A stretch of 64,000 nucleotides of DNA, taken from contig POWB01000007.1 of NCBI GenBank assembly GCA_010912705.1, positions 32,548 to 96,547 on the forward strand. The letters are read 5' to 3'. The notes below the pieces were generated by a model. That model saw only the letters and a program-made list of their open reading frames with translations, ran no database searches and had not been told where the DNA came from. Positions within the stretch are counted from its first letter, which is position 1; each line of letters opens with the position of its first letter. Below, piece by piece: positions 1 through 64,000 of the stretch. The stretch comes from Halochromatium sp. Its GTDB lineage: Bacteria; Pseudomonadota; Gammaproteobacteria; Chromatiales; Chromatiaceae. Position numbers and translations under genes: made by a program.

Positions 1-150
1 GCCGGTGAGGATGCGGATGTAATGCTTGCGCATCTTGCCGGAGATATGCGCGGTGACCGTATGACCGTTCTCGAGCTCAACTCGAAATACGGTATTTGGC
101 AGGGTCTCGGTGACCACGCCTTCCATCTGGATTACGTCTTCTTTTGCCAT
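1..150 (-). CDS. infA: Translation initiation factor IF-1 (partial, 3' end outside window)
   Basis: The first 50 codons of IF-1 are visible, beginning [20 protein letters not shown], with the typical OB-fold strand [19 protein letters not shown] at the cut edge. The whole protein is normally about 72 residues, so roughly 20 residues lie to the left of the window. IF-1 binds the A site of the 30S subunit and helps IF-2 and IF-3 during initiation. It is the last visible gene of the minus-strand series trxB ... aat, bpt, infA, a common gammaproteobacterial arrangement. Confidence 0.96.
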
Positions 151-285
151 GTATCTGAAATCTATGTCGTGATAGCGCCTGCGGACTGAAGATCAGCCAA
201 GGGCGACCTGCCCTCGCGAATCGCCGCCGTAAAACCGCGCGAGTATATCACAGGCCAGCCTGATCCTTGAGATCGGGAAATGTCC

Positions 286-1041
286 TCAAGCGGCGAAACG
301 GATCGGCTCACCGCGCTCGAAACGCTGCCACTGTTGTCCATCCCAGGCCTCGATGGGCCGAAAGCGATCCTTGTAGACCATCTTTGGGCTCTCTTCGATC
401 CAGTAGCCCAAATAGAGATAGCTCAGGCCCAGCCGCGCTGCCTCGCGCGCCTGCGTCAGCACCGCATAAGTGCCGGGTGCGCGGGCCGCCAGGTCAGGGT
501 CGAAGAAGGTGTAGAGTGCGGACAGGCCGTCAGGGAAGATATCAGTGACCGCCACCGACATCAACCGCTCGTCCAAGTAGGCCTCGATGAACCAGGTCTG
601 CCCACCCCAGGGGCTGAGCAGAAAGCGCATATAGGTCTCGACCGAGACCTCGTCAGCCATGTCGCCATCGCCATGTCGCGCCAGCACGTAGCGCTCATAG
701 AGTTGGTAATGCGCCGGCCTCAATTGTGCCGGCTTGAAGGCGATGCGCACATCGGCGTCGTTCAAGGCGGCATTGCGGCGCTGCGAGCGGTCCCACAGCA
801 GCTCAGCGGCCGGCACCCGCACCGGGATACAACGCTGACAGCCGCGACAGGCCGGCCGATAGAAGTGCATGCCGCTGCGCCGAAAGCCGATCTGTTGCAG
901 CCACTGCGCACGCTCCCGATCGATGCGTGCCATGGGGTCAACAAAGAGGGTTCGCGCGCGCAGGCCGTCGACGTAGGAGCAATCGTGCTCGCCGGTCAAA
1001 TAGAGCTGCAAATGGCCCGGAATGGTCCGATTCGCGGTCAT
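286..1041 (-). CDS. bpt: Aspartate/glutamate leucyltransferase (bacterial arginyl-tRNA--protein transferase family)
   Basis: The product transfers leucine from Leu-tRNA to N-terminal Asp or Glu, creating N-degrons for ClpAP/ClpS. Family hallmarks are the N-terminal HDCSYVDG segment, the Cys-rich FYRPACRGCQRCIPVR motif and the C-terminal YLGYWIEESPKMVYK and FRPIEAWDG blocks. The frame is open to 1143, but that would overlap aat by 68 bases. The ATG at 1041 gives 251 residues, the usual size, and begins MTANRTIPGHLQLYLTGEH, which matches where the family starts. It lies 34 bases downstream of aat, the functionally paired transferase, so co-transcription is likely. Confidence 0.93.
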   Translation of the reverse strand: MTANRTIPGHLQLYLTGEHDCSYVDGLRARTLFVDPMARIDRERAQWLQQIGFRRSGMHFYRPACRGCQRCIPVRVPAAELLWDRSQRRNAALNDADVRIAFKPAQLRPAHYQLYERYVLARHGDGDMADEVSVETYMRFLLSPWGGQTWFIEAYLDERLMSVAVTDIFPDGLSALYTFFDPDLAARAPGTYAVLTQAREAARLGLSYLYLGYWIEESPKMVYKDRFRPIEAWDGQQWQRFERGEPIRFAA

Positions 1042-1075
1042 CGCCAATACTTGCTCCCTGGAGCTTTCGCGGCTG

Positions 1076-1831
1076 TCAGTCTGAACGAATGAGCGCGTCT
1101 GAGCAACGTTCGGGGCAACCCGGATAATGGTAGCGACCATCATCCCAGGTACCGACCGACGACGGCCGATCGCGAAGCGCCTGCAGCCGGGCTAGGAACT
1201 GCGCTCGTGGCACCAGCTCTGCCCCCATGCGTTGAAGATGCCCGGTCAGAACCTGACAATCGACCAGCTCAACGCCGCGACCAATCAAGTGCTCACACAG
1301 ATGCACTAGGGCCACCTTTGAAGCATTGTCGACCCGACTGAACATCGACTCACCAAAGAAGGCGCCACCGATGGCCACCCCATAGAGCCCGCCGACCAGC
1401 TGCTCCTCTTGCCAGACCTCGATGGAATGGGCGATGCCATGCACATGCAGCCCGCAGTAGGCGCTGATCATCTCCGGCAAGAGCCAAGTCCCCTGACTGC
1501 CAGTGCGCGGGCCAGCGCAGGCCCGAATGACCGCCAGAAAGTCACGATCCATGGTCACCGCGAACGCACGCCGGCGTAGCAGCTTGCGCAAGCTGCGCGA
1601 GCAATGCAGTTGGCTCGGGATCAGCACCGTCCGCGGGTCGGGCGACCACCAGAGGATCGGGTCGCCTTCGCTGTACCAGGGGAAGATCCCATGCCGATAG
1701 GCATTGATCAGACGCCCACTGCTGAGATCACCGCCCACCGCCAGCAGACCATCTGGATCACGCATGGCCTCAGCGGGATCGGGGAAGGACCCGCTCGGAT
1801 CATTCGGTGCTAGGAGATAGGGCATCAACAT
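1076..1831 (-). CDS. aat: Leucyl/phenylalanyl-tRNA--protein transferase
   Basis: Aat adds Leu or Phe from aminoacyl-tRNA to N-terminal Arg or Lys, marking proteins for ClpS/ClpAP degradation. Family signatures include GLLAVGGDLSSGRLINAYR, GIFPWYSEGDPILWWSPDPR, the GGLYGVAIGGAFFGESMFSR block and the DCQVLTGHLQRMGAE helix. The frame is open to a TTG at 1873, but that start lies inside a 17-bp tandem duplication and the extra residues are not family-like. ATG codons at 1831 and 1825 both fit, and neither has a strong ribosome binding site. It sits between the GNAT gene and bpt, so both N-end-rule transferases are adjacent. Confidence 0.92.
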   Translation of the reverse strand: MLMPYLLAPNDPSGSFPDPAEAMRDPDGLLAVGGDLSSGRLINAYRHGIFPWYSEGDPILWWSPDPRTVLIPSQLHCSRSLRKLLRRRAFAVTMDRDFLAVIRACAGPRTGSQGTWLLPEMISAYCGLHVHGIAHSIEVWQEEQLVGGLYGVAIGGAFFGESMFSRVDNASKVALVHLCEHLIGRGVELVDCQVLTGHLQRMGAELVPRAQFLARLQALRDRPSSVGTWDDGRYHYPGCPERCSDALIRSD

Positions 1832-1859
1832 GGCTGACCCGAGCCGTGATTGCTCACTC

Positions 1860-1893
1860 AGCTCTTTAATCAATCCAGCTCTTTAATCAATCC
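1860..1893. repeat. 17-bp tandem duplication at the junction of the GNAT gene and aat
   Basis: A unit of agctctttaatcaatcc occurs twice head to tail. It overlaps the stop codon of the GNAT gene (1887-1889) and the 5' edge of the aat frame. The duplication lengthens the spacer and supplies the TTG codon that opens the longest aat frame. Each unit is AT-rich compared with its surroundings. Confidence 0.9.
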
Positions 1894-3032
1894 AGATCGC
1901 GCCGGTACGGGCTGCGCTCGCTCATCTCAGCGATATAGTCCTCAACCGCTTCGACCTCCTGTTCGAGAAAGGCGCCGATCGGTTTGCGGAATCCGGGCTC
2001 GGCGATCCAATGCGCAGACCAGGTGCGGGTGGGCAAGAAGCCGCGTGCAACCTTATGCTCACCCTGGGCGCCAGGCTCAAACGCACTCAGCCCCAAGGCA
2101 ATACAGTGTTCGAGGCCCTGATAGTAGCAAGCCTCGAAGTGGAGGCTATGGAACGCTTTGGAACAGCCCCAATGACGCCCATACAGGGTGCGCGCGCCAA
2201 CCAAGCAGAAGGCGGCAGCGACGATCTCGCCGGCATGCTCGGCCAGCACCAGCAGTGTGTTATCCCCCATGCGCTCACCCAGCTCGCGAAAGAAGGGTAA
2301 CGATAGGGTCGGAATGCCGCCGCGTTTATCGAAGGTATCCTCATAGAGTTGATGAAAGATTGCCCACTCCTCGGCGCTCGCCTCGCTGCCTGACAGACGA
2401 CGGATGTTGACCCCGGCCTCTGCTACCCGACGTCGCTCGCGCTTGATCTTCTTGCGCTTCTCGGCGCTGAAGCTCGCCAGCAAGGCATCGAAATCCGCAT
2501 AGCCAGGATTCTGCCAGTGGAACTGGCAGCCGAGCCGCGGCATCAGCCCCTCGGCGCGCATCCAGTCGGTCTCTTCGTCACTGCTGAAAAGCCAGTGGAT
2601 TCCGGAAACGCCGGTCTGCTTGGCGACCTCGATCGAGCCCCTGACCAGGGCCGCGGCCAGCTCGGCCCGATTCGGTGCATCCCCGGTCAGCACCCGCTGC
2701 CCGGTGGCAGGGGTATAGGGGGAGGCAATCACCAGCTTGGGATAGTACTCGAGTCCCGCGCGCCGATAGGCATCGGCCCAGGCCCAGTCGAAGACGAACT
2801 CGCCGTAGGAATTGAACTTCAGGTAGCAGGGCGCGGCCGCAACCAGCTGATCGGCCTGATCGTAGAGGCCTAGGTGGCGAGGCAGCCAGCCAAAGCGCTC
2901 GCCAACACAGCCGTGGCGTTCCATCGCCGCCAAGAACTCAAAACGCAGATGTGGCAGGTCGTCACCAGCGAGCCGATTCCAGTCGGCAGCAGTGAACTGA
3001 TCGATCGCTGAGTGAACGCGGAGCTGATACAT
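1887..3032 (-). CDS. GNAT-fold N-acyltransferase family protein (COG3146/DUF482 type)
   Basis: This 381-residue protein resembles the conserved COG3146 group, related to the FemAB/GNAT peptidoglycan-type acyltransferases. Typical features are the start with VHSAIDQFTAADWNRLAG, the SPYTPATGQRVL segment, LHFEACYYQGLEHCI, and the C-terminal FEPGAQGEHKVARGF and ARGFLPTRTWSAHWI blocks, which members of the family keep. The ATG at 3032 is preceded by an AAGGGG ribosome binding site. It is cytoplasmic, with no signal peptide seen. The acyl substrate is not known. Its place between trxB and aat suggests only that it is co-transcribed with them. Confidence 0.8.
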   Translation of the reverse strand: MYQLRVHSAIDQFTAADWNRLAGDDLPHLRFEFLAAMERHGCVGERFGWLPRHLGLYDQADQLVAAAPCYLKFNSYGEFVFDWAWADAYRRAGLEYYPKLVIASPYTPATGQRVLTGDAPNRAELAAALVRGSIEVAKQTGVSGIHWLFSSDEETDWMRAEGLMPRLGCQFHWQNPGYADFDALLASFSAEKRKKIKRERRRVAEAGVNIRRLSGSEASAEEWAIFHQLYEDTFDKRGGIPTLSLPFFRELGERMGDNTLLVLAEHAGEIVAAAFCLVGARTLYGRHWGCSKAFHSLHFEACYYQGLEHCIALGLSAFEPGAQGEHKVARGFLPTRTWSAHWIAEPGFRKPIGAFLEQEVEAVEDYIAEMSERSPYRRDLD

Positions 3033-3038
3033 CGCCCC

Positions 3039-3365
3039 TTAGAGTGGCCACCATCGGATCAGTTGCAAGAGGAAGGCCAGCGCAGCCAGTGCACAACCGA
3101 CCGTCATCAGCAGATGACGGCCAGTCCAGCCTTGGTGCCGGCCATGTTGAAACCCAAGCACAACAGCGACCAGACAGAGGATCAAGCCGAACTCGCTGAT
3201 CATCAGCAGCGTCAGCAAGGGTAACAGCGGCCCCGACTCGGCCTCGCCTGCTGGGCTACTGCCCCCGATCCAGAGTGCCCCCAACAAGGGGACTGCCAGG
3301 GTCAGTGCAATGGCTGGGAACTGCTGCCGCTTCATCAGCCGCTTACCCCATGCTGTGAGCGACAT
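3039..3365 (-). CDS. Small three-helix inner-membrane protein of unknown function
   Basis: The 108-residue product starts MSLTAWGKRLMKRQQFPAIA. Three hydrophobic segments are visible, around residues 16-35, 49-73 and 85-103, with basic residues at the N-terminus. An upstream extension of the frame to 3410 would overlap trxB, so the ATG at 3365, ten bases after the trxB stop, is preferred. Only six bases separate its stop from the GNAT start, which argues for one transcript with trxB. I do not recognise a family. Confidence 0.7.
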   Translation of the reverse strand: MSLTAWGKRLMKRQQFPAIALTLAVPLLGALWIGGSSPAGEAESGPLLPLLTLLMISEFGLILCLVAVVLGFQHGRHQGWTGRHLLMTVGCALAALAFLLQLIRWWPL

Positions 3366-3375
3366 GAGCGCATGC

Positions 3376-4356
<981 letters not shown>

Positions 4357-4473
4357 TCAAACCGAGGATGGTACGCAGGCACCCGAGTCCGGTAAAGCAG
4401 CGCAACCTGATCAAACGACCGAGACCGGCCATCCTCATATAATAGAAACACGACGAAGTTCCCCATCTAAGGC

Positions 4474-4501
4474 TATAATCCGCCAAACGTTAGGAGGATC
4501 A
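4474..4501 (+). promoter_or_regulatory. Candidate promoter -10 element and strong ribosome binding site of ftsK
   Basis: A perfect TATAAT lies at 4474-4479 and an AGGAGG-type ribosome binding site at 4492-4497, just before the GTG of ftsK at 4503. A second TATAAT is at 4438-4443. No good -35 hexamer is seen at the right distance from either, so the start site is uncertain. The interval also has to serve trxB on the other strand. Confidence 0.45.
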
Positions 4502-4502
4502 C

Positions 4503-7439
4503 GTGGAACAAGCGACTCGACTCGGACACCCTCGTCTCGGTGACTATCTAGAGCGCGCCTGGCGCGAAGGTGCACTCTGGATCGTCGTCATCATCTCAGT
4601 CTATCTGGTGCTGGCACTCGCCACCTATTCACCAGACGACCCCGGCTGGTCCTTCGCCGGTGAGCCGACCTCCGTCACCAACGCGGGCGGCCGGTTTGGC
4701 GCCTGGTTTGCCGACCTGTCACTGTTCTTGTTTGGCGCCTTCGCCTACCTGATCCCGGTCGGGCTGGCCGCAAGCGCCTTCTTGATCTTTCGCGAGCGCG
4801 AGCCGGAGCCTGAGACCAAGCTCTACTGGCTGGCGTTACGCTGGAGCGGCCTGCTCGTCACGCTCTGCGCTGGCGCGGGACTCGCCAGCCTGCAGCTTGG
4901 TGGCCAGATCGGCGACCTCCCGAATGGGATCGGCGGCGGCCTCGGCCAGCTCGTCGCCGGCATCGCCAGCGGCACCTTTGGTCCTGGCGGCGGCTCACTG
5001 GCGCTGCTTGGACTGCTGCTGATGGGCCTCTCGCTGTTTACCGGACTCTCGCCGCTGCTCATCGTCGATGGCATCGGCGACCTGACCCTGATGATACTGC
5101 GGTTCCCCGCCAAGCTCTATCGCCTTGTGCATGCCGGCATTGCCGAGCGCCGGCAGTATCAGGATTGGGAGCCTGAGTGGGATGGCGATCTCGAACAAGA
5201 CGAGTTCGAGCAGGACGAGCTCGACGATGAGGCCGATGAGAATGCGCTGGACCTCGCGGCAGAAGCGACCGAGCAGCGACCTAGCAGCGCGAGCCGTTAC
5301 GACGAGGTCGGCCTTCCCGAGGCGACGAATCCCCGACAGACCACCAAGAATGCGATTCAGCATCTAGCAACAGGCGCGGGCCGCGAAACCCGATCGACCG
5401 TCGGATCAGCCACAGGAGCGACAATCGGCTCAACGCCAGGTCAGGCCATCGAGCCAACCCTCCAGATCAGGATCGGCGCTGGCTTTGATCCCGCGTCAAC
5501 GTTCGATCAAGCAGCGGCGAGCGCTCGAGCAAGCGGCCTCGCATCAGCCTCAGGTGCCGAGCGCGCATCCGAGCGCGCATCAACGAAGGGCGCCAATCTA
5601 AACGCCGCGTCGATCGCAGACACAGATGCTGACACCGCCGAACTGTCGCCGCCGCCGATGCACCATCAGGTGCCGGCGCCGGAGCCAGAGCTAGACATGG
5701 CGGGCGCGATGAGCCGATGGTCTACCGAGCCAGACCAACCGACCCCAGCCGGGGCCTCCAGCGCAACCCTGCCACCGAGCCGCCCGATCACGCCCGTGGC
5801 GCCACCACCCCCGATCGTCGAGCCGGCCTGGGCTGATGCAACGGCATCTGCTCAAGCCCCCACAGCGCAAGCTATGACAACGCAGCAGCCAGCGAGCGGA
5901 TCAACCAGGCCCCGCGGCGACTTCAGCCAACGCCCGCCGCTCGACCTCCTCGATCCACCCCGGCGCAGCGGCAATGCCGCCACGCCGGAGCAGATCGAGA
6001 CCATGTCGCACGAACTCGAGGCGCGATTGGCTGAGTTTGGCGTCGTCGCCGAGGTGGTCGAGGTGCATCCCGGCCCGGTCGTCGCCCTCTTCGAGCTTGA
6101 GCTCGCCCCAGGTGTCAAAGTCAGCAAGATCACCGGCCTGAGCAAGGACATCGCGCGCGCCCTGTCGAAGATTAGCGTGCGTGTGGTCGAGGTCATCCCC
6201 GGCAAGTCAGTGATCGGCATCGAGGTGCCAAACGATCAACGCGAGATGGTCACCCTGAGTGAGATCATCGGCTCGCGCGCCTATCACGAGGCCAAGTCGC
6301 CGCTGACCATCAGTATGGGCACCAATATCTCTGGCGAGCCAGTGGTCGCTGACTTAGGCCGGATGCCGCATGCGCTGATCGCCGGCACCACCGGCTCCGG
6401 TAAATCGGTTGCCATCAACGCCATGATCCTGAGCCTGGTCTACAAGGCCGGACCGGATGATGTGCGCCTGATCATGGTCGACCCGAAGATGCTCGAGCTC
6501 TCGGTCTACGAGGGCATTCCGCATCTGCTGACGCCGGTGGTCACCGACATGAAGGAGGCTGCCAACGCGCTGCGCTGGTGTGTCGGCGAGATGGAGCGCC
6601 GCTACAAGCTGATGGCCGCGCTTGGCGTGCGCAATATCGCCGGCTACAACCGCAAGGTGCTCGATGCCATCGCCGCCGGCGAGCCGATCTCGGACCCGAC
6701 CTATGCGCCGCTAGTCAACGCCGCCATCGCCCAGGGTTTCGAGCCGCCCGAGGTACCCACGCTCGAGAAACTGCCGAACATCGTCGTCATCATCGACGAG
6801 CTCGCCGACATGATGATGGTGGTCGGCAAGAAGGTCGAAGAGCTGATCGCCCGCTTGGCGCAGAAGGCCCGTGCCTCGGGCATCCATCTGCTACTGGCGA
6901 CCCAGCGCCCGTCGGTCGATGTGCTCACCGGCCTGATCAAGGCCAACATCCCGACCCGGATGGCGTTCAAGGTCTCGGCCCGCGTCGACTCGCGTACCGT
7001 GCTTGATCAGATGGGTGCTGAGCACCTGCTGGGCCATGGCGATATGCTCTATCTACCGCCCGGCGGTAGCATCTCGCAGCGCGTCCACGGCGCCTTTGTT
7101 GACGACCATGAGGTCCATAAGGTTGTCGACTTCCTCAAGCAACAGGGCAAGCCTGACTACATCGAGAATATCCTGCAGGAGCCGTCCGACCATCTACCCG
7201 GCATCGATCCGGAACCCAAAGGCGGTGGCGATGTCGAGGATCAAGACCCACTGTTCGACGAGGCGGTGCAGATCGTCGTCGAGAGTCGCCGCGCCTCGAT
7301 CTCCGGCGTGCAGCGGCGGCTGAAGATCGGCTACAACCGCGCCGCGCGTATGATCGAGGAGATGGAACGCATCGGCGTCGTCGGCCCCGCCGAGACCAAC
7401 GGTAACCGCGAAGTGCTCGCGCCCCCACCAGAAGATTGA
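4503..7439 (+). CDS. ftsK: DNA translocase FtsK
   Basis: FtsK is a septum-anchored, hexameric DNA pump that clears the terminus and triggers XerCD recombination at dif. The N-terminal part (about residues 25-190) holds four or so membrane helices. Residues about 230-480 form a Ser/Ala/Pro/Thr-rich linker. The motor has Walker A GTTGSGKS at 628-635 and Walker [10 protein letters not shown] near 760, with the RecA-like [17 protein letters not shown] block between. The C-terminal winged-helix gamma domain ([20 protein letters not shown] onward) would read KOPS sites. The total of 978 residues is in range for the family. Translation starts at GTG behind AGGAGG. lolA follows, as in many gammaproteobacteria. 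Confidence 0.97.
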
Positions 7440-7621
7440 ATCGCGTGATCGCTAGCGATCGAATCGACCGCTCTAACCAGTCTTAAGGCTCCAACATGGC
7501 TCTCACAATCCTTCGTCAGCGGCCCCTCCTGCCCCAGCAGACGTCCCGCTGCGGTGCCAGTCCAGCCGCTCCCCGCTGCAGCAGGCACCAGCACAATGGC
7601 TATTCGCTAACGTCACCCTCG

Positions 7622-8284
7622 ATGCCAAATCGCCCTTTTCGGACATGCCGGGCTGTTGCAAGCGGTCTCGTTCTGATGCTCTTCACGCTCCTGCTGACCG
7701 CTCTCTGGACACCTGCAGCGCTAGCCGATGGCATCGATGAGCTAAAGTCTTATCTACGCGGACTGAATAGCTTGAGCGCCGACTTCCGCCAGATCACCAT
7801 CAGCGCCGATGGCGGCCAGATGATCGAATCAACCGGCACCTTCTACCTGCTGCGGCCAAACCGTTTTCGCTGGGATTACACGACCCCCAATGAGCAGGAG
7901 ATCGTCGCCGACGGCTCACGCATCTACGTCCACGACAAGGAGCTCGAGCAGGTCACCCACAGTAGCCAAAAGAAGATCCTCGACGGCACCCCGGCCCAGC
8001 TCTTAGCCAGTGAGCAACCGGTCGAGGACTACTTCCGGCTGAGCAACCTAGATGAAGGCGACGGCCGCACCTGGGTCGAGCTGATCCCAAAGACCGAAGA
8101 CACCGAGGTCGTTAAGCTGCGCATCGCCTTCAACAACGGGCAGCTTGACAACCTATTGATGGAAGACCGCTTCGGCCAGCTCACCCGTTTCATCTTCACC
8201 AACCTCAAGCGCAACCCACAGCTCGACTACGCCATGTTTCGCTTCGTGCAACCGGCGGGTAGTGATTTCTTGCAGGTGGACTGA
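7622..8284 (+). CDS. lolA: Outer-membrane lipoprotein carrier protein LolA
   Basis: LolA takes mature lipoproteins from the inner-membrane LolCDE complex across the periplasm to LolB. A signal peptide is visible after MPNRPFRTCRAVA, ending at AALA before DGIDELKSYL. The mature part has the LolA pattern LSADFRQITIS, GTFYLLRPNRFRWDY and a tail of FRFVQPAGSDFLQVD. The frame is open back to 7496, but the ATG at 7622 puts the signal peptide at the N-terminus. The 220-residue length is normal. It lies 180 bases after ftsK and ends 15 bases before the convergent pldA stop. Confidence 0.93.
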   Translation: MPNRPFRTCRAVASGLVLMLFTLLLTALWTPAALADGIDELKSYLRGLNSLSADFRQITISADGGQMIESTGTFYLLRPNRFRWDYTTPNEQEIVADGSRIYVHDKELEQVTHSSQKKILDGTPAQLLASEQPVEDYFRLSNLDEGDGRTWVELIPKTEDTEVVKLRIAFNNGQLDNLLMEDRFGQLTRFIFTNLKRNPQLDYAMFRFVQPAGSDFLQVD

Positions 8285-8299
8285 CAATTGACAATCCCC

Positions 8300-9424
8300 T
8301 TAACGATCAAGCACGTCATTCAGTGCAATCCCGATCGAGATCGTATTCTGCTTAAAGTTGTAATCGATCAGCGTATCGCCGTAGCCACTAAAGCCGACCA
8401 GATAGCCACGCAACGGCCCGATGAGCTTTGGTGTCATCCAACTCGCTCTAACCGCTCCCTTCGCTTCGGCCGGATTGCCCCGCGCCATCAGCGTGAAGCT
8501 GTGGCCGCGCCATTTGTAGACGGCCGTGATGTCGCCATAGCCATAGTAGTCGGTGATGTCAGGGTTATCCTTATCCGAGCTTGAATCATCGATCCTGATC
8601 CAAGGCCGGATCAGGAGCGCAAAGTTGTCTTTCTCGAGCCCGATCTCGGCCACCAGACGATCCCAGCTGCGCGAGATCGGATCGGATCGACCGTTGGATT
8701 CATGCGTATAGCCCAAGCTCAGCAGGCGCCAATCGAAGCCCCCGAAGGACCATTGCGGCTGCCAGGCCATTTTGAGTTCCGGCATGTAGTTGGTGTCGCG
8801 AAACGGGCTCGAGATATCGCCGTTGTAGACCTGCCAGAAGCTCTGCTGGGTATAGGCGAACCAGAATCCGAGGCGCCGATCATTGGTCGCCCAGACGCGG
8901 GTCTTGAAGCTGATCTGAAACGCGGCCTCAACCTTATCGAGATCGCCGTCGGCGGTATCAAAGGCGTTGAACAGCGGATCAAAAGGCTTGTCGTTGGTAC
9001 GGCTCTGATAGCGCACTGGATTGAGATAATTGGGATGGTAGAACTTGATCAGATAGCGATCGCTATCGGGCTCAAAGCTCCAGGCTCGATCGAGCATCGA
9101 TGCTGATGGCACGGATGCTGTCAATGCTGCCTCGCTGAAGTCCCCTTGTTTCGGTCCCGAGGTGGTCATCTGCATCGGCTTGCGAGCCGCTGTGTCAGCT
9201 TCAACAGGCTTCGCTGTCGCAAGCGGAGCGAGCGCCGGTGTACGGCCACTGATCTGGTCATAACAGGCCAGACGGCGTTGATCATCGCGAATCTCGGCAC
9301 AGGATTGCATTCCTGCCGCAGCATTGGCCAGGGCGGGTAACGCCACGCACGAGGTTGCGAGCAGCATTGCAAGCAGCATTGTAGGCAAACCACGCTGGCG
9401 CAACGGATTGATTGGTTGAAACAC
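8300..9424 (-). CDS. pldA: Outer-membrane phospholipase A (OMPLA)
   Basis: PldA is a 12-strand outer-membrane beta-barrel that hydrolyses phospholipids flipped into the outer leaflet, acting as a calcium-dependent dimer. The catalytic block reads GYTHESNGRSDPISRSWDR, so the His and Ser of the family HxSNG motif are present. The position matching Asn156 of the E. coli enzyme is Asp here. A GTG at 9424 is the likely start: AGGAGG stands nine bases upstream and a signal peptide (LLAMLLATSCVALPALANA) follows. The ATG at 9445 has no ribosome binding site. A Cys-containing leader, CAEIRDDQRRLACYDQI, resembles a short N-terminal domain seen in other envelope proteins. It converges with lolA. Confidence 0.92.
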   Translation of the reverse strand: MFQPINPLRQRGLPTMLLAMLLATSCVALPALANAAAGMQSCAEIRDDQRRLACYDQISGRTPALAPLATAKPVEADTAARKPMQMTTSGPKQGDFSEAALTASVPSASMLDRAWSFEPDSDRYLIKFYHPNYLNPVRYQSRTNDKPFDPLFNAFDTADGDLDKVEAAFQISFKTRVWATNDRRLGFWFAYTQQSFWQVYNGDISSPFRDTNYMPELKMAWQPQWSFGGFDWRLLSLGYTHESNGRSDPISRSWDRLVAEIGLEKDNFALLIRPWIRIDDSSSDKDNPDITDYYGYGDITAVYKWRGHSFTLMARGNPAEAKGAVRASWMTPKLIGPLRGYLVGFSGYGDTLIDYNFKQNTISIGIALNDVLDR

Positions 9425-9720
9425 GATTACTCGCCTCCTGCACATGAATGATGGGTCATCAATGAGACTCCTAGAGTCTCCGGAAATGCGATTTGGCCTT
9501 TTTATTCACAACACATGATCGCAGCCCAAGATTTCAGGCTGCGCTCGATGAGAAGCGAATTGGCGAATTGACAAATCGATCGTTTGCTGATTTCAGTGGT
9601 GCGACGATCAAAGACCGAAAGTGTAGCATCATCATCGGCAGCTCTCGGCGGCGAGAGCGCGACCTAGCCGTTGCTGCTGAGAACGAGATTCTGAAACCTC
9701 TTTTTCCACATCCAAGCCGA

Positions 9721-11784
9721 GTGTTGAGAGGTCGCCCAACAGGCGTCCGCTATCTTCTGCTCTGCGGCATTGTCACGAGACCTGTTTGGCTGCTGTTCTT
9801 CGCCCTGTTGCTCCTCGCGTCCAACGGCCAGGCATCCAATAGCCAGGCGTCCAACAGCCATGCATCAAACGATCACCCGGAAGGTGCCTGGATAGCTGCG
9901 CTCGGGAGCAGCCCGGCAAGCACCCCGGAAGGCAGGACAACGGATGATCTGCAGAGCGGCATTGATCAGGCTGTGCCTGATAGCCTGCCCTACCAGCTGA
10001 GCATCGAATCACTCCCGAATCCCTTGCTGGAGCGCAGCATCATCGAGACTTCGATGCTCGAGCGCCTGCGCGAGTCGGCGCCGGTCGGCGCTTTTGGGCT
10101 GATCTCCCGCGCCAACAGCGACATCGATCGCATCGATCAAGTCCTGCGGAGCTTTGGCTACTACGATGCGCTGATCAGTATCCGCATCGACGGCCGCGAT
10201 CTCAGTGATCCCGGCTTGCTGCCACAGCTCAAGCAGCGGCAGCCAGCGACCAGCGTGACAGTCGACCTGCGTATCGATCCTGGCCCACTCTATCGGATCG
10301 ATCGCGTGCAGCTCGAGGGTCAGGTGCCACCCGCCGCCCACGCTGCCTTCACGCTGGAGCCCGGTGAGCCGGCCACCGCACCCGAGGTGCTCGCCGCAGG
10401 CATAGCAGTGCTCGACGCACTGCAAGAAGACGGCTTCCCGCTCGCACGCGTGCCAGCGCCCACAGTGATCGTCAACCATTGGACAAGGACCATGGCGGTG
10501 ACCTACCAGATCGATCCCGGCGAACGCCTCCCCCTCGGCGAGATCGAGATCATTGGACTCGAGCGTTTGCGCGAGGGCTATGTACGGCGCCGGCTTGGCC
10601 TGATGCCGGGTGAGCCGTTCAGCCCGAACCGCCTCGAGGCCGCGCGGCGGGCCTTGATCGCGAGCGATGCCCTAGCCTCGGCGCGCCTGACCCCAGCGAC
10701 TAAGCCGGACGCCAGCGGTCGCCTACCACTCCGACTCGAGGTCGTTGAGCGCCCACTGCGGGTGCTCAGACTCGCCGGCGCCTACTCGAGCGATGAAGGC
10801 GGCAGCATCTCGGTGTCCTGGAGCCATCGCAACCTCTTTGGTGGCGCCGAGCGCCTGACCCTGGGCGGCGAGATCAGCCAGCTCTCCGCGGGGTCGATCG
10901 GCGATATCAACGATTTTGCCCGCGCCAGTCTGCGGATTCCCGATCTCTGGCGCCGCGATCTCGATCTGCAGCTCGAGCTGGGTGCGGTCAGCGAGCGCCT
11001 CGATGCCTACGACCGCGATGCGCTCACTGCATCGGCCCTGTTCGAGCAGCGGGTCTCAGAACGGCTGAGCCTGGGCGCCGGTATCGGTGTCGAGCATGCG
11101 CGCATCGTCCAGGACGGGCCGGCTCAGGACTTTCGACTGCTGTCGCTCCCGATCACGGCCGGTTGGGATTCGAGCGATGATCCACTCGATCCGCGCCGCG
11201 GCTTGCGGCTGGCGGCACAGCTGACACCGACCCCCTGGGTGCAAGGCGATGATGGTGACAACTTCGTACGCACTCGCCTGGTCGGCGCGACCTATCTCGA
11301 TCTCTCGGAGCGGACAGCCGACAGCGAATCGCAGACCGACGGGGCCACTCCCAAGCTGCTTGGGCGCCGGGTCTTAGCGCTGCGACTCGCAATCGGCCGC
11401 ATCCTCGGCGCCAACTCGAGCGCCATCCCGCCCGACTGGCGTTTCTATGCCGGCGGCGGTGGCTCGGTGCGCGGCTATCCCTACCAGTCGATCGGCCCGC
11501 GTACCGCCAACGGCTCGCCGGCAGGCGGTGATGCCCTGTTCGAAGGCAGCCTGGAGCTGCGTCAGCGGATCGGCGCACGCTGGGGGATCGCGACCTTCGT
11601 CGATATCGGCGACGTCTCCGCGGACGGCTTCCGCGGGTTCGGCAACCTCGCAGCGGGCGTCGGACTCGGTGCGCGTTTTCATACCCCGATTGGTCCGATA
11701 CGCGTCGATCTGGCGAGCCCACTGACCGAGGCCGAAGGCGATGCCTCGGTTCAGCTCTACATCGGCATTGGTCAGGCCTTCTGA
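9721..11784 (+). CDS. tamA: Translocation and assembly module subunit TamA (BamA/Omp85 family)
   Basis: TamA is an outer-membrane Omp85 protein that works with TamB. POTRA-like repeats occupy about the first 320 residues (FGYYDALISIRIDGRD, YRIDRVQLEGQV, LGEIEIIGLERLREGYVRRR). The C-terminal barrel contains the Omp85 lid-loop motif YAGGGGSVRGYPYQSIGPR and ends in a short beta-signal-like strand, VQLYIGIGQAF. The frame is open from 9493, but the hydrophobic signal segment (RPVWLLFFALLLLASNGQAS) lies well inside it. The GTG at 9721 is my preferred start, with low certainty. After the signal comes a short SNGQASNSQASNSHASN repeat. No other gene was found in the 296 bases back to pldA. Confidence 0.88.
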   Translation: MLRGRPTGVRYLLLCGIVTRPVWLLFFALLLLASNGQASNSQASNSHASNDHPEGAWIAALGSSPASTPEGRTTDDLQSGIDQAVPDSLPYQLSIESLPNPLLERSIIETSMLERLRESAPVGAFGLISRANSDIDRIDQVLRSFGYYDALISIRIDGRDLSDPGLLPQLKQRQPATSVTVDLRIDPGPLYRIDRVQLEGQVPPAAHAAFTLEPGEPATAPEVLAAGIAVLDALQEDGFPLARVPAPTVIVNHWTRTMAVTYQIDPGERLPLGEIEIIGLERLREGYVRRRLGLMPGEPFSPNRLEAARRALIASDALASARLTPATKPDASGRLPLRLEVVERPLRVLRLAGAYSSDEGGSISVSWSHRNLFGGAERLTLGGEISQLSAGSIGDINDFARASLRIPDLWRRDLDLQLELGAVSERLDAYDRDALTASALFEQRVSERLSLGAGIGVEHARIVQDGPAQDFRLLSLPITAGWDSSDDPLDPRRGLRLAAQLTPTPWVQGDDGDNFVRTRLVGATYLDLSERTADSESQTDGATPKLLGRRVLALRLAIGRILGANSSAIPPDWRFYAGGGGSVRGYPYQSIGPRTANGSPAGGDALFEGSLELRQRIGARWGIATFVDIGDVSADGFRGFGNLAAGVGLGARFHTPIGPIRVDLASPLTEAEGDASVQLYIGIGQAF

Positions 11785-11869
11785 GAAACTGTCTGGAAAT
11801 GCAGCATTTCACGCTCCAAGAGCCATTGATGCACCGCCCTTGTCCACAGCAATCTGTGCGGCCTCAAGG

Positions 11870-14800
11870 ATGACCCGCAAGAAACTGCTGCAACAGAAAC
11901 GGATGCGCCAGCATCAGAAGCGCCAACGCCAGCTGCGTCAGAAGCGGTATTGGATATGGCTAAGAGTGGCTATAGGCCCATCCCTAGCACTCGTGCTTGG
12001 CGTTGGCCTAGCGATCGGCCTAACGATCGGCCTCAACAGCAAGACCGGTCGCGACCTGATCGCGAGCGCGATCACCACGGCCACCGTCGGTCGGGTCCAA
12101 GTCCAGGGTCTCGGCGGCAGGCTTCCGTTCGCACCGCAGATTGAGTCGCTGGAGCTCGCTGACGCGGAGGGCCCCTGGCTGCGCATCGAGCACGCCAAGC
12201 TGGAGATCAATCCCGCCGCATTCTTGGCCGGCAAGATCGAGATACCAGTCCTCAAAGCAGGCGCCGTTGACCTACTGCGTCGGCCGCAGGGCAACAATGG
12301 TCCCAGCCGCGATTGGCCGCCCCCCATAGCACTCAGCCTGCAGCGACTCGAGATCGACCGTCTGCGCCTGAATGGACTGATCGAAGCAGCGCCGACGCTG
12401 TCGATTCAGGGCTCGGCTAGGCTATCACGAGAAGGCTTGCTAACGACCAAGCTCGCGGTCAGGTCGCTCGAGTTCGTCGATACCGATACCGATACCGATG
12501 TCGACGGCCAATCGCTGCACCTGGATCTGTCGGGCTTGGTCCAGCCTGACACCTTCGCACTCTCGCTCGACAGCCGCTGGTCCGGAATCCGCCTCTCGGG
12601 TCAGCTGCGATGGCCAGCCAACGCGCCCTTCCCCTTCGGCGCGATCCGGCTCAAAGTGGCACGACTGGAAGCGCTGAATAGACTGGTCGCTCCCTGGCTC
12701 CCTGATTTAGAGCCACCTGCGCTAGCTGGACATCTGACGGCGAAACTGACCTCAGACCCAAGCGGCTTGCTCAGTGTCGATCTGAATGGCAACGGCTTGC
12801 AGCTGCCCCGACAACTCGGCCTCGAGCGCTTGACGCTGCAGGCCGAGATCGCGGATCTGCTCAACCAGCCTCGGATTCAGTCAAGGATGCAGCTCAGTGG
12901 CCTGAGGTTGCCCAAGGTTGAGGCGAACCTCAATGCGCAAGTTAGCGGACCGATCACTCGATTGATGCTGACAACCGAGAGCAAATTGCAGTTGAAACAG
13001 ACCGCTCATGCTGGCGAGATTCAGCTCAGCGCAGCCGGCGAGCTCGAGCCGTTCGACCGGCGGCTAGGCCTCAGCGCACTCTCGCTCGAGTACGAACGAG
13101 CTTTGAGATCAGAAACAGGCGAGGGTCTCGGACTGCGACTCCTCGAGCCGGGGCGGATCGATTTCAGCGCTGGCTTGAGCGTCGACAGACTGGCATTCGA
13201 GTTCTTGGCACCGACGGCGACAGGAACGTCGACAGGGACCGCGACTCGAGGCGCCAGTGGCCGTATCGGAATCAGCGGGCAACTCGCGCCGGTCCTTGCG
13301 CTCGATGCGCGCGCCATCGACGTGCCGCTCGCAACCCTGATCAGCCTGCTGCCGAGCACCGCCCAGCTGCCCGCGCCGTTCCGGACCATCAACGGCCTGA
13401 TCGACGTTGAGACAGGTCTTGAGGGTGAGCAGCGCGCACCGATCGGTCGCCTGGATCTGCTCGCGCGCGAGATCCGATCGGACGAGGGAACCGCACGCGG
13501 CTTGCCCGCCGGCGAGCTGCGACTGGCATTGCGCATCGGCCCGCAAGCGACCAGTATCGACGCTGCAGCCTCGGTCGGCAACCGCGCCAACCTGGACCTC
13601 CGCGGTCAGATCGAGGGCTCACCATTCACGACGCTCGGAACCCTCTCGCTGCGCTCAAGCGGCCGGATCGACACGGGATTATTGAACCCACAACTTGCCG
13701 CCAGTGGCCGAACACTGGACGGCCAGCTCGCGCTGAATCTCGGCATCGGTGGCCAGCTCAACCAGCCGCGGCTGGATGGCATCGTCCGATTCAGCGATGG
13801 CGCCTGGAAGGATCAACTCATCGGTCTGGTGCTGACTCAGATCGATGGCGAGATCGCCCTCTCCGGCGACAGCCTCAAACTGACCCGACTGAGCGCGCAG
13901 GCGGACCCAGGAACGATCCTCATGAGCGGCAGCCTCGGATGGCTCGCGCCCAGGCAGCCCGTTGACCTCAGAGTCAGCGCCCGCGCGGCAAGCCCACTGC
14001 GGCTCGACCAACTACAGCTCCAAGCCGATGCCGATCTTCGGCTAAGCGGCGAGCTCACTGGCAACCTCGACCTCATAGGCAGCCTCCGTTTCGATCAGAT
14101 CGCACTCCGCATCCCAGAGCGCTTCCCGGCGACGGTTGCGACACTGGAGGTGAAGGAGATCGGGCCGCGTCGGCAACCTCGACGAGACCAGCAGCGCCGG
14201 GGCGGCCTTAACCTTGGCTCGCCAGCAAGGATCACACTCGACCTGCGCATCGACGCCCCACGCGCCATCACCCTGACCGGCCGCGGCATCGATGCCGAAC
14301 TCGGCGGCGAGATCAACGCCCGCGGCACCCTGGCCAACCCGGCCGTCATCGGCGACTTCCGGCTCCTGCGTGGCGAGTACGAGCTGCTCGGTCAGCCGCT
14401 GCGCTTCACCCGCGGACGCATTGGTTTCAACGGCGCCTCGGTGCTCGATCCGACGCTCGACCTCGAGGCGCGGGTCAATGCCGAAGGTGCCACCGCCATC
14501 CTCAGCGTCGAAGGCACGGCAGGCCGACCAGAGATCCGGCTCTCCGGCGAGCCGGAGATGCCCGAGGACGAGGTGCTCGCGCGTCTCCTGTTCGGCCTTT
14601 CTCGCTCCCGGCTGTCGACACTCCAGGTCGCCCGTCTCGGGCTTGCCGCAACGTCCATAGCAGGTATCGATAATCCCGCGATCGAACTGCTTGAGCGCAC
14701 CCGCAGCGGACTCGGGCTCGACCGCTTTCGCCTCGATGGCGGCGCCGAACGTCAAGGCCGCGGCGACGCGATCCTCGAGGGCGGCCGTTACCTCAGCGAG

Positions 14801-14950
14801 CGCGTCTATCTCGGCGCTCGTCAGGGCACCCGAGCCGGCGACACCCAAGGCATCCTGCGCATGGAGGTCAGCCCACGGGTTCGCCTAGAGACCGATGTCG
14901 GCGCCAATGGCGGCGCACGTGCCGGCGCGGCCTTCGAGCTCGAGTATTAG
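11870..14950 (+). CDS. tamB: Translocation and assembly module subunit TamB (AsmA-like/DUF490)
   Basis: TamB is a long beta-taco protein anchored in the inner membrane that bridges to TamA and is linked to outer-membrane protein assembly and phospholipid transport. One N-terminal helix (WLRVAIGPSLALVLGVGLAI) follows a very basic stretch. About 900 residues of repetitive beta-rich sequence follow, closing with the DUF490 domain: GEYELLGQPLRFTRGRIGFN, PEMPEDEVLARLLFG and LRMEVSPRVRLETDVG. The frame is open to 11741, overlapping tamA by 44 bases. The ATG at 11870 places the anchor at the N-terminus and gives 1026 residues. No ideal ribosome binding site is seen. It is clearly an operon partner of tamA. 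Confidence 0.92.
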   Translation: MTRKKLLQQKRMRQHQKRQRQLRQKRYWIWLRVAIGPSLALVLGVGLAIGLTIGLNSKTGRDLIASAITTATVGRVQVQGLGGRLPFAPQIESLELADAEGPWLRIEHAKLEINPAAFLAGKIEIPVLKAGAVDLLRRPQGNNGPSRDWPPPIALSLQRLEIDRLRLNGLIEAAPTLSIQGSARLSREGLLTTKLAVRSLEFVDTDTDTDVDGQSLHLDLSGLVQPDTFALSLDSRWSGIRLSGQLRWPANAPFPFGAIRLKVARLEALNRLVAPWLPDLEPPALAGHLTAKLTSDPSGLLSVDLNGNGLQLPRQLGLERLTLQAEIADLLNQPRIQSRMQLSGLRLPKVEANLNAQVSGPITRLMLTTESKLQLKQTAHAGEIQLSAAGELEPFDRRLGLSALSLEYERALRSETGEGLGLRLLEPGRIDFSAGLSVDRLAFEFLAPTATGTSTGTATRGASGRIGISGQLAPVLALDARAIDVPLATLISLLPSTAQLPAPFRTINGLIDVETGLEGEQRAPIGRLDLLAREIRSDEGTARGLPAGELRLALRIGPQATSIDAAASVGNRANLDLRGQIEGSPFTTLGTLSLRSSGRIDTGLLNPQLAASGRTLDGQLALNLGIGGQLNQPRLDGIVRFSDGAWKDQLIGLVLTQIDGEIALSGDSLKLTRLSAQADPGTILMSGSLGWLAPRQPVDLRVSARAASPLRLDQLQLQADADLRLSGELTGNLDLIGSLRFDQIALRIPERFPATVATLEVKEIGPRRQPRRDQQRRGGLNLGSPARITLDLRIDAPRAITLTGRGIDAELGGEINARGTLANPAVIGDFRLLRGEYELLGQPLRFTRGRIGFNGASVLDPTLDLEARVNAEGATAILSVEGTAGRPEIRLSGEPEMPEDEVLARLLFGLSRSRLSTLQVARLGLAATSIAGIDNPAIELLERTRSGLGLDRFRLDGGAERQGRGDAILEGGRYLSERVYLGARQGTRAGDTQGILRMEVSPRVRLETDVGANGGARAGAAFELEY

Positions 14951-15089
14951 CCAGGCTTTGCCGACTCAAACGTCAGCGGTATGATCAAGATGAGCTGCGG
15001 CCCAGAAGCTGAGGTTATCCTGGTCGAGCTTGCACATGGCGGCGGCATGCAGCTCTGGCAGCTCCAACACGGGAGCGGCCGGGGCGTCA

Positions 15090-15755
15090 TCAGCGCGCTT
15101 GCCTGTGCCCAACGGCCGTGCGGCCTGGGTCTGACACCCCGGGTGCTTCGACAAGCTTGATGTGCCAGAGGTTTGGCCAGTTCTTCCCGGTGACCAAGAG
15201 CGTGCCCGGCTCACCGTTGTAGGCCACGCCGTTGAGCACATGCGGGTAAACGAGCCTAGTCGGATTCGGGTTCAGCCCGGAGAGATCGACCCAACCATTG
15301 ACAGCGCCCGTCTCAGCGGAAAAGCGCACCAGGTAGTCGGTCTGCCAAACATTAGCAAAGATGTTGCCATCGACGTACTCCAGCTCGTTGAGAAAGCCAA
15401 CCTCGCCGTAGCCATCGCGAACCATAAAGTAACGCGCTTCGAGCTCGCGGACGCTCTTCACCTCGCCGGTGGCGAGATTCCATTTCTTGAGGCGAGAGCG
15501 ACCGTACTGACCGGTCCATTCGTACAAGAAGCCATCGTGCATGAACAATGCCTCGGTATAATCGGCGGTATCATGCGGATAGATTTGTTGGATCTCGTAG
15601 CGATAGACGGGAATCTCAGATTGATCGTAGAGGCGAGCATGGCCGACCTGAGGCGCCTCGCCGCCATGCAAGATGGGCAGCGAATCAGCAACGCCGACGG
15701 ACATTCACAGCAACGTCGCCGTGGCAAGCAGCAGGACTGGGTAACTCGATTTCAT
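15090..15755 (-). pseudogene. Decayed glutaminyl-peptide cyclotransferase (Glu_cyclase_2 family)
   Basis: The frame encodes parts of a periplasmic glutaminyl cyclotransferase, which would turn N-terminal Gln into pyroglutamate. Recognisable blocks are YTEALFMHDGFLYEWTGQYG, LNELEYVDGNIFANVWQTD and VLNGVAYNGEPGTLLVTGK. Two lesions are visible. The signal peptide MKSSYPVLLLATATLL, with a good AGGAG ribosome binding site before its ATG at 15755, is cut by an in-frame TGA at 15705-15707. Reading resumes at an ATG directly after it. Near 15425 the sequence jumps from ARYF to the LNELEY region, skipping a mid-section of about 70-80 residues that the family normally has. Restart at 15704 would give a 204-residue protein without export signal. 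Confidence 0.82.
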
Positions 15756-15935
15756 CGGTCTTGACTCCTGATGGAGAATGGCGGAAAGGTCGGCTCGGCT
15801 GATAGCCGAGCATTGGCTGGATAGAAGCGTACGCGCTGGTCGCCTTAGCTGATCGGCGGCATCAGACAGGTCGCGAAGGCGCCATAGCTAAGCGCAGCAG
15901 CCGAGCCTGCGTCCCCAATCTGGCGCTCAATCAGC

Positions 15936-17159
15936 TCATTCGCCTCCAGGCTTGAAACGCGCCAAGAGCTTAGACAGCTTGGTGTAGACCTCCTCGAGCT
16001 CGATCTTGCTGGAGAGGTCGTCGATGACCAATGACGCGTCTTGACCAATCAGCAGCAGCAAGGGGCGCGGCTCGTAGAGCAGCAGAACCTGCTCGATATC
16101 CTGGGTTGACAGCCGTCGCACCAGGCCATTCTGAGCGCCTTGCAGACGCACTTCGGCGGCATCGACACTGATGGCTCGCGACCGCGCGACCCGGAACATC
16201 GCCGACGCGATGGCGATTAGGGCGATCCCGATGGCAATGCTTGCAGCGAGATCGACGGAGGGGGTGAAGAACCCGATGATTCCGCTGACGGAGAAATCCA
16301 GTGGTAATGTGGTCGGCTCAGTCAGCCCAAGCTTAGGCCCCATCATCCAGCTCAGGAAGGCACCGTAGCGCTCCATGACCCCGGCCATGATCGCCAGAAA
16401 CAGGAAGTAACCGCTTTGCCGCATCAGCTCAGCGCCAAGCGCCCTCCAGCGCAGGGTGCGAAAGCACCGCTCAAGGCGCCAGCCTCGGCTGTTACCGACG
16501 GCCTGCCACATCCAATCACGCACCTCCACCTCGTCTTCCCATTCAAACTCGGCCGCCGCGGTATGGCCGACGCTATCCTGCACTTTTAGCGGTTGGTTTA
16601 GCTCATCGGACCACTGCAATCCCGTGCGCCAGGCAGCGCCAAAGTTGTCTTTGAAGGCCAGTGGGTAGGCGGCTGAGGTATCCGTCATCAGCATCAGCAT
16701 CCAGCCCTGGGCTCCTGCTCCGCAGGTCCAAGCGCAGATGAAGAGGCCTCGCATCTCTTCGCTAGACAGCCGAATCGAGCGCGATACTGACCCTGGTGTC
16801 AGGCGCCGCCATTCAAGCTCGGTCTGCTGCGACTGGACGCTAATCACCGACTGTCGCGTGCGCAGACCAAGATGGTCATTTAGAAACTTGTCTAACAGTG
16901 GCAACAGGGCCAGAACGACGATCAGGTAGGGGATTGCTTGCGAATGGTAGGCGAACAGGCAAAAACCAGAGAACACCAGAAACGCGAGCAGGTTGATCCA
17001 GAAGATGTCGGTGGTTTCGTTTTCGATCAGTTCCGACCAGATCATCCCAACAATGGCCTCCTCGAGCCCATCGAGGTAGCGTTTTGGCCAGAAGAGGGGC
17101 GCCAGATACCGCGCAAGCCAGGTGCGGTGACATTCCGGAATGCGAGCAGTAAACGACAC
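15936..17159 (-). CDS. Membrane protein of unknown function (407 aa)
   Basis: I do not recognise this family. Hydrophobic stretches suitable for membrane helices occur near residues 53-88 (probably two), about 255-275 and 310-330. The C-terminal 75 residues look soluble, with the segment RLSTQDIEQVLLLYEPRPLL. An ATG at 17159 is used. No enzymatic motif was seen, and the mid-section is Trp-rich. It is transcribed away from the V-ATPase subunit gene across 274 bases in which I see no other gene. About 180 bases to the cyclotransferase remnant also hold nothing recognisable. Confidence 0.6.
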   Translation of the reverse strand: MSFTARIPECHRTWLARYLAPLFWPKRYLDGLEEAIVGMIWSELIENETTDIFWINLLAFLVFSGFCLFAYHSQAIPYLIVVLALLPLLDKFLNDHLGLRTRQSVISVQSQQTELEWRRLTPGSVSRSIRLSSEEMRGLFICAWTCGAGAQGWMLMLMTDTSAAYPLAFKDNFGAAWRTGLQWSDELNQPLKVQDSVGHTAAAEFEWEDEVEVRDWMWQAVGNSRGWRLERCFRTLRWRALGAELMRQSGYFLFLAIMAGVMERYGAFLSWMMGPKLGLTEPTTLPLDFSVSGIIGFFTPSVDLAASIAIGIALIAIASAMFRVARSRAISVDAAEVRLQGAQNGLVRRLSTQDIEQVLLLYEPRPLLLLIGQDASLVIDDLSSKIELEEVYTKLSKLLARFKPGGE

Positions 17160-17433
17160 GCTCAGGCCAATATCCTAGGCTGGATGGATTGTTTTCAACC
17201 AAGCTTTTTACCGCAATCCGCCCTGGGTGCCAATAAAAATGCGCAGGCACCTTTAAGTGCTTATCCAGACAATCCACAGCCAACCAAGACCCACTGCGGC
17301 ATCTTGACCGCAACGGGAAGCGTCGAATTGCTGCAGCGCCGAAGAGTGGGCATGATTTGTCGAGCTTGGGCACCGATGCCGCGACTGGGCTAGGCTTGAA
17401 GGAGACACCAGCACGAGCGAGAGGCCATCCGTC

Positions 17434-19524
17434 ATGCTCAGACTGCGTCCGATCCAAGCCCATTGGTTCGAGACCTATGTTCCACGCGAGCAGACCCTGC
17501 TCGCCACGGAGCTCCTGGCCAGCTCTGGGGCGGTTCAGCTCGAGCTCGACCCACGGATACCAGAGCAGGTCGATACCCACAAGCTGCACGACTACATCCA
17601 AGGCTTTCAGGATCTCGCTGAGGCCCACCGCGAAGATCTCCCCAGCAGCCAATCCAAGCCGACCGCGCTCGTCGGCAGCCCCCTGCATCTGGCCAGCACC
17701 GCCTTGCGTCAGCTGCAGGTCTGGGCCAAGCGCATCGATTATCTGCACCAGCACCAGGATCAATTGCAGGCCGAACTCGACTATCTCGCATTGCTGGATG
17801 AAGGCCTCGCGACCCTGCATGCAGCAGGCATCGACCTAGATGGCCTGACGCATCACAGCCACTTCCTGTGCAAATGCCTGTTCGCCTGCCCGCAAGATGA
17901 CAGCGACTGTGATGGCGACAGCGACAGCGATGGCGACAGCGATGGCGATGGCGATTGCCATAACGACAGCGAGCGCGATGGCGTTAGCGATAACTTTAGT
18001 GTTAGCGACAAAGACCGCGACCGCGAACGCGAACGCGAACGCGAGAGCGACCGCAAGCCCGCGCTGCAAGCGCTGGTGCACCGGGTCGCCCGCGGCTCCA
18101 GGCACAACTTTGCGCTACTGCTTGGCGAGCACGAAGACGGCGACATCGTGCGCCGCATGGTCTTGGAACAGGGCTGCGAGCCAGTCGGCCTCCCCGCCTG
18201 GCTGAGCACAGGCCGTGGCCAACAACGTCGAGACATCGACTCGCTGCGCCGACGCAAACAGGCGCGCCTCGAGGAGATCAAGGGCGAGCTTATGCGGCTG
18301 CGCGCTGACCCGAAGATCGCCACCGCCCACGCCAACCTTGAGACCCTCGCCTGGTACCTGGAGCATGCAGCGCATCAGCTCGGCTCGCACGATCTCTGTC
18401 ACATCACGGGCTGGACCATCGCACCCGAACCGACCCAGCTCCAGCAGCGCTTATGGGATGCCGATATCCGCGCGATCATGCGCTTCCCCGAGCCGCCAGC
18501 CTCGGTCAGCTCGCCGGTGATGACCCTCAATACCTGGTGGGCGCAGCCGTTTCAGCCACTGCTGCTGATGTGGGGCACACCAGGCCAGGCGGAGGTCGAC
18601 CCCAGTGGCGTGCTCGCGCTCGTCGTGCCGCTGCTGTTCGGTTACATGTTTCCCGATGTTGGTCACGGCTTGATGCTGGTCGCGTTCGCGATGCTCTTCT
18701 GGTGGCGCTGGCCAGCGATCCGCTTCCTACTGCCCTGCGGCCTCTCGGCGATGCTCTTCGGCCTGCTGTTCGGTGACCTCTTCGGCATTGACGATCTCAT
18801 CCCCGCGCTCTGGCTAAAGCCGCTCGAGGCGCCGATGATCGTGCTCGGCGTGCCGCTGCTGTTCGGCGTCCTGCTGCTCCTGCTCGGGCTCGTCTTTGCC
18901 GGTCTTGAGGCACAGTGGCGAGGCACCTTGCGTCAATGGCTTCAGGTGGATGCGGCGGTGCTGCTGCTGTACCTGCTGCTCCTGCTCGCCCCTTTCGTGC
19001 CCGAGAGCCTCTGGCTAACGCCCTTGGCGCTGCTGCACTACCTCATCGGCAGCGCCCTGCAGGCCAGTGCACGACTGCTGACGGCGTTCGGCGAAGCACT
19101 TGGCAGGCTGCTGCTGAGTCTCTTCGAGCTCGCGCTGAACACCCTCTCCTTTCTACGGGTCGGCGCCTTTGCACTCGCCCACGCGGCGCTCTCCCACGCC
19201 ATCATGGCGATCGCCGACACGACACAGCATCCCATTGTCTGGCTGCTGATTCTAGTCCTCGGCAATCTCTTCGCCGTCGTACTCGAGGCGCTGATCGTCT
19301 TCGTGCAGACCACACGACTGGTGCTCTTCGAGTTCTTCATCCGCTTCCTCCATGCCGATGGCCGCATCTATCAACCACTCCAGCAACCGCCCGACACCCC
19401 CTCACTCACCACTCACCACATCAAGATTCTCATGCAAGATCCGGATCAGCTCCTGCACCGCCAGCGGATGTGCAAACCCGCCATGACCAGTCGGCACGAT
19501 CAGCTCAGACTCGGCGCTCGGTAG
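17434..19524 (+). CDS. ntpI: V-type ATP synthase subunit I (subunit a-like), orphan, with repeat insertion and run-on C-terminus
   Basis: Subunit I forms the stator half-channels beside the rotor ring of V/A-type ATPases. The C-terminal half has seven or so membrane helices. The family motif SFLRVGAFALAHAALSH starts near residue 572 and includes the Arg (about 575) essential for ion transfer. The GYMFPDVGHGLMLV motif is also present. The soluble N-terminal half is interrupted near residues 155-207 by a low-complexity Asp/Ser/Gly then Arg/Glu tract. Family homology ends at DGRIYQPLQ, about 19383, but the frame runs another 46 residues, antisense to the lipase gene. A GAGG ribosome binding site precedes the ATG. 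No other V-ATPase subunit gene is in the window. Confidence 0.85.
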   Translation: MLRLRPIQAHWFETYVPREQTLLATELLASSGAVQLELDPRIPEQVDTHKLHDYIQGFQDLAEAHREDLPSSQSKPTALVGSPLHLASTALRQLQVWAKRIDYLHQHQDQLQAELDYLALLDEGLATLHAAGIDLDGLTHHSHFLCKCLFACPQDDSDCDGDSDSDGDSDGDGDCHNDSERDGVSDNFSVSDKDRDRERERERESDRKPALQALVHRVARGSRHNFALLLGEHEDGDIVRRMVLEQGCEPVGLPAWLSTGRGQQRRDIDSLRRRKQARLEEIKGELMRLRADPKIATAHANLETLAWYLEHAAHQLGSHDLCHITGWTIAPEPTQLQQRLWDADIRAIMRFPEPPASVSSPVMTLNTWWAQPFQPLLLMWGTPGQAEVDPSGVLALVVPLLFGYMFPDVGHGLMLVAFAMLFWWRWPAIRFLLPCGLSAMLFGLLFGDLFGIDDLIPALWLKPLEAPMIVLGVPLLFGVLLLLLGLVFAGLEAQWRGTLRQWLQVDAAVLLLYLLLLLAPFVPESLWLTPLALLHYLIGSALQASARLLTAFGEALGRLLLSLFELALNTLSFLRVGAFALAHAALSHAIMAIADTTQHPIVWLLILVLGNLFAVVLEALIVFVQTTRLVLFEFFIRFLHADGRIYQPLQQPPDTPSLTTHHIKILMQDPDQLLHRQRMCKPAMTSRHDQLRLGAR
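17899..18052 (+). repeat. Degenerate short-unit repeat tract inside ntpI
   Basis: Tandem variants of gacagcgatggc are followed by repeats of cgcgaa. They encode a run rich in Asp, Ser and Gly, then Arg and Glu. Both blocks keep the reading frame because their units are multiples of three. The tract looks like replication-slippage expansion in a surface loop of the soluble domain. Confidence 0.85.
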
Positions 19525-20976
19525 ATGGGCGCTCCAATAGGGCACGACCCCATCAGAGCTGCGGCTGAGTTCACCAGGCCGACCACGATTACCAATCACC
19601 GAATGCGTCGGGACCTTGACCTCGGCCTGATCGAGCAGTGCCAGGAACGGAGAATCGGGCGAGAGCCCTTGAATGCTGGTGGGAATCTGTTCTGCGTCGA
19701 GACCCGCGAGACGATCGGCCACCGCCTCCAGCTCATTGCGCACCCAGCTCGGCAGCCGGATCAAGCGTGAGACCCAGAGTGCCAGATTGAAGGTTGCCAG
19801 CCGACTGCCGCGATGCGGCGTGAACATGAAGATGGCACGGCTGATATCATCGCGCGGCTCGAAGATCAGCGCCTGCCGCACCGGGCTGTCAGCCGGCAGC
19901 TGCGAGACTCCAGGCAGGATCTGCTCCGCCGCGGCGGTGTCCAACCCGGTAATCTGAGCACGCGACAGCACCCCGCCCATGCTGTAGCCGACCAAGACCA
20001 TCGGTTTGATCGGCCCATGCACCGCCACCGCCTGATCGAGTTCCTCGCGGAGCTGCATCGCCGCAAGCGGCACCGGCTGTGCGGTTGGGTAATAGAAGAA
20101 CCAGAATTGGTAGTGCTCGCGCACCTTCGGGTCCGCCATCAGCGCGCGTACCAGCCGGTTCCACATCTGCGGCGTGGTCATCAGGCCGTGTACCAAGATC
20201 AACGGACGTTTGTCAGGGTCGAACGGCTGCAGAAAGGTGATCCGCGACTGACCGGTAAAGCGGTCGGCACGAAGCAGATAGCGCAGACCAGCGAGTGGCC
20301 CGGGACCCAAGGAGCGCGTTGCGTCTAACGGCGCCTCAAGGTCCATGGCCAGCGGCAATGAGAAGCGCGGAGATTCGGAGACTGGAACGAAAGGCTCAGC
20401 GGGACCAAGCTCGACCGACGTGACGCGCACTGGATCGGCCAGCGCGACCTGAAGCTGGCCATCGTCAGCGACCTCCACCGGGGCCGGCAAGGCCAACGCG
20501 GTGATCGGCACATGGTAGCCACGTCGCGGTGCGTTGGCGCCACCTGGAACGATACGCCCAACCGCGGGCGCACCGAGCCCAGGTCGCTGCAAACCGGAAT
20601 CGGGCCTGGGTGGCCGTCGTACCGGCTCGATCTCGGCGAGCTGCCGCGGATCACGCCAGTCCGGTGGATCAGCTGGCGCCCACTCGAGCTGGGGCACCGG
20701 CTCGCCGGCCTTCAGCGCCGGCAGAGCAGAGCCTAGGGTGCGCCGATAGTCAGCCTGAGCACGACGCCGCTCGGACTCTGCCGCCTGCGCCGATCCGATG
20801 AGTGCGAGCGACTGCTGAAGCCGCTCGCTCGCCGCCTCGGTCTTGGGCGGAGCCAGCGACTGGCAACCGCCCAGCATCAGGAGCACAAGCGGCAACAGCA
20901 GGCCGCGGCGCCATCCTCGCTGCTGCTCGATCAATACCGGCTGCCTTCGGGTCTGAAAGCGCCGAAGGCTTGGCAC
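19402..20976 (-). CDS. Lipoprotein with alpha/beta-hydrolase (lipase-like) domain
   Basis: A lipoprotein signal is visible: LLLPLVLLMLGGC, with the Cys as the lipidated residue. After about 200 residues rich in Pro and Ala, the hydrolase domain shows the oxyanion segment PLILVHGLMTTPQMWNRL, the nucleophile elbow VLVGYSMGG, and a late His in PTGHGGFAHP. It therefore appears to be a serine lipase or esterase on the periplasmic side of a membrane. The frame is open to 21066 but would overlap the upstream gene. GTG at 20976, one base beyond that gene's stop, or TTG at 20934 are likely starts. Its 3' 123 bases overlap the convergent ntpI frame. Substrate unknown. Confidence 0.8.
   Translation of the reverse strand: MPSLRRFQTRRQPVLIEQQRGWRRGLLLPLVLLMLGGCQSLAPPKTEAASERLQQSLALIGSAQAAESERRRAQADYRRTLGSALPALKAGEPVPQLEWAPADPPDWRDPRQLAEIEPVRRPPRPDSGLQRPGLGAPAVGRIVPGGANAPRRGYHVPITALALPAPVEVADDGQLQVALADPVRVTSVELGPAEPFVPVSESPRFSLPLAMDLEAPLDATRSLGPGPLAGLRYLLRADRFTGQSRITFLQPFDPDKRPLILVHGLMTTPQMWNRLVRALMADPKVREHYQFWFFYYPTAQPVPLAAMQLREELDQAVAVHGPIKPMVLVGYSMGGVLSRAQITGLDTAAAEQILPGVSQLPADSPVRQALIFEPRDDISRAIFMFTPHRGSRLATFNLALWVSRLIRLPSWVRNELEAVADRLAGLDAEQIPTSIQGLSPDSPFLALLDQAEVKVPTHSVIGNRGRPGELSRSSDGVVPYWSAHLPSAESELIVPTGHGGFAHPLAVQELIRILHENLDVVSGE
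19404..19417. repeat. 14-bp motif shared with the pdxH-mobA spacer
   Basis: The string cactcaccactcac occurs here and again at 37991-38004, between pdxH and mobA. Here it sits just where family homology of the V-ATPase subunit stops and over the 3' end of the lipase gene. It may be one copy of a dispersed intergenic repeat. Confidence 0.6.
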
Positions 20977-20977
20977 C

Positions 20978-21211
20978 TCAATCGATATTGCCGCGACGAT
21001 GCTGATCGAACAGATAGCCGCCCAGCAAGCCAGCACCGGCACCGATCGCGGCACCGCGGCCGGCATTGCCGCTGAGCGAGCCGAACGCCGCCCCGGTGGC
21101 AGCGCCCATCATTGCACCACTACCAGCGCGGCTCGTGGTGGTCTCACCACAGCCAGCTAAGACGAGCATCGCGATGAGCAGCAACGAGATCGAAAAACCT
21201 TTACGGATCAT
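20978..21211 (-). CDS. Glycine-zipper lipoprotein (copy 1)
   Basis: This 77-residue protein begins MIRKGFSISLLLIAMLVLAG with a lipobox LAGC, so it should be lipidated. The mature part is a glycine zipper, GAMMGAATGAAFGSLSG then GRGAAIGAGAGLLGGYL, ending DQHRRGNID. It is related to the OsmB/SlyB-like small lipoproteins. Its closest visible relatives are the two genes at 63133 and 63446, the former with the same NID ending. It follows the Rap1a/Tai-like gene and precedes the lipase by one base, so translational coupling is likely. Confidence 0.85.
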   Translation of the reverse strand: MIRKGFSISLLLIAMLVLAGCGETTTSRAGSGAMMGAATGAAFGSLSGNAGRGAAIGAGAGLLGGYLFDQHRRGNID

Positions 21212-21277
21212 TTGAAAGCCTCCAACAGGGATGATGCACGCCAGTGAAGCGTACAAAGTTAGATGAAACCTGCAGCC

Positions 21278-21676
21278 TCAGCGGCAGGGATAGGCCTCAG
21301 CGAGGGCACGCACCAGCCCAACCACCGGCTGCTCGCCCATTAGGGTCGCATCGCCCTTATTGGCCTCGGCCCAGGTCACAAAGGCGGCGCGGCCATCACC
21401 AATGGTGGTCCCTTCCGAGTAGCAGATCAGACGTTTCATGTCGCGCTTATTGGCAATGCCATCGTGATATTGCACGGTGGCTTCGATAAAACCGGTGCAG
21501 GCCAGCTGTGCAGGGGACGCCGGGTCAGCGGCACACACCTGATAGAGATCTTCGGTGGTATCAAAGCGCAGATCTTCGGCATCGATAGCAAGGGCCGAGC
21601 CCGCGAGCGCGGCGAGGAGAGCAGCAACGAGCAACTGGGTTGTGGTCAAGCGACCAGCGCGAAGGATTGATGACAC
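21278..21676 (-). CDS. Exported four-Cys protein of the Rap1a/Tai type (copy 1)
   Basis: A signal peptide (LLVAALLAALAGSALA) is followed by a mature part of about 100 residues with the pattern TTEDLYQVCAAD, CTGFIEATVQYHD, RLICY and a closing LVRALAEAYPCR. This spacing of four Cys and the terminal PC motif fit the Rap1a/Tai family, whose known members are immunity proteins against type VI amidase effectors. Here no amidase effector is nearby, so the immunity role is unproven. The start is GTG with AAGGAG seven bases upstream. It is paralogous to the gene at 62657 and leads the series toward the glycine-zipper lipoprotein and lipase. Confidence 0.75.
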   Translation of the reverse strand: MSSILRAGRLTTTQLLVAALLAALAGSALAIDAEDLRFDTTEDLYQVCAADPASPAQLACTGFIEATVQYHDGIANKRDMKRLICYSEGTTIGDGRAAFVTWAEANKGDATLMGEQPVVGLVRALAEAYPCR

Positions 21677-21873
21677 GACGGAGCTCCTTGGATAAGGGAT
21701 TAGGATAGGATCTGCATGAAATGCAGCAGCGGATCATACAACGATGATAGTAAGCGATATGAGATAGCGATTGTGAGATGGAAAGATGCGCAAGGGCGCT
21801 ACATCGCCCTAGATACTGCGCCGACCTGCGGTTAGTCTCTCACCTGAGGCATCAAGACGTCAGACGATAGACG

Positions 21874-23070
21874 ATGAAAACATCAACCAAACGCACCCTT
21901 TGGATCAGCGGCTTCGTGCTAGCCCTGCTCGTCGCCATCGGTGCCTATCTGTTTTTCATCGCGACGAACCGAGCCTTGAGCCGAGCTGAGTCCTTCGAGT
22001 TTCGCCGCATGCAGGTCGCGCGCGTCGACGACAGCAATATCTTTCGCTTCTTCTTCGCCACCAATCGACACGCGATCGACGCTGATCAGCCCTTGCTGGA
22101 GCGGCTCGGCAACGCGCGCTCGCCGGCGCTAACCTTCGGCTCCTTCGACACCGAGATCGAGCCCACCCTGGGGCTTGGCATGTGGCTGGATGCAAGCAGT
22201 TGGCTCCTCGATGAAGAGATCAGAATCACCAATCTGACGCGCCTTGACCGCACCGCCTTTATCCATCAGCTGCGCGGCATGGTCTCGGCCTCGCCGCATC
22301 GTGGCTTGCTGTTATTGGTCCATGGACTGCGCACCGATCTCGATTATGCGATGCGCGGTACTGCCTTCCTTGCACACATCCTCGACATCAATGTGCCGGT
22401 AATGGTGTTCGACTGGCCAGCAAACCAGGGCAATACCTTGCGCGGTTATCGCCAAGCGCGTCGGGTCGCGACGGCCTCCGGGGCCGAGCTGGCGGCCACA
22501 CTGCGCCTGCTGATCGACGAGGTCCGCCCAGAGCAGTTGTGGGTGGCGGCCAATAGCTTGGGCGCCCAGGTTGTCGTCGATGCCATCTCCCTACTCGCGC
22601 AGGAGCCAGCCTTCGCTGACGCCGAGCGCGAGATCAGCGATGTCGTGCTGACCGCCCCGGATGTCAGCTACAGCCAGTTCAGCGCGCAGTTCAAGCACCA
22701 GCTGGCGGCGCTGGTCGATGACACCACCCTCTATGTCTCCTCCAACGACCGCGCGCTGCTGTTGAGTCGGTTCGTGAATCTGCAGCGCCGACTCGGGCAG
22801 AGCACGCTCGATAAGACCGATGCCGAGCTGATCGACGAGATCGAGCAGCTGCTGGAGTTCGTCGATAGCGAGGATGGCCGAGTCGCACTGGTCGACGTCA
22901 CACCGGTCAACCGCACCCGCAATTTCCACAACTTCAGTCTCGAAGTGCCGGAATATTTCGACGATATGTTCTTGCGCCTCACCAACAGCGGTAGCCCACT
23001 GAACCGGCAGCGGTATCAATTCCGCACCCCAGACGGCAAACTTTACTCGGTCCTCACCCGCGGGCGCTGA
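21874..23070 (+). CDS. Membrane-anchored alpha/beta hydrolase (DUF900-like)
   Basis: One N-terminal helix (TLWISGFVLALLVAIGAYLFF) anchors a soluble domain that starts with the FFFATNRH motif typical of DUF900-type hydrolases. The fold shows LLLLVHGLRTDLDYAMRGTA, VMVFDWPANQGN and a nucleophile region VAANSLGAQVVVDAI. The usual Gly-His-Ser-Met-Gly elbow is replaced by Ala-Asn-Ser-Leu-Gly, although the Ser is kept. A DDMFLRLTNSG segment and a late NFHNFSLE His could complete the site. It is divergent from the Rap1a-like gene and 37 bases ahead of a second hydrolase. The substrate is not predictable. Confidence 0.78.
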   Translation: MKTSTKRTLWISGFVLALLVAIGAYLFFIATNRALSRAESFEFRRMQVARVDDSNIFRFFFATNRHAIDADQPLLERLGNARSPALTFGSFDTEIEPTLGLGMWLDASSWLLDEEIRITNLTRLDRTAFIHQLRGMVSASPHRGLLLLVHGLRTDLDYAMRGTAFLAHILDINVPVMVFDWPANQGNTLRGYRQARRVATASGAELAATLRLLIDEVRPEQLWVAANSLGAQVVVDAISLLAQEPAFADAEREISDVVLTAPDVSYSQFSAQFKHQLAALVDDTTLYVSSNDRALLLSRFVNLQRRLGQSTLDKTDAELIDEIEQLLEFVDSEDGRVALVDVTPVNRTRNFHNFSLEVPEYFDDMFLRLTNSGSPLNRQRYQFRTPDGKLYSVLTRGR

Positions 23071-23107
23071 CACCCAATCGTTGCCACAGGGCACATAGGC
23101 ACAAACG

Positions 23108-24652
23108 ATGATGAATCTTGCTCGACTGACGAAACGCCTCGGCCTCTGGGCACTGATCGCGACACTCGGATTCCTCACGGGCGTCATTGTCCTCTATGTA
23201 CTTTGGGTGCGCAGCGGTCCACCAGTGCAGCGCTGGCATACCATCGAGCTGAAACAAGAGCTCAGCGCCGACCAGATTGAGGAGATCAGGACCTTCGCTG
23301 ATTACCTAGCCTTGGAAGCGAGGCTCTTCCAAGAGTTGGAGGACAAGGTCTACGCCCTCACCCCCAGGGGGCCGGAGCAAACGCTAAATCGCTTCAGTAG
23401 CGGCAGCGCCGCTGACCCAAGGGATCGCGATCCGAACTGGAACCACAGCTTCGAGCTGCTGCCCGCAGAACAGCCGATCGGTGGCGTCTTGCTGTTGCAC
23501 GGTATGTCCGACGGTCCCTACAGCCTGCGCGCGATTGGACTGGCCCTCGCTGAGCAAGGCTATCAGGTGCTGGGTCTGCGCATGCCTGGACATGGCACGG
23601 CTCCAGCCGGATTGCTCTCAGTGACCTGGGAGGACATGGCGGCCGCTACTCGCTTGGGGATGGCGCATCTGGCCGATCAGCTCGGCGGCAAGCCATTACA
23701 TATCATTGGCTATTCAACCGGCGCAGCGCTCGCGCTCGACTACACGTTAGACGCCATGGCTGGGGACGCCGTCGCGACAAAGAAGGCTGTTGGCCTTAAT
23801 CGGCAGGCTGCAGCAGGCCCTGGAAACGCCTCATTGTCGGCACCAGCCAGTCTCGTGCTGGTCTCACCAGCAATCGGCATTACCAAAGCCGCGGCGGTGA
23901 CACCTTGGCTGATTCGCTTGTCGAAGCTACCGGGGCTGGAGCAAGTCGCTTGGACCACACTGCTACCTGAATTCGATCCATTCAATTACAACGCCTTCAC
24001 CGCCAATGCAAGCCTGCAGGTGCACCGGATGACGCGCTCCGCCACCGCACGGCTGCAGCAGCTCGCCCGCCAGGGCTCGCTCACCGATTTTCCAGCCACC
24101 TTGGTGCTGCTCAGCGTCGTGGATGCGACCGTCTCGCCGAACGCTGCCGTCAACAATCTGCTCGGACACCTCAGGGAGGGTAGCCACGCGCTCCTGCTCT
24201 ATGACATCAACCGGGTTGCAGTCACCTCCCCGCTCCTCGTGACCGATCGCGCCGCCCTCTCCGAGCAACTCCTAGCCGATGCCAACCTACCCTTCGAGCT
24301 GACGCTCATCACTAACGCCAGTCCTGAGACGCGCAGGGTCGTCGCCCTTCGCAAGCCGCCCTTCAGCGCCGAGCCGACGGCAACGGAAACCCTGAGCGAG
24401 CCCTGGCCGCAGGATGCGCTCTCTCTCTCGCATGTCGACCTGCCGTTTCCGATCGATGACCCGCTTTACGGGCGCTATCCACCAGAGCAGAGCAGCGAGC
24501 TGTTCCTAGGCCAGCTTGCCGTGCGCGGCGAGCGCGGCGTACTCAAGATCCCCGCCCAATGGCTGCTGCGCCTGCGCCATAACCCATTCTACGACTATCA
24601 GGAGCAGCGGGTTCTCGATTGGATCGATGAGGCGAATGCTGATCAGTTATAG
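23108..24652 (+). CDS. Membrane-anchored alpha/beta hydrolase (serine aminopeptidase S33-like)
   Basis: The 514-residue product has an N-terminal membrane helix (LGLWALIATLGFLTGVIVLY). The hydrolase domain shows GGVLLLHGMSDGPYSLRAIG, LRMPGHGTAPAGL, and the nucleophile elbow LHIIGYSTGAALALDY, the pattern of monoacylglycerol lipase/S33-type enzymes. A candidate acid, SVVDATVSPNAAVN, lies near residue 340. The C-terminal 130 residues look like an added domain. It follows the DUF900-like hydrolase by 37 bases and is probably co-transcribed with it. Confidence 0.8.
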   Translation: MMNLARLTKRLGLWALIATLGFLTGVIVLYVLWVRSGPPVQRWHTIELKQELSADQIEEIRTFADYLALEARLFQELEDKVYALTPRGPEQTLNRFSSGSAADPRDRDPNWNHSFELLPAEQPIGGVLLLHGMSDGPYSLRAIGLALAEQGYQVLGLRMPGHGTAPAGLLSVTWEDMAAATRLGMAHLADQLGGKPLHIIGYSTGAALALDYTLDAMAGDAVATKKAVGLNRQAAAGPGNASLSAPASLVLVSPAIGITKAAAVTPWLIRLSKLPGLEQVAWTTLLPEFDPFNYNAFTANASLQVHRMTRSATARLQQLARQGSLTDFPATLVLLSVVDATVSPNAAVNNLLGHLREGSHALLLYDINRVAVTSPLLVTDRAALSEQLLADANLPFELTLITNASPETRRVVALRKPPFSAEPTATETLSEPWPQDALSLSHVDLPFPIDDPLYGRYPPEQSSELFLGQLAVRGERGVLKIPAQWLLRLRHNPFYDYQEQRVLDWIDEANADQL

Positions 24653-24757
24653 ACGGCAGTCCGGGAAGCGCGGCGACTCAGCAGGTGAGCCCTGATCATG
24701 AGAGACGAAGCGTCGAGCGATGAGCTTGAGTCTATGCCGATGTCGGCGCTGCACTCG

Positions 24758-26428
24758 CTATGGCGATTGCCGAGGGCTACCAGCGGCATGGATGGCATCG
24801 ACTGTTGGCGTCAGACAGGCATGGAGCACGGCTGAGAGCTTCGCAGCGCGGATCGGCTTGGTGATGAAGTCATTCATCCCGGCCTCGATACAGATACGTC
24901 GATCCTCTTCAGTGGCGTTAGCGGTTAGTGCGATGATCTGCGGCTGTTGATGGGGTGGAAAACGGTGGCGGATCTCACGGCTGGCGCTGATCCCGTCGAG
25001 CTCTGGCATCTGGATGTCCATGAGTATGACATCGTAGACGCCCCGCTCCACCGCCTCGATGGCTTCGAGGCCGTTGCTCGCCAGGTTGGCCCTGACGCCA
25101 ATCGACTCCAACAGCTTCAGCACTACCTTCTGATTGACCAGGTTATCCTCGGCTAAGAGCACGCGCAGAGACGCCAGTGGATTATCGATTGCGGCTGCCG
25201 TCTCTGGCTTCCGGTCATCGACATCGGGCGGACCCGGCAGGGCCTGACATCTGGCCGAGCATCCAGGCATCACCAGGGTACAGTGGAAGGTACTGCCCTC
25301 ACCCTGCACACCACTGCTGTCAACCCAGATATCGCCCCCGAGCAGTTGGCACAAATGCCGACTAATGGCAAGCCCTAATCCGGTACCGCCATAGCGTCGG
25401 GTCACGGAGGCATCGACCTGGCTGAATTTGTCGAACAGTCGCGCCTGCTGCCCAGGAGGAATGCCGATCCCCGTATCCCGCACGAGCAGGTGCAGACGAT
25501 AGGCTGTCGCATCCTCGTCAGCGGCACGCATAAAGGGTACCGGCACCGGGTCGGTCGTTGGTGCGCCCCTGAACTCCACGTCGATCTGCCCCCGCTCGGT
25601 GAACTTGATGGCATTAGTGACCAGATTGACAAGGATCTGGCGCAGCCGATAGTCGTCGCCGATGAACCAGCATGGCAGCTTTGGATCGAGCTGAATCCGC
25701 AAAGCCAACCCTTTCTCGTCGGCGCGATGACGCACCATGCCGACAGCGCCTTCAATGCAGCTAGCCAGCACAAAGCGCAGTGCATTCAGCTCTAGCATCC
25801 CAGCCTCGATCTTGGAGTAATCGAGGATATCGTTGATCAGATAGAGCAGCGTGTTACCGCTGCTCTCGATGGTCGAGAGATAGTCGCGCTGCACAGCATC
25901 GAGGTTGGTGGCCGCGAGCAGCTCGCTGATACCAATAATGGCATTCAGCGGATTGCGGATCTCATGGCTCATATTGGCCAAGAACTCACTCTTGGCACGA
26001 TTCGCTGCTTCCGCCTCCTGCTTGGCTTGCCTAAGCTCGGCATCGATCCGCTGCAAGCGCATCTGGGTATCGATCCGCGCCACCAGCTCGCCACGATTGA
26101 ATGGCTTTTCGATGTAATCGACGGCGCCGACCGCGAATGCCTTCACCTTGCTATCCGTATCGGTCCGGGCGCTAAACATGATGACCCGCGGCTTAGGTAG
26201 CTCGGGACTCGATTTGAGGATCTCGAGCACCTCAAAGCCGTCGAGCCCCGGCATCATCACGTCGAGTAGGATCAGATCGACCTCGGGCTCGGCCTCGAGC
26301 AGCACCAGCACATCGGCCCCATCAGCCGCCTCCAACAGTTGGTAGCGGTCACCGAGCAAGCCCGCGACATATTGTCGCGTACTCGGCTCGTCGTCGACGA
26401 CCAGCAGCCGTTGGCGCCTGTCGCTCAC
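24758..26428 (-). CDS. Hybrid histidine kinase, domain order REC-HisKA-HATPase-REC
   Basis: Three signalling parts are readable. Residues 1-125 are a receiver ([40 protein letters not shown]). The kinase follows with the H box [20 protein letters not shown] and the ATP-binding [20 protein letters not shown] and [19 protein letters not shown] boxes. The last 140 residues are a second receiver ([33 protein letters not shown]). No membrane helix or DNA-binding output domain is present, so it is a soluble phosphorelay component. Its ATG overlaps the stop of the upstream kinase by four bases, which suggests translational coupling. Confidence 0.92.
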
Positions 26429-29223
26429 AGGTGTTTGCGGAAGCTATCGATGAGCGCAATCATCTGATCGCGCCGGAACGGCTTGGTGACGAAGCCATCG
26501 GCGCCGGCCTCGCGCGCGCGCTCTTCGTCGATCTTCTGAGTCGCAGCGGTAAAGATGATGATGGGCGTTTCACGGGTATTGCTATTGCGTTTGAGGGTGC
26601 GGCAGACATCATAGCCTGAGATCCCCGGCATCCAAGCATCGAGCAGGACCAAATCCGGCTTCTGGCTGATCGCCTCCTTGATCGCCGTCGCACTGGTCTG
26701 CGCACTGTAGATCTCGTACTGCTCCTCAAGCATCTCGCGGGTGAAGGTGATGACATCGGGCTCATCATCGACCACCAGCACCGACAGCCGCTGCTCCTCC
26801 GGGCGATCGATCTTCAGCAGATGGCCGGTCTCGAACTGGATCACCTTGAAGGCTGCCCGCTCATCTTCCACAGTCTTTGCGGCATCTGCAGCCACCGGTG
26901 CTGCCTGGACTTGGGCGACGGCCCTGCTAGCGGCCGCAGTATCCAGTGCTGGCAGCACAACATGAAAGGTGCTGCCCTTGCCGTAGACACTTTCAACCCA
27001 GATGCGGCCATCGTGAGCCTGGACAATGCCCTGGACGATAGAGAGACCGAGCCCGGTACCGCCGGCCATGAAGGCGTTCTTATCGGTGCGGTGTTTGGTG
27101 ATGTCGCCTAGGGTCGAGAAACGCTGAAAGAGCTTCCCTAAATCCTCCTGCTTGATCCCGATGCCGTTGTCGCTGACCTCTAGGTGCACCCAATGCTGCT
27201 CAGGCTTGGTGCTCGCACCTGTCTTTGTCTGAGGGCTGGCATCCTGCTCGGGCAAGGGCTTAGATTCAGCATAAAGACGGATGACGAGCTGACCATTGTC
27301 TGGGGTGTATTTGATGGCATTGCCAAGCAGGTTGATCGTCACCTGAGCAAGTCGATCGCGATCACCTTCCACTAAAGGGATATCGTCAGCCAGCTGCAAC
27401 TGCAGGTGATGGCCACGGCTGTCGAGATAGGGCTGCTGCTCATCAGCGATCTCGTGCAGGATCTCGGCCATCGAGACCGGCGTTCGATGCAAGACCAGCT
27501 TGTTCTCTTCGATCCGCGAGATGTCGAGCAGCTCGGCGATGATGCGCGCTAGGCGAGTGGCGTTGCGCGACACGGTATCGAGCATCTTACGCTGCGCCTC
27601 GGAGATCATCCCACCCTTGCCCTCGCGGATCAGGTCGACATAGCCCTGGATCGCGATCAGCGGCGTGCGCAGCTCATGCGAGGCCATGGAAATGAACTTA
27701 GACTTGAGCTGGTCGAGCTGGGTCAGCTCACGATTGGCACGCTCGGTCTCGTCGATCTTGGTCTGAAGATCACTCGCCATCTGATTGAAGGTCTTGGCCA
27801 AGGCCTCGATCTCATCACCAGAGCGGAGACGAATACGATGCTCGAGCTCACCAGCACCAACCCGGCGCGCACCATCGGCCAGCGCCGAGATCGGCCGCGA
27901 GATCGTCCGCGCAAAGAGCACGGCCAGCGGCACTAGAATCAGCACGCTGGCGAACAGCAGCCAAAGGAAGGTCTGCAGGAGTGATTGGGTGCGCGCATTC
28001 AGCGCCTCGGCGGTACGCTCCCGACTCTGCTCGATCTTGGCGTTGGTGCGCAGCGCCGGGGCAATCACCTCTTGCACCGGAACAACGATTCCCACACTCC
28101 AGCCAGTGACGGGAATCGGATGGTAGGCAAAGAAGAATTCCTCGCCGGTATCGGGATCAACATAGGTACGCAAACCCTGCTCACCGCCCCCCATGCGCTC
28201 GATGAGTCGCTGAAAGTCTAGGTCGCGTACCTCGCGCAACGAATGCTTGAAGGCCTCGTTCTCTTTGAACTCCCCTTCGAAGCTGCCACGAAATTGCAAG
28301 AATTCGGCGGCACGCTCCGGAAAGGCGATGGCCTGTCCGCTGTCTGACATCAGAAAGGCGAAACCAGTCTGCTCTACCTGGAGACCGACGATGCCTTCGA
28401 CAATGCGCTTGAGGGTGATGTCGATGCCAGTCACCGCCATCAGCTGATCGTCACGATAGACAGGCGCAATGCTCGAGACCATCCAACCCAGACCAGCCGG
28501 GTCCCAGTAGAGCTCGGTCCATTCCAGACCACGATCGGGATTGTGTTCCGCATCGGCCAAATAGTAAAAATCGAAGGCGGTCACATCGGGCAGATGAGCG
28601 AACTGTTCAGTGGCATCCACCCACTCGTACTGACCGTCGACGAACGGCATGCCGCGCGACAACTGCCCGGCAGTATTGATGTACATCTGCACCGCGTAGG
28701 GATTGGTCGCCGCCACGCTGTTGAACAGGATATCCATGTACTCGGTGAGCTCGATCTCACGCAGCGTCTCGGCACTGACCCGTCCCTGCGCATCGACCTG
28801 ATTGCCGAACACGCCGAGCCAGGAGCTACGGCTCGGCTGACGACTGCCGAACATAGCATTCGCCGGAGCCGGCTCATACTCGCTTGGAAAGGCATAACGC
28901 TTGAGCGTTTCGGGGTGGGCGTAAAGATAAGTGGCAAAATCGGCCAGCTTGGCCGTATCGGACTGCACCCGAGTCAGGATCTCATCGATATCACCAGCAT
29001 GGCGCTCGATCAACGCCAACAAGCGAGCTTCGAGCTCAGCAGAGAGTGCCGCGCTGCTATCCGACATCGCCAGCTGTGCCACCTCGCGGTTGGCCTGGGA
29101 GGCGATCGCGTTGATCTTTTGCGCGTTGTAATAGCCGACCCAGCCGACGATGAACAGCGGTGTCAGCGCGGTCAGGATAAGAACAATCAGCAGCTTGGTA
29201 GCAATCGGGAGCTTGAGTGGCAT
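26425..29223 (-). CDS. Membrane hybrid histidine kinase with Cache sensor, HAMP and receiver
   Basis: The 932-residue product has an N-terminal membrane helix ([20 protein letters not shown]), a periplasmic dCache-like region of about 370 residues ([39 protein letters not shown]), a second helix and HAMP ([20 protein letters not shown]). The kinase H box [20 protein letters not shown] and the ATP-binding [11 protein letters not shown] and [14 protein letters not shown] boxes follow. A C-terminal receiver ([33 protein letters not shown]) ends the chain. It should sense a small molecule outside the membrane and pass phosphate on to the overlapping downstream kinase. No response regulator with an output domain is adjacent. 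Confidence 0.92.
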
Positions 29224-29393
29224 AGACGCGTCTTCGATAGGCGCAAAGCGGAGGCCTCAAGGCCAACCTGAATTGGCAAAGTCAAAAGTCCAAGGTGAAC
29301 ACCGGGTTTAGGACATCCCTTTACCATGAAACAGAGGCTTCAGCAGATCGCCCTACTCTGGTGTCCAAATCGGGACGCAAAAGCAGTGATGCA

Positions 29394-29516
29394 CCCACCG
29401 GCGTCGGCGAGCCCGGCACCCCACCATCGAAACCGGCGCTGGCCAATGCCATCTACGCGGCAACCGGCCAACGCCTCCGCGATTATCCGTTCAATGAGTA
29501 CATCCGGTTCGTTTGA
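29394..29516 (+). pseudogene. C-terminal remnant of a xanthine dehydrogenase-family molybdopterin subunit
   Basis: The 40 codons before a TGA read [20 protein letters not shown] followed by [13 protein letters not shown]. This matches the extreme C-terminus of the large molybdopterin-binding subunit of xanthine dehydrogenase/aldehyde oxidase-type enzymes, in which the GVGEPGTPP and ANAI-AATG-RLR pattern is conserved. The remaining roughly 700 residues are absent: upstream is a non-homologous spacer and then the kinase gene. The 314 bases between 29224 and 29537 hold nothing else I can recognise. A reading frame from 29295 exists, but its first 33 residues do not look like the family. Confidence 0.7.
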
Positions 29517-29537
29517 GACACCGGCGACGACCTTGAA

Positions 29538-31004
29538 TCAGGCGAAGTCGTGCTTGACGATCTCCGTCACCCGCCGACAGATCTCACGGCCGTAGTCGGT
29601 CCACTGGCCCTGCCCCCAATAGCGATAGCAGCTGGTCTGCGACGCCATCAGATGGTAGAGCGCGTTGCGGTAGTTCGGATCATCGGTCGGGGTCTTTGGC
29701 TTCAGCACCTTTTCATGAAAGGCTGAGCTAGCCTCCTCCATCGGCCCGAGCACGTTGTCGTAACCCTTGACCCAGGACAGATCATTAGTCCAGCTCGCAC
29801 CATCCATGTGGAACTGATGGTCTGATTGCTTCAGCTCCTCGATCACCTTCGCCAGCTTCTCGGGGCCATCGCCGGGCTGCATCTGCGCCCAGATCTTGCC
29901 CTGCTGCACGGGCCGGATCTCGGTGAAGTCACTCTCCTTGATACCCATCGCGAACAGATGCTCCAGGTACTCACTGCCGTTCATCAGCGGCACATCAGAG
30001 CCTGAGGCGTTGCGCGCGGCCTCGAAGAACTTGTCCGGGAACTCGTTCATCATCACACCGCCGTTCTCGCCGTCGGCGATCTGGGTCACCAGCGGCGGCA
30101 CTTGCTTGCCCGCCAGCTCCCAGCGCTGCAGGCTCTGCGCCTCATACCAGGGCTGCATCTGCGCAACCAGCTTGGTATCCGAGCCCTGGGTCTTGACCAG
30201 TGCGATGATGCTAGCGGTCTCGCCCTTGGAGTTGGTGCAGACGAGGCGATGCGGCAGATGCGGGCGCTGTGGATGCCAGCCGTTGTCGGTCTGCTCGACG
30301 CTGTGCTCCTGCACCAACACCCATTGGAAACCACAGTCGTTGAGGGTCTTGACGAACTCATAGGCGACATCGGGATGGTTCGGCAGCGCCATCTCAGAGG
30401 GCGAGAAGCCGCGCACGCGCTCGAGCGCTTCGGTACCAAACAGCGCCGCGAAATGGTGCTGGAAGGCCTTGACGTGCAGCCTGTAGTCCTGCACCGGGGT
30501 CGAGGGCGCAACCGCGTGGCCCCAAGGCATGCCGAGCCATTCGACGGCCCAGTTGTAATCGGGGTTCATGGTCATGCCTTTGAGGGCGTCGAGGACGTGG
30601 TCCTCGCCCATCTGGCGCAGGCCGTAGAGCAGCGTGCCGGAGTATTCGAGCATGACCCGCGGTGATTTGCCCTCATGGATCAGCTGCGGGATGAACTCGC
30701 CCATGCGCTTGTAGCACCAGGCAAAGGCCGGCGCATTGTAGTTATCGCCAATGTCCTGGTGGTCCATCATGTATTTGAGGTTGCTGATGATCGCAGCGGT
30801 GTGCAGGTCATCACCGCCGGCCGGGATCAGCGGTTGGTGCTGATGCAGCGCGATCGCGCAGGCGGCGCGGATGTTGCCGAAGTCGACCGCGCCTGGAGAT
30901 TGACTGAGCGTCTTATCCTGACCGGATTTAACGGCTTGCTCGATGGTAGATTCTTGGCCGCAGATGTTGGGAAGGCCGTCGATGAGCTCAGGGAGGTCTG
31001 CCAT
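29538..31004 (-). CDS. Glycoside hydrolase family 57 protein (copy A)
   Basis: The 488-residue protein shows GH57 features: an early ALHQHQPLIPAGGDD segment, LLYGLRQMGEDHVLDALKG, a GFSPSEMALPNHPDVAYEF block, a TQIADGENGGVMMNEFP motif, and a C-terminal helix with TSCYRYWGQGQWTDYG. GH57 enzymes act on alpha-glucans as amylases, branching enzymes or transferases. The exact reaction cannot be told here. The frame is open to 31400, but the ATG at 31004 has an AGGAG ribosome binding site and begins MADLPELIDGLPNICGQEST. It probably shares a role in glycogen turnover with the neighbouring GH57 gene and glgA. Confidence 0.85.
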   Translation of the reverse strand: MADLPELIDGLPNICGQESTIEQAVKSGQDKTLSQSPGAVDFGNIRAACAIALHQHQPLIPAGGDDLHTAAIISNLKYMMDHQDIGDNYNAPAFAWCYKRMGEFIPQLIHEGKSPRVMLEYSGTLLYGLRQMGEDHVLDALKGMTMNPDYNWAVEWLGMPWGHAVAPSTPVQDYRLHVKAFQHHFAALFGTEALERVRGFSPSEMALPNHPDVAYEFVKTLNDCGFQWVLVQEHSVEQTDNGWHPQRPHLPHRLVCTNSKGETASIIALVKTQGSDTKLVAQMQPWYEAQSLQRWELAGKQVPPLVTQIADGENGGVMMNEFPDKFFEAARNASGSDVPLMNGSEYLEHLFAMGIKESDFTEIRPVQQGKIWAQMQPGDGPEKLAKVIEELKQSDHQFHMDGASWTNDLSWVKGYDNVLGPMEEASSAFHEKVLKPKTPTDDPNYRNALYHLMASQTSCYRYWGQGQWTDYGREICRRVTEIVKHDFA

Positions 31005-31149
31005 GGGTTTGGCTCCTGTTAGGTTGCTGGTTTGAGTGTGCAGTTGCTTGAGGTGGTACGTAGATGCTCTAGTTTTATGGCGATCGACGCCCCCGGCAGC
31101 CGCTGCCCGAACCCCTTGCGACGGTGGCACCGGGCTTTGAGCAGGGCGT

Positions 31150-32607
31150 TTAAGCCTGAGGGCTCGCCTCAGCATCGAGCTGGGTGAGGAGATCCTCGGT
31201 GACGTCCAAATCGGCCGCGGCACGATAGCACCAGGCCTCGCCCCAAAAAATGTTGCAGCTAGTTTCGGCGCGAAGCAGATGCCATTGTGCGTCTTCCAAG
31301 CGCCGTGAGAGTGCCCTGGGAAGCGCATCGATCGTCGATGGTAGAGCCGCGGAAACAACCGCGGAAGCGTCCGACTGACTTGAGGATGCTCGGCTTGCAA
31401 AACCCTCCATTGCCGGGGTCAGCCTGCTCATTTCCGCGCTTTGTGAGGCTGAGGCAGAGACGCCTAAATCCGCAGCGGCGGCTTGCGGAGACGCCTCTCG
31501 AACGCTTGCCGCTTGGACAGCCTCCCGCTCGTCGGGAGCTGCCCGGCCGACCGCTTCCGCCCCCGCGCTGGCGGTCTCACCAGCGCCATCAGCAGCCACA
31601 GCAGCGCCTCGCTCGAGCCAAACGTGCAAGCGCTGACTGACCTCGGCGTAGCGACTGATCACATCGCGCTGGGTCTGCGAGCCGGTCCACTGGGTAAAGC
31701 CTTTGCCATGATGCCAGCCGGTATTCCAAGCCCCGGTCGCGACACGCACCTCGCCGTGGGCACCATAGGTGTCCAGATAGTCATGGATGAAGCTCGGGTG
31801 CAGATTGGCTTCACCGGCTCGGATCATGTCGAGCAACGGTCGGTAGAAAACTGACCAATAGTTCGAGCCTTCGGTGACATTGCGGAACCAGCCACCGTTC
31901 TCGCCGTCAGTGGCGGTGGTCACCAGCGGCGGGAAGTCGCACCAGCGTGTACGCTCGGCGACCTCGTTGACGAACCAGCCTGGGTCCATCCCGGATTCCT
32001 GGGCATCGGAGAGCTCGCGATCGCGTACCACGACGATGATCTCATCATCACCATAGCGGGCGATATGCGGCCGGTAGCGCAGCTCCTGCCAGCTCATCGG
32101 CGCAAGCGGCTCGACATGCTCGCTGTCGACCAGCACATAGCGATAGCCGAACTGGCGCAGTAGCGGAATCAGCTCCATCGAGAAGCCCATCTCTGGCGGC
32201 CAGAAGCCCTCGAAGCGCGAGCGCCAGAACAGATGCTGGGCGATGCCCTGCCAGCGGCGCAGGTGCTCAGGACGGTCGGCGGCCGGAATCAGCGGCAGCA
32301 CCGGATGATAGTAGCCGGTGCCGAGGATATCGAAGATCTGCTGGTTCTGCAGGAACCAGAGCAGCTTGCCGCAGTCAACGATGCCGTAGACACGCGCTTG
32401 AAAATCGGGGCTGGAGAGGGTCTCGAGCAGGGTGCCTGAGAGCGACAGGTGCACGCGCGCCAGGTCTTCCTGACCCCATAGACTGCGCGGCATGCGGTCG
32501 AGCGCAAACAGGATCTCCTTGGCCTCCCAGGTCTGCTCATCGAGCAAGTGCTCAAGGTTGCCGGGTGGCTGATGAAGGTTCAGGACCAGGGCATGATGGG
32601 CGTGCAT
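31150..32607 (-). CDS. Glycoside hydrolase family 57 protein (copy B) with Ala-rich insertion
   Basis: The product starts MHAHHALVLNLHQPPGNLEH, the usual GH57 N-terminus. It contains ILGTGYYHPVLPLIPAADRP, FWPPEMGFSMELIPLLRQFG, and VTTATDGENGGWFRNVTEG, which shares DGENGG with copy A. The C-terminal helix (LLRAETSCNIFWGEAW) also parallels copy A. Between about residues 345 and 440 lies an Ala/Ser/Glu-rich stretch with little homology, apparently a lineage-specific insertion. The ATG at 32607 is chosen because the open extension to 32700 is not family-like. About 145 bases separate it from copy A. The 293 bases upstream hold no gene I can support. Confidence 0.85.
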   Translation of the reverse strand: MHAHHALVLNLHQPPGNLEHLLDEQTWEAKEILFALDRMPRSLWGQEDLARVHLSLSGTLLETLSSPDFQARVYGIVDCGKLLWFLQNQQIFDILGTGYYHPVLPLIPAADRPEHLRRWQGIAQHLFWRSRFEGFWPPEMGFSMELIPLLRQFGYRYVLVDSEHVEPLAPMSWQELRYRPHIARYGDDEIIVVVRDRELSDAQESGMDPGWFVNEVAERTRWCDFPPLVTTATDGENGGWFRNVTEGSNYWSVFYRPLLDMIRAGEANLHPSFIHDYLDTYGAHGEVRVATGAWNTGWHHGKGFTQWTGSQTQRDVISRYAEVSQRLHVWLERGAAVAADGAGETASAGAEAVGRAAPDEREAVQAASVREASPQAAAADLGVSASASQSAEMSRLTPAMEGFASRASSSQSDASAVVSAALPSTIDALPRALSRRLEDAQWHLLRAETSCNIFWGEAWCYRAAADLDVTEDLLTQLDAEASPQA

Positions 32608-32900
32608 CGAATCTGGGATCTCCGAGGTAACAGCTGTAAGGCATGATGATAGCGGATTGAGCCATCGCATCTTGCCCAAGATGCACCAGGAATGCTTCAT
32701 TGCCCTCGCTGATTGCCTTCGCTGATCAGCTTGGCTGCGCTATGAAACAGCTTGGCCGCACCATGATCATCTTCGATTCTGGTCGCAACCGCCCGCTGTA
32801 GGTCAGACTTTTAGCCCCTATCTTGTCGAGTCAAGATGGACTGCTCAGGCATCCGATGGCGAGCCGCCCTGACAACCGATAAAGCCAGTGTAAACCTATC

Positions 32901-33137
32901 ATGCCCCACGTCATTATTGACCCCGACTCGACCTCGCTCGCTGAGCGCTTTGCGCTGATCAAGGCACCAAGCAAACGACGCGCCCGGTTCCCCGAGGGCT
33001 GCGTGACGCTTGTCGACAGCGAGGAGGAGGCGCGCGCTGGACGCGATCAGGCGAAGAGGCTCGAGCCCGCGGTCGTCTACGGACCCTCGTCCTCATCCGA
33101 AAGTCAGCGCCTCTATTATCTGGTGCGATGGCTCTGA
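32901..33137 (+). CDS. Small uncharacterised protein (78 aa)
   Basis: An ATG-initiated frame encodes a charged, soluble protein beginning MPHVIIDPDSTSLAERFALI and ending RLYYLVRWL. No motif is recognised, and no clear ribosome binding site precedes the ATG. Its stop is 23 bases before the ABC ATPase gene on the same strand, so co-transcription is possible. Codon use resembles the neighbours. It may be genuine, but the evidence is only an intact frame and its position. Confidence 0.45.
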   Translation: MPHVIIDPDSTSLAERFALIKAPSKRRARFPEGCVTLVDSEEEARAGRDQAKRLEPAVVYGPSSSSESQRLYYLVRWL

Positions 33138-33160
33138 CCCTTTAGGATACACTGACCCCA

Positions 33161-33877
33161 ATGGAAACCAATCGTATGGATCAGACACCCATCTTGGCCG
33201 TCGCCGGCATCGGCAAATCCTATGCGGAGGGCCATCAGCGGCGCACCGTGTTGGCCGATATTGGCTTCGAGGTCGCGCGCGGCGAGTGCATCGCGCTGGT
33301 CGGCCAAAGCGGCTCCGGTAAATCGACCCTGCTCAACCTACTCGCCGGCATCGATAAGCCCGATACCGGCGATGTCGAGATCATGGGCCGCAGTGTCGCG
33401 GCCATGGGTGAGCCAGAGCTGACACTGCTGCGACGCGCGCACATCGGCTTTATCTATCAGTTCTTCAATCTTATCCCGACCCTAACGGTCGCCGAGAATA
33501 TCGGCCTGCCACTCGAGCTCAACGGCACCCCCGCACCCAGGCGTCGCAGCCTCATCAGCGACTGGCTCGCGAAGGTTGGACTTGATGGTCGCGAAGCTGC
33601 TTTCCCCGATGAGCTCTCTGGCGGCGAGCAGCAGCGGGTCGCCATTGCCCGCGCCCTGATCCATGAGCCCGCACTGGTGCTAGCCGACGAGCCCACCGGC
33701 AACCTCGATGCGCGTACCGGCCAGGTCGTGCTCGAGCTGCTCGCCCACCTATTCCGCGATGAGGGCCGCACCCTGATCCTGGTCACCCACAGCCGCAAGG
33801 TCTCGGAGATCACCAATCGCGTCCTAGCACTCGACAATGGTCGCCTAACGACCGAGACCGAGGCCTTATCATGGTGA
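33161..33877 (+). CDS. ABC transporter ATP-binding protein (YbbA/LolD-like)
   Basis: All ABC ATPase motifs are present: Walker A GQSGSGKSTL, the Q-loop region IGFIYQFFNLIPTLT, signature ELSGGEQQRVAIARAL, Walker B ALVLADEPTGNLDA and the H-loop ILVTHSRKVSE. The ATPTGNLDA-type Walker B and the 238-residue length place it with the MacB/LolD/YbbA branch that powers FtsX-type permeases. The permease gene follows on the same strand. An ATG at 33176 is an alternative start. Confidence 0.93.
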   Translation: METNRMDQTPILAVAGIGKSYAEGHQRRTVLADIGFEVARGECIALVGQSGSGKSTLLNLLAGIDKPDTGDVEIMGRSVAAMGEPELTLLRRAHIGFIYQFFNLIPTLTVAENIGLPLELNGTPAPRRRSLISDWLAKVGLDGREAAFPDELSGGEQQRVAIARALIHEPALVLADEPTGNLDARTGQVVLELLAHLFRDEGRTLILVTHSRKVSEITNRVLALDNGRLTTETEALSW

Positions 33878-34029
33878 AAGTGAAGGTGAAGGTGAAGGTG
33901 AAGGTGAAGATGCAGTTGAAGACGCAGCCGCTGGAGCCACAGCAAGCAGTCGGATTGATGCGGCAAGCTGTCGAGTTGATACGGCAAGCGATCGAGTTAA
34001 CCAGTGACAGCGGTCATCGCCGATGCTAA
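33871..34029 (+). other. Open 52-codon frame encoding an alternating Val-Lys peptide
   Basis: An ATG inside the last codons of the ATPase gene opens a frame that begins MVKVKVKVKVKVKMQLKTQ and ends after the start of the permease gene. The alternation comes from a gtgaag hexamer repeat. The frame overlaps both neighbours by a few bases, as a coupled gene would. It has no separate ribosome binding site and no known family, so it may be only spacer that happens to be open. Confidence 0.3.
33874..33909. repeat. Hexanucleotide tandem repeat, gtgaag x6
   Basis: Six adjacent copies of gtgaar (the first gtgaaa, five gtgaag) lie directly behind the ATPase stop codon and before the permease gene. Such repeats can change length by slippage and alter spacing within an operon. 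Confidence 0.92.
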
Positions 34030-36602
34030 CCCCTGCGCTGTTAAACGCCAGCCGACGCTACCTCTGGCGGCATCCCTGGCAGACCTGGCTCTCGATTGCT
34101 GGCATCGCGCTGGGTGTCGCCGTGGTCATCGCTGTCGACCTGGCCAACGAGAGTGCCCAACGTGGCTTTCGGCTCTCAGTCCAGCAGGTCACCGGCCCCG
34201 CCACGCACCAGGTGATCAGCGCCAGTGGTGGCTTTCCTGAGACGTTGTACGCCCAACTGCGTCTCGAGCAGGGCCTCACCCAGGCGACGCCGGTCATCGA
34301 CGCACCGGTGCGGATCGGCGAGCGCAGTCTGACCCTGCTCGGCCTCGACCTCCTCGCTGCCGCCTCGATGCGCCCAGCGCTGCGCGCCAGCCTTCGGCAA
34401 GCTAGTCGTCAGAGCGAAAGCCAACCAACCACCGGCCGTCAAGAGAACTCCGTAAAGGGCCTCGTAGGCCTACTGCGCCTGCTCCGCGACCCCGCCACCT
34501 TGGCCCTGAGCCGCAGCGATGCTGAGCGCCTTGGTCTCCAACCCGGCGACACCTTCAAGCTCGATCTCGGTGCCACCAGCGTCCCGATGCGGCTCGCGAT
34601 GATCCTGCCCGAGCAGGCCGGTCTCAGCGGCCTTGCGATCACCGACATCGCCACCGCGCAAGAGGTGCTCGACCGACTCGGCGAGATCGAGCGCATTGAT
34701 CTGATCCTGAGCGACAGCGAGGCCGAGCGCGTCGCCACCGCCCTCCCCGACGGCGTGCGGCTCGAGGCCTCGGCGCAGCGCAGCAATGCCCTGGCGCAGA
34801 TAACCCGCGCCTTCCACACCAACCTCACCGCGATGAGCCTGCTGGCGATGCTGGTCGGTGCCTTCATCGTCTACAACACCATGACCTTCGCCGTGCTCCA
34901 GCGCCGTCCGCTGCTCGGCACCCTGCGCATGCTCGGCACCACCCGCAGCCAATTGTTCGAGCTGGTGTTGGTCGAGACCCTGATCCTCGCCCTGATCGGC
35001 GCCCTGCTCGGCGTGCTGCTTGGCATCGCCGTCGGCGCCGGTCTAGTGCAGTTGGTCACCCGCACCATCAACGATATCTACTTCCAGCTCAGCGTCCGCA
35101 GCCTCCATCTGGCGCCGCTGTCGCTGCTCAAGGGGATTGGCCTGGGTCTCGGGGTGACCCTGCTCGCCGCGCTCGGCCCTGCGCTCGAGGCCGCTCGCTC
35201 ACAACCGCGCGACGTCATTCGCCGCACCCGCGTCGAAGGCCAAGCCCGTCGCCTGCTGCCCTGGCTCGCCGCTGGCGGTGTCCTGCTCATCCTCGCCGGG
35301 TTTGCCTGCATCGGTCTATCCGCGCGCTCCATGGGCATCGGCTTCCTCGCCCTGTTCTTGGTCATCGTCGGCACCGCACTGCTGATGCCGTTGGCTGTGT
35401 ACGGCTTCGCGACGGTCACCACGCCGTTGTTCGGGCGCCTGTTTGGCACCCAGGGCCGACTCGCCGCGCGCGGCATCACCGCCTCCATCACTCGATCCGG
35501 CCTCGCCGTTGCCGCGCTCGCCGTCGCCGTCGCTGCCACCATGGGCGTCAGCATCATGATCGGCAGCTTCCGCACCAGCGTCTCCGACTGGCTCGCCAAC
35601 ACCCTCACCAGCGATATCTATATCTCTGCCGAATCCAGTAGCGGTGCCAGTCGCGGTGGCGATCTACCGCCAGCGCTGGCCGCTCAGCTGCTCGCGCTAC
35701 CCGAGGTCGAGGCCTTGAGCCAAGGCCGCAGCAACCGCATCGAAACCCCTGATGGCCCCGTCCTGACCCTCGCGCTCGAATCGAGCACCGGCCAGCCGCG
35801 TGGCTTTCACTTTGAAGGCGCGACCGCCAAGGATCTCTGGCCCCGCTGGCACGCCGGCGATCTCATCCTCATCTCCCAGCCGCTGGCCTACCGCCGCCAG
35901 CTCGACATCGGCGACAGTCTGGAGCTGTTCACCACCAGTGGCTGGCAGACCTTCGAGATCGGTGCCATCTTTCAAGACTACGGCAGCGATAGCGGCACCC
36001 TGATCCTGCCTCGTCCGCTCTACGCCGAGCGCTGGGATGATCCCGCCGTCTCCTCGTTCGGCCTCGTCCTCCGCGAGGAGGCCGATGCCGAAGCGGTCAG
36101 CCAAGCGGTAGAGCGCATCCTCGCTGAGCTCGAGATTGCCACCAGCGTGCAGACCAATCGCGCCATCCGCGAGCTGTCCCTCGACATCTTTGATCAGACC
36201 TTCACTATCACCAAAGTGCTCCGTCTGCTCGCCATCGGCGTCGCCTTCGTCGGCATCCTCAGTGCACTGATGGCACTTGAGCTTGAGCGAGCCCGTGACT
36301 ACGCCGTGCTCCGAGCGACTGGCATGACTCGAGGCCAACTGCGCGCGCTGATCTTGATCCAGACCTCGGCCATGGGCCTCGCCGCTGGCCTCCTCGCCAT
36401 CCCCCTCGGGCTAGCGATGGGCGATTTGCTGATCAGCGTCATCAACCTCCGCTCCTTTGGTTGGACGATGCCAATGCAGGTGCAGCCCCAAACGCTGCTC
36501 TCAGGCATACTCTTGGCCTGGATCGCCGCCCTCCTCGCCGGTCTCTACCCTGCTGCACGGGCCGCCAAGGCCATGCCAGCCAGGGCACTACGCGAAGAAT
36601 AG
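34023..36602 (+). CDS. ABC transporter permease with two FtsX domains (YbbP-like)
   Basis: The 859-residue protein has an N-terminal helix (TWLSIAGIALGVAVVIAVD) followed by a periplasmic region, then two copies of an FtsX-type membrane domain. The first begins near residue 265 (LLAMLVGAFIVYNTMTFAVL), with further helices to about 480. The second lies in the last 130 residues (IGVAFVGILSALMALELERA, YAVLRATGMTRGQLRALIL). This double-FtsX layout matches YbbP and related putative exporters of the MacB superfamily. It pairs with the ATPase just upstream. The cargo is unknown, though related systems handle lipids or lipoproteins. Confidence 0.88.
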   Translation: MLTPALLNASRRYLWRHPWQTWLSIAGIALGVAVVIAVDLANESAQRGFRLSVQQVTGPATHQVISASGGFPETLYAQLRLEQGLTQATPVIDAPVRIGERSLTLLGLDLLAAASMRPALRASLRQASRQSESQPTTGRQENSVKGLVGLLRLLRDPATLALSRSDAERLGLQPGDTFKLDLGATSVPMRLAMILPEQAGLSGLAITDIATAQEVLDRLGEIERIDLILSDSEAERVATALPDGVRLEASAQRSNALAQITRAFHTNLTAMSLLAMLVGAFIVYNTMTFAVLQRRPLLGTLRMLGTTRSQLFELVLVETLILALIGALLGVLLGIAVGAGLVQLVTRTINDIYFQLSVRSLHLAPLSLLKGIGLGLGVTLLAALGPALEAARSQPRDVIRRTRVEGQARRLLPWLAAGGVLLILAGFACIGLSARSMGIGFLALFLVIVGTALLMPLAVYGFATVTTPLFGRLFGTQGRLAARGITASITRSGLAVAALAVAVAATMGVSIMIGSFRTSVSDWLANTLTSDIYISAESSSGASRGGDLPPALAAQLLALPEVEALSQGRSNRIETPDGPVLTLALESSTGQPRGFHFEGATAKDLWPRWHAGDLILISQPLAYRRQLDIGDSLELFTTSGWQTFEIGAIFQDYGSDSGTLILPRPLYAERWDDPAVSSFGLVLREEADAEAVSQAVERILAELEIATSVQTNRAIRELSLDIFDQTFTITKVLRLLAIGVAFVGILSALMALELERARDYAVLRATGMTRGQLRALILIQTSAMGLAAGLLAIPLGLAMGDLLISVINLRSFGWTMPMQVQPQTLLSGILLAWIAALLAGLYPAARAAKAMPARALREE

Positions 36603-36689
36603 GTCGAGAAGTCACCAACAGGCTTCGATTGACCAGAAAGGTCGTGTATTCTCTGCCCTAGATGAATATCAAGCAGTACTCGGAGGCGA

Positions 36690-37211
36690 GTGAGCGACAT
36701 GGCTGAAGACAAAAAAGTCGTAACCAAGAAGACAACCGCAAAGGCCGCTGCGGCCGAGAGCAAACCAGTCACCAAGAAGACCAGCAGCAAGAAGGCCACG
36801 GCTACAAAGGCCACGGCCACAAAGGCCGCGCCCGCAAAAGCCGCACCGGCCAAGACCAGCAGCACAACCAGCGCGAGTGGCACCACGAAAAAGCCGGTCA
36901 CCAAGAAGGCGACTGCAGCCACGACCGTCACCGCTCGCTCAAGCACGGCCAAGCCGACGCCAGCCAGCACAGCTGCAGCACCGGTGACCAAAAAGACGAC
37001 GAGCAAAAAAACCAGCGCCAAACCGCGCGAAGAGCGCCCGGTAACGCTTAGTCCGATCACCGAGGTGAGCGCCGAAGAGCGCTATCGGATGATCCAGGAG
37101 GCCGCTTATTACATTGCCGAAAAACGCGGTTTTGCCCCCGGCAATCATGCCGACGACTGGGCCGCCGCCGAGGCGCAGATCGATGAGCTCCTGCGCAAGA
37201 AAAAGCCCTGA
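36690..37211 (+). CDS. Lys/Ala/Thr-rich protein with C-terminal DUF2934 domain
   Basis: About 115 residues are a basic tail of KKTT, KATATK and AAPAKAAPAK-type repeats, like AlgP or histone H1-like tails, which would bind nucleic acid. The last 50 residues form a DUF2934 domain: RYRMIQEAAYYIAEKRGFAP then DDWAAAEAQIDELL. GTG at 36690 lies close behind GGAGG, and ATG at 36699 is the alternative. It stands alone, 87 bases after the permease gene. A role as a nucleoid-associated protein is an inference from the basic tail. Confidence 0.78.
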   Translation: MSDMAEDKKVVTKKTTAKAAAAESKPVTKKTSSKKATATKATATKAAPAKAAPAKTSSTTSASGTTKKPVTKKATAATTVTARSSTAKPTPASTAAAPVTKKTTSKKTSAKPREERPVTLSPITEVSAEERYRMIQEAAYYIAEKRGFAPGNHADDWAAAEAQIDELLRKKKP

Positions 37212-37214
37212 GTA

Positions 37215-37235
37215 ACTCTCTACTCTCTACTCTCT
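37215..37235. repeat. Heptanucleotide tandem repeat, actctct x3
   Basis: Three perfect copies of actctct follow the DUF2934 stop codon and precede pdxH. A fourth, degenerate copy (acttctg) continues the series. No promoter or hairpin was recognised here. Confidence 0.88.
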
Positions 37236-37308
37236 ACTTCTGAATGATTACCCGACAGGGGTGCTCAAATCAGGTAGAAGTTGATGGACCCGGCCTAAGC
37301 ATGACGCG

Positions 37309-37989
37309 GTGACGATGGACTACCTCGCAACTCCAACGCAGACCAATCCCGACCCGGCTAACTTTCGGATGCAAGCCATGGAGCAAGGGCTCGACCGCGA
37401 GGGGCTTGATGCTGACCCCATCGTTCAGTTCCAAGATTGGTACCAAGAGACCCTCTCGACCAAGATCCCAGAGCCAAACGCCATGTCCCTCGCGACCGTC
37501 GACGCCGAGGGGCAGCCGAGCCTGCGCACCGTCCTGCTCAAGCTCTATGACGCCAAGGGCTTTGTCTTCTTCACCAACTATCAGAGCACCAAGGCCAAGC
37601 AGATCGATACCAACGATCGCGTCTGCCTGCTGTTCCCCTGGGTTGCGCTAGCGCGGCAAGTCACCATCCTCGGCCGCGCCGAGCGCATCCCGGCCAGCGA
37701 ATCCTTAGGCTACTTCGTCACCCGCAGCCGCGGTAGCCGCATCGGCGCCTGGGCCTCGCCACAAAGCCAGGTCATCAGTTCTCGCTCACTGCTCGAGCAG
37801 AAGGTCGCCCAGATCAAACAGCGCTTCAGCGAAGGCGAGATCCCGCTCCCGGACTTCTGGGGTGGCTACCGAGTGATCCCGAACAGCATCGAATTCTGGC
37901 AAGGCCGTGACAACCGACTACACGATCGCTTCCGCTACCAACGCCAGACTCCCAATGCACCCTGGCAAATCGAGCGACTAGCACCCTAA
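37309..37989 (+). CDS. pdxH: Pyridoxamine 5'-phosphate oxidase
   Basis: PdxH oxidises pyridoxine or pyridoxamine phosphate to pyridoxal 5'-phosphate with FMN and oxygen. Conserved blocks are NAMSLATVDAEGQPSLRTVL, the FMN-binding FVFFTNYQSTKAKQI, LLFPWVALARQVTILGRAER and the C-terminal PDFWGGYRVIPNSIEFWQGR with DRFRYQR. The 226-residue length is normal. GTG at 37309 or ATG at 37315 can serve as start. It precedes mobA by 51 bases. Confidence 0.96.
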   Translation: MTMDYLATPTQTNPDPANFRMQAMEQGLDREGLDADPIVQFQDWYQETLSTKIPEPNAMSLATVDAEGQPSLRTVLLKLYDAKGFVFFTNYQSTKAKQIDTNDRVCLLFPWVALARQVTILGRAERIPASESLGYFVTRSRGSRIGAWASPQSQVISSRSLLEQKVAQIKQRFSEGEIPLPDFWGGYRVIPNSIEFWQGRDNRLHDRFRYQRQTPNAPWQIERLAP

Positions 37990-37994
37990 CCACT

Positions 37995-38022
37995 CACCAC
38001 TCACTCCTCACCACTCACTCCT
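37995..38022. repeat. 14-bp tandem duplication between pdxH and mobA
   Basis: The unit caccactcactcct occurs twice in direct succession. The flanking cactcaccactcac is also present at the 3' end of the lipase and ntpI genes (19404). The spacer is otherwise C-rich and holds no gene. Confidence 0.88.
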
Positions 38023-38040
38023 AACCAACACCCGAGCGCC

Positions 38041-38766
38041 ATGATAAGCAGGCTCGACCTCCACGCCTACCGCTCAGACCAAGTCATCGGCCTGATCCTA
38101 GCCGGTGGTGCCGGGCAACGCATGGGCGGAAAGGACAAAGGCCTGATCGAGCTCAAGGGTCGCCCGCTCGTGCAATGGGTCGCGGAAGCACTGCGACCTC
38201 AGGTCAAGGGCCTGCTGATCAGTGCCAACCGTCATCAGGAACGTTATGCCGAGCTTGGCTGGCCCGTGATCGCTGATGATCGGCCAATCGACCAAGAGGC
38301 AAGCTCCGAGATCTATCAGGGGCCGCTCGCCGGCATCGCCGCCGCACTCAACTGGCTCCAAATGCAGCCTCAGGACTGGATTAACCGGATTCAAACCCAG
38401 CAGACAGATCCGACTCCAGACCCGAGCCCAGATCCTGTCGAATCCGACCACCCCCCAGCCTGGCTCCTCATCTCCCCCTGCGACACCCCACTGATACCTA
38501 CCGACCTCGGCTCTCGCCTAGCCGCCGCGCTGCAGAGCCAACAGGCCCGCATCGCCATCGCCGCCGACCAAGCGCGCAGCCAACCACTCCACCTATTGCT
38601 CCCCACCGACATCGGTGCCGACCTTGAGGACTATCTAGATCATGGTAGACGTAGCGTCCTAGGCTGGCTAGAGCGCCATCAAATCGCAACCGCCACCTTC
38701 AAGCAAAGCCCAAGTCCGTTCAGTAACTTGAACCGACCGGCTGACGCTGCGTCGATACATGCATAG
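38041..38766 (+). CDS. mobA: Molybdenum cofactor guanylyltransferase
   Basis: MobA joins GMP to molybdopterin to give the bis-MGD cofactor used by DMSO-reductase-family enzymes. The nucleotide-binding GLILAGGAGQRMGGKDKGLI motif lies near residues 18-37, followed by YQGPLAGIAAALNWLQ and the metal-binding LLISPCDTPLIPTDLG. A DPTPDPSPDPVESDH stretch around residue 122 is a short insertion relative to typical MobA. The length is 241 residues. It converges with hrpA, whose stop is 20 bases away. Confidence 0.93.
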   Translation: MISRLDLHAYRSDQVIGLILAGGAGQRMGGKDKGLIELKGRPLVQWVAEALRPQVKGLLISANRHQERYAELGWPVIADDRPIDQEASSEIYQGPLAGIAAALNWLQMQPQDWINRIQTQQTDPTPDPSPDPVESDHPPAWLLISPCDTPLIPTDLGSRLAAALQSQQARIAIAADQARSQPLHLLLPTDIGADLEDYLDHGRRSVLGWLERHQIATATFKQSPSPFSNLNRPADAASIHA

Positions 38767-38785
38767 ATCAGCATCGGTCAGGGCG

Positions 38786-41700
38786 CTAGAGCCCCAGCTC
38801 GCGCCAGCGTCGCTCAAGGCGCTTGACCGAGACCGGATAGGCGGTACCGAGCTGCTGGGCGAAGAGTGAGACGCGCAGTTCTTCGAGCATCCAGTGGATC
38901 TCATCGAGGCGCTCGTCTTGACGCTCGGCATCGGCGGCTGCGGCGACTCGTTCGCGCCAGCGCTCGAGTAGCGGCGCCAGCTCTTGCATCCGCTCACGGT
39001 CGCGGGTGGCGGCTTGCGGCAGTTTTTCGGCGCGTTGCTCGAGCGCGCGGAGATAGCGCGGATAGTCTTGCAGGTGCGCGAATGGGATCTGGACTAGGAA
39101 GCCACGGTAGACCAGGCTGTCTAGGTGCGCGCGCATGTCGAGCACCGAGGACATCCATTGCACCTGGGTGATGCCATCGAGACGCTTGCGCACCGCCTGA
39201 TAGGTGCCAAGGATGCTGGCAGCTAGGCTGCAGACCTCTTGCGCGACCGGAAACAGGCGCGGCTTGTTGGTCTTCAGGCGCTGCTCGAAGCTGGCCTGAT
39301 CGCGGATCGGCGGTTGGCCCTCGGTAAAGGTCAGGTCGAGGATCAAGGCCAGCAGCTCATCGGCGAGATCAGGGCCGGCTGCGGTTGGCCCGGTTTGGGG
39401 CGCCTTGGCATATTGCAGGCGCAGGCGACTGAGGCCACCGGCGGTGTCGCAGAGCCCGCGACGCAATGTGCGCAGATCAGCGCCGAGGGCGAGCATGAAC
39501 AGCCGCCGCAGTCCACCGCGCATCGCCTCAACGGCGCTGTGCTGGGCGTCCAGCACTCGGATCGCGACGGCGTCGCCTTGATCCACCAGGGCCGGCCAGC
39601 CGCGCAGCTTGATCCCAGCGCGGTCGAGGTCGACCGACTCCGGCAGCGCGCCAAAGTCCCAGCGGGTGATGCCATCGCGCTCGATCGCATGCCCCCAGGC
39701 CGCTGCGGGGTTGGCTGATCCCAATGCAGCCGTTACCGATGCGGCAACAGCAGCCTGGTGTCCACCAGCCGTCGTGCTTCCGCGCGCATGCCTTCTAGAC
39801 AGATCACTCCCAGATGCGCCAGCTCGGGTCACATGACTTCCGGGCGCATCGTTTCCAGACGGATGACTTCCAGGCACCGCCACAAACTGCCCTGCCGGCG
39901 CGCGCTGATCATCGCCAACCACACCTTCGGCCAACCGGCGCTTGAGCCGCAGCAGGTCGTCATCGAACGCCAGGGTGCGCCCATCCAGATCGACCAGCCG
40001 CAGCTTCATGCGCAGATACGGCGGCAGTGCGGCCTCGTCCCAGGCGTCTTCTGGCACCTGCACGCCGGTCAGTGCCTTCAGCTCCTCGCCCAAGGCGCGC
40101 ACCAGTGGCCGGTCCGATGGCATCAGCCGCGCAGCTACCTGCGCTGCGGTATCCGGCATCGGCACGAACGACCGCCGCAGCGTCTTCGGCAGCCCCCGCA
40201 GCATCGCAGTGATGCGCTCTTCCAGCAGCCCAGGCACTAACCATTGCAGGCGCTCGGGCGAGACCTGGTTGATCAACATCGCCGGCAGCACCAGGGTCAC
40301 ACCGTCGGCCTCATGGCCGGGCTCGAAGCGGTATTCCAGCGGCAGCTCGGTGGCACCGATCTGTAATCGATCTGGAAACTGCTCGCCGGTGATGGCGCGC
40401 GCATCCTGCTGCATCACCTGCTCCAGGTCCATGTGCAGCAGCTTCGGCTGTTTCTGCGTCGCCTTGCGCAGCCAGCGTTCGAACTGGGGCTTTGAGTAGA
40501 TGCCAGAGGGCAGGCGCTGCTGATAGAAGGCGTAGAGGCCCTCCTCGTCGACCAGGATATCGCGCCGGCGCGACTTGGCCTCGAGCTGATGCACGAACTC
40601 GATCAGCTCCTGATTATGACGCCAGAACGGCGCGCGGGTCTCGAAGTCGCCCTCGACCAGCGCCGAGCGCAGGAAGACCTCACGCGCCTCGGTGGGATTG
40701 ATCGGCCCATAGTTGACCCGACGCCGGCTGAACAGGGTGATGCCGTAGAGGGTGACCGTCTCGAAGGCGGCGACCTGGCCCGAGCGCGATTGCCAGTGCG
40801 GCTCCGACCAGCTGCGCTTGACCAGATGCTGGCCGGCGGCCTCGATCCAGGCCGGCTGCACCCGAGCGCAGGTGCGGCCATATTGGCGTGCGGTCTCGAC
40901 CCGCTCGGCGCAGATGATCCACTTCGGCGTCGCCGCAAACAGCGTCGAGCCGGGGTGGATGTAGAAGCGGCCGCCGCGCGCGCCTTGGTATTCGCGCTGC
41001 TCGTCCTTGCGGCCGATGTTGCTGAGCAGACCGGTGAGCAAGGCGCGATGGACCTCCTCGTAGGTGCCCTCGGCTTGATGGTTGATCGTGTGATGACTCG
41101 GAGGGTTGTCCGCGTGCTTGCCGGCGACCTGTGCATGTTTCCCGGCCTGTTTGCCCAGGCCCTGCTCCCTGTTCTCGCGATAGCCCATCTCGGCCATCAG
41201 CTCATGCAGCTGAATCTGGGTATCGCGCCATTCCTGCACCCGGTTCCAGGACAGGAAGTGCTGTTTGCACAGACGCTGGAACTTACGCCGGGTCAGATGC
41301 CGGCGTTCCTTCTCCAGGAACTCCCAGAGGTTGAGGAAACCGAGGAAGTCCGAGTCGGGATGGCGGAAGGTGGCGTGGATCTCGTCGGCGGCCTGCTGCT
41401 GGTCGATGGGCCGCTCGCGCGGGTCCTGCACCGCCAGCGCGGCGGCGATGATGCTCAGCTCGCGCAGGCAATGGTGCTCGGCACCGGCGAGCAACATGCG
41501 CCCGATGCGGGGGTCCACCGGCAGCCGCGCGAGCTGCTTGCCGATCGGCGTTAGATCGCCCTTGGCATCGATCGCGGCCAGCTCTTCCAAGGCCCGATAG
41601 CCATCTGAGATCAGCCTGGAATCGGGCGGGTCGACGAACGGAAAACGTTCGATCTCGCCGAAGCCCAGCTGCTTCATCTGCAGGATGACCGCGGCCAGGT

Positions 41701-43294
41701 TGGAGCGACGGATCTCGGGCTCGGTGTGCTCGGCGCGGACGGTGAAGTTGTCCTCGTCATAGAGGCGGATGCAGACACCCGAGGCGATACGCCCACAACG
41801 TCCCTTGCGCTGATCAGCCGAGGCCTGGGAGATGCGCTCCACCGGCAGGCGCTGCACCTTGCTGCGATGGCTATAGCGGCTGATGCGGGCAAAGCCGGGG
41901 TCGATCACATAGTGGATGCCGGGCACCGTCAGCGAGGTCTCGGCGACATTGGTAGCCAGTACCACGCGCCGCGTGCCATGCGGCTGAAACACCCGCGCCT
42001 GCTCGGCCGGCCCTTGGCGCGCATAGAGCGGCAGGACTTCGGTCGAGGGCGGATGATGCTTGCGCAGCGTCTCGGCGGTCTCTCGGATCTCGCGCTCGCC
42101 GGAGAGGAACACCAGCACATCGCCCGGCCCCTCGCGGGCGAGCTCGGCGACAGCATCCGAGATGGCCTGCTGCATGGCGTCGTCGCGCTCCCCGGCATGC
42201 TCCTCCTCGGGAGGGCGGTAGCGGACCTCGACCGGATAGGTGCGACCGGAGATCTCGATGATCGGCGCAGCGCTGCCCTTGCCAGGGTTCGCGCCCTGAC
42301 CTTGACCAACCGCGTTGGCATTGGCTGCGGCATTCTCGGTGGCGGAATCGTTGCTTGCGCCAGCGCTAGTTAGGGCCGCGGTGCTGCCGCCTGAGCCAAA
42401 AGCATCGACATCACCAGCGGCAGATGCATCAGCAGCGCCGCCTGAAGAAGAGGCATTGGTAATTGCTGCACCAGCGGTAGGAGCATCGGCAGCAGTTTCG
42501 CCAACGGCAGCAGCAGAGGCATCGGCAGCAACGTTCGAGGCAGCGCCAGCAGCAGCGCCAAAGTGCTTGGCAAAGCGCTGTGGATCGATGGTGGCCGAGG
42601 TGATGATCAGCTTCAGATCAGGCCGCTTCGGCAGCAGCTGCTTCAGATAGCCGAGCAGGAAGTCGATGTTGAGGCTGCGCTCATGGGCCTCGTCGATGAT
42701 CAGGGTATCGTATTCGTTCAGATAACGATCGCGCTGGATCTCGGCGAGCAGGATGCCATCGGTCATCAGCTTGACCGAGGTCTCGGGGCGCACCCGGTCG
42801 TGGAAGCGGACCTTGTAGCCGACCGTGCTACCAAGCTCGGTGCCCAGCTCGGCGGCGACGCGGCTGGCCAGGCTGCGCGCGGCGATACGACGTGGCTGGG
42901 TGTGGCCGATGCGCCCGAACAGGCCACGGCCAAGCTCAAGGCAGATCTTCGGCAGCTGGGTCGACTTGCCGGAACCGGTCTCGCCGCAGAGCACGATGAC
43001 CTGATGCTGCTCGATCAGCTTGGCGATCTCGTCGCGACGCTCACTGACCGGCAGCTCAGGCGGAAACGGGATCAGGCTCGGGATCGCGGCTCGACGGGCG
43101 TCAACGATCGCACGCGACTGGTCGATCGCGCGCGCGAGATCGCGCCAGTGATCATGGTCTTCTGTCGATGCGGAACCCGGCTGCCCCCCAGTGACCGACA
43201 CTGACAGCCGTTTCAGCGTACGCTTGAGCCGGCGGCGATCCTTGAGGAGGCAGTGGGCAATGGCTGCCAGCGTATCTTGGCGGCGCGTAGACAA
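38786..43294 (-). CDS. hrpA: ATP-dependent RNA helicase HrpA with low-complexity insertions
   Basis: HrpA is a DEAH-box helicase that rescues stalled ribosomes in E. coli. Motif I is GETGSGKST at 104-112, motif II DEAH at 201-204, motif III SAT near 233, and motif VI QRKGRCGR. The OB-fold and DUF3418 C-terminal regions follow (RRDILVDEEGLYAFYQQRLP, VQWMSSVLDMRAHLDSLVYR). At 1502 residues it is some 200 longer than usual. Two insertions explain most of this: about 97 Ala/Ser-rich residues at 247-343, just before IIEISGRTYPVEVRY, and a Gly/Ser/His-rich stretch encoded near 39700-39890. The usp gene lies nine bases upstream. Confidence 0.95.
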   Translation of the reverse strand: MSTRRQDTLAAIAHCLLKDRRRLKRTLKRLSVSVTGGQPGSASTEDHDHWRDLARAIDQSRAIVDARRAAIPSLIPFPPELPVSERRDEIAKLIEQHQVIVLCGETGSGKSTQLPKICLELGRGLFGRIGHTQPRRIAARSLASRVAAELGTELGSTVGYKVRFHDRVRPETSVKLMTDGILLAEIQRDRYLNEYDTLIIDEAHERSLNIDFLLGYLKQLLPKRPDLKLIITSATIDPQRFAKHFGAAAGAASNVAADASAAAVGETAADAPTAGAAITNASSSGGAADASAAGDVDAFGSGGSTAALTSAGASNDSATENAAANANAVGQGQGANPGKGSAAPIIEISGRTYPVEVRYRPPEEEHAGERDDAMQQAISDAVAELAREGPGDVLVFLSGEREIRETAETLRKHHPPSTEVLPLYARQGPAEQARVFQPHGTRRVVLATNVAETSLTVPGIHYVIDPGFARISRYSHRSKVQRLPVERISQASADQRKGRCGRIASGVCIRLYDEDNFTVRAEHTEPEIRRSNLAAVILQMKQLGFGEIERFPFVDPPDSRLISDGYRALEELAAIDAKGDLTPIGKQLARLPVDPRIGRMLLAGAEHHCLRELSIIAAALAVQDPRERPIDQQQAADEIHATFRHPDSDFLGFLNLWEFLEKERRHLTRRKFQRLCKQHFLSWNRVQEWRDTQIQLHELMAEMGYRENREQGLGKQAGKHAQVAGKHADNPPSHHTINHQAEGTYEEVHRALLTGLLSNIGRKDEQREYQGARGGRFYIHPGSTLFAATPKWIICAERVETARQYGRTCARVQPAWIEAAGQHLVKRSWSEPHWQSRSGQVAAFETVTLYGITLFSRRRVNYGPINPTEAREVFLRSALVEGDFETRAPFWRHNQELIEFVHQLEAKSRRRDILVDEEGLYAFYQQRLPSGIYSKPQFERWLRKATQKQPKLLHMDLEQVMQQDARAITGEQFPDRLQIGATELPLEYRFEPGHEADGVTLVLPAMLINQVSPERLQWLVPGLLEERITAMLRGLPKTLRRSFVPMPDTAAQVAARLMPSDRPLVRALGEELKALTGVQVPEDAWDEAALPPYLRMKLRLVDLDGRTLAFDDDLLRLKRRLAEGVVGDDQRAPAGQFVAVPGSHPSGNDAPGSHVTRAGASGSDLSRRHARGSTTAGGHQAAVAASVTAALGSANPAAAWGHAIERDGITRWDFGALPESVDLDRAGIKLRGWPALVDQGDAVAIRVLDAQHSAVEAMRGGLRRLFMLALGADLRTLRRGLCDTAGGLSRLRLQYAKAPQTGPTAAGPDLADELLALILDLTFTEGQPPIRDQASFEQRLKTNKPRLFPVAQEVCSLAASILGTYQAVRKRLDGITQVQWMSSVLDMRAHLDSLVYRGFLVQIPFAHLQDYPRYLRALEQRAEKLPQAATRDRERMQELAPLLERWRERVAAAADAERQDERLDEIHWMLEELRVSLFAQQLGTAYPVSVKRLERRWRELGL
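42266..42556 (-). other. Ala/Ser/Gly-rich insertion encoded in hrpA
   Basis: Residues 247-343 of HrpA are almost wholly Ala, Ser, Gly, Thr, Asn and Asp, with degenerate repeats such as AAADASAA and GAADASAAG. E. coli HrpA passes from the same Phe-containing helix to the IIEVSGRTYP strand within about four residues, so this is a clean in-frame insertion between helicase motifs III and IV. Confidence 0.8.
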
Positions 43295-43302
43295 GCTCGA
43301 GC

Positions 43303-43782
43303 CTAGTCTGCCTCTGCATCACCATCGAGCCGAACGGCGAGCACATCACAGACCTCATGCTTGAGCAGCGACTGCGGCGTCGACCCTAGCAGCCGACCGA
43401 GCCAGTTGCGCTCATGGACGCCGACGATGATCAAATCGGCACCGATGTCACGGGCCACATTCTGAATGCTGCGACCGGTTGGTCCAGCCTCGATGATTCG
43501 ATCCTGGGCCGGTACCGAGAGGCGCTCGCCGAGCGCATCGATCTCTTTCTGGGCTAGGTCGAGGAGCGTTTTTTCCAAATTGCCATCGTCTGGCAGGATG
43601 GGCTCGGCAATAAAGGCGCCACCGGCGTATTCCGTGCCTGGGGCGACATAATCGACCACGTTGACCAACGAGAGTCGTGCATTGAATCGATCCCGCAGCA
43701 TCAGGGCACGCTCAAGCACGGGCTCAGATTCGGGGGCGAAATCAACACCCACCAAGAGATGTGTATAACCATTGCTAGACAT
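43303..43782 (-). CDS. Universal stress protein (UspA family)
   Basis: The 159-residue product begins with the Usp strand HLLVGVDFAPESEPVLERAL and ends with the nucleotide-binding pattern ADLIIVGVHERNWLGRLLGS followed by SLLKHEVCDVLAVR. The G-2x-G-9x-G(S/T) ATP motif is only partly matched (GVHERNWLGRLLGSTP). It lies upstream of hrpA with nine bases between, so co-transcription is likely. It is divergent from the dioxygenase gene. Confidence 0.9.
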   Translation of the reverse strand: MSSNGYTHLLVGVDFAPESEPVLERALMLRDRFNARLSLVNVVDYVAPGTEYAGGAFIAEPILPDDGNLEKTLLDLAQKEIDALGERLSVPAQDRIIEAGPTGRSIQNVARDIGADLIIVGVHERNWLGRLLGSTPQSLLKHEVCDVLAVRLDGDAEAD

Positions 43783-43840
43783 TGCTGTGCACCTGTAGGT
43801 TGCCGACCATCACCTAGAGTATACTGCCGCAGCTCCGAGC

Positions 43841-44776
43841 ATGAAGGCCTCGCCTGTCATTTCGATCTGCCTTGACACCATGACCGATCTCGACACAAAT
43901 CTCGACGCCCTGCTCAGCCTCGACCATCCTGATGACTACGCCCGTTGGCGCGACCAGAAGCTCGCGCAGGCGCCGCAGCGGCTTGAGGAGCTGCTGGTCG
44001 AGGTGCGCGACCCGCGCCAGCTCAGCCTTGCCGAGCACCAGGCCATCACCGAGCGCTGCCGACGTGCCAACCTGGCCATCTATGTCACGGCGCTGGGGGA
44101 TGATCCTGACAAGGCCATCCCAGCTCGACTTGGGGCGCAGTTTGGGCTCGGCCAGTTGGATCACAACCCCGGCGCTGATGAGGACGCTATCACGGCTTTG
44201 TGTGTCCAGACCGATGCCCTACGCCGGGGCTATATACCCTACACCGACCGCCCTATCGCTTGGCACACCGATGGCTACTACAACAGCCCTGGGCGCCAGA
44301 TCAATGCCTTCATCCTCCATTGCGTCCGACCGGCGGCGGCTGGCGGTATTAATGGACTGATCGACCCGGAGATGCTCTACATCCGCTTGCGGGAGCTTAG
44401 CCCGCTCCACATCGCGGCGCTGACCCATCCGAGCGCAATGACGATTCCGCCGAACATCGTCGACGGCGTCGAGCTGAGACCAGCGAGTGTTGGGCCGGTG
44501 TTCCGCCGTGGTGAAGGCGGTCATCTCGCGCTGCGCTATACCGATCGGCGTCGCAATATCCAATGGCGACCAGACGCCGACACCGAGACCGCCGTCGAGA
44601 CCCTCCGTAGCCTGCTCGACGACCCATTTACGCCGCGTTTCGAGGCCCGACTCGAGCCGGGCTGGGGTCTCATCTGCAATAACGTGCTGCACAGCCGCAG
44701 CCGCTTCGAAGATAGTGTCGATCAAACCCGATTGCTCTACCGCGCTCGTTATTACCAACGCATCGCTGGTACCTAG
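43841..44776 (+). CDS. TauD/TfdA-family Fe(II)/2-oxoglutarate-dependent dioxygenase-like protein
   Basis: The 2-His-1-Asp iron triad is readable: His and Asp in PIAWHTDGYYNSPGRQ and the distal His in CNNVLHSRSRFED, with Arg residues downstream (LLYRARYYQR) that could bind 2-oxoglutarate. The family uses oxygen and 2-oxoglutarate to hydroxylate small substrates. The substrate cannot be inferred. ATG at 43841 or the ATG at 43880, starting MTDLDTNLDALLSLD, may be used, and neither has a clear ribosome binding site. The gene is monocistronic. Confidence 0.75.
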   Translation: MKASPVISICLDTMTDLDTNLDALLSLDHPDDYARWRDQKLAQAPQRLEELLVEVRDPRQLSLAEHQAITERCRRANLAIYVTALGDDPDKAIPARLGAQFGLGQLDHNPGADEDAITALCVQTDALRRGYIPYTDRPIAWHTDGYYNSPGRQINAFILHCVRPAAAGGINGLIDPEMLYIRLRELSPLHIAALTHPSAMTIPPNIVDGVELRPASVGPVFRRGEGGHLALRYTDRRRNIQWRPDADTETAVETLRSLLDDPFTPRFEARLEPGWGLICNNVLHSRSRFEDSVDQTRLLYRARYYQRIAGT

Positions 44777-44826
44777 CCTGGATATTTCAAATCTCACGCG
44801 AAGGCGCGAAGACGCTAAGGAAGCCA

Positions 44827-44868
44827 AACACAAGAAAACGCCAGAATCCTGACTCCAGGATCCTGGCG
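44827..44868 (-). terminator. Intrinsic terminator of the Ala/Glu-rich protein gene
   Basis: A 13-base stem (44839-44851 with 44856-44868, one mismatch) and a four-base loop are followed on the minus strand by a T-rich run, ttttcttgtgttt. It lies 36 bases past the stop of the minus-strand gene at 44905. On the plus strand there is no T-run, so it acts in one direction. Confidence 0.8.
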
Positions 44869-44904
44869 TATAGGCCCAACTCAGCGGGCTGCAGGGCAAA
44901 GACC

Positions 44905-45870
44905 TTAGCGCGGACTTGCTACCGGACGCGGTGGCATCGGCGAGAACTGCGGACCCCAGGTCGGTAGGGGCCGACTTGGCATGAATTTACGCGGCTCGAC
45001 TGGAGGCGTAAAGGTGCCAGGGATTTGCGGCGGAGGTGTCTGTGCGACTGGGAGCGGACGCTCCTCAGCTGGGGCAGTTGCCTCTGCGCTAGCAGCGGTC
45101 TCAGTGCTTGCCATCGCGGCCTCTTCGGTCTCAGCGATGACAGCTGAAGACTCAGCAGCGGGCTGCTCTGCCGCCGTGGTTGCAGCTTCAGCATCGCTGG
45201 CTGCAGCTGCAGCTGCAGGTGCTGCTTCTGATGCTGCAATTGCCTCAGATGCTGCATCCTCAACGGCTGGCTCAGCGGCCTCGGCTTCCGGCTCAACCGC
45301 CGCAGCCTCGCTCTCACTCGGCGCTGTGGTCACGGCTTCTGCTTCAGGTGCGGCTGTCGGGGCTTCTGCGATGGCCTCAGCCGTTGGGGCTTCCGCCTCC
45401 GCTTCAGACGCAGCTACCGGGGCTTCTGCGATGGTCTCGGCTGCTGGGGCCTCCGCCTTCTCTGCCTCAGGTGCTGCTGCCGAGGCCTCTGCTACGGTCT
45501 CGGCTGCTGGGGCCTCCGTCTCCTCTGCTTCAGAGGCTGCTGCCGCTGGCTCTGCATCGCTCGCTTCTGCAGTAGCTGCTTCGGCTGCTGGCGCCGCGGC
45601 TTCCTCGGCCGGTGCTGGGGTCTCAGCCACAGCAGTCGGGGCTGGCTCTGGCGGCGGTTCTGGCGTCTTGACGGCTACCCGGCCAACTGGCGCGAGGTTA
45701 GCAGCAACCGTCGAGGGCGCTATCTGGATGTCGTCTTCACCACCCGCTAACAAGACGTAGCCGATGCCAAGCACCAAGAGTGCGCCAACGACTTTGACCG
45801 ACAACATGCCGATATCATTCATATTTAGGGCCTTCAGTAATGAACCGAGACCAGACGTATTATCACTCAC
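44905..45870 (-). CDS. Single-helix anchored Ala/Glu/Pro-rich repeat protein
   Basis: The N-terminus (about 25 residues) precedes one membrane helix, VKVVGALLVLGIGYVLLAGG. After it come about 220 residues of imperfect repeats built on EAPAAETIAEA and AASEAEAEAP units. The C-terminal 45 residues are Pro-rich (PPPQIPGTFTPPVEPRKFMP). The protein probably has its repeat domain outside the cytoplasm, as a spacer or TonB-like arm, but no C-terminal domain is recognisable. A clear terminator follows. The GC-rich repeat gives a long frame on the other strand, which is an artefact. Confidence 0.7.
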   Translation of the reverse strand: MSDNTSGLGSLLKALNMNDIGMLSVKVVGALLVLGIGYVLLAGGEDDIQIAPSTVAANLAPVGRVAVKTPEPPPEPAPTAVAETPAPAEEAAAPAAEAATAEASDAEPAAAASEAEETEAPAAETVAEASAAAPEAEKAEAPAAETIAEAPVAASEAEAEAPTAEAIAEAPTAAPEAEAVTTAPSESEAAAVEPEAEAAEPAVEDAASEAIAASEAAPAAAAAASDAEAATTAAEQPAAESSAVIAETEEAAMASTETAASAEATAPAEERPLPVAQTPPPQIPGTFTPPVEPRKFMPSRPLPTWGPQFSPMPPRPVASPR

Positions 45871-46020
45871 TGAGATCTTCCTCTTCGCGCAAATTCGAGC
45901 CGCACATGGGGCCGGTCATAGGGCAGGTCAAAACCCTGTGAAGACTGCCTGAAACCGCGTCGGTGTTCAAGGTGCAACCACATGGACAGCGAGAAAATTG
46001 GACCTAGGGCCCGTCAACAC

Positions 46021-49000
46021 CTAGGCCGCAGCCGCCGTCTTAGCTGGTGGCTGGCTCGGCGCGGATACTGCTGGGTGCCGCGTCAAGGTTCGTTGATAGA
46101 TCACCTCGACTGCAGTAGCACCTAGCAACTGCCGCAATCGTTTTAATAGGGCGTCACTTGGTTCAACCCGCCAGCTCGTGCCCAGCCGCAGAGTGACTGC
46201 GGCCTCAGGACGACGATATTCGAGCAGCATTGGCAATCCAGTCTCGAGCCGATTGGCCTCGAGTGCTGTTGCCAATGCCTGCAGCCTCTCGGTGCCATTT
46301 GCATACTCGGCCGGATCACTGAGATCGAGCCGCAGCCTTAGATGATCGGCAAGCTTAGCACGTGCCTCAGCCAGCGTGCGCACCTCAGTCGCGGTGATCG
46401 TCCAGCCATTGGTGAAATTGTCCGGGCGCAGGCTGCCGGTCACCGCGATGATCGCATCCGGCACCAGCAGATGCCGCACCTGCTCGAACAGCTCCGGGAA
46501 GATGGTCGCCTCGATGCGGCCCGTGCGATCATCCAGGGTTACCGTAGCCATGCGCCCGCGCGCGGTCTTGTTGGCACGGATTGCCATGATCAGTCCAACC
46601 AGGGTGCGCTGCTCGCGATCCTGACCGCGTGGCCCGGCCGCGCCGAGCCCCTGCGCCATTTCCAACAGCCGACCGATGCGCTGCGAGACCATCGCATTGA
46701 GCTCGGCCTCATAGCGGTTGATCGGATGCCCGGTCAGATAGAGCCCAAGTGTCTCCTTCTCGCCCAGCAAGCGCTCATCCTCGTCCCAATCTGGCCAGGT
46801 TTGGGCGGCAATCTGCGGGTCTGGCGCCACCGCCGCGGCCTCGCTCGGCGTGGCATCCAACGCGCTAAACAGATCGCCCTGCCCGGCCGCCTCCTGCGCA
46901 TGATGTTGCTCGGCTAGCTTGAGGGCCAACGGCAGCCGGTTCATCAAGGTCGCGCGATTCTCGCCAAGTCCATCCAGGGCGCCGGCGCGGATCAGGGCCT
47001 CGAGCACGCGCTTATTGGCCTTCTGCAGATCGATGCGGCGACAAAATTCCCAAAGTTCCTTGAATGCCTGCTCGCGCTGGCGCGCCTCCAGCATCGACGC
47101 GATCGCCGACTCACCAACTCCCTTGATCGCACCGAGCCCATAGACCACCGACTGGTCGCCATCGATGGTAAACATCCGCTCGGAGCGATTGATACGGGGT
47201 GGCTCCACCTTCAGCCCCATGCTGCGACATTCATCGATCAGCGTCACCACCTTGTCGGTGTTGTCCATATCCGCCGAGAGCACCGCGGCCATGAACGCAG
47301 CCGGATAATGCGCCTTCAGCCAGAGCGTCTGATAGGAGACCAAGGCATAGGCGGCGGAGTGCGAATTGTGAACGATGATGTCATTGGCAACGAAGTTATG
47401 GCTTTCAGCAACCTCTAAATCATAGGTCATCGCCACGCCATCGGGCTCAATCGCCCGAATGGTTTCCCAATAAATATCACCGTCAACGATTTGCCTGAGT
47501 TCGTGTGAAGAAAAAAACTCCGCGAGTTGGCGAATCGTTTCACGCCGAAAACCTTTCTTGTGCGGATGATCTGGGGCATAGAATTCTTTGACGCAGACGC
47601 CACTCTGCGCTTCGATCTGCCTCCAGGTCAGTCCACTGCGCTCTTTTTCGCGATTGACCAGCTGCTTGACCTCGGCCGGTAAGGTGTCGATCGTTTCGCG
47701 ATCACGAGGCGTTGTCTCCAAGTAGGCGACCAAGGCGGCAAATTGGATATCCCGACCGATGAGATGGGGTCCAATGAGCGCAACGAAGTGTTCGATTGCC
47801 ACTCTTCCAACAAGATGCAGTGTATAACCGATACGACCGCCTTTATACAGAAAATGCTTTTTCGTCAAGCGACTGACAATGCCCAAGCGGAGCAATAGAT
47901 GCTGCGTCTCTTGTGTCAGTCGTAACGACGAACTAGCAAGATAAGGGGTCATGTTTTTTTGGTTGAGATCCGCGATGAAACCATCCCCTGACCACAACCG
48001 CCCCAGCAGGATCGCAAGATGATGACGCCTTAACCAGAACACCGAGGCTGGAAAATGTTTCTCGGTCGCTTTTTGCCCGATCATCCCCAGCTCTTCCAGC
48101 CACAACCTGGCACCAGAGCGCGGCGAGACGCTGTATCCAGTCCCCGTCTTGATACGGGTATCAGCGCCGGTTCCGACATAAACATCCCAGGTATTTGCAC
48201 GATCCTCACGCAATCGCAGGGTCGGCACGGTATTGGGAAAATGGCTCACCGCGGCGACGAAGTCATCGACCGCCTGCTGGTCTTTATTATAGAAATAGAA
48301 GCCGCTAGGATGGCAGGTATTGCCTTCCGACAAGACCCATCCAAGCGCCTTCAACTCATGTTCGGGCCATTCTTCTTGCCCCGCAATGGGGATTTTCGCG
48401 GGAGAAGCGATACGGTCGCCCGGCTTGAGATCAGCAATCATTTTCCAGCCGGCCAGCGTTAACAAAGGATGATTGCCAGTCGCGCGCAGGCTTTTACCCA
48501 ACGACGTGGTGAGACGAAACACGGGCTTGATCCCGTTCTCCATGATCTGATTGACGCAACTATGGCGCATACGATAATCATCATGGAGACTGGCAACCTT
48601 TGCTAAGCCCTCGCGATAGAGCGTTTTAACGGGGCGCAATTCGCCTGTTTGCGGATCAGCAACCAGCGTCTCACCCGCGACACATTTATTAAATCCGTAA
48701 CCAGCAAACTTCTCCATTAAATCAAAGATATAGGTCGCCACCTTCGGGTCGACCCCACGCTCGGTCGCGCCCTGCTCGAAGATGGCGCGCTGCTTCTCCA
48801 TCTCCTCGGCCTTCTTCTTGCCCATCGCCCGGCGCAGCAGGTCCGCACCGCCGAGCGAGTAGCCGGCGAGCACCTGGGCAATCTGCATCACCTGCTCTTG
48901 GTAGAGGATGACGCCATAGGTGGACTTGAGGATCGGCTCCAGATCCGGATGTGGATAGGCCACCTCGGCACGACCATGCTTGCGATCGATGAAGTCATCG

Positions 49001-50952
49001 ACCATGCCAGATTGCAGTGGACCGGGGCGAAACAGGGCCACCAGCGCGGTGATGTCCTCGAAGCTATCCGGCTGTAATTTGCGGATCAGCTCTTTCATCC
49101 CACGTGACTCGAGCTGGAACACCGCGGTGGTCTGGCAAGACTTGAGCAGCTTGAAGGCGTCGGCGTCGTGCGGGTCGATCAGATTGATATCGAGCGGTAC
49201 CTCGCCCTGGGCCTGGCGCTCGGCATTGATGGTCTTCAGTGCCCAATCAATGATCGTCAGGGTGCGCAGGCCAAGAAAGTCGAACTTGACCAGGCCGGCC
49301 TGCTCAACGTCATCCTTGTCGTACTGGGTTACCAGGTTGTCGCCGCCGGGCTCGCAATAGAGCGGCGCAAAATCGGTGAGCTTGGTCGGCGCAATCACCA
49401 CCCCGCCGGCATGTTTGCCGGCGTTGCGCGCGATGCCTTCGAGCTTACGCGCCATGTCGATGATGCCGGTGACGGCCTCATCGTCCTTGTAGGCCGCGGC
49501 CAGATCTGGGCTTTCCTCTAATGCCTTATCGAGCGTCATCTTCAGCTCAAAAGGCACCATCTTGGCGATCTTGTCGATGAAGCCATAGGGATGCCCCAGC
49601 ACGCGGCCGACATCCCGTACCACCGCCTTCGCCGCCATGGTGCCGAAGGTGATGATCTGTGAGACTGCCTCGCGCCCGTATTTGCCAGCGACATAGTCGA
49701 TGACCTCATCGCGGCGATCCATGCAAAAATCGACGTCGAAGTCCGGCATCGAGACGCGCTCTGGATTCAAGAAGCGCTCGAACAGGAGCTCGTGCTCAAT
49801 CGGGTCCAGATCGGTGATCTTCAGCGCATAAGCCACCAAGGAGCCGGCACCGGAGCCGCGTCCGGGACCAACAGGGATGCCGTTATCCTTGGCCCAACGG
49901 ATGAAGTCAGCGACGATTAGAAAGTACCCCGGAAAGCCCATCTGACAGATGACATCGAGTTCAAGCTGCAGGCGCTCGTCGTAGATGCGACGCTGCTCGG
50001 CAAACTCAGGGGCATCGCGATCGAAGGTCCGGTCGAGTCGCCATTCGAGCCCAGCGCGTGATTCGGCGGTTAGATGCTGATCGATGGTGAGGCCCGCGGG
50101 CACCGGCGAATCGGGCAAAAAGGTCTCGCCTAAGCGCAGATTCAGGTTGCAGCGTTTGGCGATCTCGATGCTGTTCTCGAGCGCCTCGGGGATGTCCGCA
50201 AATAGCTCGGCCATCTCCTCGGGGGTGCGCAGATACTGCTGCGGGCTATGCCGATGCGGGCGGCGCGGATCATCGAGGGTATGACCACTGTTGATGCAGA
50301 CCCGCACCTCATGGGCATCAAAATCCTCAGCGGCGAGGAAGGCGACATCGTTAGTCGCCACCACTGGCACATTCTTCGCTAGCGCAAGCTCCAAGCTCAG
50401 CTCGACGCAACGCTCTTCGTCCTCGCGGCCGGTGCGGATCAGTTCCAGATAGTAGCGGTCGCCGAAGGCGGTTAGCCAGTCGTCGAGCAGCCGTTCAGCC
50501 TCGTCCTGATAACCGCTGAGCAAGGCGCGCTGCACGTCACCACCGGTACCACCGGACAGCGCGATCAGCCCATCCGCGGCCTCCAGCACCCAGGAGCGCT
50601 CGACCTGCGCAATGCCGCCCTGCTGCCCCTGGGTGTAGGCGCGCGAGATCAGCGCTGTCAGGGCCGTATAGCCCGACTCCTCATGCACCAGCAGCACCAG
50701 CCGATGCGGCTTGCTCGGATCAGCCGGATTGCGTACCGCCAGCTCAGTGCCAACGATCGGCTTGATGCCGGCCGCGAGCGCTGCCTTGTAGAAACGCACC
50801 AAACAGAACAGGTTGCAATGGTCGGTGACCGCCACCGCAGGCATCCCTGCTGCCACTAGGGTCTTTGCCAACGGCTTGATGCGCACCAGGCCATCGATCA
50901 GCGAGTATTCCGAGTGCAGGTGTAGATGGACGAAAGCAGGCTCCGACGACAA
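46021..50952 (-). CDS. dnaE: DNA polymerase III alpha subunit, intein-containing precursor
   Basis: DnaE is the replicative polymerase. The PHP domain (FVHLHLHSEYSLIDGLVRIK) and the catalytic PDFDVDFCMDRR block, GRGSGAGSLVAYAL and the OB-fold near the C-terminus are all present. The precursor is 1643 residues. A 440-residue intein (residues 757-1196) splits the conserved KFAGYGFNK/SHSAAYA sequence, so the spliced protein would be 1203 residues, close to normal. Splicing is required for function because the site lies in the essential polymerase core. The first extein residue after the intein is Ser1197, a valid splicing nucleophile. The gene stands apart from other replication genes here. Confidence 0.97.
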   Translation of the reverse strand: MSSEPAFVHLHLHSEYSLIDGLVRIKPLAKTLVAAGMPAVAVTDHCNLFCLVRFYKAALAAGIKPIVGTELAVRNPADPSKPHRLVLLVHEESGYTALTALISRAYTQGQQGGIAQVERSWVLEAADGLIALSGGTGGDVQRALLSGYQDEAERLLDDWLTAFGDRYYLELIRTGREDEERCVELSLELALAKNVPVVATNDVAFLAAEDFDAHEVRVCINSGHTLDDPRRPHRHSPQQYLRTPEEMAELFADIPEALENSIEIAKRCNLNLRLGETFLPDSPVPAGLTIDQHLTAESRAGLEWRLDRTFDRDAPEFAEQRRIYDERLQLELDVICQMGFPGYFLIVADFIRWAKDNGIPVGPGRGSGAGSLVAYALKITDLDPIEHELLFERFLNPERVSMPDFDVDFCMDRRDEVIDYVAGKYGREAVSQIITFGTMAAKAVVRDVGRVLGHPYGFIDKIAKMVPFELKMTLDKALEESPDLAAAYKDDEAVTGIIDMARKLEGIARNAGKHAGGVVIAPTKLTDFAPLYCEPGGDNLVTQYDKDDVEQAGLVKFDFLGLRTLTIIDWALKTINAERQAQGEVPLDINLIDPHDADAFKLLKSCQTTAVFQLESRGMKELIRKLQPDSFEDITALVALFRPGPLQSGMVDDFIDRKHGRAEVAYPHPDLEPILKSTYGVILYQEQVMQIAQVLAGYSLGGADLLRRAMGKKKAEEMEKQRAIFEQGATERGVDPKVATYIFDLMEKFAGYGFNKCVAGETLVADPQTGELRPVKTLYREGLAKVASLHDDYRMRHSCVNQIMENGIKPVFRLTTSLGKSLRATGNHPLLTLAGWKMIADLKPGDRIASPAKIPIAGQEEWPEHELKALGWVLSEGNTCHPSGFYFYNKDQQAVDDFVAAVSHFPNTVPTLRLREDRANTWDVYVGTGADTRIKTGTGYSVSPRSGARLWLEELGMIGQKATEKHFPASVFWLRRHHLAILLGRLWSGDGFIADLNQKNMTPYLASSSLRLTQETQHLLLRLGIVSRLTKKHFLYKGGRIGYTLHLVGRVAIEHFVALIGPHLIGRDIQFAALVAYLETTPRDRETIDTLPAEVKQLVNREKERSGLTWRQIEAQSGVCVKEFYAPDHPHKKGFRRETIRQLAEFFSSHELRQIVDGDIYWETIRAIEPDGVAMTYDLEVAESHNFVANDIIVHNSHSAAYALVSYQTLWLKAHYPAAFMAAVLSADMDNTDKVVTLIDECRSMGLKVEPPRINRSERMFTIDGDQSVVYGLGAIKGVGESAIASMLEARQREQAFKELWEFCRRIDLQKANKRVLEALIRAGALDGLGENRATLMNRLPLALKLAEQHHAQEAAGQGDLFSALDATPSEAAAVAPDPQIAAQTWPDWDEDERLLGEKETLGLYLTGHPINRYEAELNAMVSQRIGRLLEMAQGLGAAGPRGQDREQRTLVGLIMAIRANKTARGRMATVTLDDRTGRIEATIFPELFEQVRHLLVPDAIIAVTGSLRPDNFTNGWTITATEVRTLAEARAKLADHLRLRLDLSDPAEYANGTERLQALATALEANRLETGLPMLLEYRRPEAAVTLRLGTSWRVEPSDALLKRLRQLLGATAVEVIYQRTLTRHPAVSAPSQPPAKTAAAA
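47365..48684 (-). mobile_element. DnaE intein with LAGLIDADG-like homing endonuclease
   Basis: Splicing blocks are readable. Block A starts at Cys757 (CVAGETLVADPQTGELRPVK). Block B is RATGNHPLLTLAGWKMIADL. Block F is MTYDLEVAESHNFVANDIIV. Block G ends in His-Asn before Ser1197. Two dodecapeptide-like motifs, LKALGWVLSEGNT and LLGRLWSGDGFI, retain their acidic residues, so a DOD endonuclease may be active. The unit is contiguous, not split. Its site is four residues downstream of the classical cyanobacterial split-DnaE site. Base composition is lower in GC: 24 of 60 in 47821-47880 against 40 of 60 in 48781-48840. Confidence 0.93.
48685..48726 (-). other. AT-rich extein flank, candidate co-conversion tract
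   Basis: The 14 codons just before the intein use TTA for Leu, TTT for all three Phe, GCT, GGT, GGA, AAT and AAA, although the encoded protein is highly conserved. The extein codons after the intein (TCG, CAC, TCC, GCC, GCC) are typical of this genome. The one-sided change suggests donor DNA copied along with the intein. Confidence 0.65.
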
Positions 50953-51076
50953 GGCGCACTCCGGGGTCAGCGGGACAGAAGGACGACCTAGTCTAGCGAC
51001 TCCCGATGATGCTGTCGCTGACCCAGCCTAGCCAATGACGGCACCCGGCTCGGCCAATGACGGCAAATAGGGGGCG

Positions 51077-52567
51077 CTATCGCTGCATGCGCTGGATGAT
51101 GCCCGTCGTGCTGCGCGCTTCGAGCAGCGGCACCAGCACCAGCTCGCCACCCCAGCTGCGAACCTGCTCGGCACCAACGACCTGGTCGGGACGATAGTCA
51201 GCGCCCTTGGCGAGTACATCGGGCCGTAGCGCCTCGATCAGCTCGAGAGGGGTATCCTCGTCAAATAGCACCACCGCATCGACAGCAGCCAGGGCGGCTA
51301 GGACCCGCGCGCGGTCTTGCTCGCCGATCAAGGGGCGCTCCGGCCCCTTGAGCGCGCGCACCGAGCGATCGCTATTCAGACCAATGATCAACCGCTGGCC
51401 ATGGCGGCGGGCGCGCTCCAGATAGCTGACATGACCGGCGTGCAGCAGGTCAAAGCAGCCGTTGGTGAAGACCACCCGCTCGCCGCGTGCTTGCCAGGCG
51501 CGCACCCGTGTTTGCAGCTCAGGGAGCTGGCAGCGCTTGGCGGCTTGCTCTAGGGCGGCCTCGTCACTGATGGCATGCTCGAGCTCGCTGAGACTGATGG
51601 CGGCAGTGCCCAGCTTGGCCACGACCACACCAGCGGCAAGATTGGCGAGATGGGCGCTATCGATCGGGTCGAGTCCAGCGGCGAGACCGGCGGCGAGTGT
51701 GGCGATGACCGTGTCGCCCGCCCCCGAGACATCGAACACCTCGCGCGCGACCGCGGGGATGCGCGTTTGCCGATCCTGCTCAATGACCAGCAGACCAAGC
51801 TCACCGAGGGTCAGGATCAGACGCTCGAGTCTGAGGTCGGTGCGCATGCGGCTGGCAACTTGGGTGAGATGCTCGAGATCGCTCGGGTCGAGGCTGGCTG
51901 CCTGCGCAAGCTCGGAGCGATTTGGGGTGATGAGGCTGGCACCCAGATAGCGGTTAAAGTCGCGGCCCTTTGGATCGACCAACACCGGGATGCCCTGTTC
52001 ACGGGCGACACCGATGAGACGCTGGCACAGACCGCCAAAGAGCACACCCTTGGCATAGTCCGAGAGCAGCAGCACGGCGCTAGCGCGCAGCTGGGGCAGA
52101 ATCAACGCGAACAGCCGATCTTCCAGCTCGGCGCTGAGCGGGGCGACACGCTCGGCGTCGATGCGCAGCATCTGCTGATGGTTGCCAAGCAAACGGGTCT
52201 TGGTGGTGGTGGGTCGGGCTGAGTCGGCAAGCAGGGCGCTGATCTCGATGCCCTGCTCGGTCAGCAGCTGCAGCAGGCGCTGGCGATTGTCATCCTCACC
52301 GGTGACGCCGGCAATACTCACTGCGAGTCCGAGCCCGATCAGGTTGCGCGCGACGTTGGCAGCGCCGCCGGCGGTCTCGGTCTCATGGCTGAGATGGAGC
52401 ACCGGCACTGGCGCCTCTGGTGAGATGCGTCCGACCTGACCCCAAAGATAGCGGTCGAGCATCAGATCACCGACCACCAGCACGCGAGCAGCACCGAAGC
52501 GGTTCCGCACCGCGGCAAGGACCTGCGCCGACCTCAGCTCCGCGACCGAAGATGCGTGCTGGAACAT
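51077..52567 (-). CDS. hldE: Bifunctional heptose 7-phosphate kinase / heptose 1-phosphate adenylyltransferase
   Basis: HldE carries out two steps toward ADP-L-glycero-D-manno-heptose for the LPS core. Residues 1 to about 330 form a PfkB-type kinase (GGAANVARNLIGLGL, DPKGRDFNRYLGASLITPN, and FDVSGAGDTVIATLAAGLAA with the catalytic Asp). The C-terminal 150 residues are a nucleotidyltransferase with FTNGCFDLLHAGHVSYLERA. The ATG at 52567 lies four bases after the gmhA stop, so both are in one operon. A longer open frame to 52723 would overlap gmhA and is rejected. Confidence 0.95.
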   Translation of the reverse strand: MFQHASSVAELRSAQVLAAVRNRFGAARVLVVGDLMLDRYLWGQVGRISPEAPVPVLHLSHETETAGGAANVARNLIGLGLAVSIAGVTGEDDNRQRLLQLLTEQGIEISALLADSARPTTTKTRLLGNHQQMLRIDAERVAPLSAELEDRLFALILPQLRASAVLLLSDYAKGVLFGGLCQRLIGVAREQGIPVLVDPKGRDFNRYLGASLITPNRSELAQAASLDPSDLEHLTQVASRMRTDLRLERLILTLGELGLLVIEQDRQTRIPAVAREVFDVSGAGDTVIATLAAGLAAGLDPIDSAHLANLAAGVVVAKLGTAAISLSELEHAISDEAALEQAAKRCQLPELQTRVRAWQARGERVVFTNGCFDLLHAGHVSYLERARRHGQRLIIGLNSDRSVRALKGPERPLIGEQDRARVLAALAAVDAVVLFDEDTPLELIEALRPDVLAKGADYRPDQVVGAEQVRSWGGELVLVPLLEARSTTGIIQRMQR

Positions 52568-52571
52568 CTTT

Positions 52572-53198
52572 CTACTCAGCCTGCGCAGCGGCGTTGTAAG
52601 CGCGCCGCTCGACCAGATCACAGAGGATATGACCAATGAGCATGTGCGCCTCTTGAATGCGCGCGGTGCTTGTTGATGGCACGCCGATCCACAGCTCGCA
52701 GCACTGCCGCAAGCGCCCTCCACCCGCGCCGGTCATGCCGACTCGGTACAGCTGCAGGCGCTCGGCACGCTCCATTGCGCGCACCACATTGGCGCTGTTG
52801 CCAGAGGTCGACATCCCAATCAGCACATCCCCGGGACGGCAGAGCGCTTCGACTTGACGCGCGAAGACAGCCTCGAAGCCATAGTCGTTGGCGATCGAGG
52901 TAAGCACAGCCGTATCGGTGCTGAGGGCGATGGCCGGGAGCCCCCGACGCTCGCGCTCGAAACGGCCCACCAGCTCAGCGGCCAGATGCTGGCTATCGGC
53001 CGCGCTGCCGCCATTACCCATCCAAAACACACGGCCACCGCGCTCAATGGCGGCGGACACCTCGGTGGCGAAGGTCTCAATCAGGGCGCGCTGCTGCTCG
53101 AGCGCTTGTATCAGCGCTCGATGGGCATTCAGGGCAGCGCTGATTGGATCGAGCTCTCGGGCTGGCTGAGGGCAAGCGTTCAGGTCGCGGGTTGACAA
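52572..53198 (-). CDS. gmhA: Phosphoheptose isomerase (D-sedoheptulose 7-phosphate isomerase)
   Basis: GmhA turns sedoheptulose 7-phosphate into D-glycero-D-manno-heptose 7-phosphate, the step before HldE. The SIS domain has VFWMGNGGSAADSQHLAAEL, PAIALSTDTAVLTSIANDYG and GDVLIGMSTSGNSANVVRAM, and the C-terminal IQEAHMLIGHILCDLVE helix with its metal-binding His. The frame extends to 53255, but a TTG at 53198 has AGGAG five or six bases upstream and gives 208 residues, near the usual size. The preceding codons lack a ribosome binding site. Confidence 0.93.
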   Translation of the reverse strand: MSTRDLNACPQPARELDPISAALNAHRALIQALEQQRALIETFATEVSAAIERGGRVFWMGNGGSAADSQHLAAELVGRFERERRGLPAIALSTDTAVLTSIANDYGFEAVFARQVEALCRPGDVLIGMSTSGNSANVVRAMERAERLQLYRVGMTGAGGGRLRQCCELWIGVPSTSTARIQEAHMLIGHILCDLVERRAYNAAAQAE

Positions 53199-53220
53199 GA
53201 TAGCTCCTGTTAGCTGGGGC

Positions 53221-53252
53221 ATGACCATTTGGTGACAGCTTTGTGACCGAAT
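53221..53252. promoter_or_regulatory. Candidate PhoB-type binding site with three half-sites
   Basis: TGAC occurs at 53222, 53233 and 53244, exactly 11 bases apart. On the minus strand the units read CGGTCAC, CTGTCAC and TGGTCAT, like the pho box repeat CTGTCAT with four-base A/T-rich spacers. It stands between gmhA and pstS. The orientation faces gmhA, but the site is only 23 bases from its start, so control of pstS from 108 bases upstream is also possible. Confidence 0.5.
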
Positions 53253-53359
53253 CAAGGTAGCAACAGCGATCGCTTATTCCCTATGCTCCGGTGCCCTGAA
53301 TCAGGATACAACCACCCTAAAGAGGCGTTGCCCTCCGTCACTCGCGTCGAGGATAATCC

Positions 53360-54430
53360 ATGAAACCACAAATCAACAGTCTGCAGCGGGGTCTGCTCCT
53401 CAGTCTGACAGCGGCTGTGCTCACTGGGCTCTTGCTGCTAGGTCCAACGCTGCTCGCTGCCGAGAAACCGCTTCGCATCTATGGCTCTGGGGCCAGCTTT
53501 CCAGCACCACTGCTCTCGAGCTGGATGCATCGCTACACCCTGGAGCACCCGCACATCCAACCCGACTATCAGGGTGTTGGCAGCGCCGGTGGGTTGAAAG
53601 ACTTGGCCGAGGGCCGCGTCGATTTTGCCGCTGCGGATTTTCGCGTCTCCGACGAGGACGCCGCCAAGCTCGCCGGTGGTATCGTCCAACTGCCAATGGC
53701 CGCCGCGGGGATCGCGCTCATCTATAATCTGCCCGAGGTCGGCCAGCTCTCACTCTCGCGAGAGGCGGTGATTGGCATTTTTGGTGGCCAGATCTCGCGG
53801 TGGAATGATCCGGCGATTGCCAAGACCAACCCAGACGCCCAGCTTCCGGACCTACCGATCACCCTGGTGACACGGGTTGGCGCCAGCGGCACCAGCTACA
53901 ACCTGACCACCCATCTGAGCGCGATCAGCCCAGACTTGGCGCAGCGGCTCGGCATCACGCTGACCCCGGCCTGGAGTCAGGTCATCAACCGGCCTGGCGG
54001 ACTGGTGCGTGGCTCCGGCAATGATGGCGTGACCTCGTTGGTTCGCTCGATCCCGGCGTCGATTGGCTATGTGGCCTACCCCTATGCAGATTTCACCAAC
54101 ACGCCCATGGCCGCAATCGAGAACAAGGACGGCAAGCTCGTCACTCCAAGCCCGGCCAGCTTCGCCGCATCGATGAACTCGATCAGCCAGTCACCGAGTA
54201 TCGCCACCCTGATCGATCCACCCGGTGAGAATGCCTATCCGCTCATTGCGCTCTCTTATGTCATGCTGCCCAAACAGCACAACAACCCTGAAAAGCAAGC
54301 AGCCGTTGTCGACATCATCGAGTACGCGCTCGGGCCTGGCCAGGAGATCGCCGAGCAAATCGGCTATATCCCCTTCTCCCCTGCGGCGATTGAATTCGTG
54401 CACCAAGAGCTCGCACCGCTCAAGAAATAA
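53360..54430 (+). CDS. pstS: Phosphate-binding periplasmic protein (PstS family)
   Basis: The signal peptide (LLLSLTAAVLTGLLLLGPTLLAA) is followed by the PstS N-terminus RIYGSGASFPAPLLSSWMHR. Phosphate-binding segments include GVGSAGGLKDL, DFAAADFRVSD and the loop VGASGTSYNLTTHLS. The C-terminus GPGQEIAEQIGYIPFSPAAI is typical. A GAGGA ribosome binding site precedes the ATG. No pstC, pstA or pstB follows, since the next gene is convergent. It may serve a Pst transporter encoded elsewhere or act as an accessory phosphate binder. Confidence 0.93.
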   Translation: MKPQINSLQRGLLLSLTAAVLTGLLLLGPTLLAAEKPLRIYGSGASFPAPLLSSWMHRYTLEHPHIQPDYQGVGSAGGLKDLAEGRVDFAAADFRVSDEDAAKLAGGIVQLPMAAAGIALIYNLPEVGQLSLSREAVIGIFGGQISRWNDPAIAKTNPDAQLPDLPITLVTRVGASGTSYNLTTHLSAISPDLAQRLGITLTPAWSQVINRPGGLVRGSGNDGVTSLVRSIPASIGYVAYPYADFTNTPMAAIENKDGKLVTPSPASFAASMNSISQSPSIATLIDPPGENAYPLIALSYVMLPKQHNNPEKQAAVVDIIEYALGPGQEIAEQIGYIPFSPAAIEFVHQELAPLKK

Positions 54431-54446
54431 GGCTGCAGACGCAGCC
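54421..54446 (-). terminator. Possible terminator downstream of glgA
   Basis: GGCTGC and GCAGCC pair around a four-base loop (54431-54446). On the minus strand the hairpin is followed by ttatttcttg, moderately T-rich. It overlaps the stop codon of pstS and lies just past the glgA stop. The six-base stem is short, so the call is tentative. Confidence 0.45.
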
Positions 54447-54458
54447 CCTGGGAGCAGA

Positions 54459-55928
54459 CTAGCGCACCCGAATGTGCTCGTAGATGTTGAGATAGTCTTG
54501 CGCTGGTCGCGCCCAGGAGTTGTCCATCCGCATGCCATTGAGGCGCAGCTGCCGGAAGTGGTCAGGATGCAGCTGCCAGAGGCCGATGGCGCGGCCAAGC
54601 GCAGATTCTAATCCCCCGAAGGTCAGCTCATCGAAGACATAGCCATTGCGCTCTTCGTAGGGTCGGTCGCTGTAGTTGGCATCGAAGACCGTATCCGCTA
54701 GCCCGCCAACGCGGCGCACGATCGGCACGCAGCCATAGCGCATGGCGATCATCTGCGTCAGGCCGCAGGGCTCGTAGACGCTCGGGATCACGATCATGTC
54801 GGCACCGGCATAGATCAGATGCGCGAGTTCCTCGTCGTAGCCAAGCTCGAGATGGGCGTCGGGATGATCGGCTAGGGTCTGCTTGGCGTCCCAGAAGATG
54901 GCGTTGATGGCCGGCTCTTGGGCGCTGCCGAGGAGCACGAACTGGGCATCCTGCTGCAGACTGTAATCGATGCTATGACGGATCAGGTCGATGCCCTTCT
55001 GACGGTCGAGGCGACTGACCACAGCGACGATGGGCTTGGGCGCATCGGCCAGACCGAGCCGCTCGCGCAAGGCAGTCTTGTTCTCACCCTTGGCGGATAG
55101 CTGCTCGAGATCGTAGCTGGCCGCAATGAAGGGGTCGGTCGCCGGGTTCCAGATGCTGGTATCGATACCGTTGAGCACGCCACCGAACTTGCGGTCGTGG
55201 GTGCGCAGCACGGCCTGCAGGCCAACCCCCTGATCGGTGTGCTGGATCTCCCAGGCGTAGCGCGGCGAGACGGTGGTGACGAAGTTGGAGAAGACGATGC
55301 CACCTTTCATCAGGTTGACGGCCTGGGGGTTACCAGGGTCTTGCAGCCGGTCCGGCACCATCAGTCGGCCCACATCCAGGCCGTTCATCTCCAGCACGCT
55401 CGGCGTGGTCCAGCCCTGATGGCCGAGGTTGTGCAGCGAATAGCAGACGCGTGTCTTGTCGAGCCCAAGGGCAGTGTAGCGCTCGAACAGTAGTACTGGC
55501 ACTAGCCCGGTCTGCCACTCGTTGCAGTGGATGATGTCGGGCCGTTTGCCGGAGGCGACTAGAAACTCGAGGATGGCATGGGAGAAGAAGGTGAAGCGAT
55601 CAGGGTCATCGGCGTCACCATAGATGGCCCCGCGATTGAAAAAGCCATGCTCGGAATGGGCATCGATGAAGTAGCAGCGCAGCCCGTTGACCAGCCCAAC
55701 CTCGACATCAGAATGCACCGCGCGATCGAAGAACGGCACCCAGAGGTCCGCATGCTCGATGGCGATGTCCTCCACGCGATCGTAGCGCAGACAATCATAC
55801 TTGGGCAGGATAATCTCGACCTGGTGGCCTTGGGCAGTCAGCTCGCGAGACAGTCCCTGCACGAAGTCACCAAGACCACCAGCCTTGGCTACCGGCGCGC
55901 ACTCCGGCGTGGCCATCAGGATATACAT
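54459..55928 (-). CDS. glgA: Glycogen synthase (ADP-glucose type)
   Basis: GlgA adds glucose from ADP-glucose to the non-reducing end of alpha-1,4-glucan. The N-terminal ECAPVAKAGGLGDFVQGLSR contains the KAGGL substrate-binding motif. The C-terminal GT5 domain has PIVAVVSRLDRQKGIDLIRH and VIPSVYEPCGLTQMIAMRYG with the conserved Glu. The 489-residue length is normal. The closest carbohydrate genes are the two GH57 genes more than 20 kb away. A DUF4912 gene is upstream on the same strand. Confidence 0.94.
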   Translation of the reverse strand: MYILMATPECAPVAKAGGLGDFVQGLSRELTAQGHQVEIILPKYDCLRYDRVEDIAIEHADLWVPFFDRAVHSDVEVGLVNGLRCYFIDAHSEHGFFNRGAIYGDADDPDRFTFFSHAILEFLVASGKRPDIIHCNEWQTGLVPVLLFERYTALGLDKTRVCYSLHNLGHQGWTTPSVLEMNGLDVGRLMVPDRLQDPGNPQAVNLMKGGIVFSNFVTTVSPRYAWEIQHTDQGVGLQAVLRTHDRKFGGVLNGIDTSIWNPATDPFIAASYDLEQLSAKGENKTALRERLGLADAPKPIVAVVSRLDRQKGIDLIRHSIDYSLQQDAQFVLLGSAQEPAINAIFWDAKQTLADHPDAHLELGYDEELAHLIYAGADMIVIPSVYEPCGLTQMIAMRYGCVPIVRRVGGLADTVFDANYSDRPYEERNGYVFDELTFGGLESALGRAIGLWQLHPDHFRQLRLNGMRMDNSWARPAQDYLNIYEHIRVR

Positions 55929-55985
55929 ACTACCGCTCTCAATCAGATACTTAGAGGTTAGGGCTGAGGCTATCAGGGCGCATCA

Positions 55986-56936
55986 TCAGGGCTCACGCTC
56001 GGCGACCGGAAGCGCTGGCAACCGTGCCAGCAGTGCGGCCAATAGCTCAGGATCATCGAGGGCGACCCGAAACGAGAAGCGCCCACCGGGCCCAACGCGA
56101 TAGGGATGCCCGCCAAGATCCAGCAGGCTGCCCGGCGTGGCGCGACCGAAGACATGCAATTCACCTTGGATCAGCGCGTCTGCACCGGACGGATAGGGGG
56201 CCATGGGTCCGCTTCCGCGCGCGGCGCGCGATTCCAATGGCGCGACATCTTGCCGTTTCGGCGGCGGTTGGTCCAATACTTCCTGCTCGGAGGCAGCCTC
56301 GGATGGCTGCTCAGAGACCCGCTCTGCCTGGACTGACGATCCCGAGGCAAGCGTCTCGCCGGCCTGCGGGCGCTGTTCGGACAGCGCGCTCGTCGAGACT
56401 GATGCGCCCTCTATGTCCTGCTCGGCAAAACCTTGGGCAAAACTATGGATGGGAGCCAAGGGGAAGGCACTACCCCGGAGCTCCGGGCGAGCGGCAAGCG
56501 CCGCGAGCGAAGGATCGGGAAATCGGGTGACCTCAGCCGCCTTAACGAGGCTATCTCGGATTGGCAGCTGAGCAGGCTCAGGGACCGCATCCAGGCGGTT
56601 CGAGCGCGCCAGCAGCAGCCAGCCGCCATCAGGTTGCCCCTCAAGACCCAGCTCAGCCTGCACTGGGCCGACCACTGGCGCCAGAAAGCGGGCCTGGCCG
56701 GCGCTCTTGCCATCCAGATCAACCACCTCGGCCTCGGCGAGGCGAGTGCCATCGGCATCGACAGGGTGCAACAAGAGTTTGGCGACCGGCTGATGGGCAG
56801 CAAAGGCGGTACGTGCCTGTTGGATCAAAGCGGGATCGAGACGCCAGTCGAGCGCGACTCCGCCGCTGATCGGATAGAGCACCAGACGCGGCGTCTGATC
56901 CGGATTAGGGAACTGCGGTGCCTGCTCAACCGGCAC
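55986..56936 (-). CDS. DUF4912 domain-containing protein
   Basis: The first 130 residues match the DUF4912 pattern (RLVLYPISGGVALDWRLDPA, VVGPVQAELGLEGQPDGGWL, LLARSNRLDAV), and the C-terminus has IQGELHVFGRATPGSLLDLG then GRFSFRVAL, a region often paired with that domain. Between them lie about 120 residues of Ser/Ala/Glu/Gln-rich linker. In other bacteria such genes often sit beside GH57 or glycogen genes, which fits the neighbouring glgA. Function unknown; no membrane helix or signal peptide seen. It ends 57 bases before the glgA start. Confidence 0.75.
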   Translation of the reverse strand: MPVEQAPQFPNPDQTPRLVLYPISGGVALDWRLDPALIQQARTAFAAHQPVAKLLLHPVDADGTRLAEAEVVDLDGKSAGQARFLAPVVGPVQAELGLEGQPDGGWLLLARSNRLDAVPEPAQLPIRDSLVKAAEVTRFPDPSLAALAARPELRGSAFPLAPIHSFAQGFAEQDIEGASVSTSALSEQRPQAGETLASGSSVQAERVSEQPSEAASEQEVLDQPPPKRQDVAPLESRAARGSGPMAPYPSGADALIQGELHVFGRATPGSLLDLGGHPYRVGPGGRFSFRVALDDPELLAALLARLPALPVAEREP

Positions 56937-57006
56937 GGTCGCGCTCCAGGTTGGCGCTGCGACGCATGGCAGCTAAAGGACGCCCGCGGAGCAACCTGCG
57001 CTCGCT

Positions 57007-58407
57007 TTAGCGCGTTGCCGCGCGCCGCGCTCGGGCACGCGCAATTGCGGCATGGACCTGCGCTGGCGCAGTACCGCCAAGGTGATTGCGAGCCGCAACC
57101 GAGCCATCGAGACTGAGCACAGCGAAGATATCGTTGCCGATGGCAGGCGAGAAGCGACGCAGCTCCTCAAGGCTCAGCTGCGCCAGATCCCGCCCCTGCT
57201 GAATGCCATAGGCGACGGCCTTACCGACGATCTCATGGGCATCACGGAAGGCAATGCCCTTGTGCACGAGATAGTCGGCGAGGTCGGTTGCAGTCGCGAA
57301 GCCCTGGCTGGCGGCCTCACGCATGCGCTCTGGATGACAGCGGAGCTTGGCCATCATCTCGGCAAAGACCTTGAGCGAGCCACGCAGGTTGTCAGCGGTA
57401 TCGAAGACTGGCTCCTTGTCTTCCTGATTATCTTTGTTGTAGGCCAGTGGCTGCCCTTTCATCAGGGTCAGCAGGGCCATCAGGTGGCCAAAGATACGCC
57501 CAGTCTTGCCGCGGATGAGCTCGGGGACATCCGGGTTTTTCTTCTGCGGCATGATCGAGGAGCCCGTGCAGAAGCTATCTGAAAGCTCGATAAAGGCGAA
57601 CTGCGCCGAGGCCCAGAGGATGAGCTCCTCGGCGAAGCGCGATAGGTGCATCATCAAGATTGAGGCCGCGGCGACGAACTCGATCGCGAAATCCCGATCG
57701 GAGACGGCGTCGAGTGAGTTCTCGCAGGGGGCGTCGAAGCCGAGCAGCTCGGCCGTGTAGGCCCGGTCGATCGGGTAGCTGGTCCCGGCCAAGGCTGCAG
57801 CACCAAGCGGCATTTGGTTCATGCGTGCGCGGCAGTCGGCGAAGCGGCCAGCATCACGCTCGAGCATCGCCTGCCAGGCCATCATGTGGTGACCAAAGGT
57901 GATCGGCTGTGCCACCTGCAGATGGGTGAAGCCGGGCAGGATAGTGGCGGCCTCACGCTCGGCGAGATCGAGCAGCGCATCTTGCAACCGCTGCAGGGCC
58001 TCGTCGATGGCGTCGATCTCAGCGCGCAGCCAGAGGCGGATGTCAGTGGCGACCTGGTCGTTGCGCGAGCGCCCAGTGTGCAGGCGTTTACCGGCCTCAC
58101 CGATGTCGGCCGTCAACGCCGCCTCGATGTTCATGTGGACATCTTCGAGTGGCACCGACCAGGTGAAGCTTCCAGACTCGATCTGCGCCTGGATGCGCCC
58201 CAGGCCAGCAGTGATGGCCTCGGCCTCCTCATCGCTGAGGATGCCCTGACGCGCAAGCATGCGGGCATGAGCGATGGAGCCGGCGATATCCTCGCGGTAT
58301 AGACGTTGGTCGAATCCGACCGAGGCGGTGAATGCCTCAACAAAGGCATCGGTCGGCTCGGAAAAACGGCCGGCCCAGGGTTTCAAAGCGGCTCTCTCGT
58401 TGCTCAC
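57007..58407 (-). CDS. argH: Argininosuccinate lyase
   Basis: ArgH splits argininosuccinate into arginine and fumarate, the last step of arginine synthesis. The fumarase-superfamily signature [12 protein letters not shown] is present, as are [20 protein letters not shown] and [20 protein letters not shown]. The family start [20 protein letters not shown] follows the GTG at 58407, which I prefer to the ATG at 58446. The ribosome binding site is weak in both cases. It is divergent from hemC. Confidence 0.95.
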
Positions 58408-58631
58408 AGACTCTTGCTCATAGGCCTTGATAACAGCGACCACCATAGTACAGATCCGTGTACAGCGACAGCCTGGGATGGGTTGTATGCGCTATCGGCA
58501 GCGATCGGGAAAGATTCAGCCTCGTCTGTTTGACCCGGATTGACCGCCGCCAAGGTCGATGAGGTTGCATTTGGGTTACCTTTAGCGGTTGACTCACCTA
58601 ACTGAACACCAGCCAGCTGGATTTTGCCTCC

Positions 58632-59621
58632 ATGCCAGAGACCATTCGCATTGCCACCCGAAAATCTGCGCTCGCCATGTGGCAGGCCGAGCATGTTGCC
58701 GACGCGCTGCGCCGCCTGCACCCAGCGCTGCGGGTGGAGATCATCGGCATGACTACCCGCGGCGACAAGATCCTCGATGCACCGCTGGCGAAGGTCGGCG
58801 GCAAGGGGTTGTTCGTCAAAGAGTTAGAGCAAGGCATGCTCGCCGGCGATGCCGACATCGCTGTGCACTCGATGAAGGACGTACCGGTGGATTTCCCAGA
58901 CGGGCTGCATCTAGCCTGCATCCTGGAGCGCGAAGACCCGCGCGACGCCTTCGTCTCCAACCAATACGCCGCCCTCGACGAGCTGCCGGAGGGGGCCTGT
59001 GTTGGCACTTCGAGCCTGCGCCGTCAGTGTCAGCTAGCGGTGCGGCGTCCAGACCTGCGTATCGAGCCCTTACGCGGCAACGTCAATACGCGGCTGCGCA
59101 AGCTCGATGAGGGTGTCTACGATGCCATCATACTCGCCGCAGCAGGCCTGATCCGACTCGAGTTCAGCGCACGCATTCGCTCCTTCATTGCAGCCGAGGA
59201 TAGCCTGCCTGCGATTGGACAAGGCGCGATCGGCATCGAATGCCGTGTCGATGACGAGGCTGTGCACGCATTGATTGCCCCACTCCATCACGGCCCGACC
59301 GCCGAGCGCGTAACTGCGGAGCGGGCCATGAACGCCCGCCTCAATGGGGGCTGTCAGGTACCGATCGCTGGCCACGCGGTGCATCGCAATGGTCAGCTCT
59401 ATCTGCGCGGGCTGGTTGGCATGCCAGATGGCTCCAAACTGATGCGCGCAGAGGCGAGTGGCCCGCCGACCGCAGCCGAGCGCATGGGCCTCGAGGTCGC
59501 CGAAGCGCTACTCGCGCAGGGCGCCGATGCGGTGTTGGCAGCGCTGGGACATGAGGCGGCCGCGCCGGAAACAGGTCAAGGTGGGGATCAGGCATCGGAG
59601 TCTGCTTCAAAGCCATCATGA
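58632..59621 (+). CDS. hemC: Porphobilinogen deaminase (hydroxymethylbilane synthase)
   Basis: HemC joins four porphobilinogens into hydroxymethylbilane. The N-terminal [20 protein letters not shown], the [12 protein letters not shown] motif with catalytic Asp, and Cys241 in [18 protein letters not shown], which carries the dipyrromethane cofactor, are all visible. The 329 residues are slightly long because of a short C-terminal tail. The stop overlaps the hemD start in an ATGA, typical of translational coupling. Confidence 0.97.
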
Positions 59622-60409
59622 GCCTCATCTGTCCGCTCAATGGCCGTGGCGTCCTGGTGACGCGACCGGCAGGCCAGGCCGACCATCTCTGTCAGCTGAT
59701 CCGCGAGGTCGGCGGCGAGCCGATAGCCTTTCCGACCCTAGAGATCCAAACGACCGGCCATCCAAAGCAGGCGCGCCAGCGGCTGACCGAGCCTTGGGAC
59801 ATCCTGCTGTTTGTCAGCCGCAACGCGGTCGAGCATGCGATTGCCTTGGCCCCTGATATCTTGCGTCCAGGGCCGGCATCGCCAAGCCGCGGCCGGCCGC
59901 TGATTGGCGCCGTCGGTCGCGCCACAGCAGCCGCTTTGACAGAGCAGGGGCTGGCGCCGGATCTGGTTCCCGAACGTGGCTTCGACAGCGAGGCCTTGCT
60001 CGCCTTGCCGGCGCTGACCCAGGTTGCCAGCCAGCGGGTCTTGATTGTCCGTGGCGAGGGTGGTCGCCCGCTCCTAGGCGAGACCCTAGACCAACGCGGC
60101 GCCGAGGTCGCCTTCGCCGAGGTCTATCGGCGCGCCCTCCCGGAGGTAGATGTCAGCGCCGAGCTCGCAGCCTGGCGCGAGCGGCTCGGTTTCATCACTG
60201 CGACCAGCGATGAGGTCCTGCAGAATCTGCTGCAGATGATCGGCCCCGAGCAGCAGCCCTGGCTGCTGTCGATGCCCTTAGTGGTGATCAGCGACCGCGG
60301 CGGCGCAACCGCAATGCAGCTTGGCTTCCGCCGAGTCGCAGTAGCCGAAGAGACTAGCGACCTGGGCCTCGTCGATGCCCTCTGTCGATTGGCGATGAGC
60401 TTAGGCTAG
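59618..60409 (+). CDS. hemD: Uroporphyrinogen-III synthase
   Basis: HemD closes hydroxymethylbilane with inversion of ring D. The family is weakly conserved, but [54 protein letters not shown] and [16 protein letters not shown] all fit. The length is 263 residues. It starts within the last codon of hemC, so the pair is co-translated. No hemX or hemY follows. The downstream gene is convergent with two bases between stops. Confidence 0.94.
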
Positions 60410-60411
60410 AA

Positions 60412-61437
60412 TCAATAGCGGCTATCGGCGGCATATTCGAAGGCATCGGAGAACAGCTGCTCGATACTGGCGCCGGCGGCCTCGAAGGCGGTGCGACCAG
60501 CCTCGACCATCGCCGGCGGCCCGCTGAGGTAGCAATCAAGCTCAGCGAGCGAGGGATGGTCCTCGAGCACGGCCTGATGCACCCAACCGGTGCGGCCGCG
60601 CCAGTCGTGATCGGGCTCTGAGAGCACCGGCACCCAATTGAAGTTGGGATAGGCCTCAGCCCAGCGCGCCGGTCGCTCTAGCTGGTAGAGATCGCGGCGC
60701 GAGCGCACCCCCCAATACAGCACAATCGGCCGCTTGATGCCGCGATGGAAGGCATGCTCGAGCATCGCCTTGAGTGGGGCAAAACCGGTGCCACCAGCGA
60801 CCATCAGGATTGGCCGCTTGGAGTCTTCGCGCAGGACAAAGGTGCCGAGCGGGCCGCGAATGCGCAGGATGCAGCGCTCTTCCATCCGCTCGAAGACCTC
60901 GTCGCTGAAACGCCCTCCAGGCACCCGCCGCACATGCAGCTCGAGAAGCTCATCAGCATGCGGTGGGTTGGCGATCGAATAGGCACGCGCCGCACCGTCG
61001 CGCTGCAGGATCTCCAGATACTGACCGGCGACGAAGGGCAGCCGTTGCCCTTCCGGTAGCTTCAGACGCAAACGCATCACGTCATGATTGAGGCGAGTCT
61101 TCTCGGCGAGCCGACAAGGCAGGGTACGCACCTCGATATCGCTGAGGCGCTCAAGCTCGGCGACGCGCAGCACCAGGTCCGAGCTGGGCACCGCCTGACA
61201 GGTCAGGCAGGCATCTGCTGGTTGTCCTGCGAGCGCCTCGGTGTTGCCACTGGGGTACTCGATCTGGCCGGCAAGCAGCTGCGCGGTGCAGCTGCCGCAG
61301 GTACCATGCCGACAGCCATAAGCCAGGCCGATGCGCTGCGCCAGCGCGGCCTCGAGGATGGTCTGATCGGCCGCGACCCTAAACTGATGGCCGGCCGGCT
61401 CAGTCCGCACTGAGAAGCTCCTAGCTGAGTCACTCAT
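60412..61437 (-). CDS. Ferredoxin-flavin oxidoreductase (CDP-6-deoxy-glucoseen reductase/phenol hydroxylase reductase-like)
   Basis: The N-terminal domain is a plant-type 2Fe-2S ferredoxin: with numbering from an upstream Met, Cys50, 55 and 58 (GCRHGTCGSCTAQ) and Cys88 (CLTCQ) fit the CX4CX2CX29C pattern. The FNR-type part has the FAD-binding RAYSIANPPH and the NAD-binding MVAGGTGFAPLKAMLEHAF, ending SGPPAMVEAGRTAFEAAG. It would pass electrons from NAD(P)H to an unknown acceptor. The ATG at 61437 removes a short basic leader. No partner oxygenase is adjacent. Confidence 0.86.
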   Translation of the reverse strand: MSDSARSFSVRTEPAGHQFRVAADQTILEAALAQRIGLAYGCRHGTCGSCTAQLLAGQIEYPSGNTEALAGQPADACLTCQAVPSSDLVLRVAELERLSDIEVRTLPCRLAEKTRLNHDVMRLRLKLPEGQRLPFVAGQYLEILQRDGAARAYSIANPPHADELLELHVRRVPGGRFSDEVFERMEERCILRIRGPLGTFVLREDSKRPILMVAGGTGFAPLKAMLEHAFHRGIKRPIVLYWGVRSRRDLYQLERPARWAEAYPNFNWVPVLSEPDHDWRGRTGWVHQAVLEDHPSLAELDCYLSGPPAMVEAGRTAFEAAGASIEQLFSDAFEYAADSRY

Positions 61438-61569
61438 CGATCTGCGACGCTCCTTAGGCAATTTCTGGTAAACCTGATACTCAAGCTCTTACAAGATTAA
61501 GAGCCACAGATGGCCCCTATCTTGGGGCATCATGGGTGGGAATCGAATTGAAGCAAACCTGAGGACGAG

Positions 61570-62442
61570 ATGATGATCATACTCGGCTGTGGCTATATCG
61601 GGCAGGCGCTGGCACGGCGCTATCGACAGCGTGGCGAAGCCGTCATCGGCGTCGTGCGCAGCGCTGAGCGTGCCGCTGAGGTCGAGGCGGCCGGTGCACA
61701 GGCCTTGCAGCTCGATCTGTCATGCGATGATCTGGCGCCACTTAAGCTGGCCGGAGAGCAGGTCTTTCATCTCGCGCCACCACCCAATACAGGTGACGAC
61801 GACCCGCTAACCGCACACCTGATCCAGGCCTTCGAGTCTGATGGACATCCGCGCCGCTTGGTCTATATCGGCACCACTGGCATCTACGGCGATTGTGCAG
61901 GGGCCTGGGTGGATGAGGACTGGCCACCGCAGCCCACGGCATCGCGCTCTTGGCGCCGTTGGGATGCCGAACAGCGCCTACGTCAGTGGAGCCGTGACAC
62001 TGGCGCCGAGCTGGTCATCCTGCGCGTGGCCGGCATCTACGCCTGCGATCGGCTACCACTGGCCCGCATCCGCAGCGCTCAGCCGGTAGTCAAGGCCGAT
62101 GAGGCGCCCTGGTCGAATCGCATCCATGCCGAGGATCTGGTCGAGATCTGCATCGCCGCGATGGAGCGGGCGCCGGCCGGCGCGGTCTACAACGTTTGTG
62201 ACGGGCACCCGAGTACCATGACCGATTACTTCTGCCAGGTCGCCGATGCCGCAGGCCTGCCGCAGCCACCGCAGATCCCCCTTGCCGCGGCAGACGGGCA
62301 GGTCTCGGCGGGGATGCTCTCGTATCTGAAGGAGTCGCGGCGTCTCAGCAATCAGCGTTTGCTCGATGAGCTTGAGATCAACTTGCGCTATCCGACCCTG
62401 ACGCAGGGCCTAGCGCCCTGTTTCAGCGGCAGCGGAGCCTGA
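61570..62442 (+). CDS. NAD(P)-dependent epimerase/SDR family protein (YeeZ-like)
   Basis: The Rossmann motif IILGCGYIGQALARRYRQRG opens the protein, and the extended-SDR features VYIGTTGIYGDCAG and VILRVAGIYACDRLPL follow. A Tyr in the TGIYG segment stands where the catalytic residue might be, but the canonical YxxxK is not clear, as in the YeeZ group. A late NRIHAEDLVEICIAAMERAP block matches this family. Tandem ATGs at 61570 and 61573 follow GAGGACG. Substrate unknown. Confidence 0.83.
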   Translation: MMIILGCGYIGQALARRYRQRGEAVIGVVRSAERAAEVEAAGAQALQLDLSCDDLAPLKLAGEQVFHLAPPPNTGDDDPLTAHLIQAFESDGHPRRLVYIGTTGIYGDCAGAWVDEDWPPQPTASRSWRRWDAEQRLRQWSRDTGAELVILRVAGIYACDRLPLARIRSAQPVVKADEAPWSNRIHAEDLVEICIAAMERAPAGAVYNVCDGHPSTMTDYFCQVADAAGLPQPPQIPLAAADGQVSAGMLSYLKESRRLSNQRLLDELEINLRYPTLTQGLAPCFSGSGA

Positions 62443-62471
62443 GCTGGAGATCCAAACGATAACCAGATGGC

Positions 62472-62499
62472 GCTGCCCGAGTGAAGCTGCCCGAGTGAA
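62472..62499. repeat. 14-bp tandem duplication upstream of the second Rap1a-like gene
   Basis: The unit gctgcccgagtgaa occurs twice without spacer in the 214-base gap between the SDR gene and the Rap1a-like gene. I see no other structured element in that gap. Confidence 0.85.
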
Positions 62500-62656
62500 T
62501 TGTTAGCAGCCATGGTCAGTATCCTGCTGTTAGAATCTGAGCCGGGTTGCGATCCGCCTTCGATGGTGCGCAACGCGCCTGAAACGCGGGCCGAACACTG
62601 ACCTTGGCCGGACGTCAGGACCACTGGGTGATCTCGCTAACTGAGGACTGTACTGA

Positions 62657-63052
62657 ATGAAGACGCTGTTAGCTGGCTGCATTGCACTCGCTGCCACGGC
62701 AGGACTGAGCCTATCCGTCCAAGCCGCGCCTGTCGCAGACGAGGATTTCAACTTCGACACCACGAGCGACCTCTATCAGGTCTGCGCCACCCCGAGCGAT
62801 GCGCCCGAATATCTGGTCGCAAGCTTCTCCTGCCGCGCCTTTATTGAAGCGACGGTCCAATACCATGACGCCGTATCGGATCAAAAACGCCTCAAGCGAC
62901 TGATCTGCTACCCCAAGACCGCCACCATCGCCGATGGTCGGCAGGTGTTCTTGGCCTGGGCTAAAGCGAACAAGGACAACCAAACCTGGATGAATGAGCA
63001 GCCAGTAGTCGGCTTGGTACGTGCACTGGCCGCGAAGTATCCATGCCGCTGA
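62657..63052 (+). CDS. Exported four-Cys protein of the Rap1a/Tai type (copy 2)
   Basis: The 131-residue product has a signal peptide (LAGCIALAATAGLSLSVQA) and shares with copy 1 the strings FDTT-DLYQVCA, FIEATVQYHD, KRLICY, NEQPVVGLVRALA and YPCR. All four Cys are conserved. As with copy 1, the family assignment rests on this Cys pattern and the C-terminal PC motif. A TGAGGA element stands about nine bases upstream of the ATG. Two glycine-zipper genes follow at 63133 and 63446, repeating the order seen in copy 1. Confidence 0.75.
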   Translation: MKTLLAGCIALAATAGLSLSVQAAPVADEDFNFDTTSDLYQVCATPSDAPEYLVASFSCRAFIEATVQYHDAVSDQKRLKRLICYPKTATIADGRQVFLAWAKANKDNQTWMNEQPVVGLVRALAAKYPCR

Positions 63053-63132
63053 TTCATCGCTCCCTCAACGCCTGTGTGAGTTGATCCCCTAATGCTGCCG
63101 CAGTGCGGCCCCGATTCCTGGAGTCTGAACAG

Positions 63133-63360
63133 ATGAAAACGATGCTCTTGCCGGTGATGGCTGCAAGCCTGCTACTGGTGTCCGCCTGTGGCACAACGAC
63201 TGGCGAGCGTGCCGGCAGCGGCGCACTCATGGGTGCTGCTGGTGGCGCTTTGATCGGCTCGCTCAGCGCAGATGCTGGCGCTGGTGCGCTGATTGGCGCC
63301 GGAGTAGGCGCCCTCGGTGGCTTCCTGGTTGATCAGCATGCCAAAGGCAACATCGATTAG
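63133..63360 (+). CDS. Glycine-zipper lipoprotein (copy 2)
   Basis: The 75-residue product starts MKTMLLPVMAASLLLVSACG, with lipobox VSAC, and continues with the zipper GALMGAAGGALIGSLSA then GALIGAGVGALGGFLVDQHA. It ends GNID like copy 1. The ATG at 63133 follows an open frame from 63103. It lies 80 bases after the second Rap1a-like gene. Confidence 0.85.
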   Translation: MKTMLLPVMAASLLLVSACGTTTGERAGSGALMGAAGGALIGSLSADAGAGALIGAGVGALGGFLVDQHAKGNID

Positions 63361-63445
63361 GGGCCGACATATCCCCCCTTGGCATTGGACGACTACCCCT
63401 CAATATGGAACCTTACAAGCCTCATTATCACCTAGAGGTGGAATG

Positions 63446-63691
63446 ATGAAATCGATATCTGTTGTGTTGGCCTTCGGGCTTGTCATTGCCCTGACCGGCT
63501 GCGGTACGACCACGACCTCGCGCACCGCATCCGGGGCTGCCGCCGGTGCAGCCACTGGCGCTGCCATCGGCTCCCTGAGCGCGAATGCAGGCAGAGGTGC
63601 CGCCATCGGTGCCGCAGCTGGCGCCCTAGGCGGCCTTATCGTTGACCAGAACGAAAAAGAGAAGGAACGCCAGCGCGCGTCCGGCTACTAG
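63446..63691 (+). CDS. Glycine-zipper lipoprotein (copy 3)
   Basis: A GAGG ribosome binding site seven bases upstream favours the second of two tandem ATGs. The product begins MKSISVVLAFGLVIALTGCG with lipobox LTGC and has the zipper GAAAGAATGAAIGSLSA then GRGAAIGAAAGALGGLIVDQ. Its tail, NEKEKERQRASGY, is charged and differs from copies 1 and 2. The TTTTSRTASGA segment is close to the TTTSRAGSGA of copy 1, so copies 1 and 3 may be the nearer pair there. Confidence 0.85.
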   Translation: MKSISVVLAFGLVIALTGCGTTTTSRTASGAAAGAATGAAIGSLSANAGRGAAIGAAAGALGGLIVDQNEKEKERQRASGY

Positions 63692-63801
63692 CTCAGTCGG
63701 CCGTCATCTCGCTGTGCTCGACCACTGATGCAAGACTGGCCGCCAGGACTCGCCGAGCACAGTCTGCTTCGCACAAGCCTTTGACGCCGTCCCTGCTATC
63801 C

Positions 63802-64000
63802 ATGGACATGCTCATCGCCTTTCCAGCTGCACTCTGGGCCATCTTGCTTGAGCTTGCGCCCTCGCTGCTGGTTGGGTTATTCATTGCCGGATTGATCCAT
63901 GCCTATGTGCCCTCAGCCGTCATCCGCCGCGGTCTGAGTCGCCCTGATCTAGGCAGCGTGGTGCGGGCCTCACTGGTTGGTGTACCGCTCCCGCTCTGCT
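63802..64000 (+). CDS. DUF318/ArsP-type permease (partial, 3' end outside window)
   Basis: The 66 visible residues include LLVGLFIAGLIHAYVPSAVI and end ASLVGVPLPLC at the edge. This is the N-terminal pattern of the COG0701 permeases, in which a conserved Cys-Ser-Cys follows Pro-Leu. Two membrane segments are visible. Members include ArsP and SO_0444-type metal or metalloid efflux permeases. ATG at 63802 or 63808 is the start. No arsR or metal regulator lies within the window. Confidence 0.72.
   Translation, partial: MDMLIAFPAALWAILLELAPSLLVGLFIAGLIHAYVPSAVIRRGLSRPDLGSVVRASLVGVPLPLC

Follow-up and report, generated by a model that had tools for sequence, protein, structure and literature searches.

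A contiguous DnaE intein with a predicted LAGLIDADG endonuclease at the GFNK/SHS bond in Halochromatium sp.

The window analysed in the present study, a stretch of 64,000 nucleotides from Halochromatium sp., carries a dnaE gene on its minus strand (46021-50952), the frame of which is unbroken across 1643 codons and the product of which contains the Pfam domains PHP, DNA_pol3_alpha, DNA_pol3_finger and HHH_6 (Table 1). A single in-frame insertion, which reads CVAGETLV...NDIIVHN, lies between Lys756 and Ser1197, and the two flanks together (756+447) give a predicted spliced DnaE of 1203 residues. An earlier note, made from the sequence alone, had placed an intein of 440 codons at 47365..48684, with Cys1, a TGNH block B, a His-Asn end and Ser+1, and had expected a spliced protein of about 1203 residues; reading of the frame reproduced these coordinates and this length exactly, and every one of the motifs is present at its place. 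When we searched the C-extein against the 4.19 Mb assembly, a draft of 43 contigs that is 89.76% complete, a single match was returned (E up to 1e-60), so that one dnaE was found. An Rfam search of positions 45800-51100 gave no match. The neighbour of dnaE is a 321-codon frame (window 44905-45870, minus strand) rich in alanine, glutamate and proline repeats.

Table 1. Coordinates of dnaE and its intein in the window, and of the Thr1/Ser1 inserts found elsewhere
Feature	Position	Strand	Basis
dnaE, DNA polymerase III alpha subunit, intein-bearing precursor, 1643 aa	46021..50952	-	ORF reading and Pfam domains
N-extein, 756 codons, C-terminal KFAGYGFNK	48685..50952	-	Frame reading
Intein, 440 codons, Hint splicing domain and nested LAGLIDADG endonuclease (predicted)	47365..48684	-	Pfam, NCBIfam, model, Foldseek
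C-extein, 447 codons and stop, N-terminal SHSAAYA	46021..47364	-	Frame reading
Cys1, predicted first nucleophile; C in 117/117 aligned inteins, window's included	48682..48684	-	Alignment
Block B, T69-G-N-H72; T69 and H72 in 117/117, window's included	48469..48480	-	Alignment
First LAGLIDADG motif, LGWVLSEG; acid E120, E in 115/117	48322..48345	-	Alignment
Second LAGLIDADG motif, terminal SGDG; acid D234, D in 113/117	47980..48009	-	Alignment; LAGLIDADG_3 at 226-305
Helical module, residues 333-395, likely DNA-binding (HTH-like)	47500..47688	-	Model helices, weak PHROG match
Blocks F and G, residues 418-440; D422, H429, N430, H439, N440 each 117/117	47365..47433	-	Alignment
Ser+1 codon TCG	47362..47364	-	Codon comparison with six congeners (AGY)
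Thr1/Ser1 inserts	L097:1360-2469 (nuclease frame 1529-2419); L120:3358-4008 (nuclease frame 3527-3958); L051:2776-3213; L062		

The insert matched Pfam Intein_splicing (PF14890) over residues 21-440 (E 2.8e-22) and LAGLIDADG_3 (PF14528) over residues 226-305 only (E 1.9e-12), the first LAGLIDADG motif being taken from the alignment, and thus the similarity to both Hint and LAGLIDADG models that had been set beforehand as a test was found. The NCBIfam models intein_Nterm (8.6e-8) and intein_Cterm (2.5e-6) each scored above their own cut-off, and the best NCBIfam match over residues 1-440 was PRK07773, which covers DnaB inteins (1.2e-75, under the cut-off of that model). The top match in a search of PDB sequences was the Npu DnaB mini-intein (4o1r, 7.5e-22). 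In addition, an AlphaFold2 model built from a 40-sequence alignment (pLDDT 93.9, pTM 0.92) has strands at both termini that fit a Hint domain and a central alpha-beta region that fits a nuclease; its top Foldseek matches were the intein-endonucleases TliVMA (7qss, 9.3e-22) and PI-PfuI (1dq3, 6.4e-19). A weak PHROG match to a helix-turn-helix was also seen at residues 329-364 (E 0.0038).

Class 1 inteins have a nucleophile at position 1, a TxxH block B, a C-terminal His-Asn and Ser, Thr or Cys at +1, and class 3 inteins are without a nucleophile at position 1; these definitions, the block names and the class 1 splicing steps given below are general intein knowledge. The window's intein has the Hint domain, C1, T69-G-N-H72, H439-N440 and Ser+1 of class 1, it is separated from class 3 by Cys1 and from split inteins by its single open frame, and it has two LAGLIDADG motifs with one acid each (E120 and D234). 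Pfam, NCBIfam, the model and Foldseek bear out the earlier proposal of an intein in dnaE at GFNK/SHS and confirm, on sequence and model, an intein with a nested LAGLIDADG endonuclease as the predicted identity of the insert.

Contiguous DnaE inteins at GFNK/SHS in bacteria such as Allochromatium, Imhoffiella, Thiocapsa and Deinococcus share the bond, Cys1, the His-Asn end and LAGLIDADG with the window's intein, which is nevertheless diverged from them (at most 71% identity among the matches listed). The closest solved splicing domains belong to DnaB inteins (Npu, Ssp; PRK07773) but come from another host protein, and TliVMA and PI-PfuI have the same overall Hint plus LAGLIDADG fold with 16-17% identity to the window's intein, but lie in host proteins other than DnaE. 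The cyanobacterial split DnaE inteins lie in the same gene, at a site that we take to be four residues upstream of the window's bond, and are not known to carry an endonuclease, whereas the window's intein is contiguous. In the available parts of the respective sources, the cyanobacterial DnaE intein is described as divided between two genes (PMC7765530), and inteins are described in DnaE of two further sulphur-cycle bacteria, Desulfonema ishimotonii, where the intein measures 415 aa and is put forward as a mobile element acquired from distant organisms (PMC6390638), and Thiomargarita nelsonii, where it is reported without an endonuclease domain, unlike the window's (PMC4853749), the bond of insertion being named for neither.

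A search of 5.8 billion proteins, in which scoring was confined to the 7994 candidates with the most words in common and candidates were limited to roughly DnaE length, gave 1348 matches, the best 120 of which were listed. We aligned the window with 116 DnaE proteins from this list, leaving out P0002 (a duplicate of the window), P0075 and P0098 (both DnaB) and P0003, a record which begins within another intein and in which the GFNK/SHS bond is also occupied. All 117 aligned proteins (from the best 120 of 1348 matches) have a homologous intein at FN[KR]/C...HN/SH, exactly the window's bond, and C1, T69, H72, D422, H429, N430, H439 and N440 are invariant in them. As named hosts among the matches listed include Allochromatium, Imhoffiella, Thiocapsa, Deinococcus, Ardenticatenales, Chloroflexi, Planctomycetes, Bacteroidota and Actinomycetota, the GFNK/SHS allele is, judged from these sequences, already widespread in several bacterial phyla, with the window's intein a further example and not an unprecedented one. 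The closest intein among the matches listed, that of P0004, is 71% identical with the window's. Compared with the Deinococcus-type rows printed (FANYGFNK), the window has an intein identity of 54-57% and an extein identity of 47-53%, and compared with the gammaproteobacterial P0073 these values are 57 and 72% respectively, which indicates that, at depth, divergence of the intein is not a mere reflection of that of its host protein. Intein trees group the window's intein with those of other purple sulphur bacteria.

We then turn to the host's relatives, among which a full-length intein match at 67-70% was found in seven other genomes, making eight of the 146 searched with the window included; DnaE itself was found in 136. 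The earlier view that full-length inteins are uncommon therefore stands for the host's family, but not for the allele itself, which spans phyla, and gammaproteobacterial dnaE inteins have already been published for Thiomargarita and Beggiatoa BOGUAY (PMC4853749, available part of the text). Junctions were read in 60 of the 136 genomes with DnaE (all those occupied and the closest relatives) and in two further congeners, and these 62 comprise eight with the window-type intein (window included), three with a different insert and 51 that are empty; being enriched for occupied sites, they are a poorer guide to the occupancy rate than the genome count. The proposed comparison with intein-free relatives thus shows the segment to be absent from 51 of 62 junctions and not a general feature of DnaE. 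The bond is empty in seven out of seven congeners, and the C-extein tree nests the window with six of these (support 100) and leaves G015 outside the group. On this tree at least seven changes of occupancy are needed among genomes, and 11 or 10 when protein records are added. The inteins of G124, G140, P0004, G033 and G057 form one clade (support 99/99), within which intein identity is 85-91% (pairs without P0004) and C-extein identity between its three host groups is 75-81%. Extein data reject this clade, which was picked from the intein tree (p-AU 0.00015), indicating that the allele moves sideways within the host's family.

A hint as to how the window's lineage came by its intein lies in the serine codon at +1. 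Across 19 serine columns shared with six congeners, the window stands alone in codon class only at this position (TCG against AGT or AGC). It is the sole serine class switch among the 33 serines shared with each of G119 and G098, and is always among the 3, 2, 2 and 2 switches seen against G066, G137, G147 and G015 respectively; the seventh congener, G146, has AGT. Since a switch between TCN and AGY needs two base changes, this codon is more simply explained by a short flank that arrived together with the intein, but it is one site, noticed before being counted. The empty outgroup G038 has TCC at +1, and the use of serine-codon class to mark occupancy more widely was rejected, as 35 of the 51 empty sites are also TCN, although the contrast within the genus remains. 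No long co-conversion tract was seen, and the window's N-side codons resemble those of the empty congener G098. The GC3 of the intein lies below that of the C-extein in all eight occupied genomes (the window's being 58 against 73-76), and its low value in the window does not, therefore, mark a recent arrival. Searches for a vector confirmed no close copy in viral contigs; they returned 18 phage records and 175 plasmid records, all below 60% identity (best rows 27.0 and 28.9% respectively), and a scan of genome contigs, for which the patterns were derived from the window alone, yielded a single locus (32%).

On balance, it seems moderately likely that the window's lineage gained its intein from another purple sulphur bacterium after splitting from its congeners. 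As far as this gain step alone is concerned, the family's ancestor might instead already have carried the intein, which would then have been lost often, including from all seven congeners. The family inteins compared are all about equally similar to the window's (61-70% identity; 71% for P0004), which would fit such descent, and the intein data are compatible (p-AU 0.27) with a clade that joins the window to P0014 and P0015, the exteins of which are close to its own, which makes vertical descent possible; against this, several precise losses within one genus would be required, all seven empty congeners have an AGY serine at +1, and other members of the allele have clearly moved, so that we consider a long residence possible but less likely than gain.

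We consider it very probable, as an overall explanation, that the 440-codon intein splices from the sole dnaE precursor and encodes a homing LAGLIDADG endonuclease. By the class 1 route, an N-S shift at Cys1, transfer to Ser+1 and cyclization of Asn440 would excise the intein from the DnaE precursor and leave the 1203-residue polymerase. We infer splicing because the sole dnaE found would otherwise yield an interrupted polymerase and, on present evidence, the replicative polymerase of the cell would depend on removal of the insert. The endonuclease, the activity of which is predicted from conserved motifs and fold, likely cuts intein-free dnaE, and repair would then copy the element in.

Shortened members of the allele were also found: P0014 and P0015 are missing window residues 349-401 and 361-401, i.e. 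most of the helical module, and P0073 and P0117 are missing window residues 111-195 and 322-386, but all four retain their splice residues despite these nuclease-region deletions, as expected of nuclease decay after homing. By analogy with these four, the window's intein might have a working Hint part and a dead endonuclease, with homing over; it nevertheless retains the helical module as well as the two motifs with their acids, in a model that is mostly confident, making this state unlikely. A regulatory intein, the splicing of which is held back under some condition so as to gate replication, has published counterparts such as mycobacterial DnaB (PMC7360933 and PMC6195587, in the parts of these texts available), but no sign of a sensor was noticed in the window, seven out of seven congeners manage without an intein, and we judge such a role most improbable here. 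An unspliced insert, a pseudogene or an artefact of the draft assembly in 43 contigs is hardly credible in view of the open 1643-codon frame, the invariant splice residues, the finding of only this dnaE and the occupation of this bond in a further 116 DnaE proteins (among the best 120 of 1348 matches).

In G132, G026 and G115, the GFNK/SHS bond is filled by a different insert, which begins with Thr and ends in CCSN/SHS. This Thr1 insert displayed no significant similarity to the window's intein by BLASTP (best E 0.27), and Pfam gave no domain at cut-off in the two Thr1 inserts searched. A protein search with the insert brought up 66 proteins (including that of the query), all of which have a DnaE-type domain; the first residue is Thr in 51, Ser in four and Cys in one of the 56 inserts with both ends placed, the remaining records either starting inside the insert (four) or being without the C-side pattern (six). 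Matches were present in five of 210 genomes of the order and in one of 369 drawn from the class, with no match in plasmids. The model of the L120 insert has a mean pLDDT of 68, with values that are 79-91 in the first 90 residues, fall to approx. 30 in the middle and rise again to 52-90 at the C-terminus, and Foldseek returns inteins for it, although the low-confidence middle makes these scores rough. L120 is a 116-kb IMG/VR contig (IMGVR_UViG_3300033146_001917) encoding a DnaE-like protein that is interrupted by two intein-like inserts, of which one is of the Thr1 type, and this contig from a viral collection is a possible carrier of the Thr1 insert.

The middle of the L097 insert is covered by an intact frame of 296 codons, shifted +1, which gave weak PHROG matches to an HNH endonuclease (8.1e-4) and a homing endonuclease (0.0043). 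The frame had no Pfam domain at cut-off, nothing convincing among PDB sequences (best E 0.036), no match in 369 genomes of the class (a sample without known carriers) and no match in phages. L120 contains a shorter +1 frame (143 codons) that is similar to the one in L097 (7e-22). When the two loci are compared, +1 is the frame in which the spacer shows the highest conservation (63.9 bits, compared with 30.8 in frame 0 and 19.2 in +2), whereas frame 0 gives the highest conservation for the N-terminal Hint part (102 compared with 35.8 bits) and the sole match for the C-terminal part (62.8 bits). A loosened motif, D-F-x8-[IV]E[VI]DG-xx-H, is encodable in +1, on a protein basis, in all 34 inserts of at least 340 residues, in each case at 122-123 residues from the end; the controls were 0.34% of shuffles, none of 34 in the +2 frame, three of 26 short inserts and none of 117 Cys1 inteins, but these tests are not independent, as the motif was taken from L097 (almost surely P0150 in the set) and the 34 inserts are homologous. 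Full-size Thr1 inserts appear, from these comparisons, to carry a homing-type nuclease in an overlapping +1 frame.

GFNK/SHS is, in our opinion, probably a battleground of two Hint families that are dissimilar in sequence, one with Cys1 and an in-frame LAGLIDADG and the other with Thr1 or Ser1 and an overprinted +1 nuclease. The nearest precedent found is an out-of-frame HNH in a phage methylase insert, which the available part of the source describes without a detectable splicing domain (PMC11855218), and a full-text literature search for an out-of-frame nuclease in an intein gave only this paper and a phage genome announcement (PMC12613952), likewise available in part. If true, a nuclease out of frame inside a genuine intein would be a new intein architecture, in which one stretch of DNA would encode the spacer of a splicing protein plus its own mobility enzyme, and one that can escape domain annotation, as the Pfam results for two inserts and one nuclease frame illustrate. 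The window's intein is itself a well-preserved addition, in an essential gene found once, to a phylum-spanning allele, and the seven empty congeners offer a natural setting in which homing into a replicative polymerase might be caught. Since the alleles of this bond in close relatives may be empty, full, shortened or taken by a rival, both the homing cycle and the competition for the site become testable.

The four records that start inside the Thr1 insert (P0143, P0185 from Thiothrix litoralis, P0186 and P0187) may be either split dnaE genes or start-site calls, and the N-terminus of P0187 resembles the start of the L120 nuclease frame. A second DnaE intein site, LRR/CMGKKK (L042, L059 and L062), holds a full intein in the Allochromatium vinosum-like G124 and mini-inteins in G073 and G026, and both DnaE sites are filled in P0010. 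A split of Allochromatium vinosum dnaE at this second intein, considered because of the start of P0003, was rejected, the G124 frame being open over 2087 codons. The window's own genome carries a further intein (G000:C7:59113-60393; L043), beyond the limits of the window, in a DnaB-like replicative helicase, where it sits directly after the P-loop motif GRPSMGK.
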